From: Azonexus sp. | GTDB taxonomy: Bacteria; Pseudomonadota; Gammaproteobacteria; Burkholderiales; Rhodocyclaceae | Assembly: GCA_031260295.1 (NCBI GenBank) | Contig: JAIRKE010000016.1 | Span: 39,408-103,407 of the forward strand | Direction of reading: 5' to 3' | DNA: 64,000 nt | In this document: piece after piece, positions 1 through 64,000 of the stretch | Numbering within the stretch: the first letter of the stretch is position 1 | How the letters are laid out: every line of letters begins with the position of its first letter | Made by a program: the position numbers and the translations under genes | Notes under the pieces: model-generated | Told to the model about the DNA's origin: nothing | Seen by the model: only the letters and a program-made list of their open reading frames with translations | Databases searched by the model: none

Positions 1-589
1 CTTTTAGCGACTTGCCGAAATAGATCTGGGCGGCGGCCGCGAAGCCGTAGGCGCGCTGGCCCAGATAAATCTGGTTGATGTAAAGCTCGAGAATCTGATC
101 CTTGCTCAGATTGTGCTCGATCTTGAACGACAGCAGGGCTTCGTACAGCTTGCGGGTGAGGGTCTTTTCGTTGGTCAGGAAGAAATTGCGGGCGACCTGC
201 TGGGTGATGGTCGAGGCCCCCTGGCGCATGCGGCCGCCAAGCACATTGGCACTGACGGCGCGGGCGATGCCGAGATAGTCGATGCCGCCATGCTGGTAGA
301 AGTTGCCATCCTCGGCGGCTAGGATGGCCTGTTTCATCAGCGGCGGCACGTCGTCGATCGCCACTACAGCGCGCCGTTCCTCGCCGAATTCACCGATCAG
401 GTAGCCGTCGGCGGTGTAGACGCGCAGCGGAATTTTCGGCCGGTAATCGGTTATAACTTCCAGCGACGGCAGTTTCGGGTAGGCGAGGACGAGAACGATC
501 AGGGCGATGGCCACGCCGATCGCCACCAGGCCGAGCAAAACGGCGATCGGATAGAGGATCAGGCGCAAGGTCAGGGGCAGGGGAGACAA
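1..589 (-). CDS. mrcA: Penicillin-binding protein 1A, N-terminal part (cut by window edge)
   Basis: Class A PBP that polymerises and cross-links peptidoglycan in the periplasm. The reverse strand reads a short cytoplasmic tail, one membrane helix (LILYPIAVLLGLVAIG and following), then the glycosyltransferase domain: AAEDGNFYQHGGIDY holds the catalytic Glu, followed by RQGASTITQQVARNFF and LYINQIYLGQRAYGF. The transpeptidase domain lies beyond position 1. No ATG occurs at a sensible place. TTG at 589 is the best start, with an in-frame stop near 626. The gene is divergent from pilM, the usual betaproteobacterial arrangement (ponA/pilM). Family assignment is secure; the exact start is not. Confidence 0.93.
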   Translation of the reverse strand, partial: MSPLPLTLRLILYPIAVLLGLVAIGVAIALIVLVLAYPKLPSLEVITDYRPKIPLRVYTADGYLIGEFGEERRAVVAIDDVPPLMKQAILAAEDGNFYQHGGIDYLGIARAVSANVLGGRMRQGASTITQQVARNFFLTNEKTLTRKLYEALLSFKIEHNLSKDQILELYINQIYLGQRAYGFAAAAQIYFGKSLK

Positions 590-660
590 AGTGATAAAAG
601 CCCGTGCGAAGTAGAGTGGCGCGAATTATACGCTGACCGTTTTGATGCCCGTAAAAAAGC

Positions 661-689
661 TTTACATGTCCTATGGTTGTTGCTAGCAT
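661..689 (+). promoter_or_regulatory. Candidate sigma-70 promoter of the pilM operon
   Basis: TTTACA (661-666), a 17-base spacer, then TAGCAT (684-689). The inferred transcript starts near 696, about 58 bases before the pilM GTG. It lies in the divergent ponA/pilM intergenic region. Called by eye from consensus match only. Confidence 0.5.
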
Positions 690-753
690 CTGAAGTGAAT
701 TATTGGTTATTTAGCTAACTTCGTATTCCGTAAGGACTTTTTGGGGGGTCTGG

Positions 754-1839
754 GTGGGTTTCGATATCTCAGCGTTGTTAAATCCCAAGGCACGCCCCTT
801 GCTCGGACTGGATATCAGTTCCTCCGCCGTCAAGATGGTGGAGTTGGCGGCCAACGGAAAAGACGGTTTTCGCGTCGAGCGCTACACCATTGAGGTGTTG
901 CCCAAGGACGCGGTATCCGATGGCAATATCGCCAATCTCGACAGCGTTGTCGATTGCGTGCGTCGTGCCTGGAAGCGCATGAACACGTCGACGCGCAATG
1001 TCGCCATGGCGCTTCCGGGGTCGGCGGTGATCACCAAGAAGATCATCGTTCCGGCCGGCCTGCGCGACGACGAATTGGAGGTACAGGTCGAGGCGGAAGC
1101 CAACCAGTACATTCCCTTCGCCATAGACGAAGTCAATCTGGATTTTCAGGTGATTGGGCCGGCGCCGTCCTTGCCCGATGAGCTGGAAGTGCTGATTGCC
1201 GCCTCCAAGAAGGAGCGTGTCGAGGATCGTGTGGCCGTGGCCGATGCGGCCGGGCTGAAAGCGGTGGTGGTCGACGTCGAGTCGCTGGCCTCCCTTTCGG
1301 CCTATGAGCTGATCGAGCCCCAGTTGCAGGACTCGGGCAGGAATCAGGTGGTCGCCCTGATCAACGCCGGGGCCAACGTGATGGATTTGACCGTTATGCG
1401 CAACGGTCAGCAGGTGTATACTCGCGAGCAGGCCTTTGGCGGAGCCCAGCTGACCCAGGATATTACCCGCCATTACGGCATGAGCTACGAGGATGCCGAG
1501 GCGGCCAAGCGGGCTGGTAATCTGCCGGAGGGTTACGAAGCCGAACTGCTCAATCCCTTCATGGAGAGCCTGGCCCTGGAGGTTTCCCGGGCCTTGCAGT
1601 TTTTCTTTACCTCGACGCAATTCAATCAGGTTGACCACATCATTCTCGCCGGCGGCTGCGCGGTCATTCCTGGAATCGACGAGGTCGTGGCGACGCGCAC
1701 TCAGGTCAATACCCTGATCGCCAATCCTTTCGCCGACATGGTGCTGTCCGACCGGGTCAGGGAAAGAAGCCTGCTGGCTGATTCCTCATCGCTGATGGTG
1801 GCCTGCGGCCTGGCCTTGCGGAGGTTCGATCCATCATGA
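754..1839 (+). CDS. pilM: Type IV pilus assembly protein PilM
   Basis: Cytoplasmic actin-like ATPase of the type IV pilus alignment subcomplex; it binds the N-terminus of PilN and couples cytoplasmic and membrane parts. The 361-aa protein shows the FtsA/actin-type nucleotide fold: LLGLDISSSAVKMVEL near the N-terminus, a second phosphate-type loop at INAGANVMDLTV, and HIILAGGCAVIPG near the C-terminus. Length is typical. Start is GTG (MGFDISALL). It is the first gene of pilMNOPQ and its end overlaps pilN by 4 bases (ATGA), indicating translational coupling. Confidence 0.96.
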   Translation: MGFDISALLNPKARPLLGLDISSSAVKMVELAANGKDGFRVERYTIEVLPKDAVSDGNIANLDSVVDCVRRAWKRMNTSTRNVAMALPGSAVITKKIIVPAGLRDDELEVQVEAEANQYIPFAIDEVNLDFQVIGPAPSLPDELEVLIAASKKERVEDRVAVADAAGLKAVVVDVESLASLSAYELIEPQLQDSGRNQVVALINAGANVMDLTVMRNGQQVYTREQAFGGAQLTQDITRHYGMSYEDAEAAKRAGNLPEGYEAELLNPFMESLALEVSRALQFFFTSTQFNQVDHIILAGGCAVIPGIDEVVATRTQVNTLIANPFADMVLSDRVRERSLLADSSSLMVACGLALRRFDPS

Positions 1840-2405
1840 TTCGCATCAACCTCCTGCCGCATCGGGAAGCGGCCAAAAAAGCCCGGCGCGAGCAGTTCTT
1901 CGTACTCGTCGGCTTGGTCAGCGTGCTTGCCGCGTTGGTGGTGTTTGCCGTGTATACTTTTATTGGTGCTGCGATCGACAATCAGGTTGGGCGTAACGAT
2001 TTCCTGAAAAAGGAAATTGCCGTGCTCGAAAAGGATCTCGACGAGATCAAGCGCCTCAGGGAGCAGACGCAGGCCCTGCTGGCGCGTAAGCAGGTGATCG
2101 AGAACTTGCAGCGTGATCGCGGCGAGACGGTCCATTTGCTCAGCGAACTGGTGAGGCAGGTTCCGGAAGGCGTTTATTTGAAGTCGCTCAAGCAAACCGG
2201 AGTCAACGTCAGTATCACCGGCTATGCCCAGTCCAATGCCCGGATTTCGACCTTGATGCGGAATCTGGAGGCGTCGCCCTGGCTTGAGCAGCCGCGGCTG
2301 ATCGAGTCCAAGGCGGTCGTGCTCAATGGTCGGCGGATCAATGAGTTCGGTATGAACTTCGTCCTGACCCGGGTCGCACCCGACGATGGGAAGGGGAAGA
2401 AATGA
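1836..2405 (+). CDS. pilN: Type IV pilus assembly protein PilN
   Basis: Bitopic inner-membrane protein that links PilM to PilO. The N-terminus carries the conserved PilM-binding segment IRINLLPHREA, followed by a basic stretch, one membrane helix (about residues 21-44) and a periplasmic coiled coil plus ferredoxin-like domain; 189 aa, normal length. ATGA overlaps with both pilM upstream and pilO downstream show a tightly coupled operon. Confidence 0.95.
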   Translation: MIRINLLPHREAAKKARREQFFVLVGLVSVLAALVVFAVYTFIGAAIDNQVGRNDFLKKEIAVLEKDLDEIKRLREQTQALLARKQVIENLQRDRGETVHLLSELVRQVPEGVYLKSLKQTGVNVSITGYAQSNARISTLMRNLEASPWLEQPRLIESKAVVLNGRRINEFGMNFVLTRVAPDDGKGKK

Positions 2406-3085
2406 AATCGCCAGAGATCACCGTGGCAAAAATGGATTTCCAGGCGCTGGCGGCCGATTTCCGCAATCTGAACCCGAATGATCCCGGCGCCTGGCCTGTC
2501 GCACCGAGAATTGCCGCGCTGCTGGGCATTTTCATCGCCGCCTTGGTTGCCGGGTGGTTACTCCTGTGGAGTGATCAGCTAGCGGAACTGGAAACAAAAG
2601 AACAGGAAGAGGTCGGGCTGAAGCAGCAGTATCTGGACAAGAAAAAGCAGTCCGTCAATCTGGATCTCTATCAGGAGCAACTGGCCGATATCGACCGCTC
2701 TTTTGGCGCCCTGCTGAAACAGTTGCCGAACAGGTCGGAAATTGACGCCCTGCTGATTGAAGTGAATCAGGCGGGTCTTGGGCGGGGGCTGCAGTTCGAA
2801 TTGTTCCGGCCGGGCGCGGAGCAGATGCGGGATTTCTATGCCGAGTTGCCGGTGGCAGTCAGGATCAACGGCGCTTATCACGATATCGGCGCCTTCGCTG
2901 CCGATATTGGCAAGTTGCCGCGCATCGTCACGCTCAACAACATCGCGATTGCGCCACAGAAGGATGGCTTGCTGTCGCTCGATGCGACGATCAAGACCTT
3001 CCGTTACCTGGATGAAGCGGAAGTTGCCAGTCAGAAAAAGGCGACAGAGAAAAAGGCGACAGCGGCGAAAGGAGCGAAGAAGTGA
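2402..3085 (+). CDS. pilO: Type IV pilus assembly protein PilO
   Basis: Inner-membrane partner of PilN in the alignment complex. 227 aa: a cytoplasmic tail, one membrane helix (about residues 37-56), a coiled coil rich in Glu/Lys/Gln (residues 60-100), then the periplasmic domain. The end is a Lys/Ala-rich tail (about residues 210-227) longer than in many PilO proteins. The 3' end overlaps pilP by 4 bases. Confidence 0.94.
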   Translation: MKSPEITVAKMDFQALAADFRNLNPNDPGAWPVAPRIAALLGIFIAALVAGWLLLWSDQLAELETKEQEEVGLKQQYLDKKKQSVNLDLYQEQLADIDRSFGALLKQLPNRSEIDALLIEVNQAGLGRGLQFELFRPGAEQMRDFYAELPVAVRINGAYHDIGAFAADIGKLPRIVTLNNIAIAPQKDGLLSLDATIKTFRYLDEAEVASQKKATEKKATAAKGAKK

Positions 3086-3618
3086 AACGGATCGTGCTCG
3101 TTGCCCTGTGCGGGCTGCTGGGTGCCTGCTCCGGCGGAGACCAGGGAGAGTTGCGGCAATGGATGGCCGACAATTCGGCCAATCTGCGCGGGAATATTCC
3201 ACCCTTGCCGCAGGTCAAGCCGTATGAACCGGTGCCTTACGATGTCGAGGGTAGCTTGGATCCGTTCAATTCGGCAAAAATCGAACCAGAGGCCAGAAAT
3301 AAGCAGCTGCCCGGCCAAACGGGGCCTGATTTCGAGGCGCGCGAGTTACGCAACAGTCTGTTGGAAAAGTATCCGATCGAGTCATTGAAAATGATCGGCT
3401 ACATGAATGTTAATAACCGTCCGCTGGCCGTGATTCAGGTCGACAACAAGGTCAAGCAAATCAGGGTAGGCGATTATATCGGCCTCGATTTCGGCATGGT
3501 CACTCGGATCACCGACAAGGGAGTCGAACTGAGTGAAATGATTCAGGATTCTGCCGGTGACTGGAGCGAACGCACCAGTTCGCTGTACCTGCAGAGCAAG
3601 GAGGGAAGCAATAAATGA
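3082..3618 (+). CDS. pilP: Type IV pilus lipoprotein PilP
   Basis: Inner-membrane lipoprotein that connects the PilN/PilO dimer to the PilQ secretin. It has a lipoprotein signal (MKRIVLVALCGLLGACSGG; lipobox LGAC, lipidated Cys at residue 16), a disordered Pro-rich linker, then a small beta domain (KMIGYMNVNNRPLAVIQVD through VGDYIGLDFGMVTRITDKG). 178 aa, typical. It overlaps pilO and pilQ by 4 bases each. Confidence 0.95.
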   Translation: MKRIVLVALCGLLGACSGGDQGELRQWMADNSANLRGNIPPLPQVKPYEPVPYDVEGSLDPFNSAKIEPEARNKQLPGQTGPDFEARELRNSLLEKYPIESLKMIGYMNVNNRPLAVIQVDNKVKQIRVGDYIGLDFGMVTRITDKGVELSEMIQDSAGDWSERTSSLYLQSKEGSNK

Positions 3619-5792
3619 AAATGATCAAAACAATGCTGCTTGCAGCCTCGGCCTGCCTTGCCTTGGTCTCGCCGTTGCGGGCGCAGGAAGAAGCGAATGC
3701 CATCGAGGCGATCAACGTGGCGCAGCAGGGTAGCGACATTGCCGTCCGGATCGATTTGAGACAGCCGCTGGCGGCAGCACCGGCTGGCTTCAGCGTGGCC
3801 AACCCGGCGCGCGTGGCGCTCGACTTCCCGGCTACGGTCAATGCCTTGGGCAAAAACAGCCAGGTGTTGAATCAGGGCGACCTGCGCAGTTTCAATGTCG
3901 TGCAGGTTGGCGACCGAACCCGTCTGGTGCTGAATCTGATTGGCAACATGAATTATTCGACCCGCCTGGATGGCAACTCCCTGTACGTGACGCTGACGCC
4001 GATTACCCGGGTTGGCGGGTCACCCACTGAGCGGGTGACCACCTTTGCCGAGGAAAGTCTGCTCGGTACTCGCCATGTCCTGCGTGATGTCGTGTTTCGC
4101 CGCGGGAAGGATGGCGAGGGGCGGATCATCGTTGATCTTAGCGATGCCGGTACGGGTATCGACATTCGTCAGCAGGGTCCCAACCTGATCGTCGATTTCG
4201 TCAAAACCACCGTGCCGGAGCATCTCCGCCGCCGCCTGGATGTGACTGATTTCGCGACGCCGGTGACTAGTGTTGAAACCCGCACCATGGGTGACAATGT
4301 GCGTATGACCATCAGCCCGCAAGGCCTGTGGGAGCACAATGCTTACCAGAGCGACAACCAGTTCGTGGTTGAGGTCAAGCGCATCGTCGAGGATCCGAAC
4401 AAGCTGGTGCAGGGATCGAAGATTGGTTACCAGGGGCCGCGTGTCAGCATCAATTATCAGAATGGCGATGTCCGGGCGCTATTGCGCCTGATGGCGGAGG
4501 AACTGGGGTTCAATGCGGTGATCAGCGAAACGGTCACCGGTACGACCACGCTGGTGCTCAGGGACGTGCCGGCCGATCATGTGATCGACATCATTTTCCA
4601 GCAGAAGGGGCTGGACATGCGCAAAAAGGGCAACATCATGATGATTGCCCCGCGTGACGAGATTGCCACTCGCGAGAAGCTGGAGTTCGAGGCCAGACAG
4701 CAGATCAATGAATTGGAGCCGCTGCAGTCGGAACAGTTTGCCCTGAACTACCACCGCGCCAATCAAGTTGCCAGGCTGCTGGCTGGCCTTTCGGTGGCTG
4801 GCGCCGGCGGTGGCGGTGGTAGTGGTAATACCGCCTTGCGGATGTTGAGCAAGCGTGGCAGCACGATCGCGGATATTCAGTCCAACTTGCTGTTCGTCAC
4901 CGATATCCCGAGCAAGCTGGATGAAATCCGGGCCTTCATCAAGGCAATCGATATCGGCGCTCGCCAAGTGATGATCGAAGCCCGGATAGTCGAGGCCAAC
5001 GATCAGTTCAACCGCAGTCTCGGTGTCAAATTAAATTTCATCAATTCCCAGCAGGTTCAGCTTGGCGGTTCCAGCATCCATACCGCCGGCGGTCGGAGAG
5101 ACCCAGCGATTCGACCGGGGAAATACAAGGAGGACGGTTCAATAGACTGGAGCGGAGGAACACCATCTACCTTGGTCCAGAACCCGATGGCTGGCGTCAA
5201 TCTGCCCTCCTTTACCTCGACCGGCGGAACCTTGGCGCTGTCGCTGTTCAATGCCTCCTACACGCGCATACTGAATCTTGAGTTGGCTGCATTGGAAAGC
5301 GATGGCGGGGGCAAGATCATTTCCAGCCCCCGTGTGATTACCGCGAACAATGTCACGGCCAAGATCGAGGATGGAACCGAAGTGCCGTACGTCACGACGC
5401 AAAGCACTGGTGGGGCGATAACGCAGACCGTCAGTTTCAAGGCGGCCAAGTTGTCGCTGGAGGTGACGCCGCAGATCACGCCGGAAGGAACGGTGCGCAT
5501 GTCGCTGGTGGTGAAGAAGGAGGAGCCGGACTGGACGAAGGCCATCTTCGAAAATCCACCGATCAAGAGTTCGGTGGTCGAAACCGATGTCGTGGTCGAA
5601 AACGGCGGCACGGTGGTGATCGGCGGCGTATTCGTGACCACTACTCAGGGAACGACCGAAAAGGTGCCGCTGCTTGGCGACATTCCCTTCTTCGGCTGGC
5701 TGTTCAAGTACCGGAACGATATCAGTGACCGCCGCGAACTGCTGGTCTTCATTACACCGCGCATCATGTCGGACAAGCTGCGTTTGAATTGA
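3615..5792 (+). CDS. pilQ: Type IV pilus secretin PilQ
   Basis: Outer-membrane secretin pore through which the pilus is extruded. 725 aa: signal peptide (cleavage expected after SPLRA, near residue 23), two AMIN peptidoglycan-binding regions (residues about 30-260), an STN/N0 domain (about 275-350), an N1 domain with a Gly-rich loop (AGAGGGGGSGN), and the C-terminal secretin domain ending with VPLLGDIPFFGWLFKYR. It is the last gene of pilMNOPQ and is followed by a clear terminator. Confidence 0.97.
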   Translation: MKMIKTMLLAASACLALVSPLRAQEEANAIEAINVAQQGSDIAVRIDLRQPLAAAPAGFSVANPARVALDFPATVNALGKNSQVLNQGDLRSFNVVQVGDRTRLVLNLIGNMNYSTRLDGNSLYVTLTPITRVGGSPTERVTTFAEESLLGTRHVLRDVVFRRGKDGEGRIIVDLSDAGTGIDIRQQGPNLIVDFVKTTVPEHLRRRLDVTDFATPVTSVETRTMGDNVRMTISPQGLWEHNAYQSDNQFVVEVKRIVEDPNKLVQGSKIGYQGPRVSINYQNGDVRALLRLMAEELGFNAVISETVTGTTTLVLRDVPADHVIDIIFQQKGLDMRKKGNIMMIAPRDEIATREKLEFEARQQINELEPLQSEQFALNYHRANQVARLLAGLSVAGAGGGGGSGNTALRMLSKRGSTIADIQSNLLFVTDIPSKLDEIRAFIKAIDIGARQVMIEARIVEANDQFNRSLGVKLNFINSQQVQLGGSSIHTAGGRRDPAIRPGKYKEDGSIDWSGGTPSTLVQNPMAGVNLPSFTSTGGTLALSLFNASYTRILNLELAALESDGGGKIISSPRVITANNVTAKIEDGTEVPYVTTQSTGGAITQTVSFKAAKLSLEVTPQITPEGTVRMSLVVKKEEPDWTKAIFENPPIKSSVVETDVVVENGGTVVIGGVFVTTTQGTTEKVPLLGDIPFFGWLFKYRNDISDRRELLVFITPRIMSDKLRLN

Positions 5793-5812
5793 GTTTTTGG
5801 CGATTGGCAAAA

Positions 5813-5838
5813 GGGCCGGCTTTGCCGGCCCTTTTTTT
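5813..5838 (+). terminator. Rho-independent terminator after pilQ
   Basis: Perfect 8-bp stem GGGCCGGC / GCCGGCCC (5813-5820 and 5824-5831) with a TTT loop, followed directly by seven T residues. It separates pilMNOPQ from aroKB, although aroK starts only 33 bases later. Confidence 0.9.
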
Positions 5839-5870
5839 GTCCGTGCTGAGGACTCGGATAGAATCAAGAC

Positions 5871-6398
5871 GTGGAACATTTTCAGAATATTTACTTGATC
5901 GGCCTGATGGGGGCTGGCAAAACGACGGTCGGTAAGCAACTGGCCCGGCGCCTGGGGCGGCAGTTCGTTGATTCCGATCACGAGATCGTGGCCCGGACCG
6001 GTGTCGCCATTCCCACCATTTTCGAGATCGAGGGCGAAGATGGGTTTCGTCGGCGCGAGGCGCAGACCATTGCTGAACTTACCGAATTGTGCGGTATCGT
6101 GATGGCTACCGGTGGCGGGGTGGTGCTCCGGCCGGAGAACCGGAGCCGCTTGCGCGATACTGGCTGGGTTGTTTACCTCAACGTGCCGCCGGCCATGTTG
6201 TATGAGCGCACCCGCCATGACCGCAATCGCCCGCTGTTGCAGGTGGCCGATCCTTTGGCGCGCCTGGAGGCCTTGCATGCCGAGCGCGATCCGCTGTATC
6301 GCGAGGTTGCGCATTTTGTTGTCGAGGGTTCGCATTTGGTGGCGAGCGGTATTGTGAACCTTCTACTCCGGGAATTTCCCCAAATGAGTCCAGCATGA
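5871..6398 (+). CDS. aroK: Shikimate kinase
   Basis: Phosphorylates shikimate at the 3-OH with ATP (aromatic amino acid pathway, cytoplasm). 175 aa, typical. The P-loop [11 protein letters not shown] is near residue 13; the shikimate-binding Asp/Arg/Gly set is seen in [19 protein letters not shown] and ATGGGVV; the lid Arg lies in [11 protein letters not shown]. Start is GTG at 5871. The stop overlaps the aroB start (ATGATG), so aroK and aroB are coupled. Confidence 0.96.
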
Positions 6399-7480
6399 TG
6401 CAAACCTTGAACGTCACGCTCGGCGAGCGTTCTTATCCAATCCACATCGGCTGCGGCTTGCTGGCAGATGCCACATTGCTCGGCCCCTATCTCAAACAGA
6501 AAAAAGCCGTCGTCGTCACCAATGCGACCATCGCCCCGTTGTATTTGCAGGCGCTAATGGATGCCTTGGCACAGGCCGGTGTCGAGGCGCAGCCGGTGAT
6601 CCTGCCGGACGGCGAGCAATACAAGAACTGGGAGACGCTGAACCTAATTTTCGATGCCCTGCTCGGTTCCCATTGCGAGCGCAGTACCACGCTGATCGCC
6701 TTGGGCGGTGGCGTGATCGGCGACATGGGGGGATTTGCTGCGGCCTGCTATCAGCGCGGCATGTCCTTCATCCAGGTGCCGACGACTCTGCTGTCGCAGG
6801 TCGATTCATCGGTTGGTGGCAAAACTGCGATCAATCATCCACTCGGCAAGAACATGATCGGTGCCTTCTACCAGCCGCGTCTGGTGCTGGCCGATCTGTC
6901 CACTCTCGATACCCTGCCGGAGCGCGAACTGGCGGCGGGTTTGGCCGAGGTGATCAAGTACGGTTTGATTCGTGACCCCGATTTCTTTGTCTGGTTGGAA
7001 AACAATCTCGATGCTTTGATAGTCTGCGACAAGGAAGCGCTGGCCTATGCCGTGGCTCGTTCCTGTGCCAATAAGGCAGAGGTGGTCGCGGCCGACGAGC
7101 GTGAAACGGGTGAGCGGGCGCTGCTCAATCTCGGGCATACCTTTGGCCACGCTATTGAAACCGGCCTGGGCTACGGCATGTGGTTGCATGGAGAGGCGGT
7201 GGCAGCCGGCACGCTGATTGCCGCCGAACTGTCGGCGCACCTGGGGTGGCTGACAGTCGACGATGTACGCCGTATCGAGCGACTTTTCGTTCGTGCCGGC
7301 TTGCCGGTGAATGCACCGAAATTGGGTGCGGCGCGCTACCTTGAGTTGATGCGGCACGATAAAAAGGTTCAGGATGGCAAGCTGCGTTTGGTGCTCCTTG
7401 AACGGATCGGCCGAGCCGTTATGGTAGACACCGCCAGCGAAACGGATATCGCAGCGGCGATCGAGGTGCGTTGCACCTGA
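6395..7480 (+). CDS. aroB: 3-dehydroquinate synthase
   Basis: Converts DAHP to 3-dehydroquinate using NAD and a divalent metal; second step of the shikimate pathway. 361 aa, normal length. The NAD-binding [19 protein letters not shown], the substrate-binding [18 protein letters not shown], and metal ligands in [11 protein letters not shown] and LHGEAVAAG are all present. It follows aroK with a 4-base overlap. gltB begins 293 bases downstream behind its own candidate promoter. Confidence 0.97.
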
Positions 7481-7534
7481 ATGGGGCGTTAGCCATAACC
7501 CGCGCACAGAATTGGTGCGATGCAGCATCTTGAA

Positions 7535-7562
7535 TTGACAAGAGGTTGCCAGTACATTTAAC
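7535..7562 (+). promoter_or_regulatory. Candidate promoter of gltBD
   Basis: TTGACA (7535-7540), 16 bases, then TTTAAC (7557-7562). The -35 box is perfect and the -10 box is weak. It sits in the 293-base aroB-gltB gap, upstream of repeat copy A, so the transcript would carry a leader of roughly 200 bases. Confidence 0.35.
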
Positions 7563-7570
7563 CGCTGTGG

Positions 7571-7679
7571 GTCCTCCAAGCTGAAGCTTGGGCTTCCTTG
7601 CCACGAGTTTGGTGCGCTTTCGGCCCCAGGGTTGCTTCCTACCTTGCATGGCATGTTTTGTGCGTGACGCGTGGTCTCA
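7571..7679. repeat. Dispersed intergenic repeat, copy A
   Basis: About 109 bases in the gltB leader that align with 27795-27893. Shared blocks include GAAGC, then TCCT(T/C)GCCACGAGTTTGG, a variable middle, and TTTGTGCG(T/C)GAC(G/C)CGTGGTC. Neither copy encodes a recognisable protein. The function is unknown; it may be an old mobile or REP-like unit. Confidence 0.6.
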
Positions 7680-7773
7680 TATTCTCGTCCAGGCCGAGGC
7701 GTCGAATGATGATGCCCGGCTTTTTCGTCATTGGCCGCAAGCACCCGGTCATTTATCTGAAGGAACGCGCGTG

Positions 7774-12407
<4,634 letters not shown>

Positions 12408-12408
<1 letters not shown>

Positions 12409-13874
12409 TGGGCAAGCCGACGGGTTTCATCGAGTACGAACGGCTGTCCGAGGCCCACGACCCGGTAGCCAGCCGCCTGAAGCACTACAAAGAGTTCGTC
12501 CACACCCTGAACGACAGCGACGCCAAGACCCAGGGCGCGCGCTGCATGGATTGCGGCGTGCCGTTCTGCAATACTGGCTGTCCGGTGAACAACATCATTC
12601 CCGACTGGAATGACCTGGTGTACCGCGGCAATTGGAAGCAGGCCCTGGAGGTGCTGCACTCGACCAACAACTTCCCCGATTTCACCGGCCGCATCTGTCC
12701 GGCTCCCTGCGAAGCCGCCTGCACGCTTGGCATCAACGCGGCGCCGGTGGGTATCAAGTCGATCGAGCACTTCATCATCGACAAGGGCTGGGAGATGGGC
12801 TGGGTCGTGCCGCTGCCGGCCAAGAGCAAGACCGGCAAGAAGGTTGCCATCGTCGGCTCCGGCCCGGCCGGCCTGGCCGCCGCCCAGCAGTTGGTGCGCG
12901 TCGGTCACGAGGTGACGGTGTTCGAGAAGAACGACCGTATTGGCGGCCTGCTCGGCTACGGCATTCCCGATTTCAAGCTGGAAAAGACCGTGATTGACCG
13001 CCGCGTCGCCCAAATGGAAGCCGAGGGCGTCGTCTTCAAGACCCGGGTTATTGTCGGCAGCAAGGACGTGCCGGCCGGCATCATCAACGACGCTACCGAG
13101 TTCATCTCGGCCGAAGCTTTGCAGAAGAATTTCGACGCGGTGATTCTCGCCGCCGGTTCGGAAGTGCCGCGCGACCTGCCGGTGCCGGGGCGCGAGTTGA
13201 AAGGCGTCCATGCCGCGCTGGAATTCCTGATTCCGCAGAACAAGGAAGTGCAGCAGGGCAAGAAGAACCCGATCAACGTCAAGGGCAAGCACGTCATCGT
13301 CATTGGCGGCGGCGATACCGGCTCCGATTGCGTGGGTACCTCCAACCGCCACGGCGCCGCCTCGGTGATCCAGTTCGAACTGCTGCCGCTGCCGCCGGAG
13401 CAGGAAAACAAGGCCCTGACCTGGCCCTACTGGCCGTACAAGTTGCGCACCTCCTCGTCGCACGAGGAAGGCTGCGTTCGTGACTTTGCCGTCGCCACCA
13501 AGGCTTTCATCGACGACGGCCAGGGCAAGGTCAAGGCTCTGCAAGCAGTGCGCGTCGAATGGCAGGGTGGCAAGATGAGCGAAGTCGCCGGCTCGGAATT
13601 CGAGCTGCCGTGCGATGCCGCCTTTTTGGCGATGGGCTTCACCAACCCAGTCGGTGCGCTACTCGACGCCTTTGGCGTGGCCAAAGATGCTCGCCAGAAT
13701 GCCAAGGCGACGACCGATGGCGAGGGCTGCTATCAGACCAACGTGACCAAGGTTTTTGCCGCCGGCGATGTCCGTCGTGGTCAGTCGCTGGTCGTCTGGG
13801 CGATCCGCGAGGGCCGCCAGGTCGCCCGCGAGGTTGACGCTTTTCTGATGGGGGCGACGACTCTGCCGCGCTGA
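12408..13874 (+). CDS. gltD: Glutamate synthase, small subunit
   Basis: FAD/NADPH-dependent subunit that feeds electrons to GltB. 488 aa. The N-terminal iron-sulfur region has [17 protein letters not shown] and [14 protein letters not shown]; the FAD-binding [13 protein letters not shown] follows, then the NADPH site [13 protein letters not shown] and the C-terminal FAD contact [19 protein letters not shown] 12408 ([13 protein letters not shown]) is chosen because it overlaps the gltB stop. An upstream extension to 12324 would be shadow sequence. Confidence 0.97.
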
Positions 13875-13953
13875 TGTAGTGGATCATCCCAAGGGTGGCG
13901 CTTGCGCAGGGCCGCGCGGGCGTGTTCAATCGCGCTTTCCAGGATCATCAACA

Positions 13954-15633
13954 ATGAAAAGAGGGAGCAGATTGAATAACAAGAAAAAAAGCCGCGTACT
14001 TGCCTGCGCGCTCGCTTCTGTGACGTGGACGGCGCATAGCGCGCCCATCCCGGCAACCGAGGACGGGAAACTGGGGCTGTACTCGGCGCTGGATTTTCGC
14101 ATCACCGACGGAAGCTGCGGCGACTGCCAGGCCATTCCGCAGGCATTGTGGTATTTCGACGACGAACCGCTGGCCGTGCCTGTGCAATACGCCGCCGATT
14201 TTTCCCGAGGCACGCGGGCGCAAGCCGATGTCGCCGCATGGGCGGCAAACAACCCTGATCTGGCCGCTCAACCGGTGGTCTGGCTTGGTTCGAGCAGCGT
14301 CATCCCGCAGGCACAAATGTCGGCGGATGGCAAAACCATTACGCTGGATGAAGGCTACACGCTGGATTTCAGCATCGTTCCCAAAATCTCAAGCAACCTC
14401 TCCTACTGGAACGACGACACCCAAAAATTCTTCTCTGAACGTCCGGTGCGTCTGCGTGGAGAAAGCGGAGAGAGCGGCTTCGTCGCCCGTACCGTGTGGC
14501 CGCTGGATTACCGCATCAGCGCTGGCGGCACGGCGAAACCATTGGATACGGACGAGTCGCTCAAGTCACTGGTGCAGTACGAAAATGGCGGCGCACAAAG
14601 TGCTTACCAGGCGCGTCTGTTGTGGGAGAGCAGTCCCGGCGCTGCCGAAAACGCGGCGGGCAAGGCCGTCGTCGGCCTGATGCTGAACGGCGCCCAGGGC
14701 GACGATGACGAAGCCCACGGCGGTCACTTCGGCGTTGTCACTGGCCGCTTCGAGGCCGACGGCAACTGGTCGCGCTGGCTGGTCAATAACTTCTACAACC
14801 TCGATTCCATCAGCGAGAAAGCCATCATTGCCGCCGTGACGCCGGTGGACAAATACCTGATGGATCTGAACAGCGGCCAAAGCTATTACCGCCCGTCCTA
14901 CATGCTGGTCGCCACCTTCAAGAGCGACCGGCCCATAGCGCTGTACCAAGGCGCGATCAACCGCGTGTACCAGCATCTCTACCGCCACGATTTCGTCTAC
15001 GACCACTCGCGTGACAACTGCGCCGGCATCAGCATCGACACCTTCCGCACACTGGGTTGGCGCGTGCCGGGGCGTGGCGTGGAAGGCTACGCGAAAGCCA
15101 CCGCCGCCTGGTTCTATATCGCGGCAAGCGAGCGCAGCCTGGGCCAGGGCCGCAAGCTCTATGACTACCTGACCACGGAAACCACGCGCCTTTACCCCGC
15201 CGTCGCCTTCGACGCGATGGGCAACGACTTGCTAGCACTGGCGAAAGGCCGTGTCAGCCGCAAATTGACACCGTTGGAGCAGCAACTGGCACAGGACATC
15301 GAGGCCATCTGGTTTGTCCGCATCCCGCAAATTCCTTCCAGCCGCGCTTATGGTCTGGCGCCCATCTACAGCTTTGACCAGTATATGAAGCAAGCGCCGG
15401 CAGACCGTAGCGAGTGGAAAATCATCCCGGTCGCCGACCGGCTGTTTCCAGACGAACTGCGTGACGGGCCGGCGCTCAAGCGCGAAATGCCGTCGCCGGT
15501 GCCGTTGCCGGTTGCCGGCGCGGCGCTGGGCCTGGGCCTGATCGCGGCCTGGCTGTACCGTCGCTGGCTGAAACGCCGGCCAGCAAAACAGCCTGGAACC
15601 ATGCGCCAAGCCGCTGAATCGTCCGACGCCTGA
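13954..15633 (+). CDS. Exported hypothetical protein, permuted NlpC/P60 (DUF4105-like) with C-terminal membrane anchor
   Basis: About 559 aa and not assigned to a characterised enzyme. The N-terminus is a signal peptide (basic RLNNKKKSR, then a hydrophobic stretch ending near AHSA). In the middle AHGGHFGVVTGRF carries His255/His258, and YDHSRDNCAGISIDTF carries Cys356. The His-before-Cys order and the Cys-helix-TFRTLGW context fit circularly permuted papain-like hydrolases (YiiX/DUF4105 type). The C-terminus is PSPVPLPVAGAALGLGLIA, hydrophobic residues, then WLKRRP, which resembles a VPLPA-type sorting tail or a simple anchor. ATG 13954 has AGGA nearby; TTG 13972 preceded by GAGGGAG is an alternative start. 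No partner genes adjoin. Confidence 0.6.
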   Translation: MKRGSRLNNKKKSRVLACALASVTWTAHSAPIPATEDGKLGLYSALDFRITDGSCGDCQAIPQALWYFDDEPLAVPVQYAADFSRGTRAQADVAAWAANNPDLAAQPVVWLGSSSVIPQAQMSADGKTITLDEGYTLDFSIVPKISSNLSYWNDDTQKFFSERPVRLRGESGESGFVARTVWPLDYRISAGGTAKPLDTDESLKSLVQYENGGAQSAYQARLLWESSPGAAENAAGKAVVGLMLNGAQGDDDEAHGGHFGVVTGRFEADGNWSRWLVNNFYNLDSISEKAIIAAVTPVDKYLMDLNSGQSYYRPSYMLVATFKSDRPIALYQGAINRVYQHLYRHDFVYDHSRDNCAGISIDTFRTLGWRVPGRGVEGYAKATAAWFYIAASERSLGQGRKLYDYLTTETTRLYPAVAFDAMGNDLLALAKGRVSRKLTPLEQQLAQDIEAIWFVRIPQIPSSRAYGLAPIYSFDQYMKQAPADRSEWKIIPVADRLFPDELRDGPALKREMPSPVPLPVAGAALGLGLIAAWLYRRWLKRRPAKQPGTMRQAAESSDA

Positions 15634-15729
15634 TCAGCCACGGCCGCGGGCTGTCGCCGGCCGGCCGCGTTCCCGCTTCGACAGCCTGCGGCAATCGTGT
15701 GAAAATGGCGGGCACAAGGGGGGAAACAC

Positions 15730-16449
15730 ATGTCGGCAGAATTGCAAACCGCTTTCCAAGTCTCGGCGCCCGCCGGGGGCGTCGATACCCACATGCTGCT
15801 CATCCTGGCCATTATGGTGGCGACCGGGGCGCTCGGTGGCATCGCCAACTATTTCCTGGCCGACCGCACGGGCGAACCAGGCCGGCGCGGCTGGCTGAGA
15901 TATCCGGTCCTCGGCATCGTCGCGGCGCTGACCGTGCCGCTGTTCCTGAACATGATCTCCAGCACCCTGCTCGAAGGGGCGCGCACCAAGCCGGTGGATT
16001 TCTTTGCTTTCGCCGGCTTCTGCCTAATCTACGTGGTCGCTTCGCGGCGTTTGATGGAGAACGTCGCCCAGCGCCTACTCGGCCAGCTTGACCAGGTCCG
16101 CCGCGAAATCGGCCAGTTGCAGCGGCAACAACAGGAGGAGGCCGCGGCTCGCGTTGAGCAGGCGGTCGCGGTCGAGCCGGAGCCGCGCGAGGTACTGTCC
16201 TACAACGACGTCGAGATTCTGCGCGCGCTGGCCGAGGAGAGCTTCGTTTATGGCAATCTCGCCGCCATCTGCGAACGCACCGGCCAGGCTCGCGACTTCG
16301 TCAGCCATCGGCTGACGGTGATGAAGACCCTGGGCGTCATCGAAACCCGCATCAACGACAAGAACGTCCTGCACTGGGCGGTTTCGGCTCGCGGCAAGGC
16401 CGTGCTCGGCGAAATCCTGGCCGGCCAGGAAGACAGGAAATCCGCATAA
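15730..16449 (+). CDS. Membrane protein with C-terminal winged helix (YEATS-associated-like)
   Basis: 239 aa. The first half has two to three membrane helices ([50 protein letters not shown]), followed by a coiled coil of Arg/Gln/Glu (about residues 115-150). The C-terminal 80 residues ([40 protein letters not shown]) look like a winged-helix fold. This architecture recalls proteins described as YEATS-associated helix-containing, but the recall is from family memory only. A strong ribosome site (AAGGGGGG) precedes the ATG. Function unknown. Confidence 0.55.
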
Positions 16450-16492
16450 AACCCGGCTGGCTGCTAGCTGGCGCCCGATTGAAAATTCGCTT

Positions 16493-17851
16493 ATGAACAT
16501 CGTCATCCTCGCCGCCGGCCAGGGCAAGCGCATGCATTCCAACCTGCCCAAGGTGCTGCACCCAATCGCCGGCAAGGCGCTTGCCCAGCACGTAATCGAT
16601 ACCGCGCGTGGCCTCTCGCCAGAAAAATTGGTTGTTGTTTACGGCCACGGCGGCGATGTCGTCCGCGCCACGCTGGCCGCGCCCGACATCGCCTGGGCCG
16701 AGCAGGCGCAGCAACTGGGTACCGGCCACGCCGTCGCCCAGGCCTTGCCGCATCTCGGCCCGGCCGCCCAGACCCTGGTTCTTTACGGCGATGTGCCGCT
16801 GACCACGGCGGCGACGCTCAAGCGCCTGTTACAAGCTGGCAAGGATGGCTTGGCCATCCTCACCGTTGATCTCGCCGACCCGACCGGCTATGGCCGTATC
16901 GTCCGCGACGGCGCTGGCCAGGTGCGGTGCATCGTCGAACAGAAGGATGCGACAGAGGCCGAGAAGGCGGTTCGCGAGATCAATACCGGCATCATGGTCA
17001 TGCTGACCGCCCGCCTGGCCGACTGGATGAGCCGGCTGAAGAACGACAACGCCCAGGGCGAGTATTACCTGACCGACATCGTTGCCCTGGCAGTGGCCGA
17101 GGGGCTACCGGTGCGCACCGCACAGCCGGATGGCGAGTGGGAGGTGCTTGGCGTCAACAGCAAGGTTCAGTTGGCCGAGTTGGAGCGCCAGCATCAGCGC
17201 AACCTCGCCGGACAATTGCTGGTTGCTGGTGTGCGCCTGGCCGATCCGGAGCGTATCGATATCCGCGGCGAACTCAAGCACGGGCGCGACGTTGCCATCG
17301 ACGTTGGCTGCGTCTTTGAGGGCCGGGTCGAACTGGCCGACGCCGTCGAGGTCGGCCCCTACTGCGTACTGAAGAACGTCAAGGTTGGCGCTGGTACGCG
17401 CATCGCCGCCTTCTGCCATTTCGAGGACGCGGTGATCGGTCCGGACGGCGTGCTTGGCCCCTATGCCCGGCTGCGTCCCGGCACCGAACTGGGGCCAGAG
17501 GTGCATGTCGGCAATTTCGTCGAGATCAAGAAGAGCGTCATCGGCGCCCAGTCCAAAGCCAACCACCTAGCCTATATCGGCGACGCCGAGATCGGCCAGC
17601 GGGTCAACGTCGGTGCCGGCACCATCACTTGCAACTACGACGGTGCCAACAAGTTCAAGACGGTGATCGAAGACGATGTCTTCATCGGTTCCGACACCCA
17701 GCTTGTGGCGCCGGTCCGCGTCGGACGCGGCGCCACGCTCGGGGCGGGAACGACGCTGACGCGGGATGCGCCCGCCGGGGAACTGACCTTTTCCAGACCC
17801 CGGCAGGTCACGTTGAGCGGCTGGAAACGGCCGCAGAAAGCGAAGCAATAA
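16493..17851 (+). CDS. glmU: Bifunctional UDP-GlcNAc pyrophosphorylase / GlcN-1-P acetyltransferase
   Basis: Makes UDP-N-acetylglucosamine for peptidoglycan and LPS. 452 aa. The N-terminal uridyltransferase starts [19 protein letters not shown] (the usual GxGTRM has Lys in place of Thr); [11 protein letters not shown] and LYGDVPL follow. From about residue 250 the left-handed beta-helix acetyltransferase runs to the end, with [22 protein letters not shown] and [14 protein letters not shown]. The stop overlaps the next start by one base. Confidence 0.97.
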
Positions 17852-18156
17852 TGGATGCTTGGTTTCTCGTCTTCATCTTCACCGTCGCCATCCTGATTGC
17901 CGTTGGTGGCGCGCTAGTGCTGGTCGGTTATCTCGGTACGCTGCCGGCCTCCTTCGATTTTGGCTGGCTGTACTGGCTGCCGGCGATGCTGCTGCCGGTG
18001 CTTGGCCCACTGTGGTTCGCCGGCCGCCACTGGAGCGATTTCGCGCGGCCCGGCAAGCAACTGCTGTTCGGGGTGCTGTTGCTGGCGCTGGCAGTCGGCT
18101 TGCTCTATGGCGCCGGGCCGTATTTCGTCGACCGGATGGCGGCCGGCGTCAAATAA
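17851..18156 (+). CDS. Small membrane protein, unknown function
   Basis: 101 aa with three predicted membrane helices (FLVFIFTVAILIAVGGALVL; LYWLPAMLLPVLGPLWFAG; LLFGVLLLALAVGLLYGAG). The start overlaps the glmU stop (TAATG), so it is probably translated with glmU. No motif is recognised. A longer reading frame extends into glmU but has no other support. Confidence 0.6.
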   Translation: MDAWFLVFIFTVAILIAVGGALVLVGYLGTLPASFDFGWLYWLPAMLLPVLGPLWFAGRHWSDFARPGKQLLFGVLLLALAVGLLYGAGPYFVDRMAAGVK

Positions 18157-18189
18157 TTCAACGATTTGCTAACGCTCAGGGAGAACAAG

Positions 18190-20241
18190 ATGTCGAAAAT
18201 TACCACCGAGGCGCTCCGTTCCATTGCCCTGGTCGGCCATGGCGCCGCCGGCAAGACGTCTCTGGCCGAGGCCCTGCTGCACGCCACCGGCGCCATCGCC
18301 GCGCGCGGCGGTGTCGATAAGGGCAACACCGTCTGCGATTACGATCCCCAGGAAAAGGAAGCCGGCCACTCGCTGCAATCGGCGGTGGCCGGTTTCAGCC
18401 ATGAAGAAACCCGCGTGCACCTGATCGACACCCCGGGCTACCCGGATTTCGCCGGCCAGGCCATCGCCGCGCTGGCCGGGGTCGATACCGCGCTGATCGT
18501 GGTCAATGCCCAGACCGGCATCGAACTGATGACCGAGCGCATGATGCGCCATGCCGCCGAACGCAAGCTGTGCCGGATGATCGTGATCAACAAGATCGAC
18601 GCCGAGAACCTCGATCTGCCCGGCCTGGTGGCCGACATCCGTGAGCGTTTCGGCAAGCAGTGCATGATTCTTGACCTGCCGGCGCACGGTGGGGCAGATG
18701 TCGTCGAGGTGTTCGAACACGATGCCGGCGACGCCGATTTCGCCTCCGTCGCCGCTGCCCACCAGGCGCTGATCGACCAGGTCGTCGAGGAAGACGAGGA
18801 CCTGCTCGCCCGCTATCTGGAAGACGGTGTCGACCCGAGCGTCGCCGACCTGCATGCACCGTTCGAGAAGGCGCTGCGCGAAGGGCACCTGATCCCGATC
18901 CTGTTTACCTCGGCCAAGACCGGTGCCGGCATTCCGCAATTGCTGCACGTGCTGGCCTCGCTGGCGCCGAATCCGGCCGAAGGCAACCCGCCGCTGTTCT
19001 ATCGCGGTGAGCCGGGTGCGGTGATTGAGCCGTTCGCTGCCCGGCCGGATGCCGGGCTGCACGTGCTGGCTCACGTCTTCAAGGTGGTGGCCGATCCCTA
19101 CATGGGCAAGATCGGCATCTTCCGCGTGCATCAGGGCACGGTCAGGAAGGACATGCAATTGTTCGTCGGCGACGGCAAGCGGCCATTCAAGGTCGCCCAC
19201 CTGTATCTGTTGCAAGGCAAGGATACGGTCGAGGTCGACGAACTGTTGCCGGGCGACATCGGAGCCATCGCCAAGGTCGACGAAATCGCTTTCGACAGCG
19301 TGCTGCACGACTCGCACGACGAGGACCACATCCACCTGGTGCCGCTCGAATTTCCCAAGCCGATGGCTGGGTTGGCCGTGGAAACCAAGAAGAAGGGTGA
19401 CGAACAGCGCCTGTTCGACATTCTCAACAAGCTGGCCATGGAAGACCCCACCTTCGTCGTCGAGCGCCATCCGAGCAGCAACGAGACGGTCATCCGCGGC
19501 CTCGGCGAAATCCACCTGAAGTCCAAGCTGGAGAAAATGGCCAGCCAATACAAGCTGGAAGTCGATACCCAGCCGCCGCGCATTCCCTACCGTGAAACCA
19601 TTACCGCGCCGGCCGAGGCGATGTACCGGCATAAAAAGCAGTCGGGCGGCGCCGGCCAGTTCGGCGAAGTGCATCTGCGCATCGAGCCGAAGGGGCGTGG
19701 CGAAGGCTTCGAGTTCATCGACGCGGTCAAGGGCGGCGTCATTCCCGGCGTCTTCATGGCGGCCGTCGAGAAAGGTGTGCGCCAGGGCCTGGAGGGCGGC
19801 GTCGTCGCCGGCTACGAGGTCGAGGATCTGAAAGTCACGGTGTACGACGGCAAGACCCACGCCGTCGATGGCAAGGAAGTGGCATTCACTATCGCCGCCC
19901 GCAAGGCGGTCGTCGAGGCTATCCGCGGTGCCCGGCCGATCGTGCTCGAACCCATCGTCAACATCGAGATCGTCATCCCCGAAACTGCCATCGGCGACCT
20001 GACCGGCGACCTCTCAGGCCGGCGCGGCCACATCACCGGCACCGACGGACGTGGCCACGGCATGGCTGTCATCAGCGGCGAAGTGCCGCTGGCCGAACTC
20101 AACGACTACCAGTCACGCCTCAAATCCCTGACCGGCGGCCAGGGCAGCTACACCATCGAATTCGCCCGCTACGCCGCCGTGCCGCCCAACGTGCAGCAAC
20201 AGATGGCGAGCAAGTTCCAGTTGCATGATGAGGAGGAGTGA
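18190..20241 (+). CDS. fusA2: Elongation factor G-like GTPase (EF-G paralogue)
   Basis: 683 aa translational GTPase of the EF-G family. G1 is GHGAAGKT rather than the AHIDAGKT of housekeeping EF-G; G3 is [11 protein letters not shown]4 is VINKID; domains II to V follow. It begins at ATG 18190 behind GGGAGAACAAG. EF-G paralogues of this kind often accompany a canonical fusA, which would be expected in the str operon elsewhere. Whether this copy acts in translocation, ribosome recycling or stress adaptation cannot be read from the sequence. Confidence 0.85.
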
Positions 20242-20253
20242 GCGTTAGCCGTC

Positions 20254-20673
20254 ATGGATATGTCACTGACTCTTGAACCAGCAGATCGCCTTAGGCGGAT
20301 GGGTTTCGTCAAGTGCGGTGACTGGCTACTGGTTTCCGAAAAACCAAAGTGCACCCTCACGCAATATGATTCTGCACAGAATGTCCTATACGCTTTCGTT
20401 TCCTTAGATACCGTCATGTATATCGGCAAAACGGTACAACCGTTGAAACGCCGCATGTACGGGTATGAGAATCCTGGTGGTACCCAGTCCACCAATAGCA
20501 AAGGCAACAAGTTGATCCTTGAGTTCCTAAGCAAAAAGCAGCCTGTCGAGGTTTACGCCCTACCTGATAACGGCCTCCTTTACTACGGAGGCTTCCACGT
20601 AAATTTGGCTGCTGGTCTTGAAGACAGTCTCGTAGACGTTATCAAGCCCGTTTGGAACAAGGTCGGCGTATGA
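20254..20673 (+). CDS. Standalone GIY-YIG-like nuclease domain protein
   Basis: 139 aa; not a known named gene. The core VLYAFVSLDTVMYIGKTVQP fits the GIY-YIG pattern with Y46-A-F in place of GIY and an intact Y56-I-G. Downstream are Arg67 (LKRRM), Glu123 (GLEDSLV) and Asn135 (PVWNK), matching the catalytic Arg, metal-binding Glu and conserved Asn of the fold. There is no other domain. Base composition is visibly lower in GC than both neighbours, suggesting transfer. It starts 13 bases after fusA2 and is followed by a perfect palindrome. Related small proteins occur as orphan or defence-associated genes; no role can be assigned. Confidence 0.65.
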   Translation: MDMSLTLEPADRLRRMGFVKCGDWLLVSEKPKCTLTQYDSAQNVLYAFVSLDTVMYIGKTVQPLKRRMYGYENPGGTQSTNSKGNKLILEFLSKKQPVEVYALPDNGLLYYGGFHVNLAAGLEDSLVDVIKPVWNKVGV

Positions 20674-20675
20674 CA

Positions 20676-20713
20676 GCAAGCGTAGGGCGGGGCAAGCCCC
20701 GCCCTACGCTTGC
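20676..20713. repeat. Perfect 18-bp palindrome after the GIY-YIG gene
   Basis: GCAAGCGTAGGGCGGGGC, a 2-base spacer, then its exact reverse complement. It lies between the convergent GIY-YIG and clpX-like genes. It could terminate transcription, but there is no T-tract on either side. The GTAGGGCGGG/CCCGCCCTAC core resembles REP-type repeats common in proteobacteria. Confidence 0.7.
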
Positions 20714-20745
20714 ATGACCGATGCCGTTCCAATGCTATTGGGACT

Positions 20746-21750
20746 TCAACCGTCGGGCGCGAGCCTCAGTTCCGGCGCCGTGAACAGCGAACGGATGACC
20801 ACCCGGCGGATGGCCGGGTTGTCTGGCACCGCATACAGCACGTCGCACAGCATTTCCTCGAAGATGCCGCGCAAGCTGCGGGCGCCGGCTTTGTATTCGA
20901 TGGCCAGCGCGGCGATTTGTTGCAGGGCTTCCGGCTCGATCTGCAACTCGACGCCGTGAGCGCGCAACAGAGCGGCAAATTGGCGGACGATGGCGTTTTT
21001 CGGCTTGGTCATGATCTGTATCAGTAATTCCGCTGTCAGCGCATGCAGCCGGGTGACGACCGGCAGGCGGCCGGCGAATTCCGGAATCAGCCCGAATTCG
21101 AGCAGGTCGGTCGGTTTGATGCGGGCGTTCAGGCGTTCGAGAATTTTCTGATCGTCGCCGCCGGCGGCGCTGATGAAGCCGTAGCCGTGGTTGCGGGCGA
21201 GGATTTGTTCCAGGCCGACGAAAGCGCCGCCGCAGATGAACAGTATCTGCGTGGTGTCGAGGTGGCGGCCGTCCTTGAGGCGCACCGGTGCCCCTTCCAT
21301 GATTTTCAGCAGCGCGTGCTGCACGCTTTCGCCGGAGCTGGCGCGGGCTTCGCCGCCAGCCGCCTTCAGTTTGTCGATTTCATCGATGAAGACGATACCG
21401 TGGGCGGCGCGTTCGGTGTCGCTGTCGGCGCGCTCGAGCAGGCGTTGCAGGATGGCTTCGATTTCGTCGCCGACGAAGCGCGACTGGGCCAGCGAGGTGG
21501 CGTCGGCGGTGACGAAGGGCAGATCGAGGATGCGCGCCAGGGTCTCGCAGAGCAGGGTCTTGCCGGTGCCGGTCGGGCCAATCAACAGGATGTTGCTTTT
21601 GGCCAGTTCGACATCACCGCCGGCACTTGCTGCCTGGCGCCGAAAATGGGCGTAGACGGCGACAGCCAGCGTTTTCTTGGCCGCTTCCTGGCCGATCACG
21701 TGCTCGGACAGGCGGGCGGCGATCTCGCTGGGCTTGAGCAGGGTGGGCAT
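20746..21750 (-). CDS. ClpX-like AAA+ ATPase lacking the zinc-binding domain
   Basis: 334 aa. Strongly similar in order to ClpX: VIGQEAAKKTLAVAVYAHF, Walker A GPTGTGKT, Walker B IVFIDEIDK, sensor region ILFICGGAFVGLEQIL, LLEFGLIPEFAGRLPVV, and the C-terminal GARSLRGIFEEML. It starts directly at the AAA domain, without the N-terminal Cys4 zinc-binding adaptor domain. The pore loop reads RFVG instead of GYVG, and the ClpP-docking IGF region reads GYGF in a shortened loop. It lies downstream of minE on the same strand. It is probably a paralogue of a canonical clpX elsewhere. Confidence 0.85.
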   Translation of the reverse strand: MPTLLKPSEIAARLSEHVIGQEAAKKTLAVAVYAHFRRQAASAGGDVELAKSNILLIGPTGTGKTLLCETLARILDLPFVTADATSLAQSRFVGDEIEAILQRLLERADSDTERAAHGIVFIDEIDKLKAAGGEARASSGESVQHALLKIMEGAPVRLKDGRHLDTTQILFICGGAFVGLEQILARNHGYGFISAAGGDDQKILERLNARIKPTDLLEFGLIPEFAGRLPVVTRLHALTAELLIQIMTKPKNAIVRQFAALLRAHGVELQIEPEALQQIAALAIEYKAGARSLRGIFEEMLCDVLYAVPDNPAIRRVVIRSLFTAPELRLAPDG

Positions 21751-21782
21751 CGGGACTCTCCTCGCGGGCGGAGTCCCGATGC
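21747..21782 (-). promoter_or_regulatory. Hairpin enclosing the clpX-like start codon
   Basis: 12-bp perfect inverted repeat: GCATCGGGACTC (21747-21758) and GAGTCCCGATGC (21771-21782) with a 12-base loop. In the minus-strand mRNA the loop holds the GAGGA ribosome site and the 3' arm holds the ATG start codon (21750-21748). It also lies 9 bases past the minE stop, so it may act partly as a transcription barrier, but no U-tract follows. Confidence 0.65.
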
Positions 21783-21790
21783 TAGTCGCC

Positions 21791-22048
21791 TCAGTTCTTT
21801 TCGGGAAGGACGATGTTGACTTCGAGGACTTCGAAGCGATCCTGCTTTTCCAGCGAGACGCGGATGTCGTCAGGGTTGACTTTGACGTACCGGGAGATCA
21901 CGGCGATCAGTTCGCGTTGCAGGTCGGGCAGGAAGTCGGCGTTGCTGCCGCCACCGTCGCGCTCGTGGGCGATGATCAACTGCAGGCGTTCCTTGGCCAC
22001 CTGGGCGCTTTTCGGCTGATTGCCGAACAGTTTTTGCAGCCAGGACAT
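21791..22048 (-). CDS. minE: Cell division topological specificity factor MinE
   Basis: 85 aa. Stimulates MinD ATPase and drives pole-to-pole oscillation of MinCD. The N-terminal MSWLQKLFG is the membrane-targeting segment; [13 protein letters not shown] is the MinD-binding helix/strand; the rest is the dimeric topological domain ([14 protein letters not shown]). It is the last gene of minCDE; minD ends one base before it. Confidence 0.97.
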
Positions 22049-22049
22049 A

Positions 22050-22865
22050 TCACTTGCCTCCGAACAGGCGCTTCAGCAGGCCGGGCTTGACGTAGTCGAC
22101 GAAGCGCAGCGGCTTGTCCTCGCCGAGGAAACGGGCGATCACGTCCTGGTAGGCCTCGGCCGCCTCGGTATCCTTCTGATGGATCACCGGCGCGCCTTGG
22201 TTGGACGCTTGCAGCACTTCTTCCGCTTCTGGGATGACGCCGAGGATCGGCACCCGCAGGATTTCCTGGATGTCTTTGTAGGAAAGCATCTCGCCGGCCT
22301 CGACGCGGGTCGGGCAGTAGCGGGTGATCAGCAGGTGTTCCTTGACCGGCTCGAGGCCCTCGATGGCGCGCCGCGACTTGGCTTGCAGGATGCCGAGGAT
22401 GCGGTCGGAATCGCGCACCGAGGAAACTTCCGGATTGGTCACGACCAGCGCTTCGTCGGCGAAGGTCAGCGCCATCACGGCGCCGGACTCGATACCGGCC
22501 GGCGAATCGCAGACGATGTAGTCAAAGCCCTGGTGGGTCAGCTCCTTGATCACGCGCTCGACGCCTTCTTCCGACAACGCATCCTTGTCGCGCGTCTGCG
22601 AGGCCGGCAGCACGTAGAGATTGGCGCAGTGCTTGTCCTTGATCAGCGCCTGGGTCAGCGTCGCTTCGCCGTTGACGACATTGATCAGGTCGTAGACGAC
22701 GCGCCGCTCGCAGCCCATGATCAGGTCGAGGTTGCGCAGCCCGACGTCGAAGTCGATGACGGCCGTCTTGTAGCCGCGCAGGGCGAGGCCGGTGGAAAAG
22801 CTGGCGCTGGTGGTGGTCTTGCCGACCCCGCCCTTGCCGGAAGTTACGACGATGATTCGGGTCAC
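22050..22865 (-). CDS. minD: Septum site-determining ATPase MinD
   Basis: 271 aa membrane-associated ParA-family ATPase. Deviant Walker [10 protein letters not shown], switch regions [10 protein letters not shown] and [10 protein letters not shown], and a C-terminal amphipathic membrane-targeting helix ([10 protein letters not shown]). Recruits MinC to the membrane to block FtsZ ring assembly at the poles. It lies between minC (37-base gap) and minE. Confidence 0.98.
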
Positions 22866-22902
22866 GGTGAGTTCTCGCTGGAGTTATTGAATCGGAATAA
22901 TT

Positions 22903-23673
22903 TTAACGGAGCGCCAGGGGTGCCACGTGCAGGCGTCCTTCACCGGCGTCGTCGACCAGGGCCACGCTGGCTGGCTGGCCGGCCAACTCGGCCGGTACGC
23001 CGGCCTCGAAGGTACGGTAGAGGCCGGCCACGGAAACCAGTTCGGCTTGCAGGCAGGTGGTGAAGATGCGTGCCGTCCGGTCGCCGCTAGCGCCGGCCAG
23101 GGCGCGGCCGCGCAGCGGGGCATAGACATGGATGTTGCCGTCGGCGATGACTTCGGCGCCGGCACTGACCATGGCGGTGACAATCAGGTCGCTGCCGCGG
23201 GCATAGAAGCGCTGGCCGGAGCGTAGCGGCTTATCGAGTATGACGGTGCGCGGCGGTGGTTCGGGCGCCGTCGGTGGCAGGGCGACGGGAGCGGCCGCCG
23301 GGGTGGGCGGGACTTCTGGTACGGATTCGGCTGCCTTGGGACGGGCTGGCCGGCCCATGTCTCCTTCGTTTGCCGTGGGCAGACCGGCGGCACAGCCGGA
23401 TGCCGCCAGTTCCGGCGACAAACCGCGCGTGGCGATGGCATGCAGGCCGGAGCGCTTGAGCAGGGCGCACAGCGCCGCCCAGTCGATCCGCTCCGGCAGC
23501 GGCTCGGTCAGGCTGAAATCGAGCAGCGCCAACTCATGCTCGAAAAAGTCCGCGTTGTTGCCGGTCAGTTCGCCCAGTGCCGTGTGCAACGTCGCCGGAT
23601 CGGCGCTGCGTAACTGCGTCTGGATGATCTTGAGCGTGGTGCCCTTGAACTGGATCGGTGCGTCGTTTGCCAT
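22903..23673 (-). CDS. minC: Septum site-determining protein MinC
   Basis: 256 aa FtsZ-assembly inhibitor. The N-terminal domain (about 1-105) binds FtsZ; a Pro/Ala-rich linker (about 120-155) follows; the C-terminal beta-helix ([39 protein letters not shown]) dimerises and binds MinD. First gene of minCDE, divergent from gpmI. Confidence 0.95.
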
Positions 23674-23705
23674 GCTAGCCGGGGAGGGTGCGAAGCAGCG
23701 GATTA

Positions 23706-23810
23706 TAGCGGCTCCCCAAAATCCTCATACTTTGTCGACTTCGCCTTGCCGTACTGTTCTCGTACTGTCTGCGGCTCGTCTTCGCGTCTGAGTATTTTGG
23801 GGAACCGCTA
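23706..23810. repeat. MITE-like element with 22-bp terminal inverted repeats
   Basis: The left arm 23706-23727 (begins TAGCGGCTCCCC) and the right arm 23789-23810 (ends GGGGAACCGCTA) are inverted repeats matching at 20 of 22 positions. The 61-base centre holds a direct GTACTGT repeat and secondary complementarity. No open frame is present. It lies in the minC/gpmI divergent gap and so may contribute to promoter spacing. Resembles small non-autonomous elements of Rhodocyclales genomes (inference). Confidence 0.7.
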
Positions 23811-23965
23811 TGTTCCACAGAGGCGTCGGCGGCCGGCGAAAATCGCCGGGGCCGGGGCGCCTGCCGGTGCCGCCGGGCAGGGTGACGGTGTGGCAAAGGG
23901 AGTAAAATCGCACCGTTACCCGGCATGCACCGGGTTTTGTCTGCCATTCCGCAGGAATACACGTC

Positions 23966-25618
<1,653 letters not shown>

Positions 25619-25749
25619 GCGGCGATTCGCCTCGTCTTATCCGGTGCTTGCTCAGGTGCCACTATTGATCTACGGGATACCGTGGTGCCCGGCTTCTCGC
25701 TCGTCGTTTCGGCTATGTAGCGCGATACCGTCTTCCCGGACGGCAAGCT

Positions 25750-26439
25750 TCAGCAATCGTTCGCACCGACCGATTTGAAAAAACCATTCAGAGACCGTTC
25801 GGGACTTTCCGTGAAAAACCGCTTAAGCATTTCGATTCGTTGACAGCGATCCAGCCGAAAGCAGCGGTAATCGCAGCGTTTTTCGCACCACGCGGCCAAT
25901 ACCCAGACCTGTCCCCAGAAAAACAGACCAAGGGGCTGAATATCGCGCTGAGTATGGCGGGATTGCTCATCGGTGTAATCGATGCGCAATACCCGGCATT
26001 TGATCATGGCCGCATGTACCTGATCAAAAATGACGCGGATGGTACTGGGATTTCTGAAATCGGGCGCGAAAATACGGGTGGTTTCGGCGGTGATGCGTCG
26101 TTCGCGCGGTAGGGCGGCAATCAGTTTTTCCTGCGCCGATTCCGCGGCTTCGGCAAGAGCGTTGCCGCCCCAGGTTTTGAGCAGGCGCATTCCGGCAATG
26201 AGCGCCTCGACTTCATGCGCACCGAACATCAACGGAGGAACATCGAAATGTGCGCTGAGCCGATAGCCAACACCGGCTTCGCCCTCAATCGGGACACCTG
26301 AAAGCGACAGTTCGCGAATGTCGCGATAAATGGTGCGTTCGGAAACTTCCAGCCGTTCTGCAAGCTTGGCGGCTGTCGTCAAAGAGCGTCCGCGCAAGAT
26401 CTGAACGATTTGAAAAAGACGATCAGCACGGCGCGTCAT
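25750..26439 (-). CDS. YafY/DeoR-type regulator with WYL domain
   Basis: 229 aa. N-terminal helix-turn-helix (AAKLAERLEVSERTIYRDI, about residues 17-40), then a WYL-type effector domain (RIDYTDEQSRHTQRDIQPL, GQVWVLAAWCEKR, YRCFRLDRCQRIE). A VOC-family gene lies upstream on the same strand, a common pairing for this family, so it may control that gene. Composition here is lower in GC than the surrounding core genes, consistent with acquisition. Confidence 0.88.
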   Translation of the reverse strand: MTRRADRLFQIVQILRGRSLTTAAKLAERLEVSERTIYRDIRELSLSGVPIEGEAGVGYRLSAHFDVPPLMFGAHEVEALIAGMRLLKTWGGNALAEAAESAQEKLIAALPRERRITAETTRIFAPDFRNPSTIRVIFDQVHAAMIKCRVLRIDYTDEQSRHTQRDIQPLGLFFWGQVWVLAAWCEKRCDYRCFRLDRCQRIEMLKRFFTESPERSLNGFFKSVGANDC

Positions 26440-26451
26440 GGTGTGAAAAAG

Positions 26452-26526
26452 TCAGCCGGTGAAGTAATGCTTGCTGTCGAAGGAGGGTATTGCTTTGACT
26501 TTCAGTGTTTGATTTTTTTGTTTCAT
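26452..26526 (-). CDS. Possible 24-codon leader ORF or remnant
   Basis: An ATG frame beginning MKQKNQTLKVKAIPSFDSK ends in TGA 12 bases before the yafY-type start. There is no clear ribosome site. Lys/Gln-rich, AT-rich codons. It could be a leader peptide, a truncated gene start, or chance. Confidence 0.25.
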   Translation of the reverse strand: MKQKNQTLKVKAIPSFDSKHYFTG

Positions 26527-26623
26527 AGTAGCGCCACTATAACCCCCTGTATTCCAGTGTGATGTTTGCTGCCGCTGTCATGGAGGCAGACAGCGGCGGT
26601 GCACGCAGTTCAATTCGGCTTTT

Positions 26624-26989
26624 TTATGGTTCCTCGTGCAGGCCAATGCGGTTACCTTCACTGTCGATGATCAGCGCGATGCGGCCAATATTCTTCGGTA
26701 ACGTTTCTGGGCCGAAGATAAGTTGGCCACCGGCTTTTTTGACACGTTCGAGCATGGCATCAAGCCGTGGCGCATCCAGATAGATGACGACACCATCGGC
26801 AGAGGGTTTGTAATGCTCAAACAGGGTCAGACCGCCGCTGGCTTGGCCATCTTCATAGGGGAAGACAGCCATTTGCATGTTCTCCATCTCTTCTCGGATC
26901 AGCGTGGTGGCAAAAACCGTCTCGTAAAACCGAGTCGCTCGCTCGATATCGGTCACAGGAATTTCAAACCAGTTGATGATGCTCCTCAT
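26624..26989 (-). CDS. VOC (glyoxalase/bleomycin resistance) superfamily protein
   Basis: 121 aa, one VOC domain made of two beta-alpha-beta-beta-beta modules: MRSIINWFEIPVTDIERATRFYE at the N-terminus, ENMQMAVFPY, and VKKAGGQLIFGPETLPKNIG. Ribosome site GAGAGGAAACACC precedes ATG 26989. Substrate unknown. The neighbouring WYL regulator and the upstream inverted repeat suggest an inducible two-gene unit. Confidence 0.85.
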   Translation of the reverse strand: MRSIINWFEIPVTDIERATRFYETVFATTLIREEMENMQMAVFPYEDGQASGGLTLFEHYKPSADGVVIYLDAPRLDAMLERVKKAGGQLIFGPETLPKNIGRIALIIDSEGNRIGLHEEP

Positions 26990-27035
26990 GGTGTTTCCTC
27001 TCTTTCGTGTTGAAGAAGGAATATTTTGCTGGGGC

Positions 27036-27061
27036 GCTCCTGACAGCGTGGTGTCAGGAGC
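27036..27061. promoter_or_regulatory. Inverted repeat upstream of the VOC gene (operator or terminator)
   Basis: GCTCCTGACA (27036-27045), a 6-base loop, then TGTCAGGAGC (27052-27061), a perfect 10-bp repeat. It is 47-72 bases before the VOC start. It could be a regulator site or the terminator of the minus-strand DUF1439 operon; no T-tract follows on the minus strand. Confidence 0.4.
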
Positions 27062-27213
27062 TTATGAGGAATGGGGGGCTGCTCGTTTAACAGGTTGCTC
27101 AAAAACTCCTGCCCGATCAATGCGAGTACAACCTGCTGTAGCGCCAGTTTGTCGGCCTGTCCATGGATGAGCCCATGTGGGGTGCGACGACTTTTACCGA
27201 GAACCGTGAGCGT
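27062..27213 (-). other. Possible coding remnant downstream of the DUF1439 gene
   Basis: After the DUF1439 stop the same minus-strand frame stays open with protein-like sequence: TLTVLGKSRRTPHGL, then DKLALQQVVLALIGQEFLS. There is no start codon or ribosome site. It may be the decayed end of a gene or mobile element. No family is recognised. Confidence 0.2.
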
Positions 27214-27774
27214 TTACACCGGCGACAGCACCGCCACGACGCGACCGGGTTCGATGCGGATGGAACGCAGCAGCCAGCGCACCGCCCGTTCCTGCGCCGA
27301 GCCATCCTCGCGCAGCACATAGATTGGCTTGTCGCGGAAATAGCGGGCCATCAGCCGGCTGATGGCTTGGCGTACCAGCGGCTCGGCTTCCGGCGACAGC
27401 GCCGCCGACTGTACCGAGTGGGTGACCGGCTGGTCGAGGTAGAAGGCTTTGGCCTGGTCGTCGTAGCGCAGCCCGGCGCTGCCGACCACGTCCACCGGTA
27501 CCGCCGGCTGGCCGAGCAGTGCGATGTGCAGGCGGGCGGCGATGGTCGCCTGGCCGGACGGTTCGCCGAGCCGGATGCGCGGTGGCTCGTTCAGGGCGAC
27601 GACGATGGTGCCGTTGCCATAGCTTTTCTCCAGCTTGCCATTCTTGTCCACCTGAGCCTGGATATCGGCCTCAGAAAAATCGATTTCGCGTTCGAGGAAG
27701 CCGGCGCTCCAGGCGTTGCAGGTGAGCAGCAGGGCCAGCACGATGAGCAGGATGCGGGTCGTCATCAGGTTCAT
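27214..27774 (-). CDS. DUF1439 (YceB-like) exported protein
   Basis: 186 aa from ATG 27774. Signal peptide TTRILLIVLALLLTCNAWSAG with signal peptidase I cleavage expected after WSA (an alternative ATG lies at 27765). The body (FLEREIDFSEADIQAQVDK, ALNEPPRIRLGEPSGQATI, AISRLMARYFRDKPIYVL) matches the YceB/DUF1439 family of periplasmic or lipid-anchored TULIP-like proteins; here no lipobox Cys follows the cleavage point. ATG 27774 overlaps the stop of the AraC-type gene (ATGA), which supports this start and co-transcription. Confidence 0.75.
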   Translation of the reverse strand: MNLMTTRILLIVLALLLTCNAWSAGFLEREIDFSEADIQAQVDKNGKLEKSYGNGTIVVALNEPPRIRLGEPSGQATIAARLHIALLGQPAVPVDVVGSAGLRYDDQAKAFYLDQPVTHSVQSAALSPEAEPLVRQAISRLMARYFRDKPIYVLREDGSAQERAVRWLLRSIRIEPGRVVAVLSPV

Positions 27775-28946
27775 TTCGCGGTCGGGTGTTGGTGAGTTAC
27801 TCCAGGCTGAAGCCTGAAGCTTCCTCGCCACGAGTTTGGGGCGCCAGTCAGGTTTGTGGCTACAACCGGGTTTGTGCGCGACCCGTGGTCGAGCCATTGG
27901 CGACGATAGTGTACCGGCGCCATGCCGGTCCATTCGACGCAAGCGCGGTAAAAGGCGGAGGTGTCGGCATAGCCCAGGTCGGCGGCAACCTGGGCGATCG
28001 GGTCGCGGCTCTTGGCGAGGCGGTCCAGCGCCAAGTCGCGGCGCAACGCATCTTTGACGGTGCGAAAGCTCGATCCTTCTGCCTCCAGGCGGCGGTGGAT
28101 GGTGCGCGGCGACAGGTAGAGGCGCTCGGCGATGTCATCGAGATTGAGCGTGGCCGGCAGCGCAGTGCGCAGCAGGTCGCGGATGCGGGTCACCATTTCC
28201 CGGTCGCGCCGGTAGAGCATCGTGATCTTGCCCGGCGCATCATTGAGGAAACTCGTCAGCGCGGCTTCGTCGCGGCGCACCGGCAGGTCGAGCAGGTTGG
28301 CATTGAAGCTGGCGACCAGCGTGCCGTTGCCGCCAGGCACGGTCGGCGCGAAACGTGAATCCTCTGTGAAGATCAGCGCGTAGTCGGCGAAATGTGCCGG
28401 CTTGCGGTAGGGGAAGATGATGCTGTCCAGCCCGATGCCGCGCCCGACCAGCCAGCAGGCCAGGCCATGCAGCAGGCGCAGCAGCCATTCGAAGGCGAAC
28501 ACCCGGCCGGGGTCGTCGCAGTTTTCGGCCAGCTTGCGCGTTTCGGCAATGACCAATTCGGCCTGGCCGTGTGCGCGGCGGATGCTGACCGCCAGATCGG
28601 GCAGCACGACATGTAGGAAACGGCCGGCGCGGGCCAACGCCTCGGCCAGCGTCGGCACGCTGAGGCAGCCGCGGCAAAGGAATTCAAAGCTGCCGACGCG
28701 CATCGGCTGGGCGAACAGGGCGAAAGCCTCGTCGTCGTACTGGCGGCAGAGCCGGTTGTACAGTGCGACGTAGCCGGCGATCGGCACACGGCTGGCGGGG
28801 CTTGCAGGTTCGATGTCCAACTCGTCGAGCAACGCCTTTGGATCGCCATACCGGCGCCGCAGTCCAACCAGCATGCCGGTGACAAAGCCCATGGCGACAG
28901 TGGCTTGCGAGCGCGGAGTGAGGGTGGATCGGGGTGGCAACGGCAT
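27771..28946 (-). CDS. AraC-family transcriptional regulator (Arabinose_bd/OruR type) with repeat-derived tail
   Basis: 391 aa. The N-terminal ligand-binding region (about 20-250) is of the arabinose-binding type found in OruR/ArgR-like regulators; the C-terminal double helix-turn-helix includes LNLDDIAERLYLSPRTIHRR and DPIAQVAADLGYADTSAFYR. Family proteins normally stop shortly after the YRRQW position reached here. The last roughly 40 residues (from TNPVVATNLTG) are encoded by the dispersed repeat at 27795-27893. Divergent from icmF, which it might regulate (inference). It overlaps the DUF1439 start by 4 bases. Confidence 0.88.
   Translation of the reverse strand: MPLPPRSTLTPRSQATVAMGFVTGMLVGLRRRYGDPKALLDELDIEPASPASRVPIAGYVALYNRLCRQYDDEAFALFAQPMRVGSFEFLCRGCLSVPTLAEALARAGRFLHVVLPDLAVSIRRAHGQAELVIAETRKLAENCDDPGRVFAFEWLLRLLHGLACWLVGRGIGLDSIIFPYRKPAHFADYALIFTEDSRFAPTVPGGNGTLVASFNANLLDLPVRRDEAALTSFLNDAPGKITMLYRRDREMVTRIRDLLRTALPATLNLDDIAERLYLSPRTIHRRLEAEGSSFRTVKDALRRDLALDRLAKSRDPIAQVAADLGYADTSAFYRACVEWTGMAPVHYRRQWLDHGSRTNPVVATNLTGAPNSWRGSFRLQPGVTHQHPTAK
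27795..27893. repeat. Dispersed repeat, copy B, inside the AraC-type gene's 3' end
   Basis: About 99 bases aligning with 7571-7679. Core GAAGCTTCCTCGCCACGAG, then GGTTTGTG...GCGCGACCCGTGGTC. Here it is translated as the C-terminal tail of the AraC-type protein; in copy A it is non-coding. Confidence 0.6.
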
Positions 28947-29088
28947 CGGGATAAAGGATGGCGGAAGCGTCCGATCACTGTATCACCTTGGCGGAATTTG
29001 CACGATTGTCGTCCGGCAGGGCAATGGTGGGGGGTAAAAAGCGACCTAGTATGAATATTTTTCCCACCGTTCCGATGAGGCCGTTGCC

Positions 29089-32000
29089 ATGACCGATTTG
29101 TCCGTAGCCAAGAAGCTGTCCCCGTACAAGCCGAAGAACAAGGTCCGTTTCGTCACCGCTGCTTCCCTGTTCGATGGCCATGACGCGTCGATCAACATCA
29201 TGCGTCGCATCCTGCAGTCGACCGGCTCCGAAGTGATTCACCTCGGCCATAACCGCTCGGTGCAGGAAATCGTCAACGCCGCGCTGCAGGAGGACGTGCA
29301 GGGTATCGCCATCACCAGCTACCAGGGCGGCCACGTCGAGTTCTTCAAGTACATGATCGACCTGCTCAAGGCCAACGGCGGCGAGCACATCAAGGTGTTC
29401 GGTGGTGGCGGCGGGGTCATCGTGCCGTCCGAGATCAAGGAGTTGCATGCCTATGGCGTGAGCCGCATCTATGCGCCGGAAGACGGCGTGCATATGGGCC
29501 TGCAGGGCATGATCAATGAAGTCGTTGAACAGTCCGACTACGATGTCGCCGGGCAGGGCGTGCCGAGCGCCGAGCAGGCGCTGGCCGGACTCAAGGCCGG
29601 CGACCGCCGCCTGCTGGCGCGCATCATCACGCTGTTGGAAAACGGCTCGGCGCCGCAATTGAAGGAGCCGCTGCTCAAGGCCGCCGCTGCGCTGACGGTG
29701 CCGGTACTCGGCATCACCGGTACCGGTGGTGCAGGTAAGTCCTCACTCACCGACGAACTGGTGCGCCGCTTCCGCCTCGACCAGAACGACACGGTGAAAA
29801 TCGGTATCGTCTCCATCGACCCGTCGCGCAAGCGTACCGGCGGCGCCTTGCTCGGCGACCGCATCCGCATGAATGCCATCGAGCATCCGAACATCTTCAT
29901 GCGCTCGCTGGCCACCCGCGACACCGGTAGCGAAATTTCGGTGGCGCTGCCGGAAGTCATCGCCGCCTGCAAGCTGGCCGGCTTCGATCTGGTCGTCGTC
30001 GAAACCTCCGGCATCGGCCAGGGCAACGCCGCTATCGTGCCTTTCGTCGACCGCTCGCTGTACGTGATGACGCCGGAGTTCGGTGCCGCCTCGCAACTGG
30101 AGAAGATCGACATGCTCGACTTCGCCGATTTCGTGGCGATCAACAAATTCGACCGCAAGGGCGCCGAGGATGCGCTGCGCGATGTACGCAAGCAGTATCA
30201 GCGCAACCGCGAACTATTCGCCGCGGCGCCCGACGAGATGCCGGTATTCGGCACCCAGGCCGCCCGCTTCAACGACGACGGCGTCACCGCGCTGTACCAG
30301 GCGTTGGTGCCGGTCCTGGCCGAGTTGGGGCTGAAACTGCAAGCGGGCAGGCTGCCGCAGGTGACGGTCAAGCAATCCTCCGCCCAGCGCGCCATCGTGC
30401 CGGCGGCGCGGGTGCGCTATCTGGCCGAGATCGCCGAAGCCGTGCGTGGCTACCACACGCATATCGACGAAGAGGTGACGATTGCCCGCGAGCGCCAGTC
30501 GCTGCGCATCGCCAAGGGCCTTTTCGCCGGTTGCGCCAAGAACACTGCCGATTTTGACGAACTGGCCGCGTTCAAGGACAGCCAGCAGGAGCCGAAGGCG
30601 AAGAAGCTGCTCGACATGTGGCCGCAGACCGTCGACGCCTATGCCGGCGACGAGTACGTGGTGAAAATCCGCGACAAGGAAATCCGCACCCAACTCACCA
30701 GCCTGTCGCTGTCCGGCACCAAGATTCGCAAGGTGATCCTGCCCAGGTACACCGACGACGGCGAAATCCTGCGCTTCCTGATGAAGGAGAACGTGCCCGG
30801 CTCCTTCCCCTTCACTGCCGGCGTTTTTGCCTTCAAGCGCGAGGGCGAGGACCCGACCCGGATGTTCGCCGGTGAGGGCGACGCTTTCCGCACCAACCGC
30901 CGCTTCAAGAAGGTCTCTGAGGGCATGCCGGCGCACCGCCTGTCCACCGCCTTCGACTCGGTCACGCTATACGGTTGCGACCCCGACGAGCGCCCGGACA
31001 TCTACGGCAAGATCGGCAACTCCGGCGTCTCGATCGCCACGCTCGACGACATGAAGGTGCTCTACAGTGGCTTCGACCTGGTTTGCCCGACCACCTCGGT
31101 ATCGATGACCATCAACGGTCCGGCGCCGATCATCCTGGCCTGCTACTTCAATACCGCGATCGACCAGCAGATGGCGAAATTCAAGGCCGACAACGGCCGC
31201 GAGCCGACCGAGGACGAGGCCGAGAAAATCCACGAATGGGTGCTCAAGACCGTGCGCGGCACGGTGCAGGCCGACATTCTGAAAGAGGACCAGGGCCAGA
31301 ATACCTGCATCTTCAGCACCGAATTCGCGCTGAAAATGATGGGCGATATCCAGGAGTTCTTCGTGCACAACCAGGTGCAGAACTTCTACTCGGTGTCGAT
31401 CTCCGGCTACCACATCGCCGAGGCCGGCGCCAACCCGATCTCGCAACTGGCCTTCACGCTGGCCAACGGCTTCACCTACGTCGAGTCCTACCTGGCGCGC
31501 GGCATGCATATCGACGACTTCGCGCCCAACCTGTCCTTCTTCTTCAGTAACGGCATGGACCCGGAATACTCGGTGATCGGCCGTGTCGCCCGGCGCATCT
31601 GGGCGGTGGCGATGAAGAACAAGTACGGTGCCAACGAGCGTAGCCAGAAGCTCAAGTACCACATCCAGACCTCCGGCCGCTCGCTGCATGCGCAGGAAAT
31701 GGACTTCAACGACATCCGCACCACGCTGCAAGCGCTGATCGCCATCTACGACAACTGCAATTCGCTGCACACCAATGCCTACGACGAAGCGATCACGACG
31801 CCGACCGAAGAAAGCGTGCGCCGGGCGATGGCCATCCAGTTGATCATCAACCGCGAATGGGGCGTCGCCAAGAACGAGAACCCGAACCAGGGCGCCTTCG
31901 TCATCGACGAATTGACCGACCTGGTCGAAGAAGCCGTGCTCCAGGAATTCGAAGCCATCGCCAGCCGCGGCGGCGTGCTTGGTGCCATGGAAACCGGCTA

Positions 32001-32352
32001 CCAGCGCGGCAAGATCCAGGAAGAGTCGCTGTACTACGAGCACAAAAAGCACGACGGCTCCTACCCGATCATTGGCGTCAATACCTTCCTGAATCCGAAG
32101 GGCATGGCCCAGCAGGAAATCGAACTGGCCCGTTCGACCGACGAAGAAAAACAGTCGCAAATCAAGCGCCTGCGCGACTTCCAGGCACGCAATGCCGACC
32201 AGTCCTCAGCCATGCTGGAAAAGCTCAAGCAGACGGTGATCGCCGACGGCAACGTCTTCGCGGTGCTGGTCGAGGCGGTCCGCTATTGCTCGCTCGGCCA
32301 GATCAGCACGGCGCTGTACGAAGTCGGCGGCCAGTACCGGCGCAGCATGTAA
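29089..32352 (+). CDS. icmF: Fused isobutyryl-CoA mutase (IcmF)
   Basis: Adenosylcobalamin-dependent interconversion of isobutyryl-CoA and n-butyryl-CoA, with a built-in GTPase chaperone. 1087 aa. Order: B12-binding domain with Asp29-Gly-His31-Asp (lower axial ligand His31), MeaB-like G domain with P-loop GTGGAGKSS (about 211-219) and NKFD (about 352), then the TIM-barrel mutase ([54 protein letters not shown]). The order distinguishes it from methylmalonyl-CoA mutase, where the B12 domain is C-terminal and MeaB is separate. Monocistronic; an AraC-type gene is divergent. Confidence 0.96.
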
Positions 32353-32410
32353 GGAAGGCCATAGAAGGAGAACAGCAAGCGGCACCCTCGATGGGTGTAG
32401 AGCATAACGA

Positions 32411-32436
32411 CGGCGGGGCATGGTCCCCGCCGTTTT
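32411..32436 (+). terminator. Terminator after icmF
   Basis: Stem CGGCGGGG (32411-32418) / CCCCGCCG (32425-32432), loop CATGGT, followed by TTTT. Ends the icmF transcript 60-85 bases past its stop. Confidence 0.75.
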
Positions 32437-32559
32437 CATTGGAAGCGCCTTGCCGCAGCCCCTGGTTCCATCGGCGTTGTGCCCCGAATCCTGGATGCTG
32501 GCGGTGCGCCACCTTTTCGCCGAAAATCAAGAAATCCTCAGTCGTTCCGGGAGCACCGC

Positions 32560-33888
32560 ATGAACTGCCACGATCAACTTTCCCTCGCCCTACAAAGCAA
32601 CCGTATCACTCGTCGCCAGGTGCTCTGGTTGTTCGGTGCCGCTGCCCTGTCCGGTTGCGCCACCTCGCCGGTCGGCGGTGGCTCGATTCTTGTCGGCATG
32701 AGCGAGGCCGACGAAAAGCGCGTCGACCAGCAGGTTGCGCCGGCCCAGTTCTCGCAGGATCTCGGTCCTATCCAGGACGGCGCTGTGAATCAGTACGTCA
32801 GCAGCGTTGGGCACCGTTTAGACGCCAATACGCACCGGCCGCAGATGCCGTACTCCTACCGCGTGCTTAATGCCAACTACGTCAATGCCTATACCTTCCC
32901 CGGTGGGGCCATGGGCGTTACCCGCGGCATTCTGGTCGATCTGCAGAACGAGGCCGAGCTGGCCGCGCTGCTCGGCCACGAGTTGGGCCATGTCAATGCC
33001 CGCCATGCCGCTCAGCGCCAGGGACAGGCGATGGTCGCCCAGGTTGCCGTCGCCGGCGCCAACTTGGTTGCTGCCGGCAGCGGATGGGGTGGTCTGGTTG
33101 ATATCGGCAGCCAGTTGGGCGCCAGCGCGATGTTATCCAGCTACTCGCGCGACAATGAACGCGAGGCTGACGCCCTCGGCCAGGAATACATGGTTCGCGC
33201 CGGTTACCCGGCGACCGGCATGGTCGGCTTGCAGCAGTTGCTGGTCGACCAGGAAAAAGAGGCGCCCGGCCTGCTGCAGACGATGTTCTCGACCCACCCG
33301 ATGAGCAGCGAGCGGCGCGATACCGCCCGCCGCCTCGCCGACGATAAATACGCCGCCAGCAACAGCCGCGATCCCGGCCGCGAGCGCTTCATGGACAGTA
33401 CCGCCAGCCTGCGTCACCTCAAGCCGACCATCGACGCTTGCCAAAAAGGCGACTTGGCGATGGCCGGCAAGCAGTACCCGAAAGCCGAGGAGCAGTACCG
33501 CGCGGCGCTGCAGAAGACGTCGCGCGACTATGCCGCCAATCTGCTGATGGCGCAGTGCTTGCAGGCCCAGGACAAGAGTGCGCAGGCTCTGAACTATGCC
33601 GAGACGGCCAAGCAGATCTATCCGCAGGAAGCCCAGGCGCACAAGTTGAGCGGCATACTGGCGCTGGCCCAGCGCGACCCGGCCAAGGCCTACGCCAACC
33701 TCGACGCTTACGACCGAATGCTGCCCGGCGATGCCGGCATCACTTTCCTCAAGGGTGTTTCGCTCGAAGGCATGGGCAAGCGCCAGGAGGCGGCCGGTCA
33801 GTACGCCGCCTACCTGCGCCGCACGCGCCAAGGCCAGGCCGCCAGCTATGCGCAGAGCCGGTTGCAGTCCTGGGGTTATTTGAAATAG
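32560..33888 (+). CDS. M48-family zinc metalloprotease lipoprotein with TPR region (BepA/LoiP-like)
   Basis: 442 aa from ATG 32560. The N-terminus RITRRQVLWLFGAAALSGCA has twin arginines and a lipobox (LSGC), so it may be a Tat-routed lipoprotein. The zinc site HELGHVNARH with the third ligand in NEREADALG defines the M48 fold. The C-terminal part (about 300-440) carries helical repeats (AEEQYRAALQKTSRDYAANL; ALAQRDPAKAYANLDAYD) as in BepA, which monitors outer-membrane protein assembly. An upstream extension to 32479 lacks support. Confidence 0.9.
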   Translation: MNCHDQLSLALQSNRITRRQVLWLFGAAALSGCATSPVGGGSILVGMSEADEKRVDQQVAPAQFSQDLGPIQDGAVNQYVSSVGHRLDANTHRPQMPYSYRVLNANYVNAYTFPGGAMGVTRGILVDLQNEAELAALLGHELGHVNARHAAQRQGQAMVAQVAVAGANLVAAGSGWGGLVDIGSQLGASAMLSSYSRDNEREADALGQEYMVRAGYPATGMVGLQQLLVDQEKEAPGLLQTMFSTHPMSSERRDTARRLADDKYAASNSRDPGRERFMDSTASLRHLKPTIDACQKGDLAMAGKQYPKAEEQYRAALQKTSRDYAANLLMAQCLQAQDKSAQALNYAETAKQIYPQEAQAHKLSGILALAQRDPAKAYANLDAYDRMLPGDAGITFLKGVSLEGMGKRQEAAGQYAAYLRRTRQGQAASYAQSRLQSWGYLK

Positions 33889-33950
33889 CGCCGCCGAAAC
33901 AACACAGGTCGTCGAGTTCGAACGCCGAACATTGCCACGAGGAACCGCCC

Positions 33951-34340
33951 ATGCTTGCCCAATCGCTATCCCCCTGCATCACCACCGCCAAGGTGGCGGA
34001 ATCCCGCGATTTCTATGTGCGGCACTGCAAAGCCAAGGTCACGTTTGATTGCGGCTGGTACGTCAATCTCGAATTCGGCAAGGGCACAACCCTTCAATTC
34101 ATGACGCCACAACCCGACCAGCCGGTTTGTAATCCCGCTGGCCTGACATACAACTTTTGTGTTGCCGATGTCGATGCCGAATTTCAATCGCTGGCGGCTT
34201 CCGGTCTTGCCGCCATCATGCCCCTGGAAGACCACCCGTGGGGAGATCGCGGCTTCGCGGTGCAAGACCCGAACGGCGTCGTGCTCTACATCTACTCGGA
34301 GCGGGAAGCCAGCGCCGAATTCAAGCAGTATTACAGGTGA
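33951..34340 (+). CDS. VOC superfamily protein
   Basis: 129 aa. One VOC domain: SLSPCITTAKVAESRDFYV at the start, NLEFGKGTTLQFM, then DHPWGDRGFAVQDPNGVVLY, the characteristic GxRxxxxxDPxGxxxxI/Y ending. Substrate unknown. A ribosome site (GAGGAACC) precedes ATG 33951. It is followed within 5 bases by a DUF1801 gene, so the two are probably co-transcribed. Confidence 0.85.
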   Translation: MLAQSLSPCITTAKVAESRDFYVRHCKAKVTFDCGWYVNLEFGKGTTLQFMTPQPDQPVCNPAGLTYNFCVADVDAEFQSLAASGLAAIMPLEDHPWGDRGFAVQDPNGVVLYIYSEREASAEFKQYYR

Positions 34341-34344
34341 CATC

Positions 34345-34704
34345 ATGCCTGCCGATCGCATTCAAAGCCTGCTCGAAGACATACGCCTGCTCGACCCTGC
34401 GCGCTTCGAACTTGTGCAGTCGCTCCGCGAGTTGATCCTGGACTTGAGTTCCTCGATTTCCGAGGAGGTCAAATACGGTGGCCTGCTGTTCTCTGCGAGT
34501 AAGCCCTTCTGCGGCGTCTTTTCCTACGCCAAGCATGTCTCGCTCGAATTTGTCGAAGGGGCATTACTCCCGGACAAATTCAAACAGCTTGAAGGCGAGG
34601 GCAAGCTGCGCCGCCACATCAAGATGATATCACTTCAGGATATTCCAGCTAAGCATGTCCGCGAGTATTTGCTGTTAGCGCTCAAAGCGTCGGTGAAACC
34701 ATGA
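34345..34704 (+). CDS. DUF1801 (YdhG-like) protein
   Basis: 119 aa. The pattern EEVKYGGLLFSASKPFCGVF and HVSLEFVEGALLPD followed by LRRHIKM is typical of DUF1801, a small SufE/YdhG-fold family of unknown function. It lies just downstream of a VOC gene, a recurrent accessory pairing. Its stop overlaps the ATG of a 43-codon frame (ATGA). Confidence 0.75.
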   Translation: MPADRIQSLLEDIRLLDPARFELVQSLRELILDLSSSISEEVKYGGLLFSASKPFCGVFSYAKHVSLEFVEGALLPDKFKQLEGEGKLRRHIKMISLQDIPAKHVREYLLLALKASVKP

Positions 34705-34832
34705 GCGCCAAGCTTTTCGTCCCGGAGATTTTCTCTCAAGCGGTAAAGGACATCCACGGCTTTGGTATTTCGCTCACGGCTAACACTGAAGGCTGTCGCC
34801 TGAACTGTCTTGCGGGTTCATTTGGCTCATGA
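34701..34832 (+). CDS. Possible 43-aa ORF coupled to its neighbours
   Basis: ATG overlaps the DUF1801 stop (ATGA) and its TGA overlaps the next gene's ATG. Product begins MSAKLFVPEIFSQAVKDI; no motif or membrane segment. Double overlap suggests coupling, but the frame is short and may be a remnant of a decayed gene. Confidence 0.35.
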   Translation: MSAKLFVPEIFSQAVKDIHGFGISLTANTEGCRLNCLAGSFGS

Positions 34833-35377
34833 AAATTCCAATCATGCTGGTCAATTTCGAGCCCCGGCTTTTTTCTATGTGCTTGCTGCTCGCCGTTCTG
34901 GCTGTGCTGGCCGGCTCGGCGGTGGCCGACGAACCGGTGTCGCACCCCTCAGCCCGTCTGCTGGCCGACTCTCCCGAATGGCTCCAGCCCGGCCACTGCG
35001 TGCGTTACGAGGAGGGCGGCGGCGGTTGGGTGATGACCGAGCCGGTGTACTACCTGCAAGGCATTGTGTTGGAAGCGGCGGTGCGGACGCTGCGCACTCC
35101 GGTCTGCCCAGAGGTGCCGGGCAAGCAAGCGGGGCAGTATTCGCGGGCCGAATTCGTCCGCCTGGTCGCGGCGCAGCCCTGTGTTGCGCCGGGCAGGCCG
35201 GTGCGCGATGAGCAGCTTGGCCTGGTCCGCCTGCGCGTCATCGACTGGGAAACGCCGCATGCACGGCGAGCCGAGAATGTCGGCCGCCTCTATCGCGGCC
35301 TGTTCCTCGACCAGCCTCTGCATCAAGGTGTCGAGATCGAGCTGGAAGCCGATCTGCTGGTCCCTTGCGCCGGCTGA
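34829..35377 (+). CDS. Exported hypothetical protein
   Basis: 182 aa. The signal peptide is clear (CLLLAVLAVLAGSAVADE); an internal ATG at 34877 would give a more conventional length. The mature part has three Cys residues besides the C-terminal one and no recognised domain; WLQPGHCVRYEEGGGGWVM and VRLRVIDWETPHARRAENV are the most structured-looking parts. It is probably periplasmic. Followed by the phasin promoter region. Confidence 0.5.
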   Translation: MKIPIMLVNFEPRLFSMCLLLAVLAVLAGSAVADEPVSHPSARLLADSPEWLQPGHCVRYEEGGGGWVMTEPVYYLQGIVLEAAVRTLRTPVCPEVPGKQAGQYSRAEFVRLVAAQPCVAPGRPVRDEQLGLVRLRVIDWETPHARRAENVGRLYRGLFLDQPLHQGVEIELEADLLVPCAG

Positions 35378-35574
35378 GCCGGTGCTTGTTGCTTGCATTT
35401 TGATTATCAGCTGCCGGTGGAGAGTGTTATCGTAACTACAGCAGCATGAGCGGTCGTCAGAAAATTATCCCGATGCGGGCGGCGGCAAGCATTTACTGCG
35501 GAGCGTCATCGTACTGCCCTCGATGGGGGCAGGCGGTGCATTCATTGAATGAAAACCTTGCGAGGAAACTTCCC

Positions 35575-36093
35575 ATGTCGATCAATACCGAGCAGTTGTC
35601 CGCTGTTAACCGCGCTACCGTCGATTCGCTACTGGCGCTGGCCAACACCGCGTTGGTCTCGGCCGAGCGCATCACCGAACTCAACCTGAATACCGTGCGG
35701 GCTACGCTGGAGGACGGCACTTCCGGCCTCCAGTCGATGATTTTCGCCCAGGATCCGCAGGCCGTGCTCGAAGCGCAGCAGGCGCTGGCCCAGCCGGCCC
35801 TGGAAAAGGCCGCGGCCTATTCGCGCTCGATGACCGAAATTGCCACCCAGACCCAACAGGAAATGGCCCAGATGCTCGAAGCCCAGTTCGGCGATTTCCA
35901 GAAGAGCGTCGCCATCCTGCTCGACAAGGCCGTCAAGTCGGCGCCGGCCGGCTCGGAAGGGGCCATCGCCGTGCTGCAGAGCAGCATTTCGGCCGCCAAC
36001 ACGGCTTTCGGCAATATGAATACGCTGGCCAAGCAGTTTTCCGACGTCACCCAGAGCAGCATCAAGGCGGCGACCTCCAGGAAGGGGAAATAG
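35575..36093 (+). CDS. phaP: Phasin (PHA granule-associated protein)
   Basis: 172 aa, all helical and amphipathic, without transmembrane segments. The N-terminal MSINTEQLSAVNRATVDSL and the central QALAQPALEKAAAYSRSM match the phasin_2 family that coats polyhydroxyalkanoate granules and limits their size. ATG 35575 follows GAGGAAACTTCCC. The 197-base upstream gap holds an open frame but no other gene signal. A 6-bp GC hairpin (36117-36132) follows the gene. PhaM is encoded about 3.6 kb downstream. Confidence 0.92.
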   Translation: MSINTEQLSAVNRATVDSLLALANTALVSAERITELNLNTVRATLEDGTSGLQSMIFAQDPQAVLEAQQALAQPALEKAAAYSRSMTEIATQTQQEMAQMLEAQFGDFQKSVAILLDKAVKSAPAGSEGAIAVLQSSISAANTAFGNMNTLAKQFSDVTQSSIKAATSRKGK

Positions 36094-36275
36094 GCGTCTC
36101 GTCGCGCTGTCCGGGTCCCGCCTGTTGGCGGGGCTGTGTGCCGGAGCGGTTGGGGAAACCCGGTTTTTGGGATTTTCTGTTTACGCCATACCCGAAATAG
36201 GGTTAAAAGAACGGTCTGTCCGTGCACGGCCGAGACGATGGTCGTGAGCGCTCCCGAACCGAATGATTTGCTTCG

Positions 36276-36800
36276 ATGGCCGCCATGAAGATGTTCCCCC
36301 GTCTGCTTCTCCTGTTTTCCGTATTGGCCTTGCAGGCCTGTTCGACCAGCCAGCCGCCGCGCGCGGCTGCCGTCGAGGCGCTGCCGGCCGTGACGGCCCG
36401 GGCGCCGGTATTGGCCTTGTCTACCCAGATCGACCGCTTGCCGGCGCCGACACCGGTGGCCCGAGCGGACGAACCGGCCCCGGACGCGGTGATCAAGGTC
36501 GAGCCGGGCAGCACCATGCTGACCCCGGAAATGCGTGCCCGCCTGGCCGAGATCGCCCGCCTGGCCAAGGAGGACGAGCGCAGCCAGCTGCGTTTGGAAG
36601 GTTATGTGCCCGATGGCGGCAGTTCGGCCTGGAATATCGGCGCGGCCGAGAAATCGCTGCAACTGGTGCGTGAATATCTGGAGTCGCTGCGTGTGCCGGC
36701 CCGCCGCATCCAGCTTGCCGCTTTCGGCGGGGAGCACGGACGGCAGCGCGACGACCATCGCCACTGGGTTGAGGTCTATCTGCTGCGCAGCCGTCGCTAG
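36276..36800 (+). CDS. OmpA-like domain lipoprotein
   Basis: 174 aa. Lipoprotein signal with lipobox LQAC (Cys22 from the first ATG; an ATG at 36285 is equally possible), a Pro/Ala-rich linker (about 25-80), then a compact OmpA-like domain (SQLRLEGYVPDGGSSAWN, AAEKSLQLVREYLESLRVP, RRIQLAAFGG) expected to touch peptidoglycan. The classic Asp/Arg diaminopimelate-binding pair is only partly recognisable, so binding is uncertain. Confidence 0.7.
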   Translation: MAAMKMFPRLLLLFSVLALQACSTSQPPRAAAVEALPAVTARAPVLALSTQIDRLPAPTPVARADEPAPDAVIKVEPGSTMLTPEMRARLAEIARLAKEDERSQLRLEGYVPDGGSSAWNIGAAEKSLQLVREYLESLRVPARRIQLAAFGGEHGRQRDDHRHWVEVYLLRSRR

Positions 36801-36859
36801 TAGTTTCCGCGCTTTCGATCGGGGACTGTCCGGCGGCTACGCCGGGGCGGCGCCATCTT

Positions 36860-38194
36860 TTGCCCGAGGTCATCATAGAAATAATCCTGCTCGTTGCGCT
36901 AATCATTCTGAATGGCCTTTTCGTGATGGCGGAAATCGCCTTGGTCACTGCTCGCCGCGCCCGCCTCGCCCGCTTGGCCGAGGACGGCGACAGCGCGGCG
37001 GCGGTGGCGATGAAACTCGGCGACGAACCGAAGCGCTTTCAGGCCACCATCCAGATTGGCGTCACCGCGATTGGCATCCTCAACGGCATCGTCGGCCAAG
37101 CCGCCCTGGCCGGCCCGCTTGCCCTGCGCTTGCAGGGCATCGGTGCGCCACAGTGGATTAGCGAGATAGGCACCACGGTGCTGGTGGTGGTGGTTATCAC
37201 CTATGTTTCCATCGTCGTTGGCCAACTGGTGCCCAGGCGGCTCGGCCAGATCAACCCGGAGGGCTTCGCCCGCCTGGCGGCACGGCCGATGAACATGCTG
37301 GCGACCGTTTCCCGCCCTTCCATCCATCTGCTGTCGACCTCGACCGCGCTCATCCTTGGCATCCTCGGCCAGCGCGATGCCAGGGGAGCGAGCGTCACCG
37401 AGGAGGAAATCCACGCCATCCTGGTCGAAGGCTCGGCGGCCGGCGTCATCGAAAAGGACGAGCACCAGATGGTGCGCAATGTGTTTCGTCTCGATGATCG
37501 GCAGATTTCGTCGCTGATGGTGCCGCGCGCCGACATCGTATGGGTCGACGTGGCCCGGCCGATCGAGGAGAGCCTGCGGCTGATGGCCGAGTCGGACCAT
37601 TCCCGCTTCCCGGTCTGCCGTGGCGGTTTTGACGACATTCTCGGCACCGTTGCCGCCAAGCAGATGTTCAACCAGATGCTGCGCGGCGATCCGGCCGACC
37701 TGACCCAGCGCCTGCAAGCGCCGGTTTACGTGCCAGAGTCACTGACCGGCATGGAGTTACTGGCGCAGTTCCGCAGCTCAGGCACCCAGATGGTGTTCGT
37801 CATCGACGAGTATGGCGAGGTACAAGGGCTGATCACGCTGCAGGATCTGATCGAGTCGGTGACCGGCGAGTTCCAGCCGAAAAACGAGGAAGATGCCTGG
37901 GCGGTGCAACGCGAGGACGGTTCATGGCTGCTCGACGGCCTGATTCCGCTGCCCGAATTGAAGGATCGGCTGGGTTTGAGCAGTGTGCCGGAGGAGGAAG
38001 AGGGGCGCTACCACACGCTGTCCGGCATGATCATGTTGTTGCTCGGCCGGCTGCCGGGTACCGGTGACACGACGCCGTGGGAAGGATGGAACTTCGAGGT
38101 GGTCGATCTTGACGGCAAGCGCATCGACAAGGTGCTGGCGACGCGTCTGCCGGAGCCGGGTGAGGCGCAGGGCGGCGAGGGTGCCGCTGCCTAA
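36860..38194 (+). CDS. CNNM/CorC-family membrane protein (UPF0053, HlyC-like)
   Basis: 444 aa. N-terminal DUF21/CNNM membrane domain with three to four helices (IIEIILLVALIILNGLFVMA; TTVLVVVVITYVSIVVGQL), a CBS-domain pair (MVPRADIVWVDVARPIEES; MVFVIDEYGEVQGLITLQD), then the CorC_HlyC domain (EDGSWLLDGLIPLPELKDR). The family is linked to magnesium and other cation transport or efflux. Start appears to be TTG. The stop overlaps the stop of the convergent SPFH gene. Confidence 0.88.
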   Translation: MPEVIIEIILLVALIILNGLFVMAEIALVTARRARLARLAEDGDSAAAVAMKLGDEPKRFQATIQIGVTAIGILNGIVGQAALAGPLALRLQGIGAPQWISEIGTTVLVVVVITYVSIVVGQLVPRRLGQINPEGFARLAARPMNMLATVSRPSIHLLSTSTALILGILGQRDARGASVTEEEIHAILVEGSAAGVIEKDEHQMVRNVFRLDDRQISSLMVPRADIVWVDVARPIEESLRLMAESDHSRFPVCRGGFDDILGTVAAKQMFNQMLRGDPADLTQRLQAPVYVPESLTGMELLAQFRSSGTQMVFVIDEYGEVQGLITLQDLIESVTGEFQPKNEEDAWAVQREDGSWLLDGLIPLPELKDRLGLSSVPEEEEGRYHTLSGMIMLLLGRLPGTGDTTPWEGWNFEVVDLDGKRIDKVLATRLPEPGEAQGGEGAAA

Positions 38195-39048
38195 ACGCCC
38201 TTGCGGCCGAGCAGGCCGCGCACGGCCTCCTGCAAGTCGGCCGGCAACACGACGACCTTGGCGTTGTCCTTCTCGCCCATGCGCTCCAGTGCCTTGATGT
38301 ACTTCTCGCCGAGCAGATAGGACATCGGCCCGCTCTGCTCGCCGATCGCCGCCGTGACGCGGCGGATGGCCTCGGCCGAAGCCTCGGCCAGCGTCACCTG
38401 GGCGGTGGCATCGCGCTTGGCCGATTCCAGCCGCGCCTCGGCTTCGAGGATAGCCGATTGCTTGGCGCCTTCGGCGCGCGTCACCACGGCTTTGCGTTCG
38501 CGCTCGGCGGCAGCCTGTTGTTCCATCGCCTTCTGCATGGACTGGGAGGGTTTGATGTCCTGGATTTCCACCGATTTCACGGTCAGACCCCAGTCCACTG
38601 CCTCGTCGGCGATGCTCTCGCGTAGTCGGGCCTTGATCTTGTCGCGCGAGGACAAGGCCTCGTCGAGTTCCATCTCGCCGACGATGGAGCGCAGCGTGGT
38701 CATGATCAGATTACGGATCGCCTCGGAAAAATTGGTGACACCGTAGACTGCCTTGACCGGGTCGGTGACCTTGATGAAGGCGATGGCGTTGGTCAGGATC
38801 ACCGCATTGTCGCGGGTGATGACTTCCTGTTCCTGGACATCGAGGATGAGGTCCTTGGTGACCAATTGGTAGGCAATATTGTCGAGATAGGGGATGACGA
38901 TATTCAGGCCCGGCTTCAGCGTGCCGTGGTATTTGCCTAGACGCTCGACGATCCATTCCTCGCCCTGCGGCACGATGCGCACCCCCTTGGCGATGGTGAC
39001 GACGACGAAGATCAGGAGTGCCAGTGTGACGACGATGCCTGCGCTCAT
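38191..39048 (-). CDS. qmcA: SPFH/stomatin-family membrane protein (QmcA-like)
   Basis: 285 aa. One N-terminal membrane helix (VVTLALLIFVVVTIAKGV), the SPFH/PHB domain (RIVPQGEEWIVERLGKYHG, DLILDVQEQEVITRDNA), then a long Ala/Glu/Arg coiled coil (AERERKAVVTRAEGAKQSAI). Forms large oligomers in membrane microdomains. Paired with nfeD just upstream on the same strand, the standard partnership for this family. Confidence 0.92.
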   Translation of the reverse strand: MSAGIVVTLALLIFVVVTIAKGVRIVPQGEEWIVERLGKYHGTLKPGLNIVIPYLDNIAYQLVTKDLILDVQEQEVITRDNAVILTNAIAFIKVTDPVKAVYGVTNFSEAIRNLIMTTLRSIVGEMELDEALSSRDKIKARLRESIADEAVDWGLTVKSVEIQDIKPSQSMQKAMEQQAAAERERKAVVTRAEGAKQSAILEAEARLESAKRDATAQVTLAEASAEAIRRVTAAIGEQSGPMSYLLGEKYIKALERMGEKDNAKVVVLPADLQEAVRGLLGRKGV

Positions 39049-39087
39049 TTCTATCCTGCCTTTCTGTGAGGTGGGTGGGCCTGCGGA

Positions 39088-39528
39088 TCAGGCCCGGTCA
39101 ACCTTGAGGAAACTGCCTTCGACACTGCTCACGCGCACCCGTTCTCCAGCGGCGATGGGCGCGTCGGCCCGGCAGACCCATTCATCGGCGCCGAGCAGTG
39201 GCCGCTGGAAGCGCACCTTGCCCCGCTCGAAGGGGGCGACGGCGCTGACCAGCAGGCCGATTTCGCCGATTACCTCGCCATCGGCGGTGCCGATCCGGGT
39301 CTTCTGAAAACTGCGCTTGAAGACCTTGAACCACAGCCCGGTCATGGCTAGCGAGGCTAGTGTCCAGCTTACCAATTGGGCCGGCAGCGACAGCTCGAAG
39401 GCCAGGGCCAGCGGCCCGACGATCAAGGCGCCGAGGCCGAACCAGATGATGAAAAACGAGGGAATGATCAGCTCGGCGAGAATCAGTACGAGGCCGCCGA
39501 CGATCCAGTACCACCATTCGGGTTGCAT
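39088..39528 (-). CDS. nfeD: NfeD-family membrane protein
   Basis: 146 aa short-form NfeD: two or three membrane helices (YWIVGGLVLILAELIIPSFF; IIWFGLGALIVGPLALAF) and a C-terminal OB-fold domain (GKVRFQRPLLGADEWVCRA, GERVRVSSVEG). Acts with stomatin-like proteins in membrane quality control. First gene of the nfeD-qmcA unit; 39-base gap. Confidence 0.92.
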   Translation of the reverse strand: MQPEWWYWIVGGLVLILAELIIPSFFIIWFGLGALIVGPLALAFELSLPAQLVSWTLASLAMTGLWFKVFKRSFQKTRIGTADGEVIGEIGLLVSAVAPFERGKVRFQRPLLGADEWVCRADAPIAAGERVRVSSVEGSFLKVDRA

Positions 39529-39695
39529 GAAATCCTCCTTGCCGCGGCAGTATTGAGGCGATTGTCGCGCCGGTCAAGCCGCCTTGCCATTTCCACCGCT
39601 TGGCCACCGGCATGCCGGGCATCGCCTGACCAATATCGGCGACGATGCTCGGTTCGCTGCTGAGGCTGCCGTTCTGGGCGATTCGCAACCCGCGA

Positions 39696-40166
39696 TTACT
39701 TTTTCGTCCGGCCGGCTGCTGGTTTGGCGGCTGGTTTGGCTGCCGCCGGCTGGGGTTCGCTGGCCGCCGGCGCGCTGGCCGCGGCGGCGGTTTGCTGCAG
39801 TTGCTCGCGCATCTGCTGCATCATCTGCCATGGCCATAGCGCTGCTTCGGAGATCGGCGTTGCCGGCGCGGCGGCGGCCTCGGCGTCGCCTTCGCCGCTC
39901 ATCGACTGGGCGGCCCGGGAAGCCATCTGGCCCATGGCCTGGACGGTGGAGACGGTGGTGCGCTGCATTTCCAGCCCCTGGATGGTCATTTGCAGCATCG
40001 ACAGATTCATGCGCAGCCAGCCTTCGACCGCCTTCATGTCCTTGATGCGCTTGTCCAATTCGTCGACATCGAAGGTCGGCGCGACCATGCCGGGAAGCGT
40101 GAATCCCATGTTGCCCCAAAGATTGCGCATGAAATTGAGCGGATCGTGGATTTGTTCCTCGGTCAT
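39696..40166 (-). CDS. phaM: PhaM-family PHA granule regulatory protein
   Basis: 156 aa from ATG 40166 (MTEEQIHDPLNFMRNLW), preceded by AGGAGACGAAA. The N-terminal half matches PhaM (LPGMVAPTFDVDELDKRI, VEGWLRMNLSMLQMTIQGLE). The C-terminal Ala/Pro/Lys-rich tail ending KPAAGRTKK is the DNA-binding type. In Ralstonia eutropha PhaM activates PHA synthase, binds granules and tethers them to the nucleoid. The frame open to 40316 upstream is not used. It is divergent from a LuxR-type response regulator. Confidence 0.87.
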   Translation of the reverse strand: MTEEQIHDPLNFMRNLWGNMGFTLPGMVAPTFDVDELDKRIKDMKAVEGWLRMNLSMLQMTIQGLEMQRTTVSTVQAMGQMASRAAQSMSGEGDAEAAAAPATPISEAALWPWQMMQQMREQLQQTAAAASAPAASEPQPAAAKPAAKPAAGRTKK

Positions 40167-40315
40167 TTTCGTCTCCTTTCTATCGGGAACCTCCATCTTA
40201 ACCCTTTCGTCTGCGCTGAGACCGTCCATTTCTGCCGTTTCCGCCATCCGTCGCCGCGTTGGCCGGAAAATGCAACAGAGTGCTAGATTAGCGGGCGATG
40301 ATACGGAGGGGCGCA

Positions 40316-40978
40316 ATGCACAAACTGCTGGTTGTCGAGGATCACGCCTTGGTTCGCGAAGGTCTCGTCCGCTTGCTTGGACAACTGGAAGAAGAGGTCA
40401 GCGTGCTTGAGAGCGCCAATTTCGAATCGGCCCTGAAACTCCTGGAAAAGGAGGGCGAATTCGAGCTGGTGCTGCTCGATCTGGCCCTGCCGGGCGTCGA
40501 TGGTTTTACCGGACTCGACATTCTGCGCCGGCGCTATCCGGCGATGCCGGTGGCGGTTGTTTCGGCCTTCGACGATATGACGACAGTGAACCGGGTGCTC
40601 AATCTCGGTGCTTCCGGCTTCATCCCCAAGGCCTATTCCGGCGAGGCGCTGCTCGGCGCTATCCGCGAGGTGCTGGCCGGTAATATCTATCGTCCATCTC
40701 GCCAACAAGGCGCCCGCCTCGATGCCGCGACGCCGTTGCCGCCGTTGCCACGGGGCGTGCGTCCCGAGGAGATTGGCTTGACCGAGCGGCAGGCCCAGGT
40801 GTTGGCGCTGATGGTCCGTGGCCTGTCCAATCGGGAGATCGGCGAACAGTTGCAGCTTTCCGCGGGCACCATCAAGGTTCATGCGACCGCGGTATTCAAG
40901 GTGCTCGGTGTCAACAGCCGGACCCAGGCGCTGGTCGCCGTCGGCCGCTACGGCATCGATTTCAGCAACCTCTTCTGA
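40316..40978 (+). CDS. NarL/LuxR-type response regulator
   Basis: 220 aa from ATG 40316 with ribosome site GGAGGG. Receiver domain: acidic pocket E8-D9, phosphoacceptor Asp55 (LVLLDLALPG), Ser83 region (VVSAFDD) and Lys105 (FIPKAY). C-terminal LuxR helix-turn-helix: LTERQAQVLALMVRGLSNRE and LSAGTIKVHATAVFKVLGV. Its 3' end overlaps by 31 bases the end of a convergent histidine kinase, its presumed partner. Confidence 0.93.
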   Translation: MHKLLVVEDHALVREGLVRLLGQLEEEVSVLESANFESALKLLEKEGEFELVLLDLALPGVDGFTGLDILRRRYPAMPVAVVSAFDDMTTVNRVLNLGASGFIPKAYSGEALLGAIREVLAGNIYRPSRQQGARLDAATPLPPLPRGVRPEEIGLTERQAQVLALMVRGLSNREIGEQLQLSAGTIKVHATAVFKVLGVNSRTQALVAVGRYGIDFSNLF

Positions 40979-43026
40979 AGCTGGGTGACCAGCGCTCGCA
41001 GCTTGGCAGGGCGAACCGGCGTCGGCAGGGCATGGGTGCCGGGCGGCAGTTCCATGCCGCTGGCGCCGATGGCGATAACCGAGGCTTGTGGGCAGCAGCG
41101 CGTGACTTCCCCTATTCGTTCGGCCTCGGTGATGACGATGGCTTCGGCTGGCAGCCGATCGTGGGCCTGTTCCGCGCTGACCGTGTAATTCCAGCCTTCG
41201 AGCAACTTGCGGCAGGCGGTCAGGTTTTCCGAGTCGCCGAACAGGTAGACCGTGCCGGCCGATTGCGGCCGGACTAGCGGCAGTTCGCGCACGCTCGGAC
41301 GGTGCAGCGGGATCTGCAAGGCGAAGGTGGTGCCGGCGCCGGGGCGCGACAGCAGGCTGACCTGGACGCCGAGCACGCGCGCCAAGCGGTCGGTGATGGA
41401 CAGGCCGAGACCCAGCCCCTTGTTTGGCTCGCGCGCCGGATTGCCAACTTGATAGAACTCGGCAAAGATCGCTGCTTGGTGCTCCGGCGCGATGCCGACG
41501 CCGCTGTCGCGGACCTCGATGCGGATTTCCTCGCCGCGCAGGCGGGCGGCGACCAGAATGCGGCCGCCGCTCGGGGTGTAGCGCAGCGCGTTGGACATCA
41601 GGTTGCCGATCATGCGCTCGACCATGACCGGGTCGGAATCCAGCCAGCGCTTGGTGCGGCGGAAGTGCAGGGTCAGGTTGCGGTCCACGGCGGCCCGCCG
41701 GAAGGCGTTGTTGAGGCGTTCGAACAGGGGTTGCAGCGGGAAGCTGCGGATTTCCGGCTTGATTCCGGCGACATCGAGGCGGGAGATGTCGAGTAGCGAA
41801 TCGAGCAGTTCGCCGAGCAGAGCGGTCGAGGTCGCGATTTGCTCGGCCAGGCGCGGCAGATCATGTGCCGCGCCGCTGCGCGCCTGGCGCCGCAGGTCGG
41901 CGGCGAACAGCGACAGGGCATGCAGAGGTTGCCGCAAGTCGTGGCTGGCGGCGGCGAGGAAACGGCTCTTGGCACGGTTGGCGTGCTCGGCGGCCTCCTT
42001 TTGCCCAGCCAGTTCCTCGGTCGCCGCACGGACCCGTTCTTCGAGGTGTTCGTGGCTGGCCGCCAACTGTTTGGTCATCGCCGCCATGTCGCGTACCTGA
42101 CGCCGCACCATCAGGCCGCCGACCAGCAGCACCACGGTGATCAGGGCGCCGAGCGTGCCCAGTTCGAACAGGCGGCTGCGCCAGTTGTCTAGCAGGGTTG
42201 CTTCCGGGATGGCGGTGAGAATGCGCAGGTCGGCGAAGCCGGGCACCGGCGACACCGAGATGAGCAGGCCATTGCCGCGACTGGCGCCAGCTTGCGGCAC
42301 CTGCTCGCGCAATTTGCCGCCGAACAGCACGTCGGAGGCGGCGGCGCCGAGCAGCGGCGATTGGCGGCTGATGTCGGTCGGTCGGCAGGAACCGATGATC
42401 TGGCCGCGGGCGTTGATCAATACCGTTTCGAAATCGTCGGAAAGGCGGTTCGACCAGCAAAAATCCTGCAAGTAGGCCGGCTCGATCGAGGCGAAGGCGG
42501 CGCCGGCGAAATGACCGTCAGCATCGACGATGCGGCGGGTGATGGCATAGGTGTAGCGATTCGAGCTCTGGCCGACGAAAGGGCCGAAGGAGGCGGCGTC
42601 GCTGTCGCTTTCGAGGGTGGTGAAATACGGCCGGTCGCGGACGTTGACCTGCGGCGGCGGAAAATAGGTCGACATGAAGCGCAGGTTGCCGAGGCGGTCG
42701 AAGACGACCAGATCGCGCAACTGCGGCATCGTCCGCGAATGGCGCTTGGCGACGTATTCCCAACCCTGGCCGGGATCCCAGTCTGGCCAGTTGCGGTGGC
42801 TCAGCGACAGGTCGGAGGCCATCTCGCGCAGCAACATGTCGATGGCGTCGAAGGAGCGGGCCGTGTGCTCGGCCATCATGATGCTGAAATGCTGCACTCG
42901 CTGTTCGCCGGCTTCCAGGTCTCGCTGCCGCGACAGCACTAGGTCGACGAGGAACACCGCCAGCACCGTCAGGGTGCTGATCAGGGCGACGAGCAGGGCC
43001 AGGGCTTCCGGCTTGCGGCGCAGCAT
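40948..43026 (-). CDS. Sensor histidine kinase with C-terminal pseudo-receiver
   Basis: 692 aa. Two membrane helices (about 9-31 and 292-310) flank a periplasmic dCache-like sensor (NVRDRPYFTTLESDSDAASF, YTYAITRRIVDADG). Then a coiled coil, HisKA with the phosphoacceptor in AAASHDLRQPLHALSL (His near 364), HATPase (NLMSNALRYTPSGG, DSGVGIAPEH, GLGLGLSI), and a final roughly 100-residue domain from TVYLFGDSENL. This last part folds like a receiver by pattern but lacks the phosphoacceptor Asp (AIVITE) and the conserved Lys (HALPTPVRPAK). Likely works with the convergent response regulator. Confidence 0.9.
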   Translation of the reverse strand: MLRRKPEALALLVALISTLTVLAVFLVDLVLSRQRDLEAGEQRVQHFSIMMAEHTARSFDAIDMLLREMASDLSLSHRNWPDWDPGQGWEYVAKRHSRTMPQLRDLVVFDRLGNLRFMSTYFPPPQVNVRDRPYFTTLESDSDAASFGPFVGQSSNRYTYAITRRIVDADGHFAGAAFASIEPAYLQDFCWSNRLSDDFETVLINARGQIIGSCRPTDISRQSPLLGAAASDVLFGGKLREQVPQAGASRGNGLLISVSPVPGFADLRILTAIPEATLLDNWRSRLFELGTLGALITVVLLVGGLMVRRQVRDMAAMTKQLAASHEHLEERVRAATEELAGQKEAAEHANRAKSRFLAAASHDLRQPLHALSLFAADLRRQARSGAAHDLPRLAEQIATSTALLGELLDSLLDISRLDVAGIKPEIRSFPLQPLFERLNNAFRRAAVDRNLTLHFRRTKRWLDSDPVMVERMIGNLMSNALRYTPSGGRILVAARLRGEEIRIEVRDSGVGIAPEHQAAIFAEFYQVGNPAREPNKGLGLGLSITDRLARVLGVQVSLLSRPGAGTTFALQIPLHRPSVRELPLVRPQSAGTVYLFGDSENLTACRKLLEGWNYTVSAEQAHDRLPAEAIVITEAERIGEVTRCCPQASVIAIGASGMELPPGTHALPTPVRPAKLRALVTQLQKRLLKSMP

Positions 43027-43028
43027 GC

Positions 43029-43781
43029 TTACTGAATCCGGTAGCAGTACAGCGGCCGCGGTGGCGAACCGGGCACTTCGATCAATTCGCTCGGAGCGAC
43101 GCCGGGCACCGGAAAACTGTTACTGACGAACAGGCTGCCCGGCGTCATCTCGGCTTGCGCCTTTTGCCACAGCCGCTCCATCGGTGCCGGCGAGAGGAAG
43201 GCATAGACCAGATCCTGTCCGGTCAGCGGGGTCTGCCACAGGTCGCCCCAGCGCAACTGGAGATTGGGCCGGCCGACGCCGAGCAGGCGGCTCGCCAGCC
43301 AGGTCGCCGGCGCATTCTCGGTGCCGGTGAATTGCCGTTCCGGCCAAGCGTCGGTCAGCGGAATCAGCGTGCTGCCAAGGCCGGCGCCGAGGTCGAGGAT
43401 ACATCTGGCGTTCTCGCGCGCGATCAGCCGGTCGAGGGCGGCCACTGTCTGACGGTTGGATAGGTACAGCGGTATTTGGCCGGATAGCGCGCCGCGATAG
43501 ACCAGCAGCAGCAGGATGAAAGCGAGCAGGAACCAGCCGGGGTCGATCGCCAGGCGATAGGTGATCCACACCAACGGCATGAATCCGGCATGGATCAAGC
43601 GCCACCACCACGGTTGGCGGGTCAGCGTCGCGAACAGCAAGGCGATGCCACCGATGCTCAGGCTGGTTTCGCGCCAGGGCATGGCCTCTGCCTGCCAGCC
43701 GTAGTAAGGCCAGGCCAGCGAGAGAACGACAATGACGGCGGCCCCTTGCAGGGCGAGTTGGCGGAACGGCGTGGCGGACAT
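43029..43781 (-). CDS. Membrane-anchored class I SAM-dependent methyltransferase
   Basis: 250 aa. The N-terminal 95 residues hold two to three hydrophobic helices (LALQGAAVIVVLSLAWPYYG; GWFLLAFILLLLVYRGAL). The C-terminal Rossmann domain has motif I CILDLGAGLGSTLIPL, then FTGTENAP and LRWGDLWQTPL. Substrate unknown. The start lies on the same strand 2 bases upstream of the kinase gene start region, so it may be co-transcribed with the kinase. Confidence 0.75.
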   Translation of the reverse strand: MSATPFRQLALQGAAVIVVLSLAWPYYGWQAEAMPWRETSLSIGGIALLFATLTRQPWWWRLIHAGFMPLVWITYRLAIDPGWFLLAFILLLLVYRGALSGQIPLYLSNRQTVAALDRLIARENARCILDLGAGLGSTLIPLTDAWPERQFTGTENAPATWLASRLLGVGRPNLQLRWGDLWQTPLTGQDLVYAFLSPAPMERLWQKAQAEMTPGSLFVSNSFPVPGVAPSELIEVPGSPPRPLYCYRIQ

Positions 43782-43885
43782 GTCTGCGATTATGCTATTG
43801 GCGCTTCTTGCTTCCTGATACGGCAGTGCGGAGTGGACCCGCCAGGGAACATGTGCCGATCAGTGCGACGGGAATGCGGATGCGG

Positions 43886-45181
43886 TCACTGGAGAAAACG
43901 GGTGGCGTGATCGAGGTCGCTGTGCGTATGGCCTCGATACAGGGCGGTGACGAACTTGCGCCAGACCAAGTCCGGCTCGCCGATGCGGAAACCGCAGTAG
44001 TGGCGATCATCCTGGCTGGTTTCCTGGACCGCCTGGACGGTCAGGCGGGAGACTTCCTTGCTGCCGAGCTGGACGACGGCCGTTAGCCAGACGCCGGTCG
44101 GTACGATGCGGGCGGTGCGGGCGCGGAAGCCGTAGCGCGAGACTTCGCTGACCTCGATCGGGATGGCTTTGCCGGCCTGCTCGCCGATCAGCCGCGCCGG
44201 GCACTTGACCGAGAAACGGCGGTGTTGGCGGACATGGGTGCCAGTCGGATCCGGCGGCAGCGGCGGCAGCACGGCGTGGTATTCGGGCAGGTCGTAGATC
44301 AGGTGCAGCAAGGTCTTCTTGCGGTCGCTCAACTCGGCGAACACCCGAGTGCGCTGGTTGAAGAAATAGTCCACCAGGTCGGGCGTCAGTACTGGGTCGT
44401 TGGTGGTATAGAAGCGGCGGTGCGGTATCTGGATGTTGGGTAGCTGCGTTTCCTTGAAATAGTGATAAAGGTTGCGCCGGGGCGGCTTGCCGGCATAGGC
44501 CTTGCGCAGGATGTCCGGGGCGTGCTTGAGGTCGAGGGTGGCGCCGATGGCCGGAGCGCCATTCACGAAATCGTAGTTCTCGACGACGCTGGCGGTCAGC
44601 CGGCGGAAGTAGAGCAGCGACTCGTACATCTCGATATGCCGCGGATTGACGGCGATTACCAGGTGGCGGGTATCGAAGAAGGTGGTGCAGTACTCATACA
44701 TGAACTTCATCAGCGGGAACAGAATCGTCCCGCCGGTGCGCCGGAAACGCGGGTGTATTGCCAGCGCCGAGACTTCGGCGATGTTGCCTTCCTTGGCGCG
44801 AATGCCGCTGAGATCGAAGATGCGCTGCAACGGAAAACCGATGGCGCTCTCGCGAATCAACGACAGGGTGCCGACCACCTGATCGTCGAGCTTGGCACAT
44901 AGCGTGGTCGTCGTCGGCAGTGCGTGGTAAATGGTTACCCGCAACCCGGACGGGTCGGGGGTCATGAAACCGCTGGCGACGTAGGCGTCGTGCAGTAGCT
45001 CGAAGCAGGCCTCCAGTTCCTCGCGCGTCTCGGCGATTTTCAGCACCAGGCGCGGGTTCGGCGCCGGATCGCAATCGACGAAGGAACGGTAAACACGGTG
45101 CCGTCTTGCCTGTGGCAACATCGCAAATAATTTGCGTGCGCCCTGGTGGATGAAGAAGCGCAGGCGGGGCAGGGTCGGCAT
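43886..45181 (-). CDS. FeeM-like N-acyltransferase fused to a PilZ-like domain
   Basis: 431 aa. Residues about 45-215 look like the N-acyl amino acid synthase (FeeM) GNAT-type core: IAETREELEACFELLHDAYV, TLSLIRESAIGFPLQRIFDL, AEVSALAIHPRFRRTGGTI and VIAVNPRHIEMYESL. Residues about 319-415 match PilZ by position (HRRFSVKCPARL, EVSEVSRYGFRAR, HYCGFRI). The c-di-GMP motifs are altered: RxxxR reads R322-FSV-K326, and D/NxSxxG reads E346-VSRYG. FeeM proteins transfer acyl groups from acyl-ACP to amino acids; relatives occur in exosortase/PEP-CTERM genomes. Stands alone; substrate unknown. Confidence 0.75.
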   Translation of the reverse strand: MPTLPRLRFFIHQGARKLFAMLPQARRHRVYRSFVDCDPAPNPRLVLKIAETREELEACFELLHDAYVASGFMTPDPSGLRVTIYHALPTTTTLCAKLDDQVVGTLSLIRESAIGFPLQRIFDLSGIRAKEGNIAEVSALAIHPRFRRTGGTILFPLMKFMYEYCTTFFDTRHLVIAVNPRHIEMYESLLYFRRLTASVVENYDFVNGAPAIGATLDLKHAPDILRKAYAGKPPRRNLYHYFKETQLPNIQIPHRRFYTTNDPVLTPDLVDYFFNQRTRVFAELSDRKKTLLHLIYDLPEYHAVLPPLPPDPTGTHVRQHRRFSVKCPARLIGEQAGKAIPIEVSEVSRYGFRARTARIVPTGVWLTAVVQLGSKEVSRLTVQAVQETSQDDRHYCGFRIGEPDLVWRKFVTALYRGHTHSDLDHATRFLQ

Positions 45182-45312
45182 CAGAGTCCGTCAATAGGTG
45201 ACCGGTGGTCAATCATATCAGCTTGTTGTTGACCACGGTTTTGCCTGAATCAAACCGCCACCGCCGCCTGTGGGCGACAATGCGAACCCGTTCGTCCATT
45301 TTTCCACTCGCC

Positions 45313-45972
45313 ATGATGAAGCCGACCGTTTCCCTCTTCGCCACGCTGTTTGCCGTTGCTGTCCAGGCCGCCACCCCAACCCCGCCGGCCGCTCCGCCGG
45401 CGGCCCCGGCGCCCGACAACACGCCCCGCCTGGCCTATGGTTTCCTGATGAAGCATGAGGAAAAGCTGGTCTTCTCCCCTTGTCGCGACCGTACCTACAT
45501 GCTGGTCGAGGATGTTTCGGCCGACCGCCAGGTCGGTCGTGGCCTGGAAATGGCCGGCCTGGCCGATGGCCGCAAGCTCTATGTCGAATTGTTCGGGGTG
45601 GTTGAAGGCAACAACACGCTATTACGCGCCAGCGAACTGAATCTGGCGCTGGCCGACGGCCGTTGTCAAAAACCGGGCGGCAGCGACGAGGCCTGGCTGG
45701 CCAGCGGTAACGAGCCGGGCTGGGCGCTGGCGGCCGGTGGCGAAAAAGTCACGCTGCAGCGCCAGGGCGCGCCCGAAGTGAATCTGCCTTACCGCGTCTT
45801 CACGCGCCAAGGCGAGGTCGCGCAATTCAGCGGCGAGGGGCCGGGCGCTCGCCTCGATGTGCGTTTCGAGCGCAAGCTGTGCCGCGACAGCCGGGGCGAC
45901 ACGGTATTTGGCTGGACAGCTACTGTCCAAGTCGACGGGCAGACCTTGCAGGGCTGCGCTTGGCAGCGTTGA
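45313..45972 (+). CDS. Exported COG3650-like protein
   Basis: 219 aa. Signal peptide (KPTVSLFATLFAVAVQAATP), Pro/Ala linker, then two beta-rich parts. The second contains WLASGNEPGWALAAGGEKVT; the GNEPxW signature is typical of small periplasmic COG3650/MliC-neighbouring families. Five Cys residues occur in the mature part. Two adjacent ATG codons (45313, 45316) are possible starts. Function unknown. Confidence 0.6.
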   Translation: MMKPTVSLFATLFAVAVQAATPTPPAAPPAAPAPDNTPRLAYGFLMKHEEKLVFSPCRDRTYMLVEDVSADRQVGRGLEMAGLADGRKLYVELFGVVEGNNTLLRASELNLALADGRCQKPGGSDEAWLASGNEPGWALAAGGEKVTLQRQGAPEVNLPYRVFTRQGEVAQFSGEGPGARLDVRFERKLCRDSRGDTVFGWTATVQVDGQTLQGCAWQR

Positions 45973-45978
45973 GCGACG

Positions 45979-46995
45979 CTAGTTTGCCGCGAAGCTGAAG
46001 GCGTCGGCGAAGAACTCTTCTTCCGGCAGAGCGCAGCGGCTGGTGAAATCGGCCTTGGCTGCGGCGATCATCGCCGGCGCGCCGCAGACGTAGACCTGGT
46101 GGCCCGACAGATCGGGAAAGTCGGCCATGACCGCGTGGTGAACCAGGCCAGTGCGGCCGTTCCAGGCATCATCGGCGGCCGGTTCCGAGAGCACCGGCAC
46201 ATAGCGGATGCGCGGATGGCTGGCCGCCCATTGTTGCGGCAGCGCGTCCTGGTACAGATCCGCGCGTGCCCGGGCGCCCCAATAGATGATCATCGGCCGT
46301 GGGCATGCCTCGGCGATGGCATGCTCGACGATAGCCTTGACCGGCGCGAAGCCGGTGCCGCCGGCGAGCAGGATGACCGGTTTGGGCGAATCCTCCCGCA
46401 GGTGAAAACTGCCGTGCGGGCCGTTGAAGCGCAGGATGTCGCGGACCTTCAGGGTAGTGAACACTTGCTCGGTGAAGGCGCCGCCGGGGATGTGGCGAAT
46501 GTGCAGTTGCAGCAGGGCATTGTCGTGCGGCGCGTTGGCCAGCGAGAAGCTGCGCTTGCGCCCGTCCTTGAGCAGGATGTCGATGTACTGGCCGGCGAGG
46601 AACTGCAAGCGTTCGCTGGCCGGCAGGCGCAGGTGCAGTTCCATCACGTCCGGGGCCAGGCGCTCCAGTTTTTCGATGCGCGCCGGCAGAGTTTTGACCG
46701 GAATGGTGCCGGCCGGGGCGATCTGCTTGCACTCGATGACCAGATCCGAGCAAGCCATGGCGCAGCAAAACAGGGCCAGGCCGGCGGCTTTCTCCTCATC
46801 GTTGAGGCAGTGCGGCTGGGCGCGACCGTGGTCGACGACGCCTGCCAGCACCTTGCCCTTGCAAGCACCGCAAACGCCGTCCTTGCAACCGTGCGGCAAG
46901 CTCAGGCTGTGGCGTAGCGCGGCGTCGAGCAGGCTTTCGTCGGCTTCGGCGGCGAACTGGCGGCCGCTCGGCTGGGCAGTGATCTGGTAGCTCAT
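45979..46995 (-). CDS. 2Fe-2S/FAD oxidoreductase (CDP-6-deoxy-delta-3,4-glucoseen reductase-like)
   Basis: 338 aa from ATG 46995 (ribosome site GGGGAACCG). N-terminal plant-type ferredoxin domain with CKDGVCGACKGK and a later Cys pair (LFCCAMACSD), then the ferredoxin-NADP reductase module: FAD site GRKRSFSLANAPHD, NAD site ILLAGGTGFAPVKAIVEHA, and VYVCGAPAMI near the end. The class transfers electrons from NAD(P)H to an oxygenase or dehydrase partner; none adjoins, so the name is by family only. Divergent from an SDR gene. Confidence 0.88.
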   Translation of the reverse strand: MSYQITAQPSGRQFAAEADESLLDAALRHSLSLPHGCKDGVCGACKGKVLAGVVDHGRAQPHCLNDEEKAAGLALFCCAMACSDLVIECKQIAPAGTIPVKTLPARIEKLERLAPDVMELHLRLPASERLQFLAGQYIDILLKDGRKRSFSLANAPHDNALLQLHIRHIPGGAFTEQVFTTLKVRDILRFNGPHGSFHLREDSPKPVILLAGGTGFAPVKAIVEHAIAEACPRPMIIYWGARARADLYQDALPQQWAASHPRIRYVPVLSEPAADDAWNGRTGLVHHAVMADFPDLSGHQVYVCGAPAMIAAAKADFTSRCALPEEEFFADAFSFAAN

Positions 46996-47028
46996 CGGTT
47001 CCCCTTGGTCGTCGGCTACAATGCCGGC

Positions 47029-47931
47029 GTGCAAAAAATCCTGATTGTCGGCAGCGGCGACATTGCCCGCCGCGTTTTTTCCCGCTTTTTCTCCCGCTTC
47101 GCTGGCCATTACCGCGCCTATGCCCTGCTGCGCGAACCGGATCAGGCAGCATGGTGGCGGGCGGCCGGGGCGATTCCGCTATTCGGCGATCTCGACGACC
47201 GGGCCAGCCTGCGCCGCCTGGCCGGTCTGGCCGATCGGGTCCTGCATCTGGCGCCGCCGCCCGGCACGGGCCACCGGGATACGCGAACCCGCAATCTGCT
47301 GGCGGCTCTGGGCGCGGGCGGCAGTCTACCACGGCAACTGATCTACATCGGCACGACCGGGGTTTACGGCGATTGCGCCGGGGTGCTGATCGACGAAACC
47401 CGCCCTTGCCGACCGCAAAGCGAGCGCGCCGCGCGCCGCGTCGATGCCGAGCGCCGCCTGCGCGATTGGGGCCGGCGGCGCGGCGTGCGTGTCAGCATCC
47501 TGCGCGCCCCCGGCATTTACGCCGCCGACCGGCTGCCGCTCGAACGCCTGCGCCAAGGGCTGCCGGCCCTGCTCGCCGCCGAGGATGCCTGGAGCAACCA
47601 CCTCCACGCCGACGACCTGGCTGCCGCCTGCGTCGCGGCGTTGCGCCGCGGGCGGGCCAACCGGGTGGTCAACATAGTCGACGATTCGCGCTTGCGCATG
47701 GCCGATTATTTCGACCGCGTGGCCGACGCCTTCGCCTTGCCGCGCCCACGGCGCTTGAGTTGGGACGAGGCGGCGACGCGGCTGTCGCCGCTGCAACTGT
47801 CCTTCATGCGCGAATCGCGGCAGATCGGCAATCACCGCCTGAAACAAGAACTGAAACTGCGCCTCGCCTATCCGACCGTCGAAGTCGGCATCGCCGAGGC
47901 CGCCGCTGGGAAAAACACATGCTCATCGTAA
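47029..47931 (+). CDS. NAD(P)-binding SDR-type protein (YeeZ-like)
   Basis: 300 aa from GTG 47029. Rossmann motif ILIVGSGDIARRVFSRF at the N-terminus, LHLAPPPGTG, LIYIGTTGVYGDCAG (tyrosine in the extended-SDR position), and VSILRAPGIYAADRLPL. The usual YxxxK Lys is not obvious (RRVDAERRLRDW follows), as in YeeZ-type atypical SDRs. Substrate unknown. The end overlaps the start of the hemJ-like gene by about 13 bases. Confidence 0.8.
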   Translation: MQKILIVGSGDIARRVFSRFFSRFAGHYRAYALLREPDQAAWWRAAGAIPLFGDLDDRASLRRLAGLADRVLHLAPPPGTGHRDTRTRNLLAALGAGGSLPRQLIYIGTTGVYGDCAGVLIDETRPCRPQSERAARRVDAERRLRDWGRRRGVRVSILRAPGIYAADRLPLERLRQGLPALLAAEDAWSNHLHADDLAAACVAALRRGRANRVVNIVDDSRLRMADYFDRVADAFALPRPRRLSWDEAATRLSPLQLSFMRESRQIGNHRLKQELKLRLAYPTVEVGIAEAAAGKNTCSS

Positions 47932-48335
47932 AAGCTCTGCATATCTGGATGGTCATTTCATGGTTCGCCGGCCTGTTCTACCTGCCGCGCATTTATGTCA
48001 ATCTGGCGATGGTGTCGGCTGACAGCGTTGCCGAGCGCGACCGGCTGCTGCTGATGGCCGGCAAGCTGTACAAATTCATGACGCCGCTCGGCATTCTGGC
48101 GGTATTGACCGGCCTCTGGCTGTGGTTGGGCTTCGGTTTTGGCGGCGGCTGGCTGCATGTCAAGATCGCGCTGGTCGCCGTGCTGTTGGTCTATCACTGG
48201 CACTGCGGGCGTCTGCTGAAGGATTTTCGCGCCGGCGGCAATCGTTACTCGCATGTCTGGTTCCGCTTCTACAACGAACTGCCGGTGATCGTGCTGCTGG
48301 CTGTGCTGTTCCTCGTCGTACTCAAACCCTTCTGA
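47919..48335 (+). CDS. hemJ: HemJ/CopD-like membrane protein
   Basis: 138 aa with four membrane helices. The N-terminus VKALHIWMVISWFAGLFYLP carries the conserved His and the WxAGLFYLPR signature of HemJ protoporphyrinogen oxidase (UPF0093), which also belongs to the CopD superfamily; KFMTPLGILAVLTGLWLW and HVKIALVAVLLVYHW follow, with the conserved Lys and His. Length is normal for HemJ. If correct it oxidises protoporphyrinogen IX in heme synthesis. Overlaps the SDR gene and is followed by an RNA methyltransferase within 2 bases. Confidence 0.75.
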   Translation: MLIVKALHIWMVISWFAGLFYLPRIYVNLAMVSADSVAERDRLLLMAGKLYKFMTPLGILAVLTGLWLWLGFGFGGGWLHVKIALVAVLLVYHWHCGRLLKDFRAGGNRYSHVWFRFYNELPVIVLLAVLFLVVLKPF

Positions 48336-48337
48336 CC

Positions 48338-49480
48338 ATGAACCAATACTTCGCCATCTGCCCGCGCGGCCTGGAAAATCTGCTGCTCGAAGAACTGCGC
48401 GCCGTCGGCGCGGAGGATTTGCGCGCCACCCACGGCGGCGTCCTGTTTGCCGGCGATTGGAGCGTCTGCTACCGCGCCAATCTGGAATCAAGGCTGGCGA
48501 CGCGCATTCTCTGGCACATCGTCAAGGGGCCGTATGCCAAGGAGGAGGACATCTACCGCCTGGCCTTGCGCCAGTTGTGGCCCAATCATTTCGCTGTGAC
48601 GCGGACATTGCGGGTGGTGACGACGGCGATCAAGTGCCCGCTGAAATCGCTCGATTATGTGACCTTGCGCGTCAAGGACGCCGTTTGCGACCGCTTCCGC
48701 GAGGATTGCGGCGAGCGGCCCAATATCGACACCCGCCACCCGGATGTCAGCGTGCATGTTTTTTTGAGCGAGAACGAATGCACGCTGTATCTCGACACCT
48801 CCGGCCAGCCGCTGTGGCAGCGCGGTTTCCGTAAAGCCAGCGTGGATGCGCCGTTGAAGGAGAATCTGGCGGCCGGCATCCTGAAAATGACCGGTTGGCA
48901 GCCGGGCCAGCCGCTGATCGACCCGATGTGCGGCAGCGGCACCTTTTTGCTCGAAGCGGTGCAAATGGCGCTGGACCGGGCGCCCGGCCTCGATCGGGGC
49001 TTCGCCTTCGAGCTGTTGAAGAGGTTCGAGGCGCTGACCTGGGCCAGTATCCGCGCCGCCGCCGAGGCCCGCGCCAAGCCCGCCGCGCCGCTTGATATTC
49101 GCGGCGTCGACATCGACGAACGCGCCGTTCGCGCTACCCGGCGCAACCTGCAGGAAGCCGGCTTCGGCGGCATCGCTACGGTCGATCATGGCGACCTGCT
49201 GGAAATCCAGCCGTTGAACGAACAAGGCGTCCTGCTCGCCAACCCGCCTTACGGCGAACGCATTGGCGAGCAGGACGAACTGGCCGCCTTCTACCCGCTG
49301 CTCGGTAGCGCGCTGAAACGCCATTGGGCCGGCTGGAACTGCTTTTTCTTCACCGCCGACCTGCGCCTGCCCAAGCTGCTCGGTTTGAAGCCCAGCCGCA
49401 AGACGCCGTTGTTCAACGGCCCGCTCGAATGCCGCCTGTTCGAGATTCGCATGGTTGCCGGCAGCAACCGGCGGCACTGA
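48338..49480 (+). CDS. THUMP-domain class I RNA methyltransferase (RlmL N-terminal-like)
   Basis: 380 aa from ATG 48338. Residues about 1-160 form the ferredoxin-like/THUMP RNA-binding region (YFAICPRGLENLLLEELRA). The Rossmann methyltransferase follows with LIDPMCGSGTFLLEAVQMA, IRGVDIDERAVRATRRNL and the catalytic LLANPPYGERIG. This corresponds to the m2G2445 23S rRNA methyltransferase half of E. coli RlmL; the C-terminal RlmK half is absent, as is usual outside gammaproteobacteria. Confidence 0.9.
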   Translation: MNQYFAICPRGLENLLLEELRAVGAEDLRATHGGVLFAGDWSVCYRANLESRLATRILWHIVKGPYAKEEDIYRLALRQLWPNHFAVTRTLRVVTTAIKCPLKSLDYVTLRVKDAVCDRFREDCGERPNIDTRHPDVSVHVFLSENECTLYLDTSGQPLWQRGFRKASVDAPLKENLAAGILKMTGWQPGQPLIDPMCGSGTFLLEAVQMALDRAPGLDRGFAFELLKRFEALTWASIRAAAEARAKPAAPLDIRGVDIDERAVRATRRNLQEAGFGGIATVDHGDLLEIQPLNEQGVLLANPPYGERIGEQDELAAFYPLLGSALKRHWAGWNCFFFTADLRLPKLLGLKPSRKTPLFNGPLECRLFEIRMVAGSNRRH

Positions 49481-49664
49481 GCTAGCCCGAGGTATACGGA
49501 ACCTCGCTACAACGTTATTCGCGTTCTTTGTCTCACTCACCCTGCCATGAATGGCGGGGCTTGCGCTTGATCCGTGGTCATGATTTGATCCCGGTCAGCC
49601 AAAGCCGCCGGGCAGTGTGCGAGTATCTTCATTTTCCCCAAGAAAATAACCGAGGAGAACCCGA

Positions 49665-50960
49665 ATGTCCTTTCAAACCGTTTATCAGCAAAAACGCCTG
49701 TCCGCCGCCGATGCGATCCGCGTCCTCCGCAATGGCGACACCATCATCGTGCCGTCCGGGGTCGGCGAGCCGCCCACCCTGTTGACCGCGCTCTCCGAGG
49801 CGCGCCGCGACTTCCGCGGCATCCAGGTGTCGCAGATCGTGCCGATCCGCAAGTTCGATTACATGGATCTGGAGACGGCAGAAAACGTCCGTCATACCGC
49901 CTATTTCTTCGGCGGCTGCACCCGTCCGGGCGGCCAGGCCGGCGTGTACGACTACTACCCCAACCATTTCTCCGAAATGCCGGAAATGCTCCGGCGCGAA
50001 ATGTTCCCGGCCGATGTCGTTTTCGCGCTGGTTTCGCCGATGGACCAGCATGGCTATTTCTCGACTTCCCTGGGGACCGATTACACGATGGCGGCGGTCA
50101 AACGGGCGCGCGCCGTGGTGCTTGAAGTCAATCCCAACGTGCCGTTTGCCTACGGCAATTGCCATATCCATATTTCGGAAGTCACCGCGCTGTGTGAAAG
50201 CGAGGCCCCGGTCACCGAGGTCGGCCTGCCCAAGATCGGGCCGGTTCAGGAAGCGATCGGCAAGTACGTCGCCGACATGATTCCCGATGGCGCCACGCTG
50301 CAAATCGGCTACGGCAGCATCCCCGATGCGGTGGTCATGCAGCTGACCCACAAACATGATCTCGGCATTCATACCGAAATGGTCGGCGACGGCATCATGA
50401 CCCTGGTCGAAGCCGGCGTCGTCACCAACCGCAAGAAGAACTACCAAACCGGCAAGATGCTGGCCACCTTCGCCCTCGGCTCGAAGAAGCTGTATCAGTT
50501 CATGGACCGCAACCCAGCGCTGGAAATGCACCCGGTCGATTTCACCAACGACCCTTTCCTGGCCGGCCAGAACGACAACCTACATGCCATCAACGCCACC
50601 ATGCAGATCGACTTTCTGGGCCAGTGCGGCTCTGAAAGCCTCGGCGTCGTGCCCTACTCGGGTACTGGCGGCCAGTCCGATTTCGTCCGCTCGGCCAACC
50701 GCTCCAAGGGCGGCAAGGCCTTCATCGTGCTGCCGGCCACCGCCAAGGACGATACCATTTCCCGCATCGTGCCGACGCTGACGCCGGGTACCCATGTCAG
50801 CACCAGCAAGAACGACGTCAACTACGTCGTCACCGAGTTCGGCGTTGCCCAGTTGCGCGGCAAGACCGCCAAGCAGCGCTGCGAAGCACTGATCGGCATC
50901 GCCCATCCAGACTTCCGTGGCGAATTGCGCGAGGCGGCCAGGAAGATGAAGCTGCTCTAA
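49665..50960 (+). CDS. Acetyl-CoA hydrolase/transferase family CoA-transferase
   Basis: 431 aa class I CoA-transferase related to 4-hydroxybutyrate CoA-transferase and Cat1/Cat2. The N-terminal domain has RNGDTIIVPSGVGEPPTLL; the C-terminal domain has QCGSESLGVVPYSGTGGQSD, where the Glu is the likely thioester-forming residue, then EFGVAQLRGKTAKQR and ALIGIAHPDFR. Ribosome site GAGGAGAACCCG precedes ATG 49665. Monocistronic, followed by a strong hairpin. The exact acyl donor is not predictable. Confidence 0.9.
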   Translation: MSFQTVYQQKRLSAADAIRVLRNGDTIIVPSGVGEPPTLLTALSEARRDFRGIQVSQIVPIRKFDYMDLETAENVRHTAYFFGGCTRPGGQAGVYDYYPNHFSEMPEMLRREMFPADVVFALVSPMDQHGYFSTSLGTDYTMAAVKRARAVVLEVNPNVPFAYGNCHIHISEVTALCESEAPVTEVGLPKIGPVQEAIGKYVADMIPDGATLQIGYGSIPDAVVMQLTHKHDLGIHTEMVGDGIMTLVEAGVVTNRKKNYQTGKMLATFALGSKKLYQFMDRNPALEMHPVDFTNDPFLAGQNDNLHAINATMQIDFLGQCGSESLGVVPYSGTGGQSDFVRSANRSKGGKAFIVLPATAKDDTISRIVPTLTPGTHVSTSKNDVNYVVTEFGVAQLRGKTAKQRCEALIGIAHPDFRGELREAARKMKLL

Positions 50961-50973
50961 GCATCAGGCGCAT

Positions 50974-51014
50974 CCCGCCGGCTTCCCTGGTCGACGGCCG
51001 GGGAAGCCGGCGGG
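50974..51014 (+). terminator. Large GC hairpin after the CoA-transferase gene
   Basis: Perfect 14-bp stem CCCGCCGGCTTCCC (50974-50987) / GGGAAGCCGGCGGG (51001-51014), 13-base loop, starting 14 bases past the stop codon. No T-tract follows, so it may be an RNA-stabilising element rather than an intrinsic terminator. Confidence 0.55.
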
Positions 51015-51146
51015 GCCACTGTCCCGCCTTACAGTCGGTGTGGGTTGCTGCTGTTGGCTGATATGGCGCTTACAACCCGTAGCAATTTCCTTCTGCTGCC
51101 AGGCCCCATGATCGATTAACGTGAAAGGGTTGCACTGGAGAATGCG

Positions 51147-51482
51147 ATGAAAGCAGCAAGAATCCTGGCGGCCGTGTGTTGTCTCGTGGTCATTGCCCCG
51201 TTCAGCGCCGACGAGGCTTTCGCCCACCGCAGCCGAACGAGCGTTCACGTTGGAGCCTACTACTGGGGAGGGCCGATGTGGGGGCCAATCTGGGGCCCCT
51301 GGGGTCCGTCGCCCTGGTGGCATTCCCCGGTGGTGGTGGTTCGTTCCGAGCCGCCGCTGGTGTACATCGAAAGAAATATGCCACGGAGCAATGCTTTCTG
51401 GTATTACTGTCGCGATCCAGCCGGTTATTATCCCTACGTCAAGGAATGCCGCGAAGGCTGGCTGGCAGTGTTACCCCAATAG
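51147..51482 (+). CDS. Small exported Trp/Gly/Pro-rich protein
   Basis: 111 aa. Signal peptide cleaved after about AFA (residue 26). The mature part has a WGGPMWGPIWGPWGPSPWW stretch, a hydrophobic VVVV strand, then a compact C-terminus (WYYCRDPAGYYPYVKECREG) with two Cys likely disulfide-bonded. The YYCxxPxGYYPYVxxC pattern recurs in small proteobacterial envelope proteins that often sit beside glycine-zipper lipoproteins, as here (12-base gap). Function unknown. Confidence 0.65.
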   Translation: MKAARILAAVCCLVVIAPFSADEAFAHRSRTSVHVGAYYWGGPMWGPIWGPWGPSPWWHSPVVVVRSEPPLVYIERNMPRSNAFWYYCRDPAGYYPYVKECREGWLAVLPQ

Positions 51483-51494
51483 GAGAGCTAGAGC

Positions 51495-52046
51495 ATGAGC
51501 ACGAATCAACCGCGCCTCGTTTTGTTTACGCTGCTGGCCGCGCTTGGCGGCTGTGCCGTGACGCCCACCGGGCCGAGCGTCATGGTGCTGCCGGGAGACC
51601 AGATGACCTTCGATCAATTTCGTGCCGATGACTTCATGTGTCGGCAGTACGCGCTTGAACAGACCGGCGGCACCACGGCCAGCCAGGCCGCCCAGCAATC
51701 GGCAGTGACCAGCGCCGCCGTCGGCGCCGCGGTCGGCGCGCTGGCCGGCGCGGCGATCGGTGGCAACAGTCGGGGTACGGCGGTTGGCGCCGGTAGCGGC
51801 ATACTGCTCGGCAGCGCGATGGGTACTGACAGCGCCAACCGTTCCAGCATTGGAACCCAGCGCCAGTACGACAACGCCTATATCCAGTGCATGTACAGCA
51901 GGGGACACCGGGTGCCAGTGCCGGCCGGTCTGTCCAATAATATGTCCATTCAGCGGCCAGTCAGCGCTCAGCGCCCGGTCAGCGCCGCCGAAGCCGGCAT
52001 TCCGCCGCCGCCGCCGGGCAACCCGCCGGCCCCGCCGCCGCGCTGA
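51495..52046 (+). CDS. Glycine-zipper (YMGG-like) lipoprotein
   Basis: 183 aa. Lipoprotein signal with LGGC (Cys at about residue 20). Central glycine-zipper helices AAVGAAVGALAGAAIGG and GAGSGILLGSAMG, then a Cys-containing YIQCMYSRGHRVP segment and a Pro-rich tail (GIPPPPPGNPPAPPPR). Likely inserted in or attached to the outer membrane. AGGAG precedes ATG 51495; cotranscribed with the preceding small gene. Confidence 0.8.
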   Translation: MSTNQPRLVLFTLLAALGGCAVTPTGPSVMVLPGDQMTFDQFRADDFMCRQYALEQTGGTTASQAAQQSAVTSAAVGAAVGALAGAAIGGNSRGTAVGAGSGILLGSAMGTDSANRSSIGTQRQYDNAYIQCMYSRGHRVPVPAGLSNNMSIQRPVSAQRPVSAAEAGIPPPPPGNPPAPPPR

Positions 52047-52062
52047 CCACGGTATACAAAAC

Positions 52063-52091
52063 AAAAAAGGGCGCTCCACGGAGCGCCCTTT
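52063..52091. terminator. Bidirectional terminator
   Basis: Stem GGGCGCTC (52069-52076) / GAGCGCCC (52081-52088), loop CACG, flanked by a run of six A on the left and TTT on the right. Serves the glycine-zipper gene on the plus strand and the PEP-CTERM gene on the minus strand. Confidence 0.8.
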
Positions 52092-52114
52092 GTGTTTGTG
52101 GGCTATCGTCCTGC

Positions 52115-52708
52115 TCAGGCGGCCTTGCGGCGGCGCAGCGAGGCCAAACCGACCAAGCCAAGAGCGGCTAGCGCCAAGGAACCCGGTTCGGGAACAGTGC
52201 CGGGGTCGTTCGGGTTGGTAGCGGAGTCGACGCCATCTAGCCAAACACTCCAGTAGGAACCCATTCCGAAATGGTTGGCTGGCTGATTCCAGTTGCTGAG
52301 GAGAATCGGCGCTTGGTTGTCAAAAATGAAACCGTCGCTCAACGCGGTGGTATTGGCCCAGTTGTTGTAAGTGGCGATGGTGAACGCGTACTCGCCGGCC
52401 GCCAAAGAGGCGAGCGCGAAACCGGAATCATAATGGGTTTGGGTACCGGGATTGATGTTGGAGTCATCATCGTTCTGAGCAATCAGTGTGCCGGTCGTCA
52501 GGTTCCACAGCGCAGTGATCGGGTCGAAATTCTGGCCGTTCAGGAAAGAATCCGTCCATACGCGGACATTGGTTGCATCTTGATCCAGCGTGAAATTGAT
52601 CTGGATGACATCGTTGTGGTAGGTGATGTCGCCGGTGAAGTTGAACAACGCGGCATGAGCCTGGCTGCTCAAGGCAGCAAGAGCGGCGATGACCAAGGTT
52701 TTTTTCAT
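52115..52708 (-). CDS. PEP-CTERM sorting-domain protein (DVUA0089-like)
   Basis: 197 aa from ATG 52708. Signal peptide KKTLVIAALAALSSQAHAA, a beta-rich middle (FTGDITYHNDVIQINFTLDQ; NLTTGTLIAQNDDDSNINPG; GFALASLAAGEYAFTIATYN), then the sorting tail VPEPGSLALAALGLVGLA ending LRRRKAA. PEP-CTERM proteins are processed by exosortase (XrtA/EpsH) and associate with exopolysaccharide. No exosortase gene is in the window. It has its own sigma-54-type promoter. The frame open 24 codons upstream is not used, because the promoter lies there. Confidence 0.93.
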   Translation of the reverse strand: MKKTLVIAALAALSSQAHAALFNFTGDITYHNDVIQINFTLDQDATNVRVWTDSFLNGQNFDPITALWNLTTGTLIAQNDDDSNINPGTQTHYDSGFALASLAAGEYAFTIATYNNWANTTALSDGFIFDNQAPILLSNWNQPANHFGMGSYWSVWLDGVDSATNPNDPGTVPEPGSLALAALGLVGLASLRRRKAA

Positions 52709-52739
52709 GGTGTTCCCTTTCTGGTTAAAGTCATGACAA

Positions 52740-52755
52740 AGCAAATTGTGTGCCT
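52740..52755 (-). promoter_or_regulatory. Sigma-54 (-24/-12) promoter of the PEP-CTERM gene
   Basis: Minus strand reads AGGCAC (52755-52750), five bases ACAAT, then TTGCT (52744-52740). The GG and GC doublets are exactly 12 bases apart, as in the consensus TGGCAC-N5-TTGC. Predicted start near 52730, giving a 5' leader of about 22 bases with GAAAGGGAACACC before the ATG. Confidence 0.8.
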
Positions 52756-52870
52756 GTGCTGGTTTTCCATTTATTTTCATGTGGTTGTGATTTTCTTGTC
52801 TGTCAGTTTGTTGGTTTCTGTAAAGAAATTCGACACATTTTCCGGGTGGTGGGTATTTTGCACCCTGCTG

Positions 52871-53836
52871 CTATATACCGGCGGCGTGTGCTTGTTGATC
52901 AGCCCAATAGCTGGAGCGAACCATCGGTGCGCAGGCGGCGGCGCTGAAGCCCATTTTCATGGCTTCCACCTCGTACATTCTGAACACGTCGGGATGGACG
53001 TAGCGGGTGACGGGCAGGTGGTGTCCCGAGGGAGCGAGGTATTGGCCGATGGTCAGCATTTCGACATCGTGGGCGCGCAGGTCGCGCATGACGTTGAGGA
53101 TTTCCTCATCGCTTTCGCCAAGGCCGACCATCAGGCCGGATTTGGTGGAGATCTGGGGGTAGCGTGCCTTGAACTGCTTGAGGAATTCCAGCGAGTGTTG
53201 GTAATCGGCGCCCGGGCGGGCCTGCTTGTACAGGCGCGGCACGGTTTCGAGATTGTGGTTGAGCACGTCGGGCAGGGCGCCGCCGAGGACTTCTAGGGCG
53301 ACATCAAGGCGGCCACGGAAGTCGGGCACCAGGGTTTCGATGGTGGTGGCGGGCGACAGTTCACGGACCTGGCGGATGACGTCGACGAAATGCTGGGCGC
53401 CGCCGTCGCGCAGATCGTCGCGGTCGACGCTGGTGATGACCACGTAGCGCAGCTTCAGCGCGGCGACCGAGTCGGCCAGTTCGCGCGGTTCGTCGGGGTT
53501 GGGCGGTAGCGGCTGGCCGTGGCCGACGTCGCAGAACGGGCAGCGGCGGGTGCAGATGTCGCCGAGGATCATGAAGGTCGCCGTGCCGCGACCGAAGCAT
53601 TCGCCGATATTGGGGCAGGTCGCTTCTTCGCAGACGGTGTGCAGCTTTTTCTCGCGCAGCATGGCCTTGATTTCGCCGAAGCGGCCGGCGCTGTTGCCGG
53701 CCTTGACGCGGATCCACTCTGGCTTCTTCAGCGCTTCGCCGACCGGGACGATCTTGATGGGAATGCGCGCCGTCTTCAGTTCGCCCTTCTGTTTGACGCC
53801 CTTTTGCTTTGCGCTGCCGATATTGTTGTCAGCCAT
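52871..53836 (-). CDS. lipA: Lipoyl synthase
   Basis: Radical SAM enzyme that inserts two sulfurs into octanoyl groups on lipoyl domains. 321 aa. Auxiliary cluster motif [13 protein letters not shown], radical SAM motif [10 protein letters not shown], and the C-terminal RSSYWADQ Ser ligand are present. Last gene of the dacA-dat-ybeD-lipB-lipA unit; its start overlaps lipB by 8 bases. Confidence 0.98.
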
Positions 53837-54449
53837 GAGAGAAATCCAGTTGCCGTAGCAGATGTTGCGCGAGACGCTCGCCGGCCTTGTCGGTCGTGAG
53901 CGGAATAGCCAAGTCCCGGGTCTGGATGACCGGCAGGCCGGGATAGCCGCAGGGGTTGATGGCGGCGAACGGTGTCAGATCCATGTCCACGTTGAGCGCG
54001 ACGCCATGATAGGAGCAGCCATTGCGGATGCGCAGGCCGAGCGCGGCGATCTTGGCTGCGCCGACGTAAACGCCGGGCGCGCCAGTGCGCCGTTCGGCGC
54101 CGACGCCGTATTCGGCCAGCAGCTCAATGACCGCCTGTTCGATGGCGCTGACCAATTCACGTATCTTCAGTTTGCGCCGCGCCAAGTCGAGCAGCAGGTA
54201 GATCACCACCTGGCCGGGGCCGTGGTAAGTGACCTGGCCGCCGCGGTCGATCTTGACCAGTGGGATGCTGATGTCGTGCAGGATGTGTTCCGGCTTGCCA
54301 GCTTGGCCGAGCGTATAGACCGGCGGATGTTCGACGATCCACAATTCGTCCGCCGTCTCAATCGTGCGCTGGGCGGTGAATGCCTGCATCGCCGCCAGGG
54401 TCGGCAGGTAATCGACCCGACCCAAACGTTTGACCTGTGGCGGATTCAC
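53829..54449 (-). CDS. lipB: Octanoyltransferase
   Basis: Transfers octanoate from acyl-ACP to lipoyl domains. 206 aa. Substrate-binding [20 protein letters not shown], the catalytic Lys in [20 protein letters not shown] and Cys in INPCGYPGL are all visible. Start is GTG 54449. Precedes lipA on the minus strand. Confidence 0.97.
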
Positions 54450-54450
54450 G

Positions 54451-54717
54451 TCAGAGCACGACCTTGACCAGCGGATGCGCGGTCAGTTCCAGGTACAAGG
54501 CATCGAGTTGCGGTTTCGAGGTGGCGCGCACGGTGCAGGTCAGGCTCAGGTAGTTACCGCCGGAGCTGGCGCGCATTTCCATCGTCGCGCCATCGAAATC
54601 GGGGGCGTGGCGGGTGACGATGGCGAGTACGCTTTGGGCCAGTTCGTCGTGCGCCTTGCCCATGATCTTCAGGGGAAAGGCGCAGGGGAATTCGAGCAGG
54701 GTGTCTTGGCCGGCCAT
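54451..54717 (-). CDS. ybeD: YbeD/DUF493 protein
   Basis: 88 aa ACT-like fold protein of DUF493: [55 protein letters not shown]. Conserved next to lipB in many proteobacteria; function unproven. One base separates it from lipB and from the upstream aminotransferase. Confidence 0.93.
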
Positions 54718-54718
54718 A

Positions 54719-55594
54719 TCAACTTTTGCGCATCACGGTGTGCTTGAAATCCTGGTACCACTGCCACATTTGCTCGCCGAGCGGGCCGGGCTGTCCGCTG
54801 CCGACGGCTTGCCCGTCGAGGGTGGTGATGGCCAGCACTTCCCTGGTCGAAGAAGTCATCCAGATCTCGTCGGCGGTGCTCAGTTCCGTCTCGGCGATTT
54901 CGCGCACGACAACCGCCTGATTGTGCGCCGCCGCCAGTTCCAGAATCACATCGTAGGTGATGCCGGGCAGGATCAGTTGGGTCTTGGGCGGGGCCAGCAG
55001 CAGGCCATTCTTGACCACGAAAATGTTCGAGGCGGTGCCCTCCTTGAGCCAGCCGTCGCGGATCAGCAGCGCCTCGGCACAGCCCTGGTCGACCGCCTGC
55101 TGGCGAGCCAGCACATTGGCCAGCAGCGAGATCACTTTGAGATCGCAGCGCGACCAGCGCAGGTCGGGCACGGTGATGGCCGCGACGCCCGTGGCCCGTA
55201 GCTCGGCCGGTGCCGTGACCAGCGGCGAAGCGAAGGCGAATACCGTCGGTGGCACGGAAGCCGGCGGGAACGGATGGTCGCGCTTGTCATCGACGCCGCG
55301 CGTGACTTGCAGGTAGATCGACTGATCCTCCCACGGGGCAGCGGTGATCAGGCGGAAGACGATGTCCCGCCAGCCGTCGCGTGGTAGCGGGTCGGCCAGG
55401 CGGACGCCGGCCAGGGTCGCCGCCAGACGTTGCAGATGCTCGTCGAGGCGGAAGGGCCGCCGGGAATAGACGGGAATGACCTCATAGACACCGTCGCCGA
55501 ACAGAAAGCCGCGGTCGAGCGGCGAGACACCGGCCTCGGCCAGCGGCAGGTAGCGGCCGTTCAGGTAAACAGGATCGGCGACAAAGGGCGTCAC
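54719..55594 (-). CDS. dat: D-amino acid aminotransferase (class IV PLP)
   Basis: 291 aa from GTG 55594. Fold-type IV PLP enzyme: VSPLDRGFLFGDGVYEVIPV at the N-terminus, PLP Lys in CDLKVISLLANVLARQQA, EGTASNIFVVKNG and a C-terminal TSSTREVLAITTLDG. The order and length fit D-alanine/D-glutamate transaminases that supply D-amino acids to peptidoglycan, consistent with dacA just upstream (5-base gap). A longer upstream frame overlaps dacA and is rejected. Confidence 0.9.
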   Translation of the reverse strand: MTPFVADPVYLNGRYLPLAEAGVSPLDRGFLFGDGVYEVIPVYSRRPFRLDEHLQRLAATLAGVRLADPLPRDGWRDIVFRLITAAPWEDQSIYLQVTRGVDDKRDHPFPPASVPPTVFAFASPLVTAPAELRATGVAAITVPDLRWSRCDLKVISLLANVLARQQAVDQGCAEALLIRDGWLKEGTASNIFVVKNGLLLAPPKTQLILPGITYDVILELAAAHNQAVVVREIAETELSTADEIWMTSSTREVLAITTLDGQAVGSGQPGPLGEQMWQWYQDFKHTVMRKS

Positions 55595-55599
55595 GGCGC

Positions 55600-56739
55600 T
55601 CAGTTGAACCAGAGTTTGACCGTGTCCACCGCCCGGCCGACGACGCCGGCCAATGGCACGCTTTCCAGCGCGTATACCGGATAGTCGCCATAGGCTTCGC
55701 CGTCGAGGCTGAGCTTCAGCGTGCCGATCTGCTGGCCGGCCTGGACCGGAGCCATCAGGGGTTGCGGTGCGACGAGCTCGGCCTTGATCTTGTCGGCCAT
55801 GCCCTTCGGCACGGTGATGATGAAGTCGCTCGCGAAGCCGGCCTTGACCTGATTTTGCGCGCCCTTCCAGACGCGCGGCGAGAACGCCGCCTGGTCCTTG
55901 GCGTACAGCGGCACGGTTTCCCAGGCCGCGAAGCCCCAATTCAGCAGCTTCTGCGATTCGTTGATGCGGGTCGCGTCGGAGGCCGTGCCGAGCACTACCG
56001 ACAACAGGCGGCGCGGGCCGCGCAGCGCCGATGCGATCAGGCAGTAGCCGGCGGCCTCGGTGTGGCCGGTTTTCACGCCGTCGACGCTCGGGTCGAGCCA
56101 GAGCAGGCGGTTGCGATTCGGCTGCTTGATGTTGCTATAACTGAATTCCTTCATCGAGTAGTAGCGGCTGTACTCCTCGGGAAAGTCGCGGATCAGCGCC
56201 GAGGCCAGCAGCGACAGGTCGCGGGCGGTACTGAAGTGCTGTGGATCGGATAGTCCGCTGGCGTTGCGGAAGCTGGAATTGTTCATGCCCAGCCGCTGTG
56301 CCTCGCGGTTCATCATTTGCGCGAAATTTTCCTCGCTACCAGCGATGCCCTCGGCGAGCACGACGCAGGCATCGTTGCCGGACTGGACGATCATGCCCTT
56401 GAGCAGGTCGTCGACCCGTACCTGGTGGCCGACGCGGACCCACATCTTGGAGCCGCCCGTGCGCCAGGCCTTTTCCGATACCGGCAGGGTCTGGTCGAGG
56501 CTCAGCGTCTTCTGGCGCAGCGCCGAGAAGGTCAGGTAGGCAGTCATCAGTTTGGTCAGCGAGGCCGGGTCGAGCTTTTCGTCGGGCTTTTCGGCGCTGA
56601 GAATCTGGCCGGAGCCGATTTCCATCAGCAGCCAGGATTTGGCGGCCAGACTCGGTGCCACCGGCTGCACCTGGGCAATGGCCAGGGGGGCGCACAGCAG
56701 CGCGGCCAGAACGAGGAATGCTTGGCGAAACAGGGACAT
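55600..56739 (-). CDS. dacA: D-alanyl-D-alanine carboxypeptidase (PBP5/6 type)
   Basis: Trims the terminal D-Ala from stem peptides in the periplasm. 379 aa: signal peptide (FLVLAALLCAPLAIAQVQP), SxxK in DPASLTKLMTAYLTF, SxN in IVQSGNDACVVLAEG, KTG in DGVKTGHTEAAGYC, then the PBP5 C-terminal beta domain and a short amphipathic anchor (AVDTVKLWFN). First gene of the downstream lipoate/D-amino acid unit. Confidence 0.97.
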   Translation of the reverse strand: MSLFRQAFLVLAALLCAPLAIAQVQPVAPSLAAKSWLLMEIGSGQILSAEKPDEKLDPASLTKLMTAYLTFSALRQKTLSLDQTLPVSEKAWRTGGSKMWVRVGHQVRVDDLLKGMIVQSGNDACVVLAEGIAGSEENFAQMMNREAQRLGMNNSSFRNASGLSDPQHFSTARDLSLLASALIRDFPEEYSRYYSMKEFSYSNIKQPNRNRLLWLDPSVDGVKTGHTEAAGYCLIASALRGPRRLLSVVLGTASDATRINESQKLLNWGFAAWETVPLYAKDQAAFSPRVWKGAQNQVKAGFASDFIITVPKGMADKIKAELVAPQPLMAPVQAGQQIGTLKLSLDGEAYGDYPVYALESVPLAGVVGRAVDTVKLWFN

Positions 56740-56772
56740 GTGTTTTTCTTCTGCAGGCGTTGGGGGCAGAAA

Positions 56773-57687
56773 TTATACCCCCCAGACGGCGGGCGTTTCG
56801 CCGGCGTTGCCGCCGGCGCATAACAGTTCGACCGCAGGATGGCGAATCCGCCGCTCGTTGGAGAGGGCGTAAATCTGTTCACTGACGCCGTCCATGGCGC
56901 CGATCGGTACGGCGTCGAGCTGGCTGGCGATCTGTTCGGCCAGTGCCAGCGGCGCCGGGAAAAGACCCAGCCCGCCGCGGCCAAAGGTGGTCATCAACGC
57001 GCTGTCCTCGAATTCGCCGACGATATTCGGGCGGATGCCCAGCCGTTCCAGCCAGCGCTCGATATGGTTGCGTAACGCGTGGTGGCGGGTCGGCAGCAAC
57101 AGCGGGGCGCCGCCGAGACCGTGGGGAAAGTCGGCACGGTGACGGTCGGCGAGTTCGGCGCAGGCGAACAGGCCGGTGGCGAATTCACCGAGCGGAGTGC
57201 TGAAGACTTTCAGGTTGCCGCCAACCGGCGCCGGCCGGTCGGTCAGCACGACGTCGAGGCGATGCAGGGCGAGTTCGGCGAGCAGATTCTCGAACTCGCC
57301 TTCGTTGCAGATCAGCCGGACGTCGTCGCTCATTGCCGTGACCTTGCTTAGCAGGCCGTAGGCCAGCAACTTGGGAATGCCATCAGAGATGCCGGCGCGC
57401 AGGCGCAGGGTGTTGTCGTTGCCGCTGTTGTGCACGGCGTCTACCAGTGCGTCGCCCAGTTCGAAGATGCGGTCGGCGTAGCCGAGCGCGGCACGGCCGG
57501 CCTCGCTCAGCACCAGGCCACGTCCCTGGCTGTTGAACAGCGCCTTGCCGAGCTGGCGTTCGAGCAGCGACAGTTGGCCGCTGATGGTCTGCACGGCGAC
57601 GCCGAGGCGCTCGGCGGCGCGGGTGATGCTGCCTTCGTGGGCGACCACCCAAAAGTAATGCAGGTGCTTGAAATTGAGCGGGGTCAT
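56773..57687 (-). CDS. nhaR: LysR-family regulator, NhaR-like
   Basis: 304 aa. N-terminal LysR helix-turn-helix (LNFKHLHYFWVVAHEGSITR, AERLGVAVQTISGQLSLLER) then a periplasmic-binding-like effector domain (LRLRAGISDGIPKLLAYGLL, LDVVLTDRPAPVGGNLKVF). The YFW start and short helix linker fit NhaR, which senses Na+/alkali in E. coli; no antiporter adjoins, so the regulon is unknown. Divergent from htpX. Confidence 0.85.
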   Translation of the reverse strand: MTPLNFKHLHYFWVVAHEGSITRAAERLGVAVQTISGQLSLLERQLGKALFNSQGRGLVLSEAGRAALGYADRIFELGDALVDAVHNSGNDNTLRLRAGISDGIPKLLAYGLLSKVTAMSDDVRLICNEGEFENLLAELALHRLDVVLTDRPAPVGGNLKVFSTPLGEFATGLFACAELADRHRADFPHGLGGAPLLLPTRHHALRNHIERWLERLGIRPNIVGEFEDSALMTTFGRGGLGLFPAPLALAEQIASQLDAVPIGAMDGVSEQIYALSNERRIRHPAVELLCAGGNAGETPAVWGV

Positions 57688-57792
57688 CTCGATATTAGAA
57701 AAAAACGAAGCATGCCTAAATTTTGCTACGATTTTTTATGGGCCGGCAGCGCATTATGATCTGGCCCCTATCATTTTCGACAGGAGTCCGCC

Positions 57793-58671
57793 ATGAAGCG
57801 CGTTATGCTTTTCTTCGCCACCAACCTTGCCGTCCTGCTGGTGCTCGGCGTCATTGCCAACCTGCTTGGCGTCGATCGTTATCTCACCGCCAACGGCATG
57901 AATTTCGGCATGCTGCTGGCCTTTGCCGCCGTGATCGGTTTCGGCGGCGCCTTCATCTCGCTGCTGATGTCGAAGAGCATGGCCAAGATGAGCACCGGCG
58001 CCCGGGTCATCGCCCAGCCATCGTCGTCGACCGAAGTCTGGCTGGTCGATACCGTGGCCCGGCTGGCGCAGCGGGCCGGCCTGCCGATGCCGGAAGTGGC
58101 GATCTACAACGGCGAGCCCAATGCCTTCGCCACCGGCGCGACCAGAAATAGTTCGCTGGTCGCCGTGTCCACCGGCCTCTTGCAAAGCATGACCCGCGAG
58201 GAGGCGGAAGCCGTGCTGGCCCACGAAGTCGCTCACATCGCCAATGGCGATATGGTGACCCTGACGCTGATTCAGGGCGTGGTTAACACCTTCGTCATCT
58301 TCCTGTCGCGCGTCGTCGGCTACCTCGTCGATTCCTTCCTGCGCCGCAATGATTCCACGAGCAGCGGGCCGGGCATCGGCTACATGGTGACCAGCATGGT
58401 CTGCCAAGTCGTTTTCGGCATCCTGGCCAGCATCATCGTCAATTGGTTCTCCCGTCAGCGCGAATTCCGCGCCGATGCCGGCGCCGCCGGCCTGCTGGGG
58501 ACGCCGGTACCGATGCAGAATGCCCTGCGCCGCCTCGGCAACCTGCATACCGAACCCCTGCCGCAGAGCATGGCCGCCTCCGGCATCGCCGGCGGCGGGG
58601 GCGGCTTCAAGGCGCTGTTCGCGACCCACCCGCCGCTGGAGCAACGCATCGCCGCGCTGAACCCGCGCTGA
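57793..58671 (+). CDS. htpX: Membrane-bound zinc protease HtpX
   Basis: 292 aa M48 peptidase of the inner membrane that removes misfolded membrane proteins. Two N-terminal helices ([40 protein letters not shown]), [10 protein letters not shown] zinc motif, two further helices, then [16 protein letters not shown] with the third ligand and the C-terminal [14 protein letters not shown]. Ribosome site CAGGAGTCC precedes the ATG. Normal length. Confidence 0.97.
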
Positions 58672-58824
58672 TCCCTGTGGTTTGGCTGAAAAGGCGGTCT
58701 ATCCACACGGGCGGATCGTCAGAGTGCTTTGCCGAGTGTGGAATATTTCACGGTCATTCGTTGTTGTTTTCCGTAAAATACCGGAATCATTATCGGCCAG
58801 TAGCTCTGCTTGTCGCGAATCGGT

Positions 58825-59733
58825 ATGAACTCTCCTCCTTTCCCGGACTCCGCGATGGCCCTGATGTCGGCGGCCGAACTCCAGGAGGGCATCGCCAGCC
58901 TGTCGCGCGGCGCCTATTTCAAGGAGGCTTCGCTCGATATGACGTTCAGCCTGCTGGCCGAGTCGGCCGCGCGCGTTTCCGGTATCGAGCGGGTCAGCAT
59001 CTGGGCACTGACCGACGATCTGCGGGAATTGCGTTGCCTGGAGCTGTTCGAGCGTTCCTCGGGGCGGCACAGCAGCGGCGGGGTGCTGTCCGCAGCCGAT
59101 TATCCTGAGTACTTCCGTTGCCTGTGCGAGGCATCCGGCATAGCCGCCGACGATGCCTACCGGCATGCGGCGACCGCCGAATTGGTCGGCGGCTACCTGC
59201 CGCAGCATGGCATCGTCGCGCTGCTCCATACGCCGATCTACATTCGCGGAGATTTGCAGGGAGTCTTGTGCCTTGAGCAGGTCGGCTCCCGTCAGCCGTG
59301 GTCAATGGTGCATCGCCTGTTCGCGCAGGCCGTCGCCAACTTGGTGACGCTGGCCCTGGTTGAGTACGAGGCCGAGGAGGCGCGGCGCAAGGCGCGCGGG
59401 GCCGACGAACGACTGAAATTGCTGTTCGAGTTGTCGCGTGATGCGATGCTGCTGTTCGACAGCGGCAGCGGTTGTGTATTCGATGCCAATCGTCAGGCGG
59501 AAAACCTGTTTGGCTGCCGGCGCAGCGAACTGGTCGGGCGTTGGCGGCGGCAGTTGTACCGTTTACCGGCGGGGCAGGATGTCGACGCCGTATTCGTCCG
59601 GCCGGCAATCGAGCCGGTGGCGGCCGAGTTGCGCCGGGCCGACGGCGGCTTGCGCGCCATTGCGATTACCACCGAGGAAGTCGAGGTTGCTCAGGGGCGG
59701 CGTCTGGCTTTGGAGATCATCCGCCCATCATGA
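58825..59733 (+). CDS. GAF-PAS sensory protein without output domain
   Basis: 302 aa from ATG 58825 (TTG 58810 is an alternative). GAF domain about 40-190 (ALDMTF-like start, RVSGIERVSIWAL, GYLPQHGIVALLHTPIYIRG, GVLCLEQVGS), a short helix, then PAS about 205-300 (LFELSRDAMLLFDSGSGCVF, ANRQAENLFGCRRSELVG). The protein stops right after PAS, where kinases or GGDEF domains normally follow. It may signal to a partner or be the surviving front of a longer sensor. Confidence 0.75.
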   Translation: MNSPPFPDSAMALMSAAELQEGIASLSRGAYFKEASLDMTFSLLAESAARVSGIERVSIWALTDDLRELRCLELFERSSGRHSSGGVLSAADYPEYFRCLCEASGIAADDAYRHAATAELVGGYLPQHGIVALLHTPIYIRGDLQGVLCLEQVGSRQPWSMVHRLFAQAVANLVTLALVEYEAEEARRKARGADERLKLLFELSRDAMLLFDSGSGCVFDANRQAENLFGCRRSELVGRWRRQLYRLPAGQDVDAVFVRPAIEPVAAELRRADGGLRAIAITTEEVEVAQGRRLALEIIRPS

Positions 59734-59768
59734 CAGGGTGAGGGCGGCCTAGGCGGCCGCCAGTCCGT

Positions 59769-60245
59769 CTATTGGCCGGCCAATTTGGCGAAGGCGCTGA
59801 CGACTTCGGGCGGCGCCTGCACCAGTTCGATCAGCACGCCTTCGCCGCCGATCGGGAATTCTTCGTTGCCCTTGGGATGCAGGAAGGTGATGTCGAAACC
59901 AGCCGCGCCTTTGCGGATGCCGCCCGGAGCGAAGCGCACGCCGTTGGCTGACAGCCATTCGACGGCCTTGGGCAGGTCGTCGATCCACAGGCCGACGTGG
60001 TTGAGCGGGGTAGTGTGAACGGCCGGCTTCTTTTCCGGATCGAGCGGCTGCATCAGGTCGACCTCGACTTTGAACGGTCCGCTGCCCATGGCGCAGATGT
60101 CCTCGTCGACGTTTTCACGCTCGGAAATGAAGGTACTGCTGACCTCAAGGCCGAACATGTCAACCCACAGCGTGCGCAGCTTGTCCTTGGACGGGCCGCC
60201 GATGGCGATTTGCTGGATGCCGAGAACCTTGAACGGACGTGTCAT
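59769..60245 (-). CDS. VOC protein, glyoxalase I / methylmalonyl-CoA epimerase-like
   Basis: 158 aa. VOC fold with likely metal ligands Gln12 (GIQQIAIGG), Glu61 (FKVEVDLMQ), His83 ([10 protein letters not shown]) and Glu140 (VLIELVQ). This Gln-Glu-His-Glu set matches the ligands of eukaryotic-type glyoxalase I more than the His-Gln-His-Glu of methylmalonyl-CoA epimerase, while overall length suits either. Monocistronic, upstream of lgt on the same strand order (lgt ends 41 bases further on). Confidence 0.7.
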
Positions 60246-60285
60246 GAGAGGATTCCTGTCAGTGAGTGAAAGAGGTAATCCATAA

Positions 60286-61077
60286 TTATAGGGTCTTCCT
60301 CCGGTGGGCCAGCAGCAACAGCAGCAGGCCGGCGGCGATCATTGGCAACGACAACCACTGGCCCATGCTGACTGTGTAGGACTGGCCGAAGATGCCGTGG
60401 TCCGGTTCGCGGAAATACTCGGTGACGAAGCGGAAAGCGCCGTAGCCGATCAGGAAGACTCCCGAGACCGCGCCGCGCGGCCGCGGTCGCCGGCTGTACA
60501 GCCACAGGACGACGAACAGCGCCAGGCCTTCCAGGCCGATGTGATAGAGCTGCGAGGGGTGCCGTGGCTGGAGGTCGCCGGCTTGCGGAAAGACCATCGC
60601 CCAGGGTAGCGCCGGATTGGCTACGCGGCCCCACAACTCGCCGTTGATGAAGTTGCCCAGGCGTCCGGCGGCCAGGCCGAGCGGTACCAGCGGTGCGATG
60701 AAATCGGTGACGTCGAGCCAGGCCTTGGCGTGCTTCCGCGCCCATAGCGCCATGGCGACGAGGACACCGAGGAAGCCGCCATGAAAACTCATGCCACCTT
60801 TCCAGACGGCGACGATTTCCAGCGGATGGGCGAAGTAATAGCCCGGTTCGTAGAACAGCACCTGGCCCAGGCGGCCGCCGACGATGACGCCGAGCATGCC
60901 GTAGAACAGCAGGTCGTCGAGTTGCTCGACGGTCAATGTGGTCTGGCGGTGGCGGATCAGCCAGCGGCCGAGCAGCAGGAATTGGGCGAAGGCGAGAAGG
61001 TACATCAAGCCGTACCAGCGGATCGCCAGCGGGCCGAGCGAGAAGGCGACCGGATCGAACTGGGGATGAAGAAGCAT
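60286..61077 (-). CDS. lgt: Prolipoprotein diacylglyceryl transferase
   Basis: First enzyme of lipoprotein maturation; attaches diacylglycerol to the lipobox Cys. 263 aa, seven membrane helices. The Lgt signature [14 protein letters not shown] and the essential His in [11 protein letters not shown] are present. ATG 61077 ([12 protein letters not shown]) is chosen over the longer frame from 61128. Divergent from ilvD. It would act on PilP and the other lipoproteins seen in the window. Confidence 0.96.
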
Positions 61078-61157
61078 CGGCGGGGAAGAGTGGGCTAAAA
61101 TCGACCGATTATAGTTCGCGCCCGGCATTCCGGCGCCCGACCCGACGGAGAGAAACC

Positions 61158-63014
61158 ATGCCGCAATATCGTTCCCATACCTCGACCCACGGCCGCAACA
61201 TGGCCGGTGCCCGTGCCCTGTGGCGGGCGACTGGGATGCAGGATGGCGACTTCAACAAACCGATCATTGCCGTGGTTAACAGCTTCACCCAGTTCGTGCC
61301 GGGGCATGTGCACTTGAAGGACATGGGGCAACTGGTAGCGCGCGAAATCGAGGCGGCCGGTGGCGTGGCCAAGGAGTTCAATACCATCGCCATCGATGAT
61401 GGCATCGCCATGGGCCACAGCGGCATGCTCTATTCCCTGCCGTCGCGTGACCTGATCGCCGATTCGGTCGAATACATGGTCAATGCCCACTGCGCCGACG
61501 CCATGGTGTGCATTTCCAATTGCGACAAGATCACGCCGGGCATGTTGATGGCCGCCATGCGTCTGAACATTCCGGCGGTGTTTGTCTCCGGCGGCCCGAT
61601 GGAGGCCGGCAAGGTCACGGTGCAAGGGCGGGTGGTCCATCTTGACCTCGTCGACGCGATGGTCAAGGCTGCCGACAGCGCGGTGTCCCAGGCCGATCTC
61701 GACGAAATCGAGCGTTCCGCCTGCCCGACTTGCGGCTCTTGCTCCGGTATGTTTACCGCCAATTCGATGAACTGCCTGACCGAGGCGCTGGGCTTGAGCC
61801 TGCCCGGCAACGGCACCCTCGTTGCCACCCACGCCGATCGTAAAACTTTGTTTCTGCGCGCCGGCCGCCTGGCCGTCGAGCTATGCAAGCGTTACTACGA
61901 GCAGGAAGATGCCTCGGTTCTGCCGCGCTCGATTGCCACCCGGGCTGCCTTTGAGAATGCGATGACGCTGGACGTGGCGATGGGCGGTTCGACCAACACC
62001 GTGCTGCACATCCTGGCCGCCGCCCAGGAGGCCGGCGTCGATTTCACCATGGCCGACATCGACCGCATTTCGCGTTCCGTGCCCTGCCTGTGCAAGGTCG
62101 CGCCGATGACCGACAAATTCCATATCGAGGACGTGCATCGCGCCGGCGGCATCATGGGCATTCTTGGCGAGCTCGATCGCGCCGGCTTGCTGCATCGCGA
62201 GGCGCCGACGGTGCACGCTATGAGCCTCGGCGAAGCGATTGATCACTGGGACGTGGTGCGCGAGCACGACATCAAGGTGCATGAATTCTTCAAGGCCGCC
62301 CCGGGTGGTGTGCCGACTCAGACTGCCTTTGCCCAGGACCGCCGCTACAACGAGCTCGATCTTGATCGCACGCACGGCTGTATCCGTAACAAGGCCAACG
62401 CCTATTCGCGCGACGGCGGCTTGGCTGTGCTCCACGGCAACATCGCCGCAGACGGCTGTATCGTCAAAACGGCGGGCGTCGACGAATCGATCTGGCAATT
62501 CACCGGCCGGGCGCGCGTGTTCGAAAGCCAGGATGCGGCGGTTGAAGGCATCCTCGGCGGCCAGATCGTCGCCGGCGACGTTGTCGTGATCCGCTACGAA
62601 GGCCCGAAGGGCGGGCCGGGCATGCAGGAGATGCTGTACCCGACCTCCTACCTGAAGTCGATGGGTCTGGGCAAAGCCTGTGCGTTGCTGACCGACGGCC
62701 GCTTCTCCGGTGGCACGTCCGGCTTGTCGATCGGCCATGCTTCGCCGGAAGCGGCCGACGGTGGCGCCATCGCGCTGGTCGAGGAGGGCGATACGATCGA
62801 AATCGACATTCCCCGACGCCGCATTCATCTGGCCATCGCTGATAATGAACTGACGCGCCGGCGGGCGGCGATGGAAGCGCGCGGCGAAACGGCTTGGCAA
62901 CCGGTCGCCCGCCAACGAGTCGTTTCGCCGGCGCTGCAAGCCTATGCCCTGATGGCGACTTCGGCCGACAAGGGGGCGGTGCGCGATGTCAGGCAAATCC
63001 AGCGGCGCAAGTAA
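61158..63014 (+). CDS. ilvD: Dihydroxy-acid dehydratase
   Basis: Fe-S dehydratase of branched-chain amino acid synthesis. 618 aa, matching E. coli length. Cluster ligands in [20 protein letters not shown] and [18 protein letters not shown]; substrate region SLPGNGT and [19 protein letters not shown] 61158 follows GGAGAGAAACC. The frame open to 60936 overlaps lgt and is rejected. Confidence 0.98.
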
Positions 63015-63046
63015 CATCTGGCAACATCTAGTGCATTGACAACGGT

Positions 63047-63074
63047 TTGCAAGCGCTTGAAAAGGCTCTATCAT
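63047..63074 (+). promoter_or_regulatory. Candidate promoter of the cytochrome c gene
   Basis: TTGCAA (63047-63052), 16 bases, then TATCAT (63069-63074). The predicted start is near 63081, leaving a leader of about 38 bases with GGAGCGAG before the ATG. An isolated TTGACA at 63036 lacks a matching -10 box. Confidence 0.4.
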
Positions 63075-63118
63075 CCGCAGCAGTTTTCCCCCACCCACTT
63101 CGATTACGGAGCGAGATA

Positions 63119-63427
63119 ATGAAATCTGTGTATATCGCCATAATGGCTGTTGCAGGCGTCGTAATGGCTGGTCAGGCGCAGGCTGACGAAGCCTTGGCCA
63201 AGGCCAAGAACTGCATGTCCTGCCACACCATCGACAAGAAACTGGTTGGCCCGGCCTACAAGGACGTTGCCGCCAAATACAAGGACGACAAGGGCGCGGC
63301 GGCCATGCTGGCCGGCAAGGTCAAGTCCGGTGGCAAGGGCGTCTGGGGCCAGATCCCGATGCCGCCGAACAACGTCACCGACGAGGAAGCGAAAAAGCTG
63401 GTGGCCTGGATTCTGTCCCTCAAGTAA
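63119..63427 (+). CDS. Small class I cytochrome c (c551/c552 type)
   Basis: 102 aa periplasmic electron carrier. Signal peptide cleaved after about AQA (residue 22). Heme site CMSCH, then [17 protein letters not shown] with the Pro loop, and the Met axial ligand in [16 protein letters not shown]-terminal helix [10 protein letters not shown]. Monocistronic with its own terminator. Likely partner of a respiratory reductase or oxidase encoded elsewhere. Confidence 0.95.
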
Positions 63428-63443
63428 TTTCGGCCTCGCGGAC

Positions 63444-63470
63444 AAAAAGCCGGCAAGCGCCGGCTTTTTT
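63444..63470 (+). terminator. Terminator after the cytochrome c gene
   Basis: Stem AGCCGGC / GCCGGCT with loop AAGC, flanked by AAAAA and TTTTTT (stem core 63449-63454 and 63459-63464). Confidence 0.9.
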
Positions 63471-63483
63471 GTTGCGGCGGGTG

Positions 63484-63512
63484 TTGACAGTGTTTGGGCG
63501 TGTACGGATAAT
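63484..63512 (+). promoter_or_regulatory. Strong sigma-70 promoter of the tRNA-tuf unit
   Basis: TTGACA (63484-63489), 17-base spacer, GATAAT (63507-63512). The tRNA-Tyr gene begins 14 bases after the -10 box. Near-consensus, as expected for stable RNA transcription. Confidence 0.8.
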
Positions 63513-63525
63513 TCTGCGTTCTTCT

Positions 63526-63610
<85 letters not shown>

Positions 63611-63650
63611 GGTTGATGCTGTAGCTGTGTGTGCTGCGGGTGTGGGTTAA

Positions 63651-63724
63651 GCGGGTGTAGCTCAATGGTAGAGCTGAAGCCTTCCAAGCTTAAGACGAGG
63701 GTTCGATTCCCTTCACCCGCTCCA
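63651..63724 (+). tRNA. tRNA-Gly (anticodon TCC)
   Basis: 74 nt including encoded CCA. Acceptor GCGGGTG/CACCCGC; anticodon TCC at 63683-63685; GTTCGATTC T arm. Confidence 0.97.
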
Positions 63725-63754
63725 CGATGCGGTACGGTTGGTGTTTCAAGGTAG

Positions 63755-63829
<75 letters not shown>

Positions 63830-63837
63830 CCGATTAG

Positions 63838-64000
<163 letters not shown>

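Follow-up and report, generated by a model that had tools for sequence, protein, structure and literature searches.

Introduction

The closest described counterpart of the locus studied here is the regulatory site that Haft et al. found in 2006 ahead of 99 of 167 proteobacterial PEP-CTERM genes, which consists of a 17-base motif ending in TTTACA (motif 1), a spacer of 32-92 bases with a mean of 62.8, and then a -24/-12 motif (motif 2) with GG at -24 and GC at -12, with the end of this promoter lying 23-221 bases from the start codon (PMC1569441). The same study proposed that PrsR binds motif 1, the box and the regulator being linked by phylogenetic profile, and also described a non-coding upstream region of more than 200 bases as typical of over 65% of the sites, besides a few additional sites preceding genes other than those of PEP-CTERM proteins (PMC1569441). 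Experimental precedents come from three bacteria. In Aquincola, the PEP-CTERM gene pepA was found to be RpoN1-dependent, with its start mapped to a -24/-12 promoter (PMC9850573), and in Zoogloea resiniphila, prsK and prsR mutants showed no flocculation and released exopolysaccharide (as reported in PMC9012009). In D. vulgaris, DAP-chip showed binding of the regulator DVUA0057 to each of the five PEP-CTERM targets predicted for it, plus several other hits; according to the text of that report, which makes no mention of DVUA0089, there is no validated binding motif for this regulator (PMC3333781).

Here, we compare with these systems a single PEP-CTERM gene of an Azonexus sp. genome, located in a stretch of 64,000 nucleotides that was analysed as a whole and is called the window throughout. 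The original prediction had presented this gene as an orphan with a near-perfect sigma-54 promoter, pointing to a dispersed RpoN/PrsR regulon. We put at about 0.87 the probability that the site serves as promoter for one of the units in a dispersed PrsK/PrsR/RpoN regulon, and we also describe the recurrence of the same box before an HprK_rel_A operon, which is where the interest beyond the window lies.

Results

The locus comprises the following features, in the direction of transcription of the PEP-CTERM gene:

52871..53836, minus strand (same as the PEP-CTERM gene): open reading frame of the upstream neighbour, which we take to be lipA-like from its sequence
52835..52819, minus strand: predicted PrsR-type enhancer box (motif 1 of Haft et al.), 17 bases, TGTCGAATTTCTTTACA
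52756..52818, minus strand: spacer of 63 bases separating box and promoter, the latter counted as a 16-mer
52755..52740, minus strand: -24/-12 sigma-54 promoter predicted from the sequence, AGGCACACAATTTGCT (AGGCAC-ACAAT-TTGCT)
52709..52729, minus strand: predicted untranslated leader, with the start site placed by the -12 spacing
52719..52712, minus strand: ribosome site, found in the sequence, AAGGGAAC
52115..52708, minus strand: PEP-CTERM gene, 197 aa, ATG at 52708, DVUA0089 family (NF038127)
N-terminus of the PEP-CTERM protein, minus strand: signal peptide read by eye, MKKTLVIAALAALSSQAHA
52124..52195, minus strand: PEP-CTERM sorting tail (TIGR02595, residues 172-195), VPEPGSLALAALGLVGLASLRRRK
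52066..52091, minus strand, called on both strands: terminator-like hairpin of 11 pairs, 3' of the PEP-CTERM gene

The promoter was present on the gene's own strand as originally described, that is, as AGGCAC-N5-TTGCT with the first G of GG and the G of GC 12 bases apart, and it is followed by the ribosome site and by a short leader; given that the C of GC is position -12, the transcript would start near 52729 and the leader would measure about 21 bases, instead of the 22 first claimed, with 31 bases between the promoter end and the start codon. Calling this promoter near-perfect was too generous: the match exists, but it departs from the -24/-12 consensus at two positions, and three other window sites score higher (22.6, 22.1, and 22.1, against 21.8) with a simple matrix that carries our own weights and is built on that consensus. 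Sites scoring at least 21.8 appeared 0 to 2 times per Markov shuffle in six shuffles of 64 kb, and none in the reversed window, and so judging the promoter by its -24/-12 match alone, which is not above chance, was dropped. One of the three higher-scoring sites is a -24/-12-like match inside the PEP-CTERM gene itself, CGGCACACTGATTGCT at 52493 on the minus strand; it slightly outscores the promoter, and no box lies ahead of it at the thresholds used.

The significance of the window promoter comes instead from the box that lies upstream of it, since the -24/-12 element alone is insufficient; this activator box at 52835..52819, which the original prediction did not contain, is the decisive element of the site. 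At thresholds of 28 for the box and 18 for the promoter, the window contains a single pair of the two and the reversed window none, and 40 Markov windows gave 5 such pairs in total, the best of them with a sum of 51.3 vs. 55.8 for the window pair, a score biased towards the window box because the box weights were derived from the boxes of this genome, the window box included. The whole-genome pattern counts given below are independent of these weights. Only the stricter thresholds are informative, because the loose setting of 24/17 let through 7 pairs in the reversed window, next to 15 in the window itself. Among the five PEP-CTERM boxes of the genome, the window box alone reads TGTCGAAT, not TGTCGGAA. 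The whole intergenic region, with 162 bases from the stop of the lipA-like gene to the PEP-CTERM start, has a G+C content of 41% vs. 62% for the window.

In the complete assembly (2.94 Mb in 74 contigs, 97% complete), there are eight PEP-CTERM places over the cut-off, and five of these eight genes have the TGTCG box together with a -24/-12 element, namely the window gene, three genes on contig C50, and one on contig C27, with box-promoter spacers of 63, 51, 64, 64, and 111 bases in all, the longest at the C27 gene and beyond the published range. Therefore, the window gene is not the orphan that it was first thought to be: it is unlinked to its predicted regulator, yet it belongs to a dispersed predicted PrsR/sigma-54 regulon, just as had been suspected, in which it is joined by the four further PEP-CTERM genes with a box and a -24/-12 element, located on two other contigs. 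The module is missing at the other three PEP-CTERM genes, a tandem pair on C25 (L002 and L003) and one gene on C28 (L005), all of them likely under another control; the two C25 genes are neighbouring paralogues.

The original prediction had also proposed a genome scan for this promoter class ahead of PEP-CTERM genes and a search for xrtA, prsK, and prsR, and both turned out in its favour. Across the 2.94 Mb, the two-part pattern TTTACA-N40-70-GGCA-N7-TGC matches four times, on each occasion upstream of a PEP-CTERM gene, with none in the reversed control, and the box pattern TGTCGNANNNNTTTACA has six matches, again with none in the reversed control. PrsR (TIGR02915, 753 bits, cut-off 502.6), PrsK (TIGR02916, 902 bits, over cut-off), and PrsT (TIGR02917, 959 bits, over cut-off) are encoded together with the glycosyltransferase EpsB2 on contig C47, RpoN (TIGR02395, 462.8 bits) is encoded on C9, and XrtA (343.1 bits), the only exosortase match in the genome, lies in the exopolysaccharide cluster on C50.

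These counts bear on the first alternative, according to which the -24/-12 match would be coincidental and transcription of the gene would be due to a sigma-70 promoter or to read-through out of the lipA-like gene. The shuffles do yield comparable -24/-12 matches, and the lipA-like gene lies on the same strand only 162 bases away, but box and promoter in the published spacing occur just once in the window at 28/18, the two-part pattern falls genome-wide only ahead of PEP-CTERM genes (4/4), and a simple scan of the minus strand between the lipA-like and PEP-CTERM genes gave no sigma-70-like site, all of which makes this explanation very improbable in our view.

The gene itself was judged real from the matches of its protein to NF038127, the DVUA0089 family (152.7 bits, cut-off 29), and to PF07589 (30.5 bits, cut-off 20.7), and its sorting tail scores 23.2 bits on TIGR02595 (cut-off 16), or 25.6 bits in the genome search. 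With a signal peptide read by eye, a PEP-CTERM tail, and XrtA in the genome, the protein has the attributes of an exosortase A substrate. It is not PepA, given that NF033554 gives 38.2 bits vs. a curated cut-off of 80. The in-frame ATG at 52780, which would open a 221-aa reading frame, was not accepted as the start codon, because of its position ahead of the promoter and because the signal peptide would then sit 24 residues inside the protein. An AlphaFold model built with two sequences has a mean pLDDT of 46 and gives only a beta-rich sketch. Among the other 59 relatives searched, no ortholog of the protein was found at 1e-10, and for this reason footprinting of the module at the window gene is impossible. 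Named genomes yielded one ortholog, from Rhodoferax, which at 54-55% identity is the nearest named homologue; in that genome, whose completeness is not given, there is no PrsR match at 1e-100, and the box and promoter module is not visible by eye upstream of the homologue, this being a single case.

For the relatives within the genus, we relied on the box pattern because the loose two-part pattern is not discriminating: the latter matches in 31 of 40 genomes, many of the places resembling coding repeats, and its reversed control often matches too. The box pattern gave 60 matches in the 40 genomes vs. 5 in the reversed control, and PrsR is over the cut-off in 20 of the 40. In the genomes at least 90% complete, the box is found in 11 of 14 PrsR-positive genomes (35 sites) vs. 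3 of 12 PrsR-negative ones (3 sites), an association with a one-sided P of 0.0006. None of these three sites (L087, L095, and L101) precedes a PEP-CTERM gene in a pattern test, and their best -24/-12 scores are 15.8, 18.3 (110 bases away), and 14.8, respectively. When all 40 genomes are counted, the contrast diminishes, with 43 sites in the 20 PrsR-positive vs. 17 in the 20 PrsR-negative genomes (P = 0.012), because boxes are also present in some incomplete genomes in which PrsR was not detected; G003 and G012 have four each, and some of the boxes in G003, G007, G023, and G029 (70-85% complete) lie ahead of PEP-CTERM genes. Among all the genomes searched, in the genus and across the order, two PrsR matches over the cut-off were seen in each of G025, G049, G282, G299, G312, and G392.

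We looked at the surroundings of 30 of the 60 sites, one of them (L104) from the own genome. Seventeen lie ahead of a PEP-CTERM gene by the pattern test, one precedes an HprK_rel_A operon (L091), one is ambiguous (L113), and eight look like chance, with a best -24/-12 score of 19.1. Two box-preceded proteins, at L108 and L111, end by eye in VSEPG and VAEPG tails, possibly variant or degenerate sorting tails. At L086 (G026:C181:23509), a box and a -24/-12-like element stand ahead of a long ORF that looks exoprotein-like by eye and is not PEP-CTERM within the stretch covered, and this may be a further target.

That the promoter would be sigma-54 dependent and driven by an NtrC-family activator other than PrsR is, in our estimate, less probable still, because, against the seven further NtrC-like regulators of the genome (310-396 bits on the PrsR model) and the boxes of the four incomplete PrsR-negative genomes just named with 70-85% completeness, the sites track PrsR in the genus genomes at least 90% complete, the three exceptions there have the -24/-12 scores given above and, by the pattern test, no PEP-CTERM gene behind them, PrsR was tied to the box by phylogenetic profile in 2006 (PMC1569441), and the D. 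vulgaris counterpart of PrsR binds PEP-CTERM targets in vitro (PMC3333781).

The sixth box of the genome has no PEP-CTERM gene downstream and leads to a different kind of operon:

C47:15475, minus strand: sixth box, 9 kb from prsR
L078:15491-13468 (contig C47, own genome), minus strand: HprK_rel_A operon with the box, from the sequence
C47, minus strand: operon gene for a 213-aa protein that matches neither Pfam nor NCBIfam and has a twin-arginine (Tat) signal, recognised by eye
C47, minus strand: operon gene for PqqD_rel_X (TIGR04353, 41.6 bits)
C47, minus strand: operon gene for HprK_rel_A (TIGR04352, 377.6 bits)
C47, minus strand: operon gene for an NTP_transf_5 nucleotidyltransferase (PF14907)

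In the own genome, this operon has a weak -24/-12 element, TGGTGTGAATATTGCG, with a spacer of 82 bases. We compared the surroundings of prsR in the own genome and in 9 of the 19 other genus genomes that have PrsR, and found HprK_rel_A in nine of these ten regions. Upstream of the Tat-protein gene, nine of nine genus operons have a box-like 17-mer with a -24/-12-like element 64-83 bases on, a count that relied on a more permissive box cut-off and was not set against shuffles; one of these operons (L115) lacks the GG of its -24 element.

The association extends across the order. In 399 of its genomes, HprK_rel_A was found in 68 and PrsR in 100, with 64 genomes having both, 4 the kinase only, 36 PrsR only, and 295 neither, and the resulting Fisher P of about 1e-42 overstates independence, since the species are related. 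A strong module (score of at least 50) lies upstream in 38 of the 68 HprK_rel_A loci compared, which do not include our own and of which some stretches were shortened by contig ends, vs. 0 of 68 in the reverse-strand control; the other 30 loci remain below this threshold, and Markov shuffles of the first 30 loci reached 50 in 0 of 600 cases. Nearness to prsR alone is no explanation for the module, because the far loci (more than 50 kb away or on another contig) carry it in 22 of 33 cases, compared with 14 of 24 within 15 kb (where G000, scored separately, is counted as without a module) and 1 of 8 at 15-50 kb. One of the four kinase-positive genomes without a detected PrsR (G131) has the module, which does not fit. 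The Tat proteins, in a noisy alignment of 56 candidates, share their signal (consensus SRRRF...LTLASRPVLA) and, at the beginning of the mature part, a stretch rich in Ser and Gly. With this pattern of sites and genomes, a regulatory link between PrsR/sigma-54 and the HprK_rel_A operon appears quite likely.

Discussion

Most likely, then, the window site is a promoter of the dispersed PrsK/PrsR/RpoN regulon, and, read from its sequence, the unit would work as follows from binding to matrix. The membrane kinase PrsK would phosphorylate PrsR, which would in turn bind the TGTCG-n6-TTTACA box; with the AT-rich spacer of 63 bases looped out, PrsR would then drive open-complex formation at the -24/-12 element by RNA polymerase carrying sigma-54. 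The predicted transcript, starting near 52729, would encode the secreted DVUA0089-family protein, whose PEP-CTERM tail would be processed by XrtA, with the protein probably being deposited in the exopolysaccharide matrix. The 2006 prediction thus fits this genome at base level, and the list of predicted PrsR targets comprises here five PEP-CTERM genes and one further operon.

As for the function of this further operon, we suggest keeping in mind the lasso peptides, in which HPr-kinase homologues place a phosphate on a C-terminal serine and a nucleotidyltransferase attaches hexoses to that phosphate (PMC8498205). The operon may, by analogy, serve to phosphorylate the Tat-exported protein and perhaps to glycosylate it as well. 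A broader proposal, to which we give slightly less than an even chance, is that in many bacteria of the order, PrsR and sigma-54 control two arms: on the one hand, the PEP-CTERM proteins, and, on the other, the HprK_rel_A operon with Tat-protein phosphorylation, perhaps sugar decoration, and PqqD-like recognition. If so, the cell would build its matrix with both sorted and phospho-modified surface protein. With the box ahead of it, this uncharacterised cassette for protein modification acquires a likely regulator, a physiological setting in the exopolysaccharide and the floc or biofilm matrix, and a condition of induction that can be tested directly. Targets other than PEP-CTERM genes are not new as such, because both the sites of Haft et al. 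and the DVUA0057 hits include others; a search of the open literature, with subscription papers and family-database notes outside its reach, gave, among the papers listed, no report of a link of PrsR or PEP-CTERM to the HprK_rel_A operon, which may have been noted elsewhere.

The comparison with the known systems is, in summary, as follows. With the phosphoglycosylated lasso peptides paeninodin and pseudomycoidin, the operon shares an HPr-kinase homologue and a nucleotidyltransferase, which act there on a ribosomal product (PMC8498205); in contrast, scans of the four operon genes gave no lasso cyclase, and what would be modified here is a Tat-signal protein of about 200 aa. With the DVUA0057 regulon, the present case has in common a regulator predicted to control PEP-CTERM genes and a protein family named after DVUA0089, whereas D. 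vulgaris is a distant bacterium in which the regulator is plasmid-borne. With the pepA systems of Aquincola tertiaricarbonis RN12 and Zoogloea resiniphila, it shares a PEP-CTERM gene, RpoN, PrsK-PrsR, and, in the case of Aquincola, the -24/-12 promoter, but the window protein is not PepA, and the window case is known from sequence alone. The likeness to the Haft site extends to the 17-base box ending in TTTACA, judged against the text description of motif 1, to the -24/-12 element and the PEP-CTERM gene, to a spacer of 63 bases (published mean 62.8) with a start codon 31 bases on (published 23-221), and to PrsK, PrsR, and PrsT encoded in the genome. Two differences are an intergenic region of 162 bases instead of more than 200, a length that is typical and not required, and a sixth box that serves a non-PEP-CTERM operon recurring across the order. 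On its sequence features, the window site is thus identified as a genuine, unexceptional example of the regulatory site that Haft et al. described for PEP-CTERM genes.
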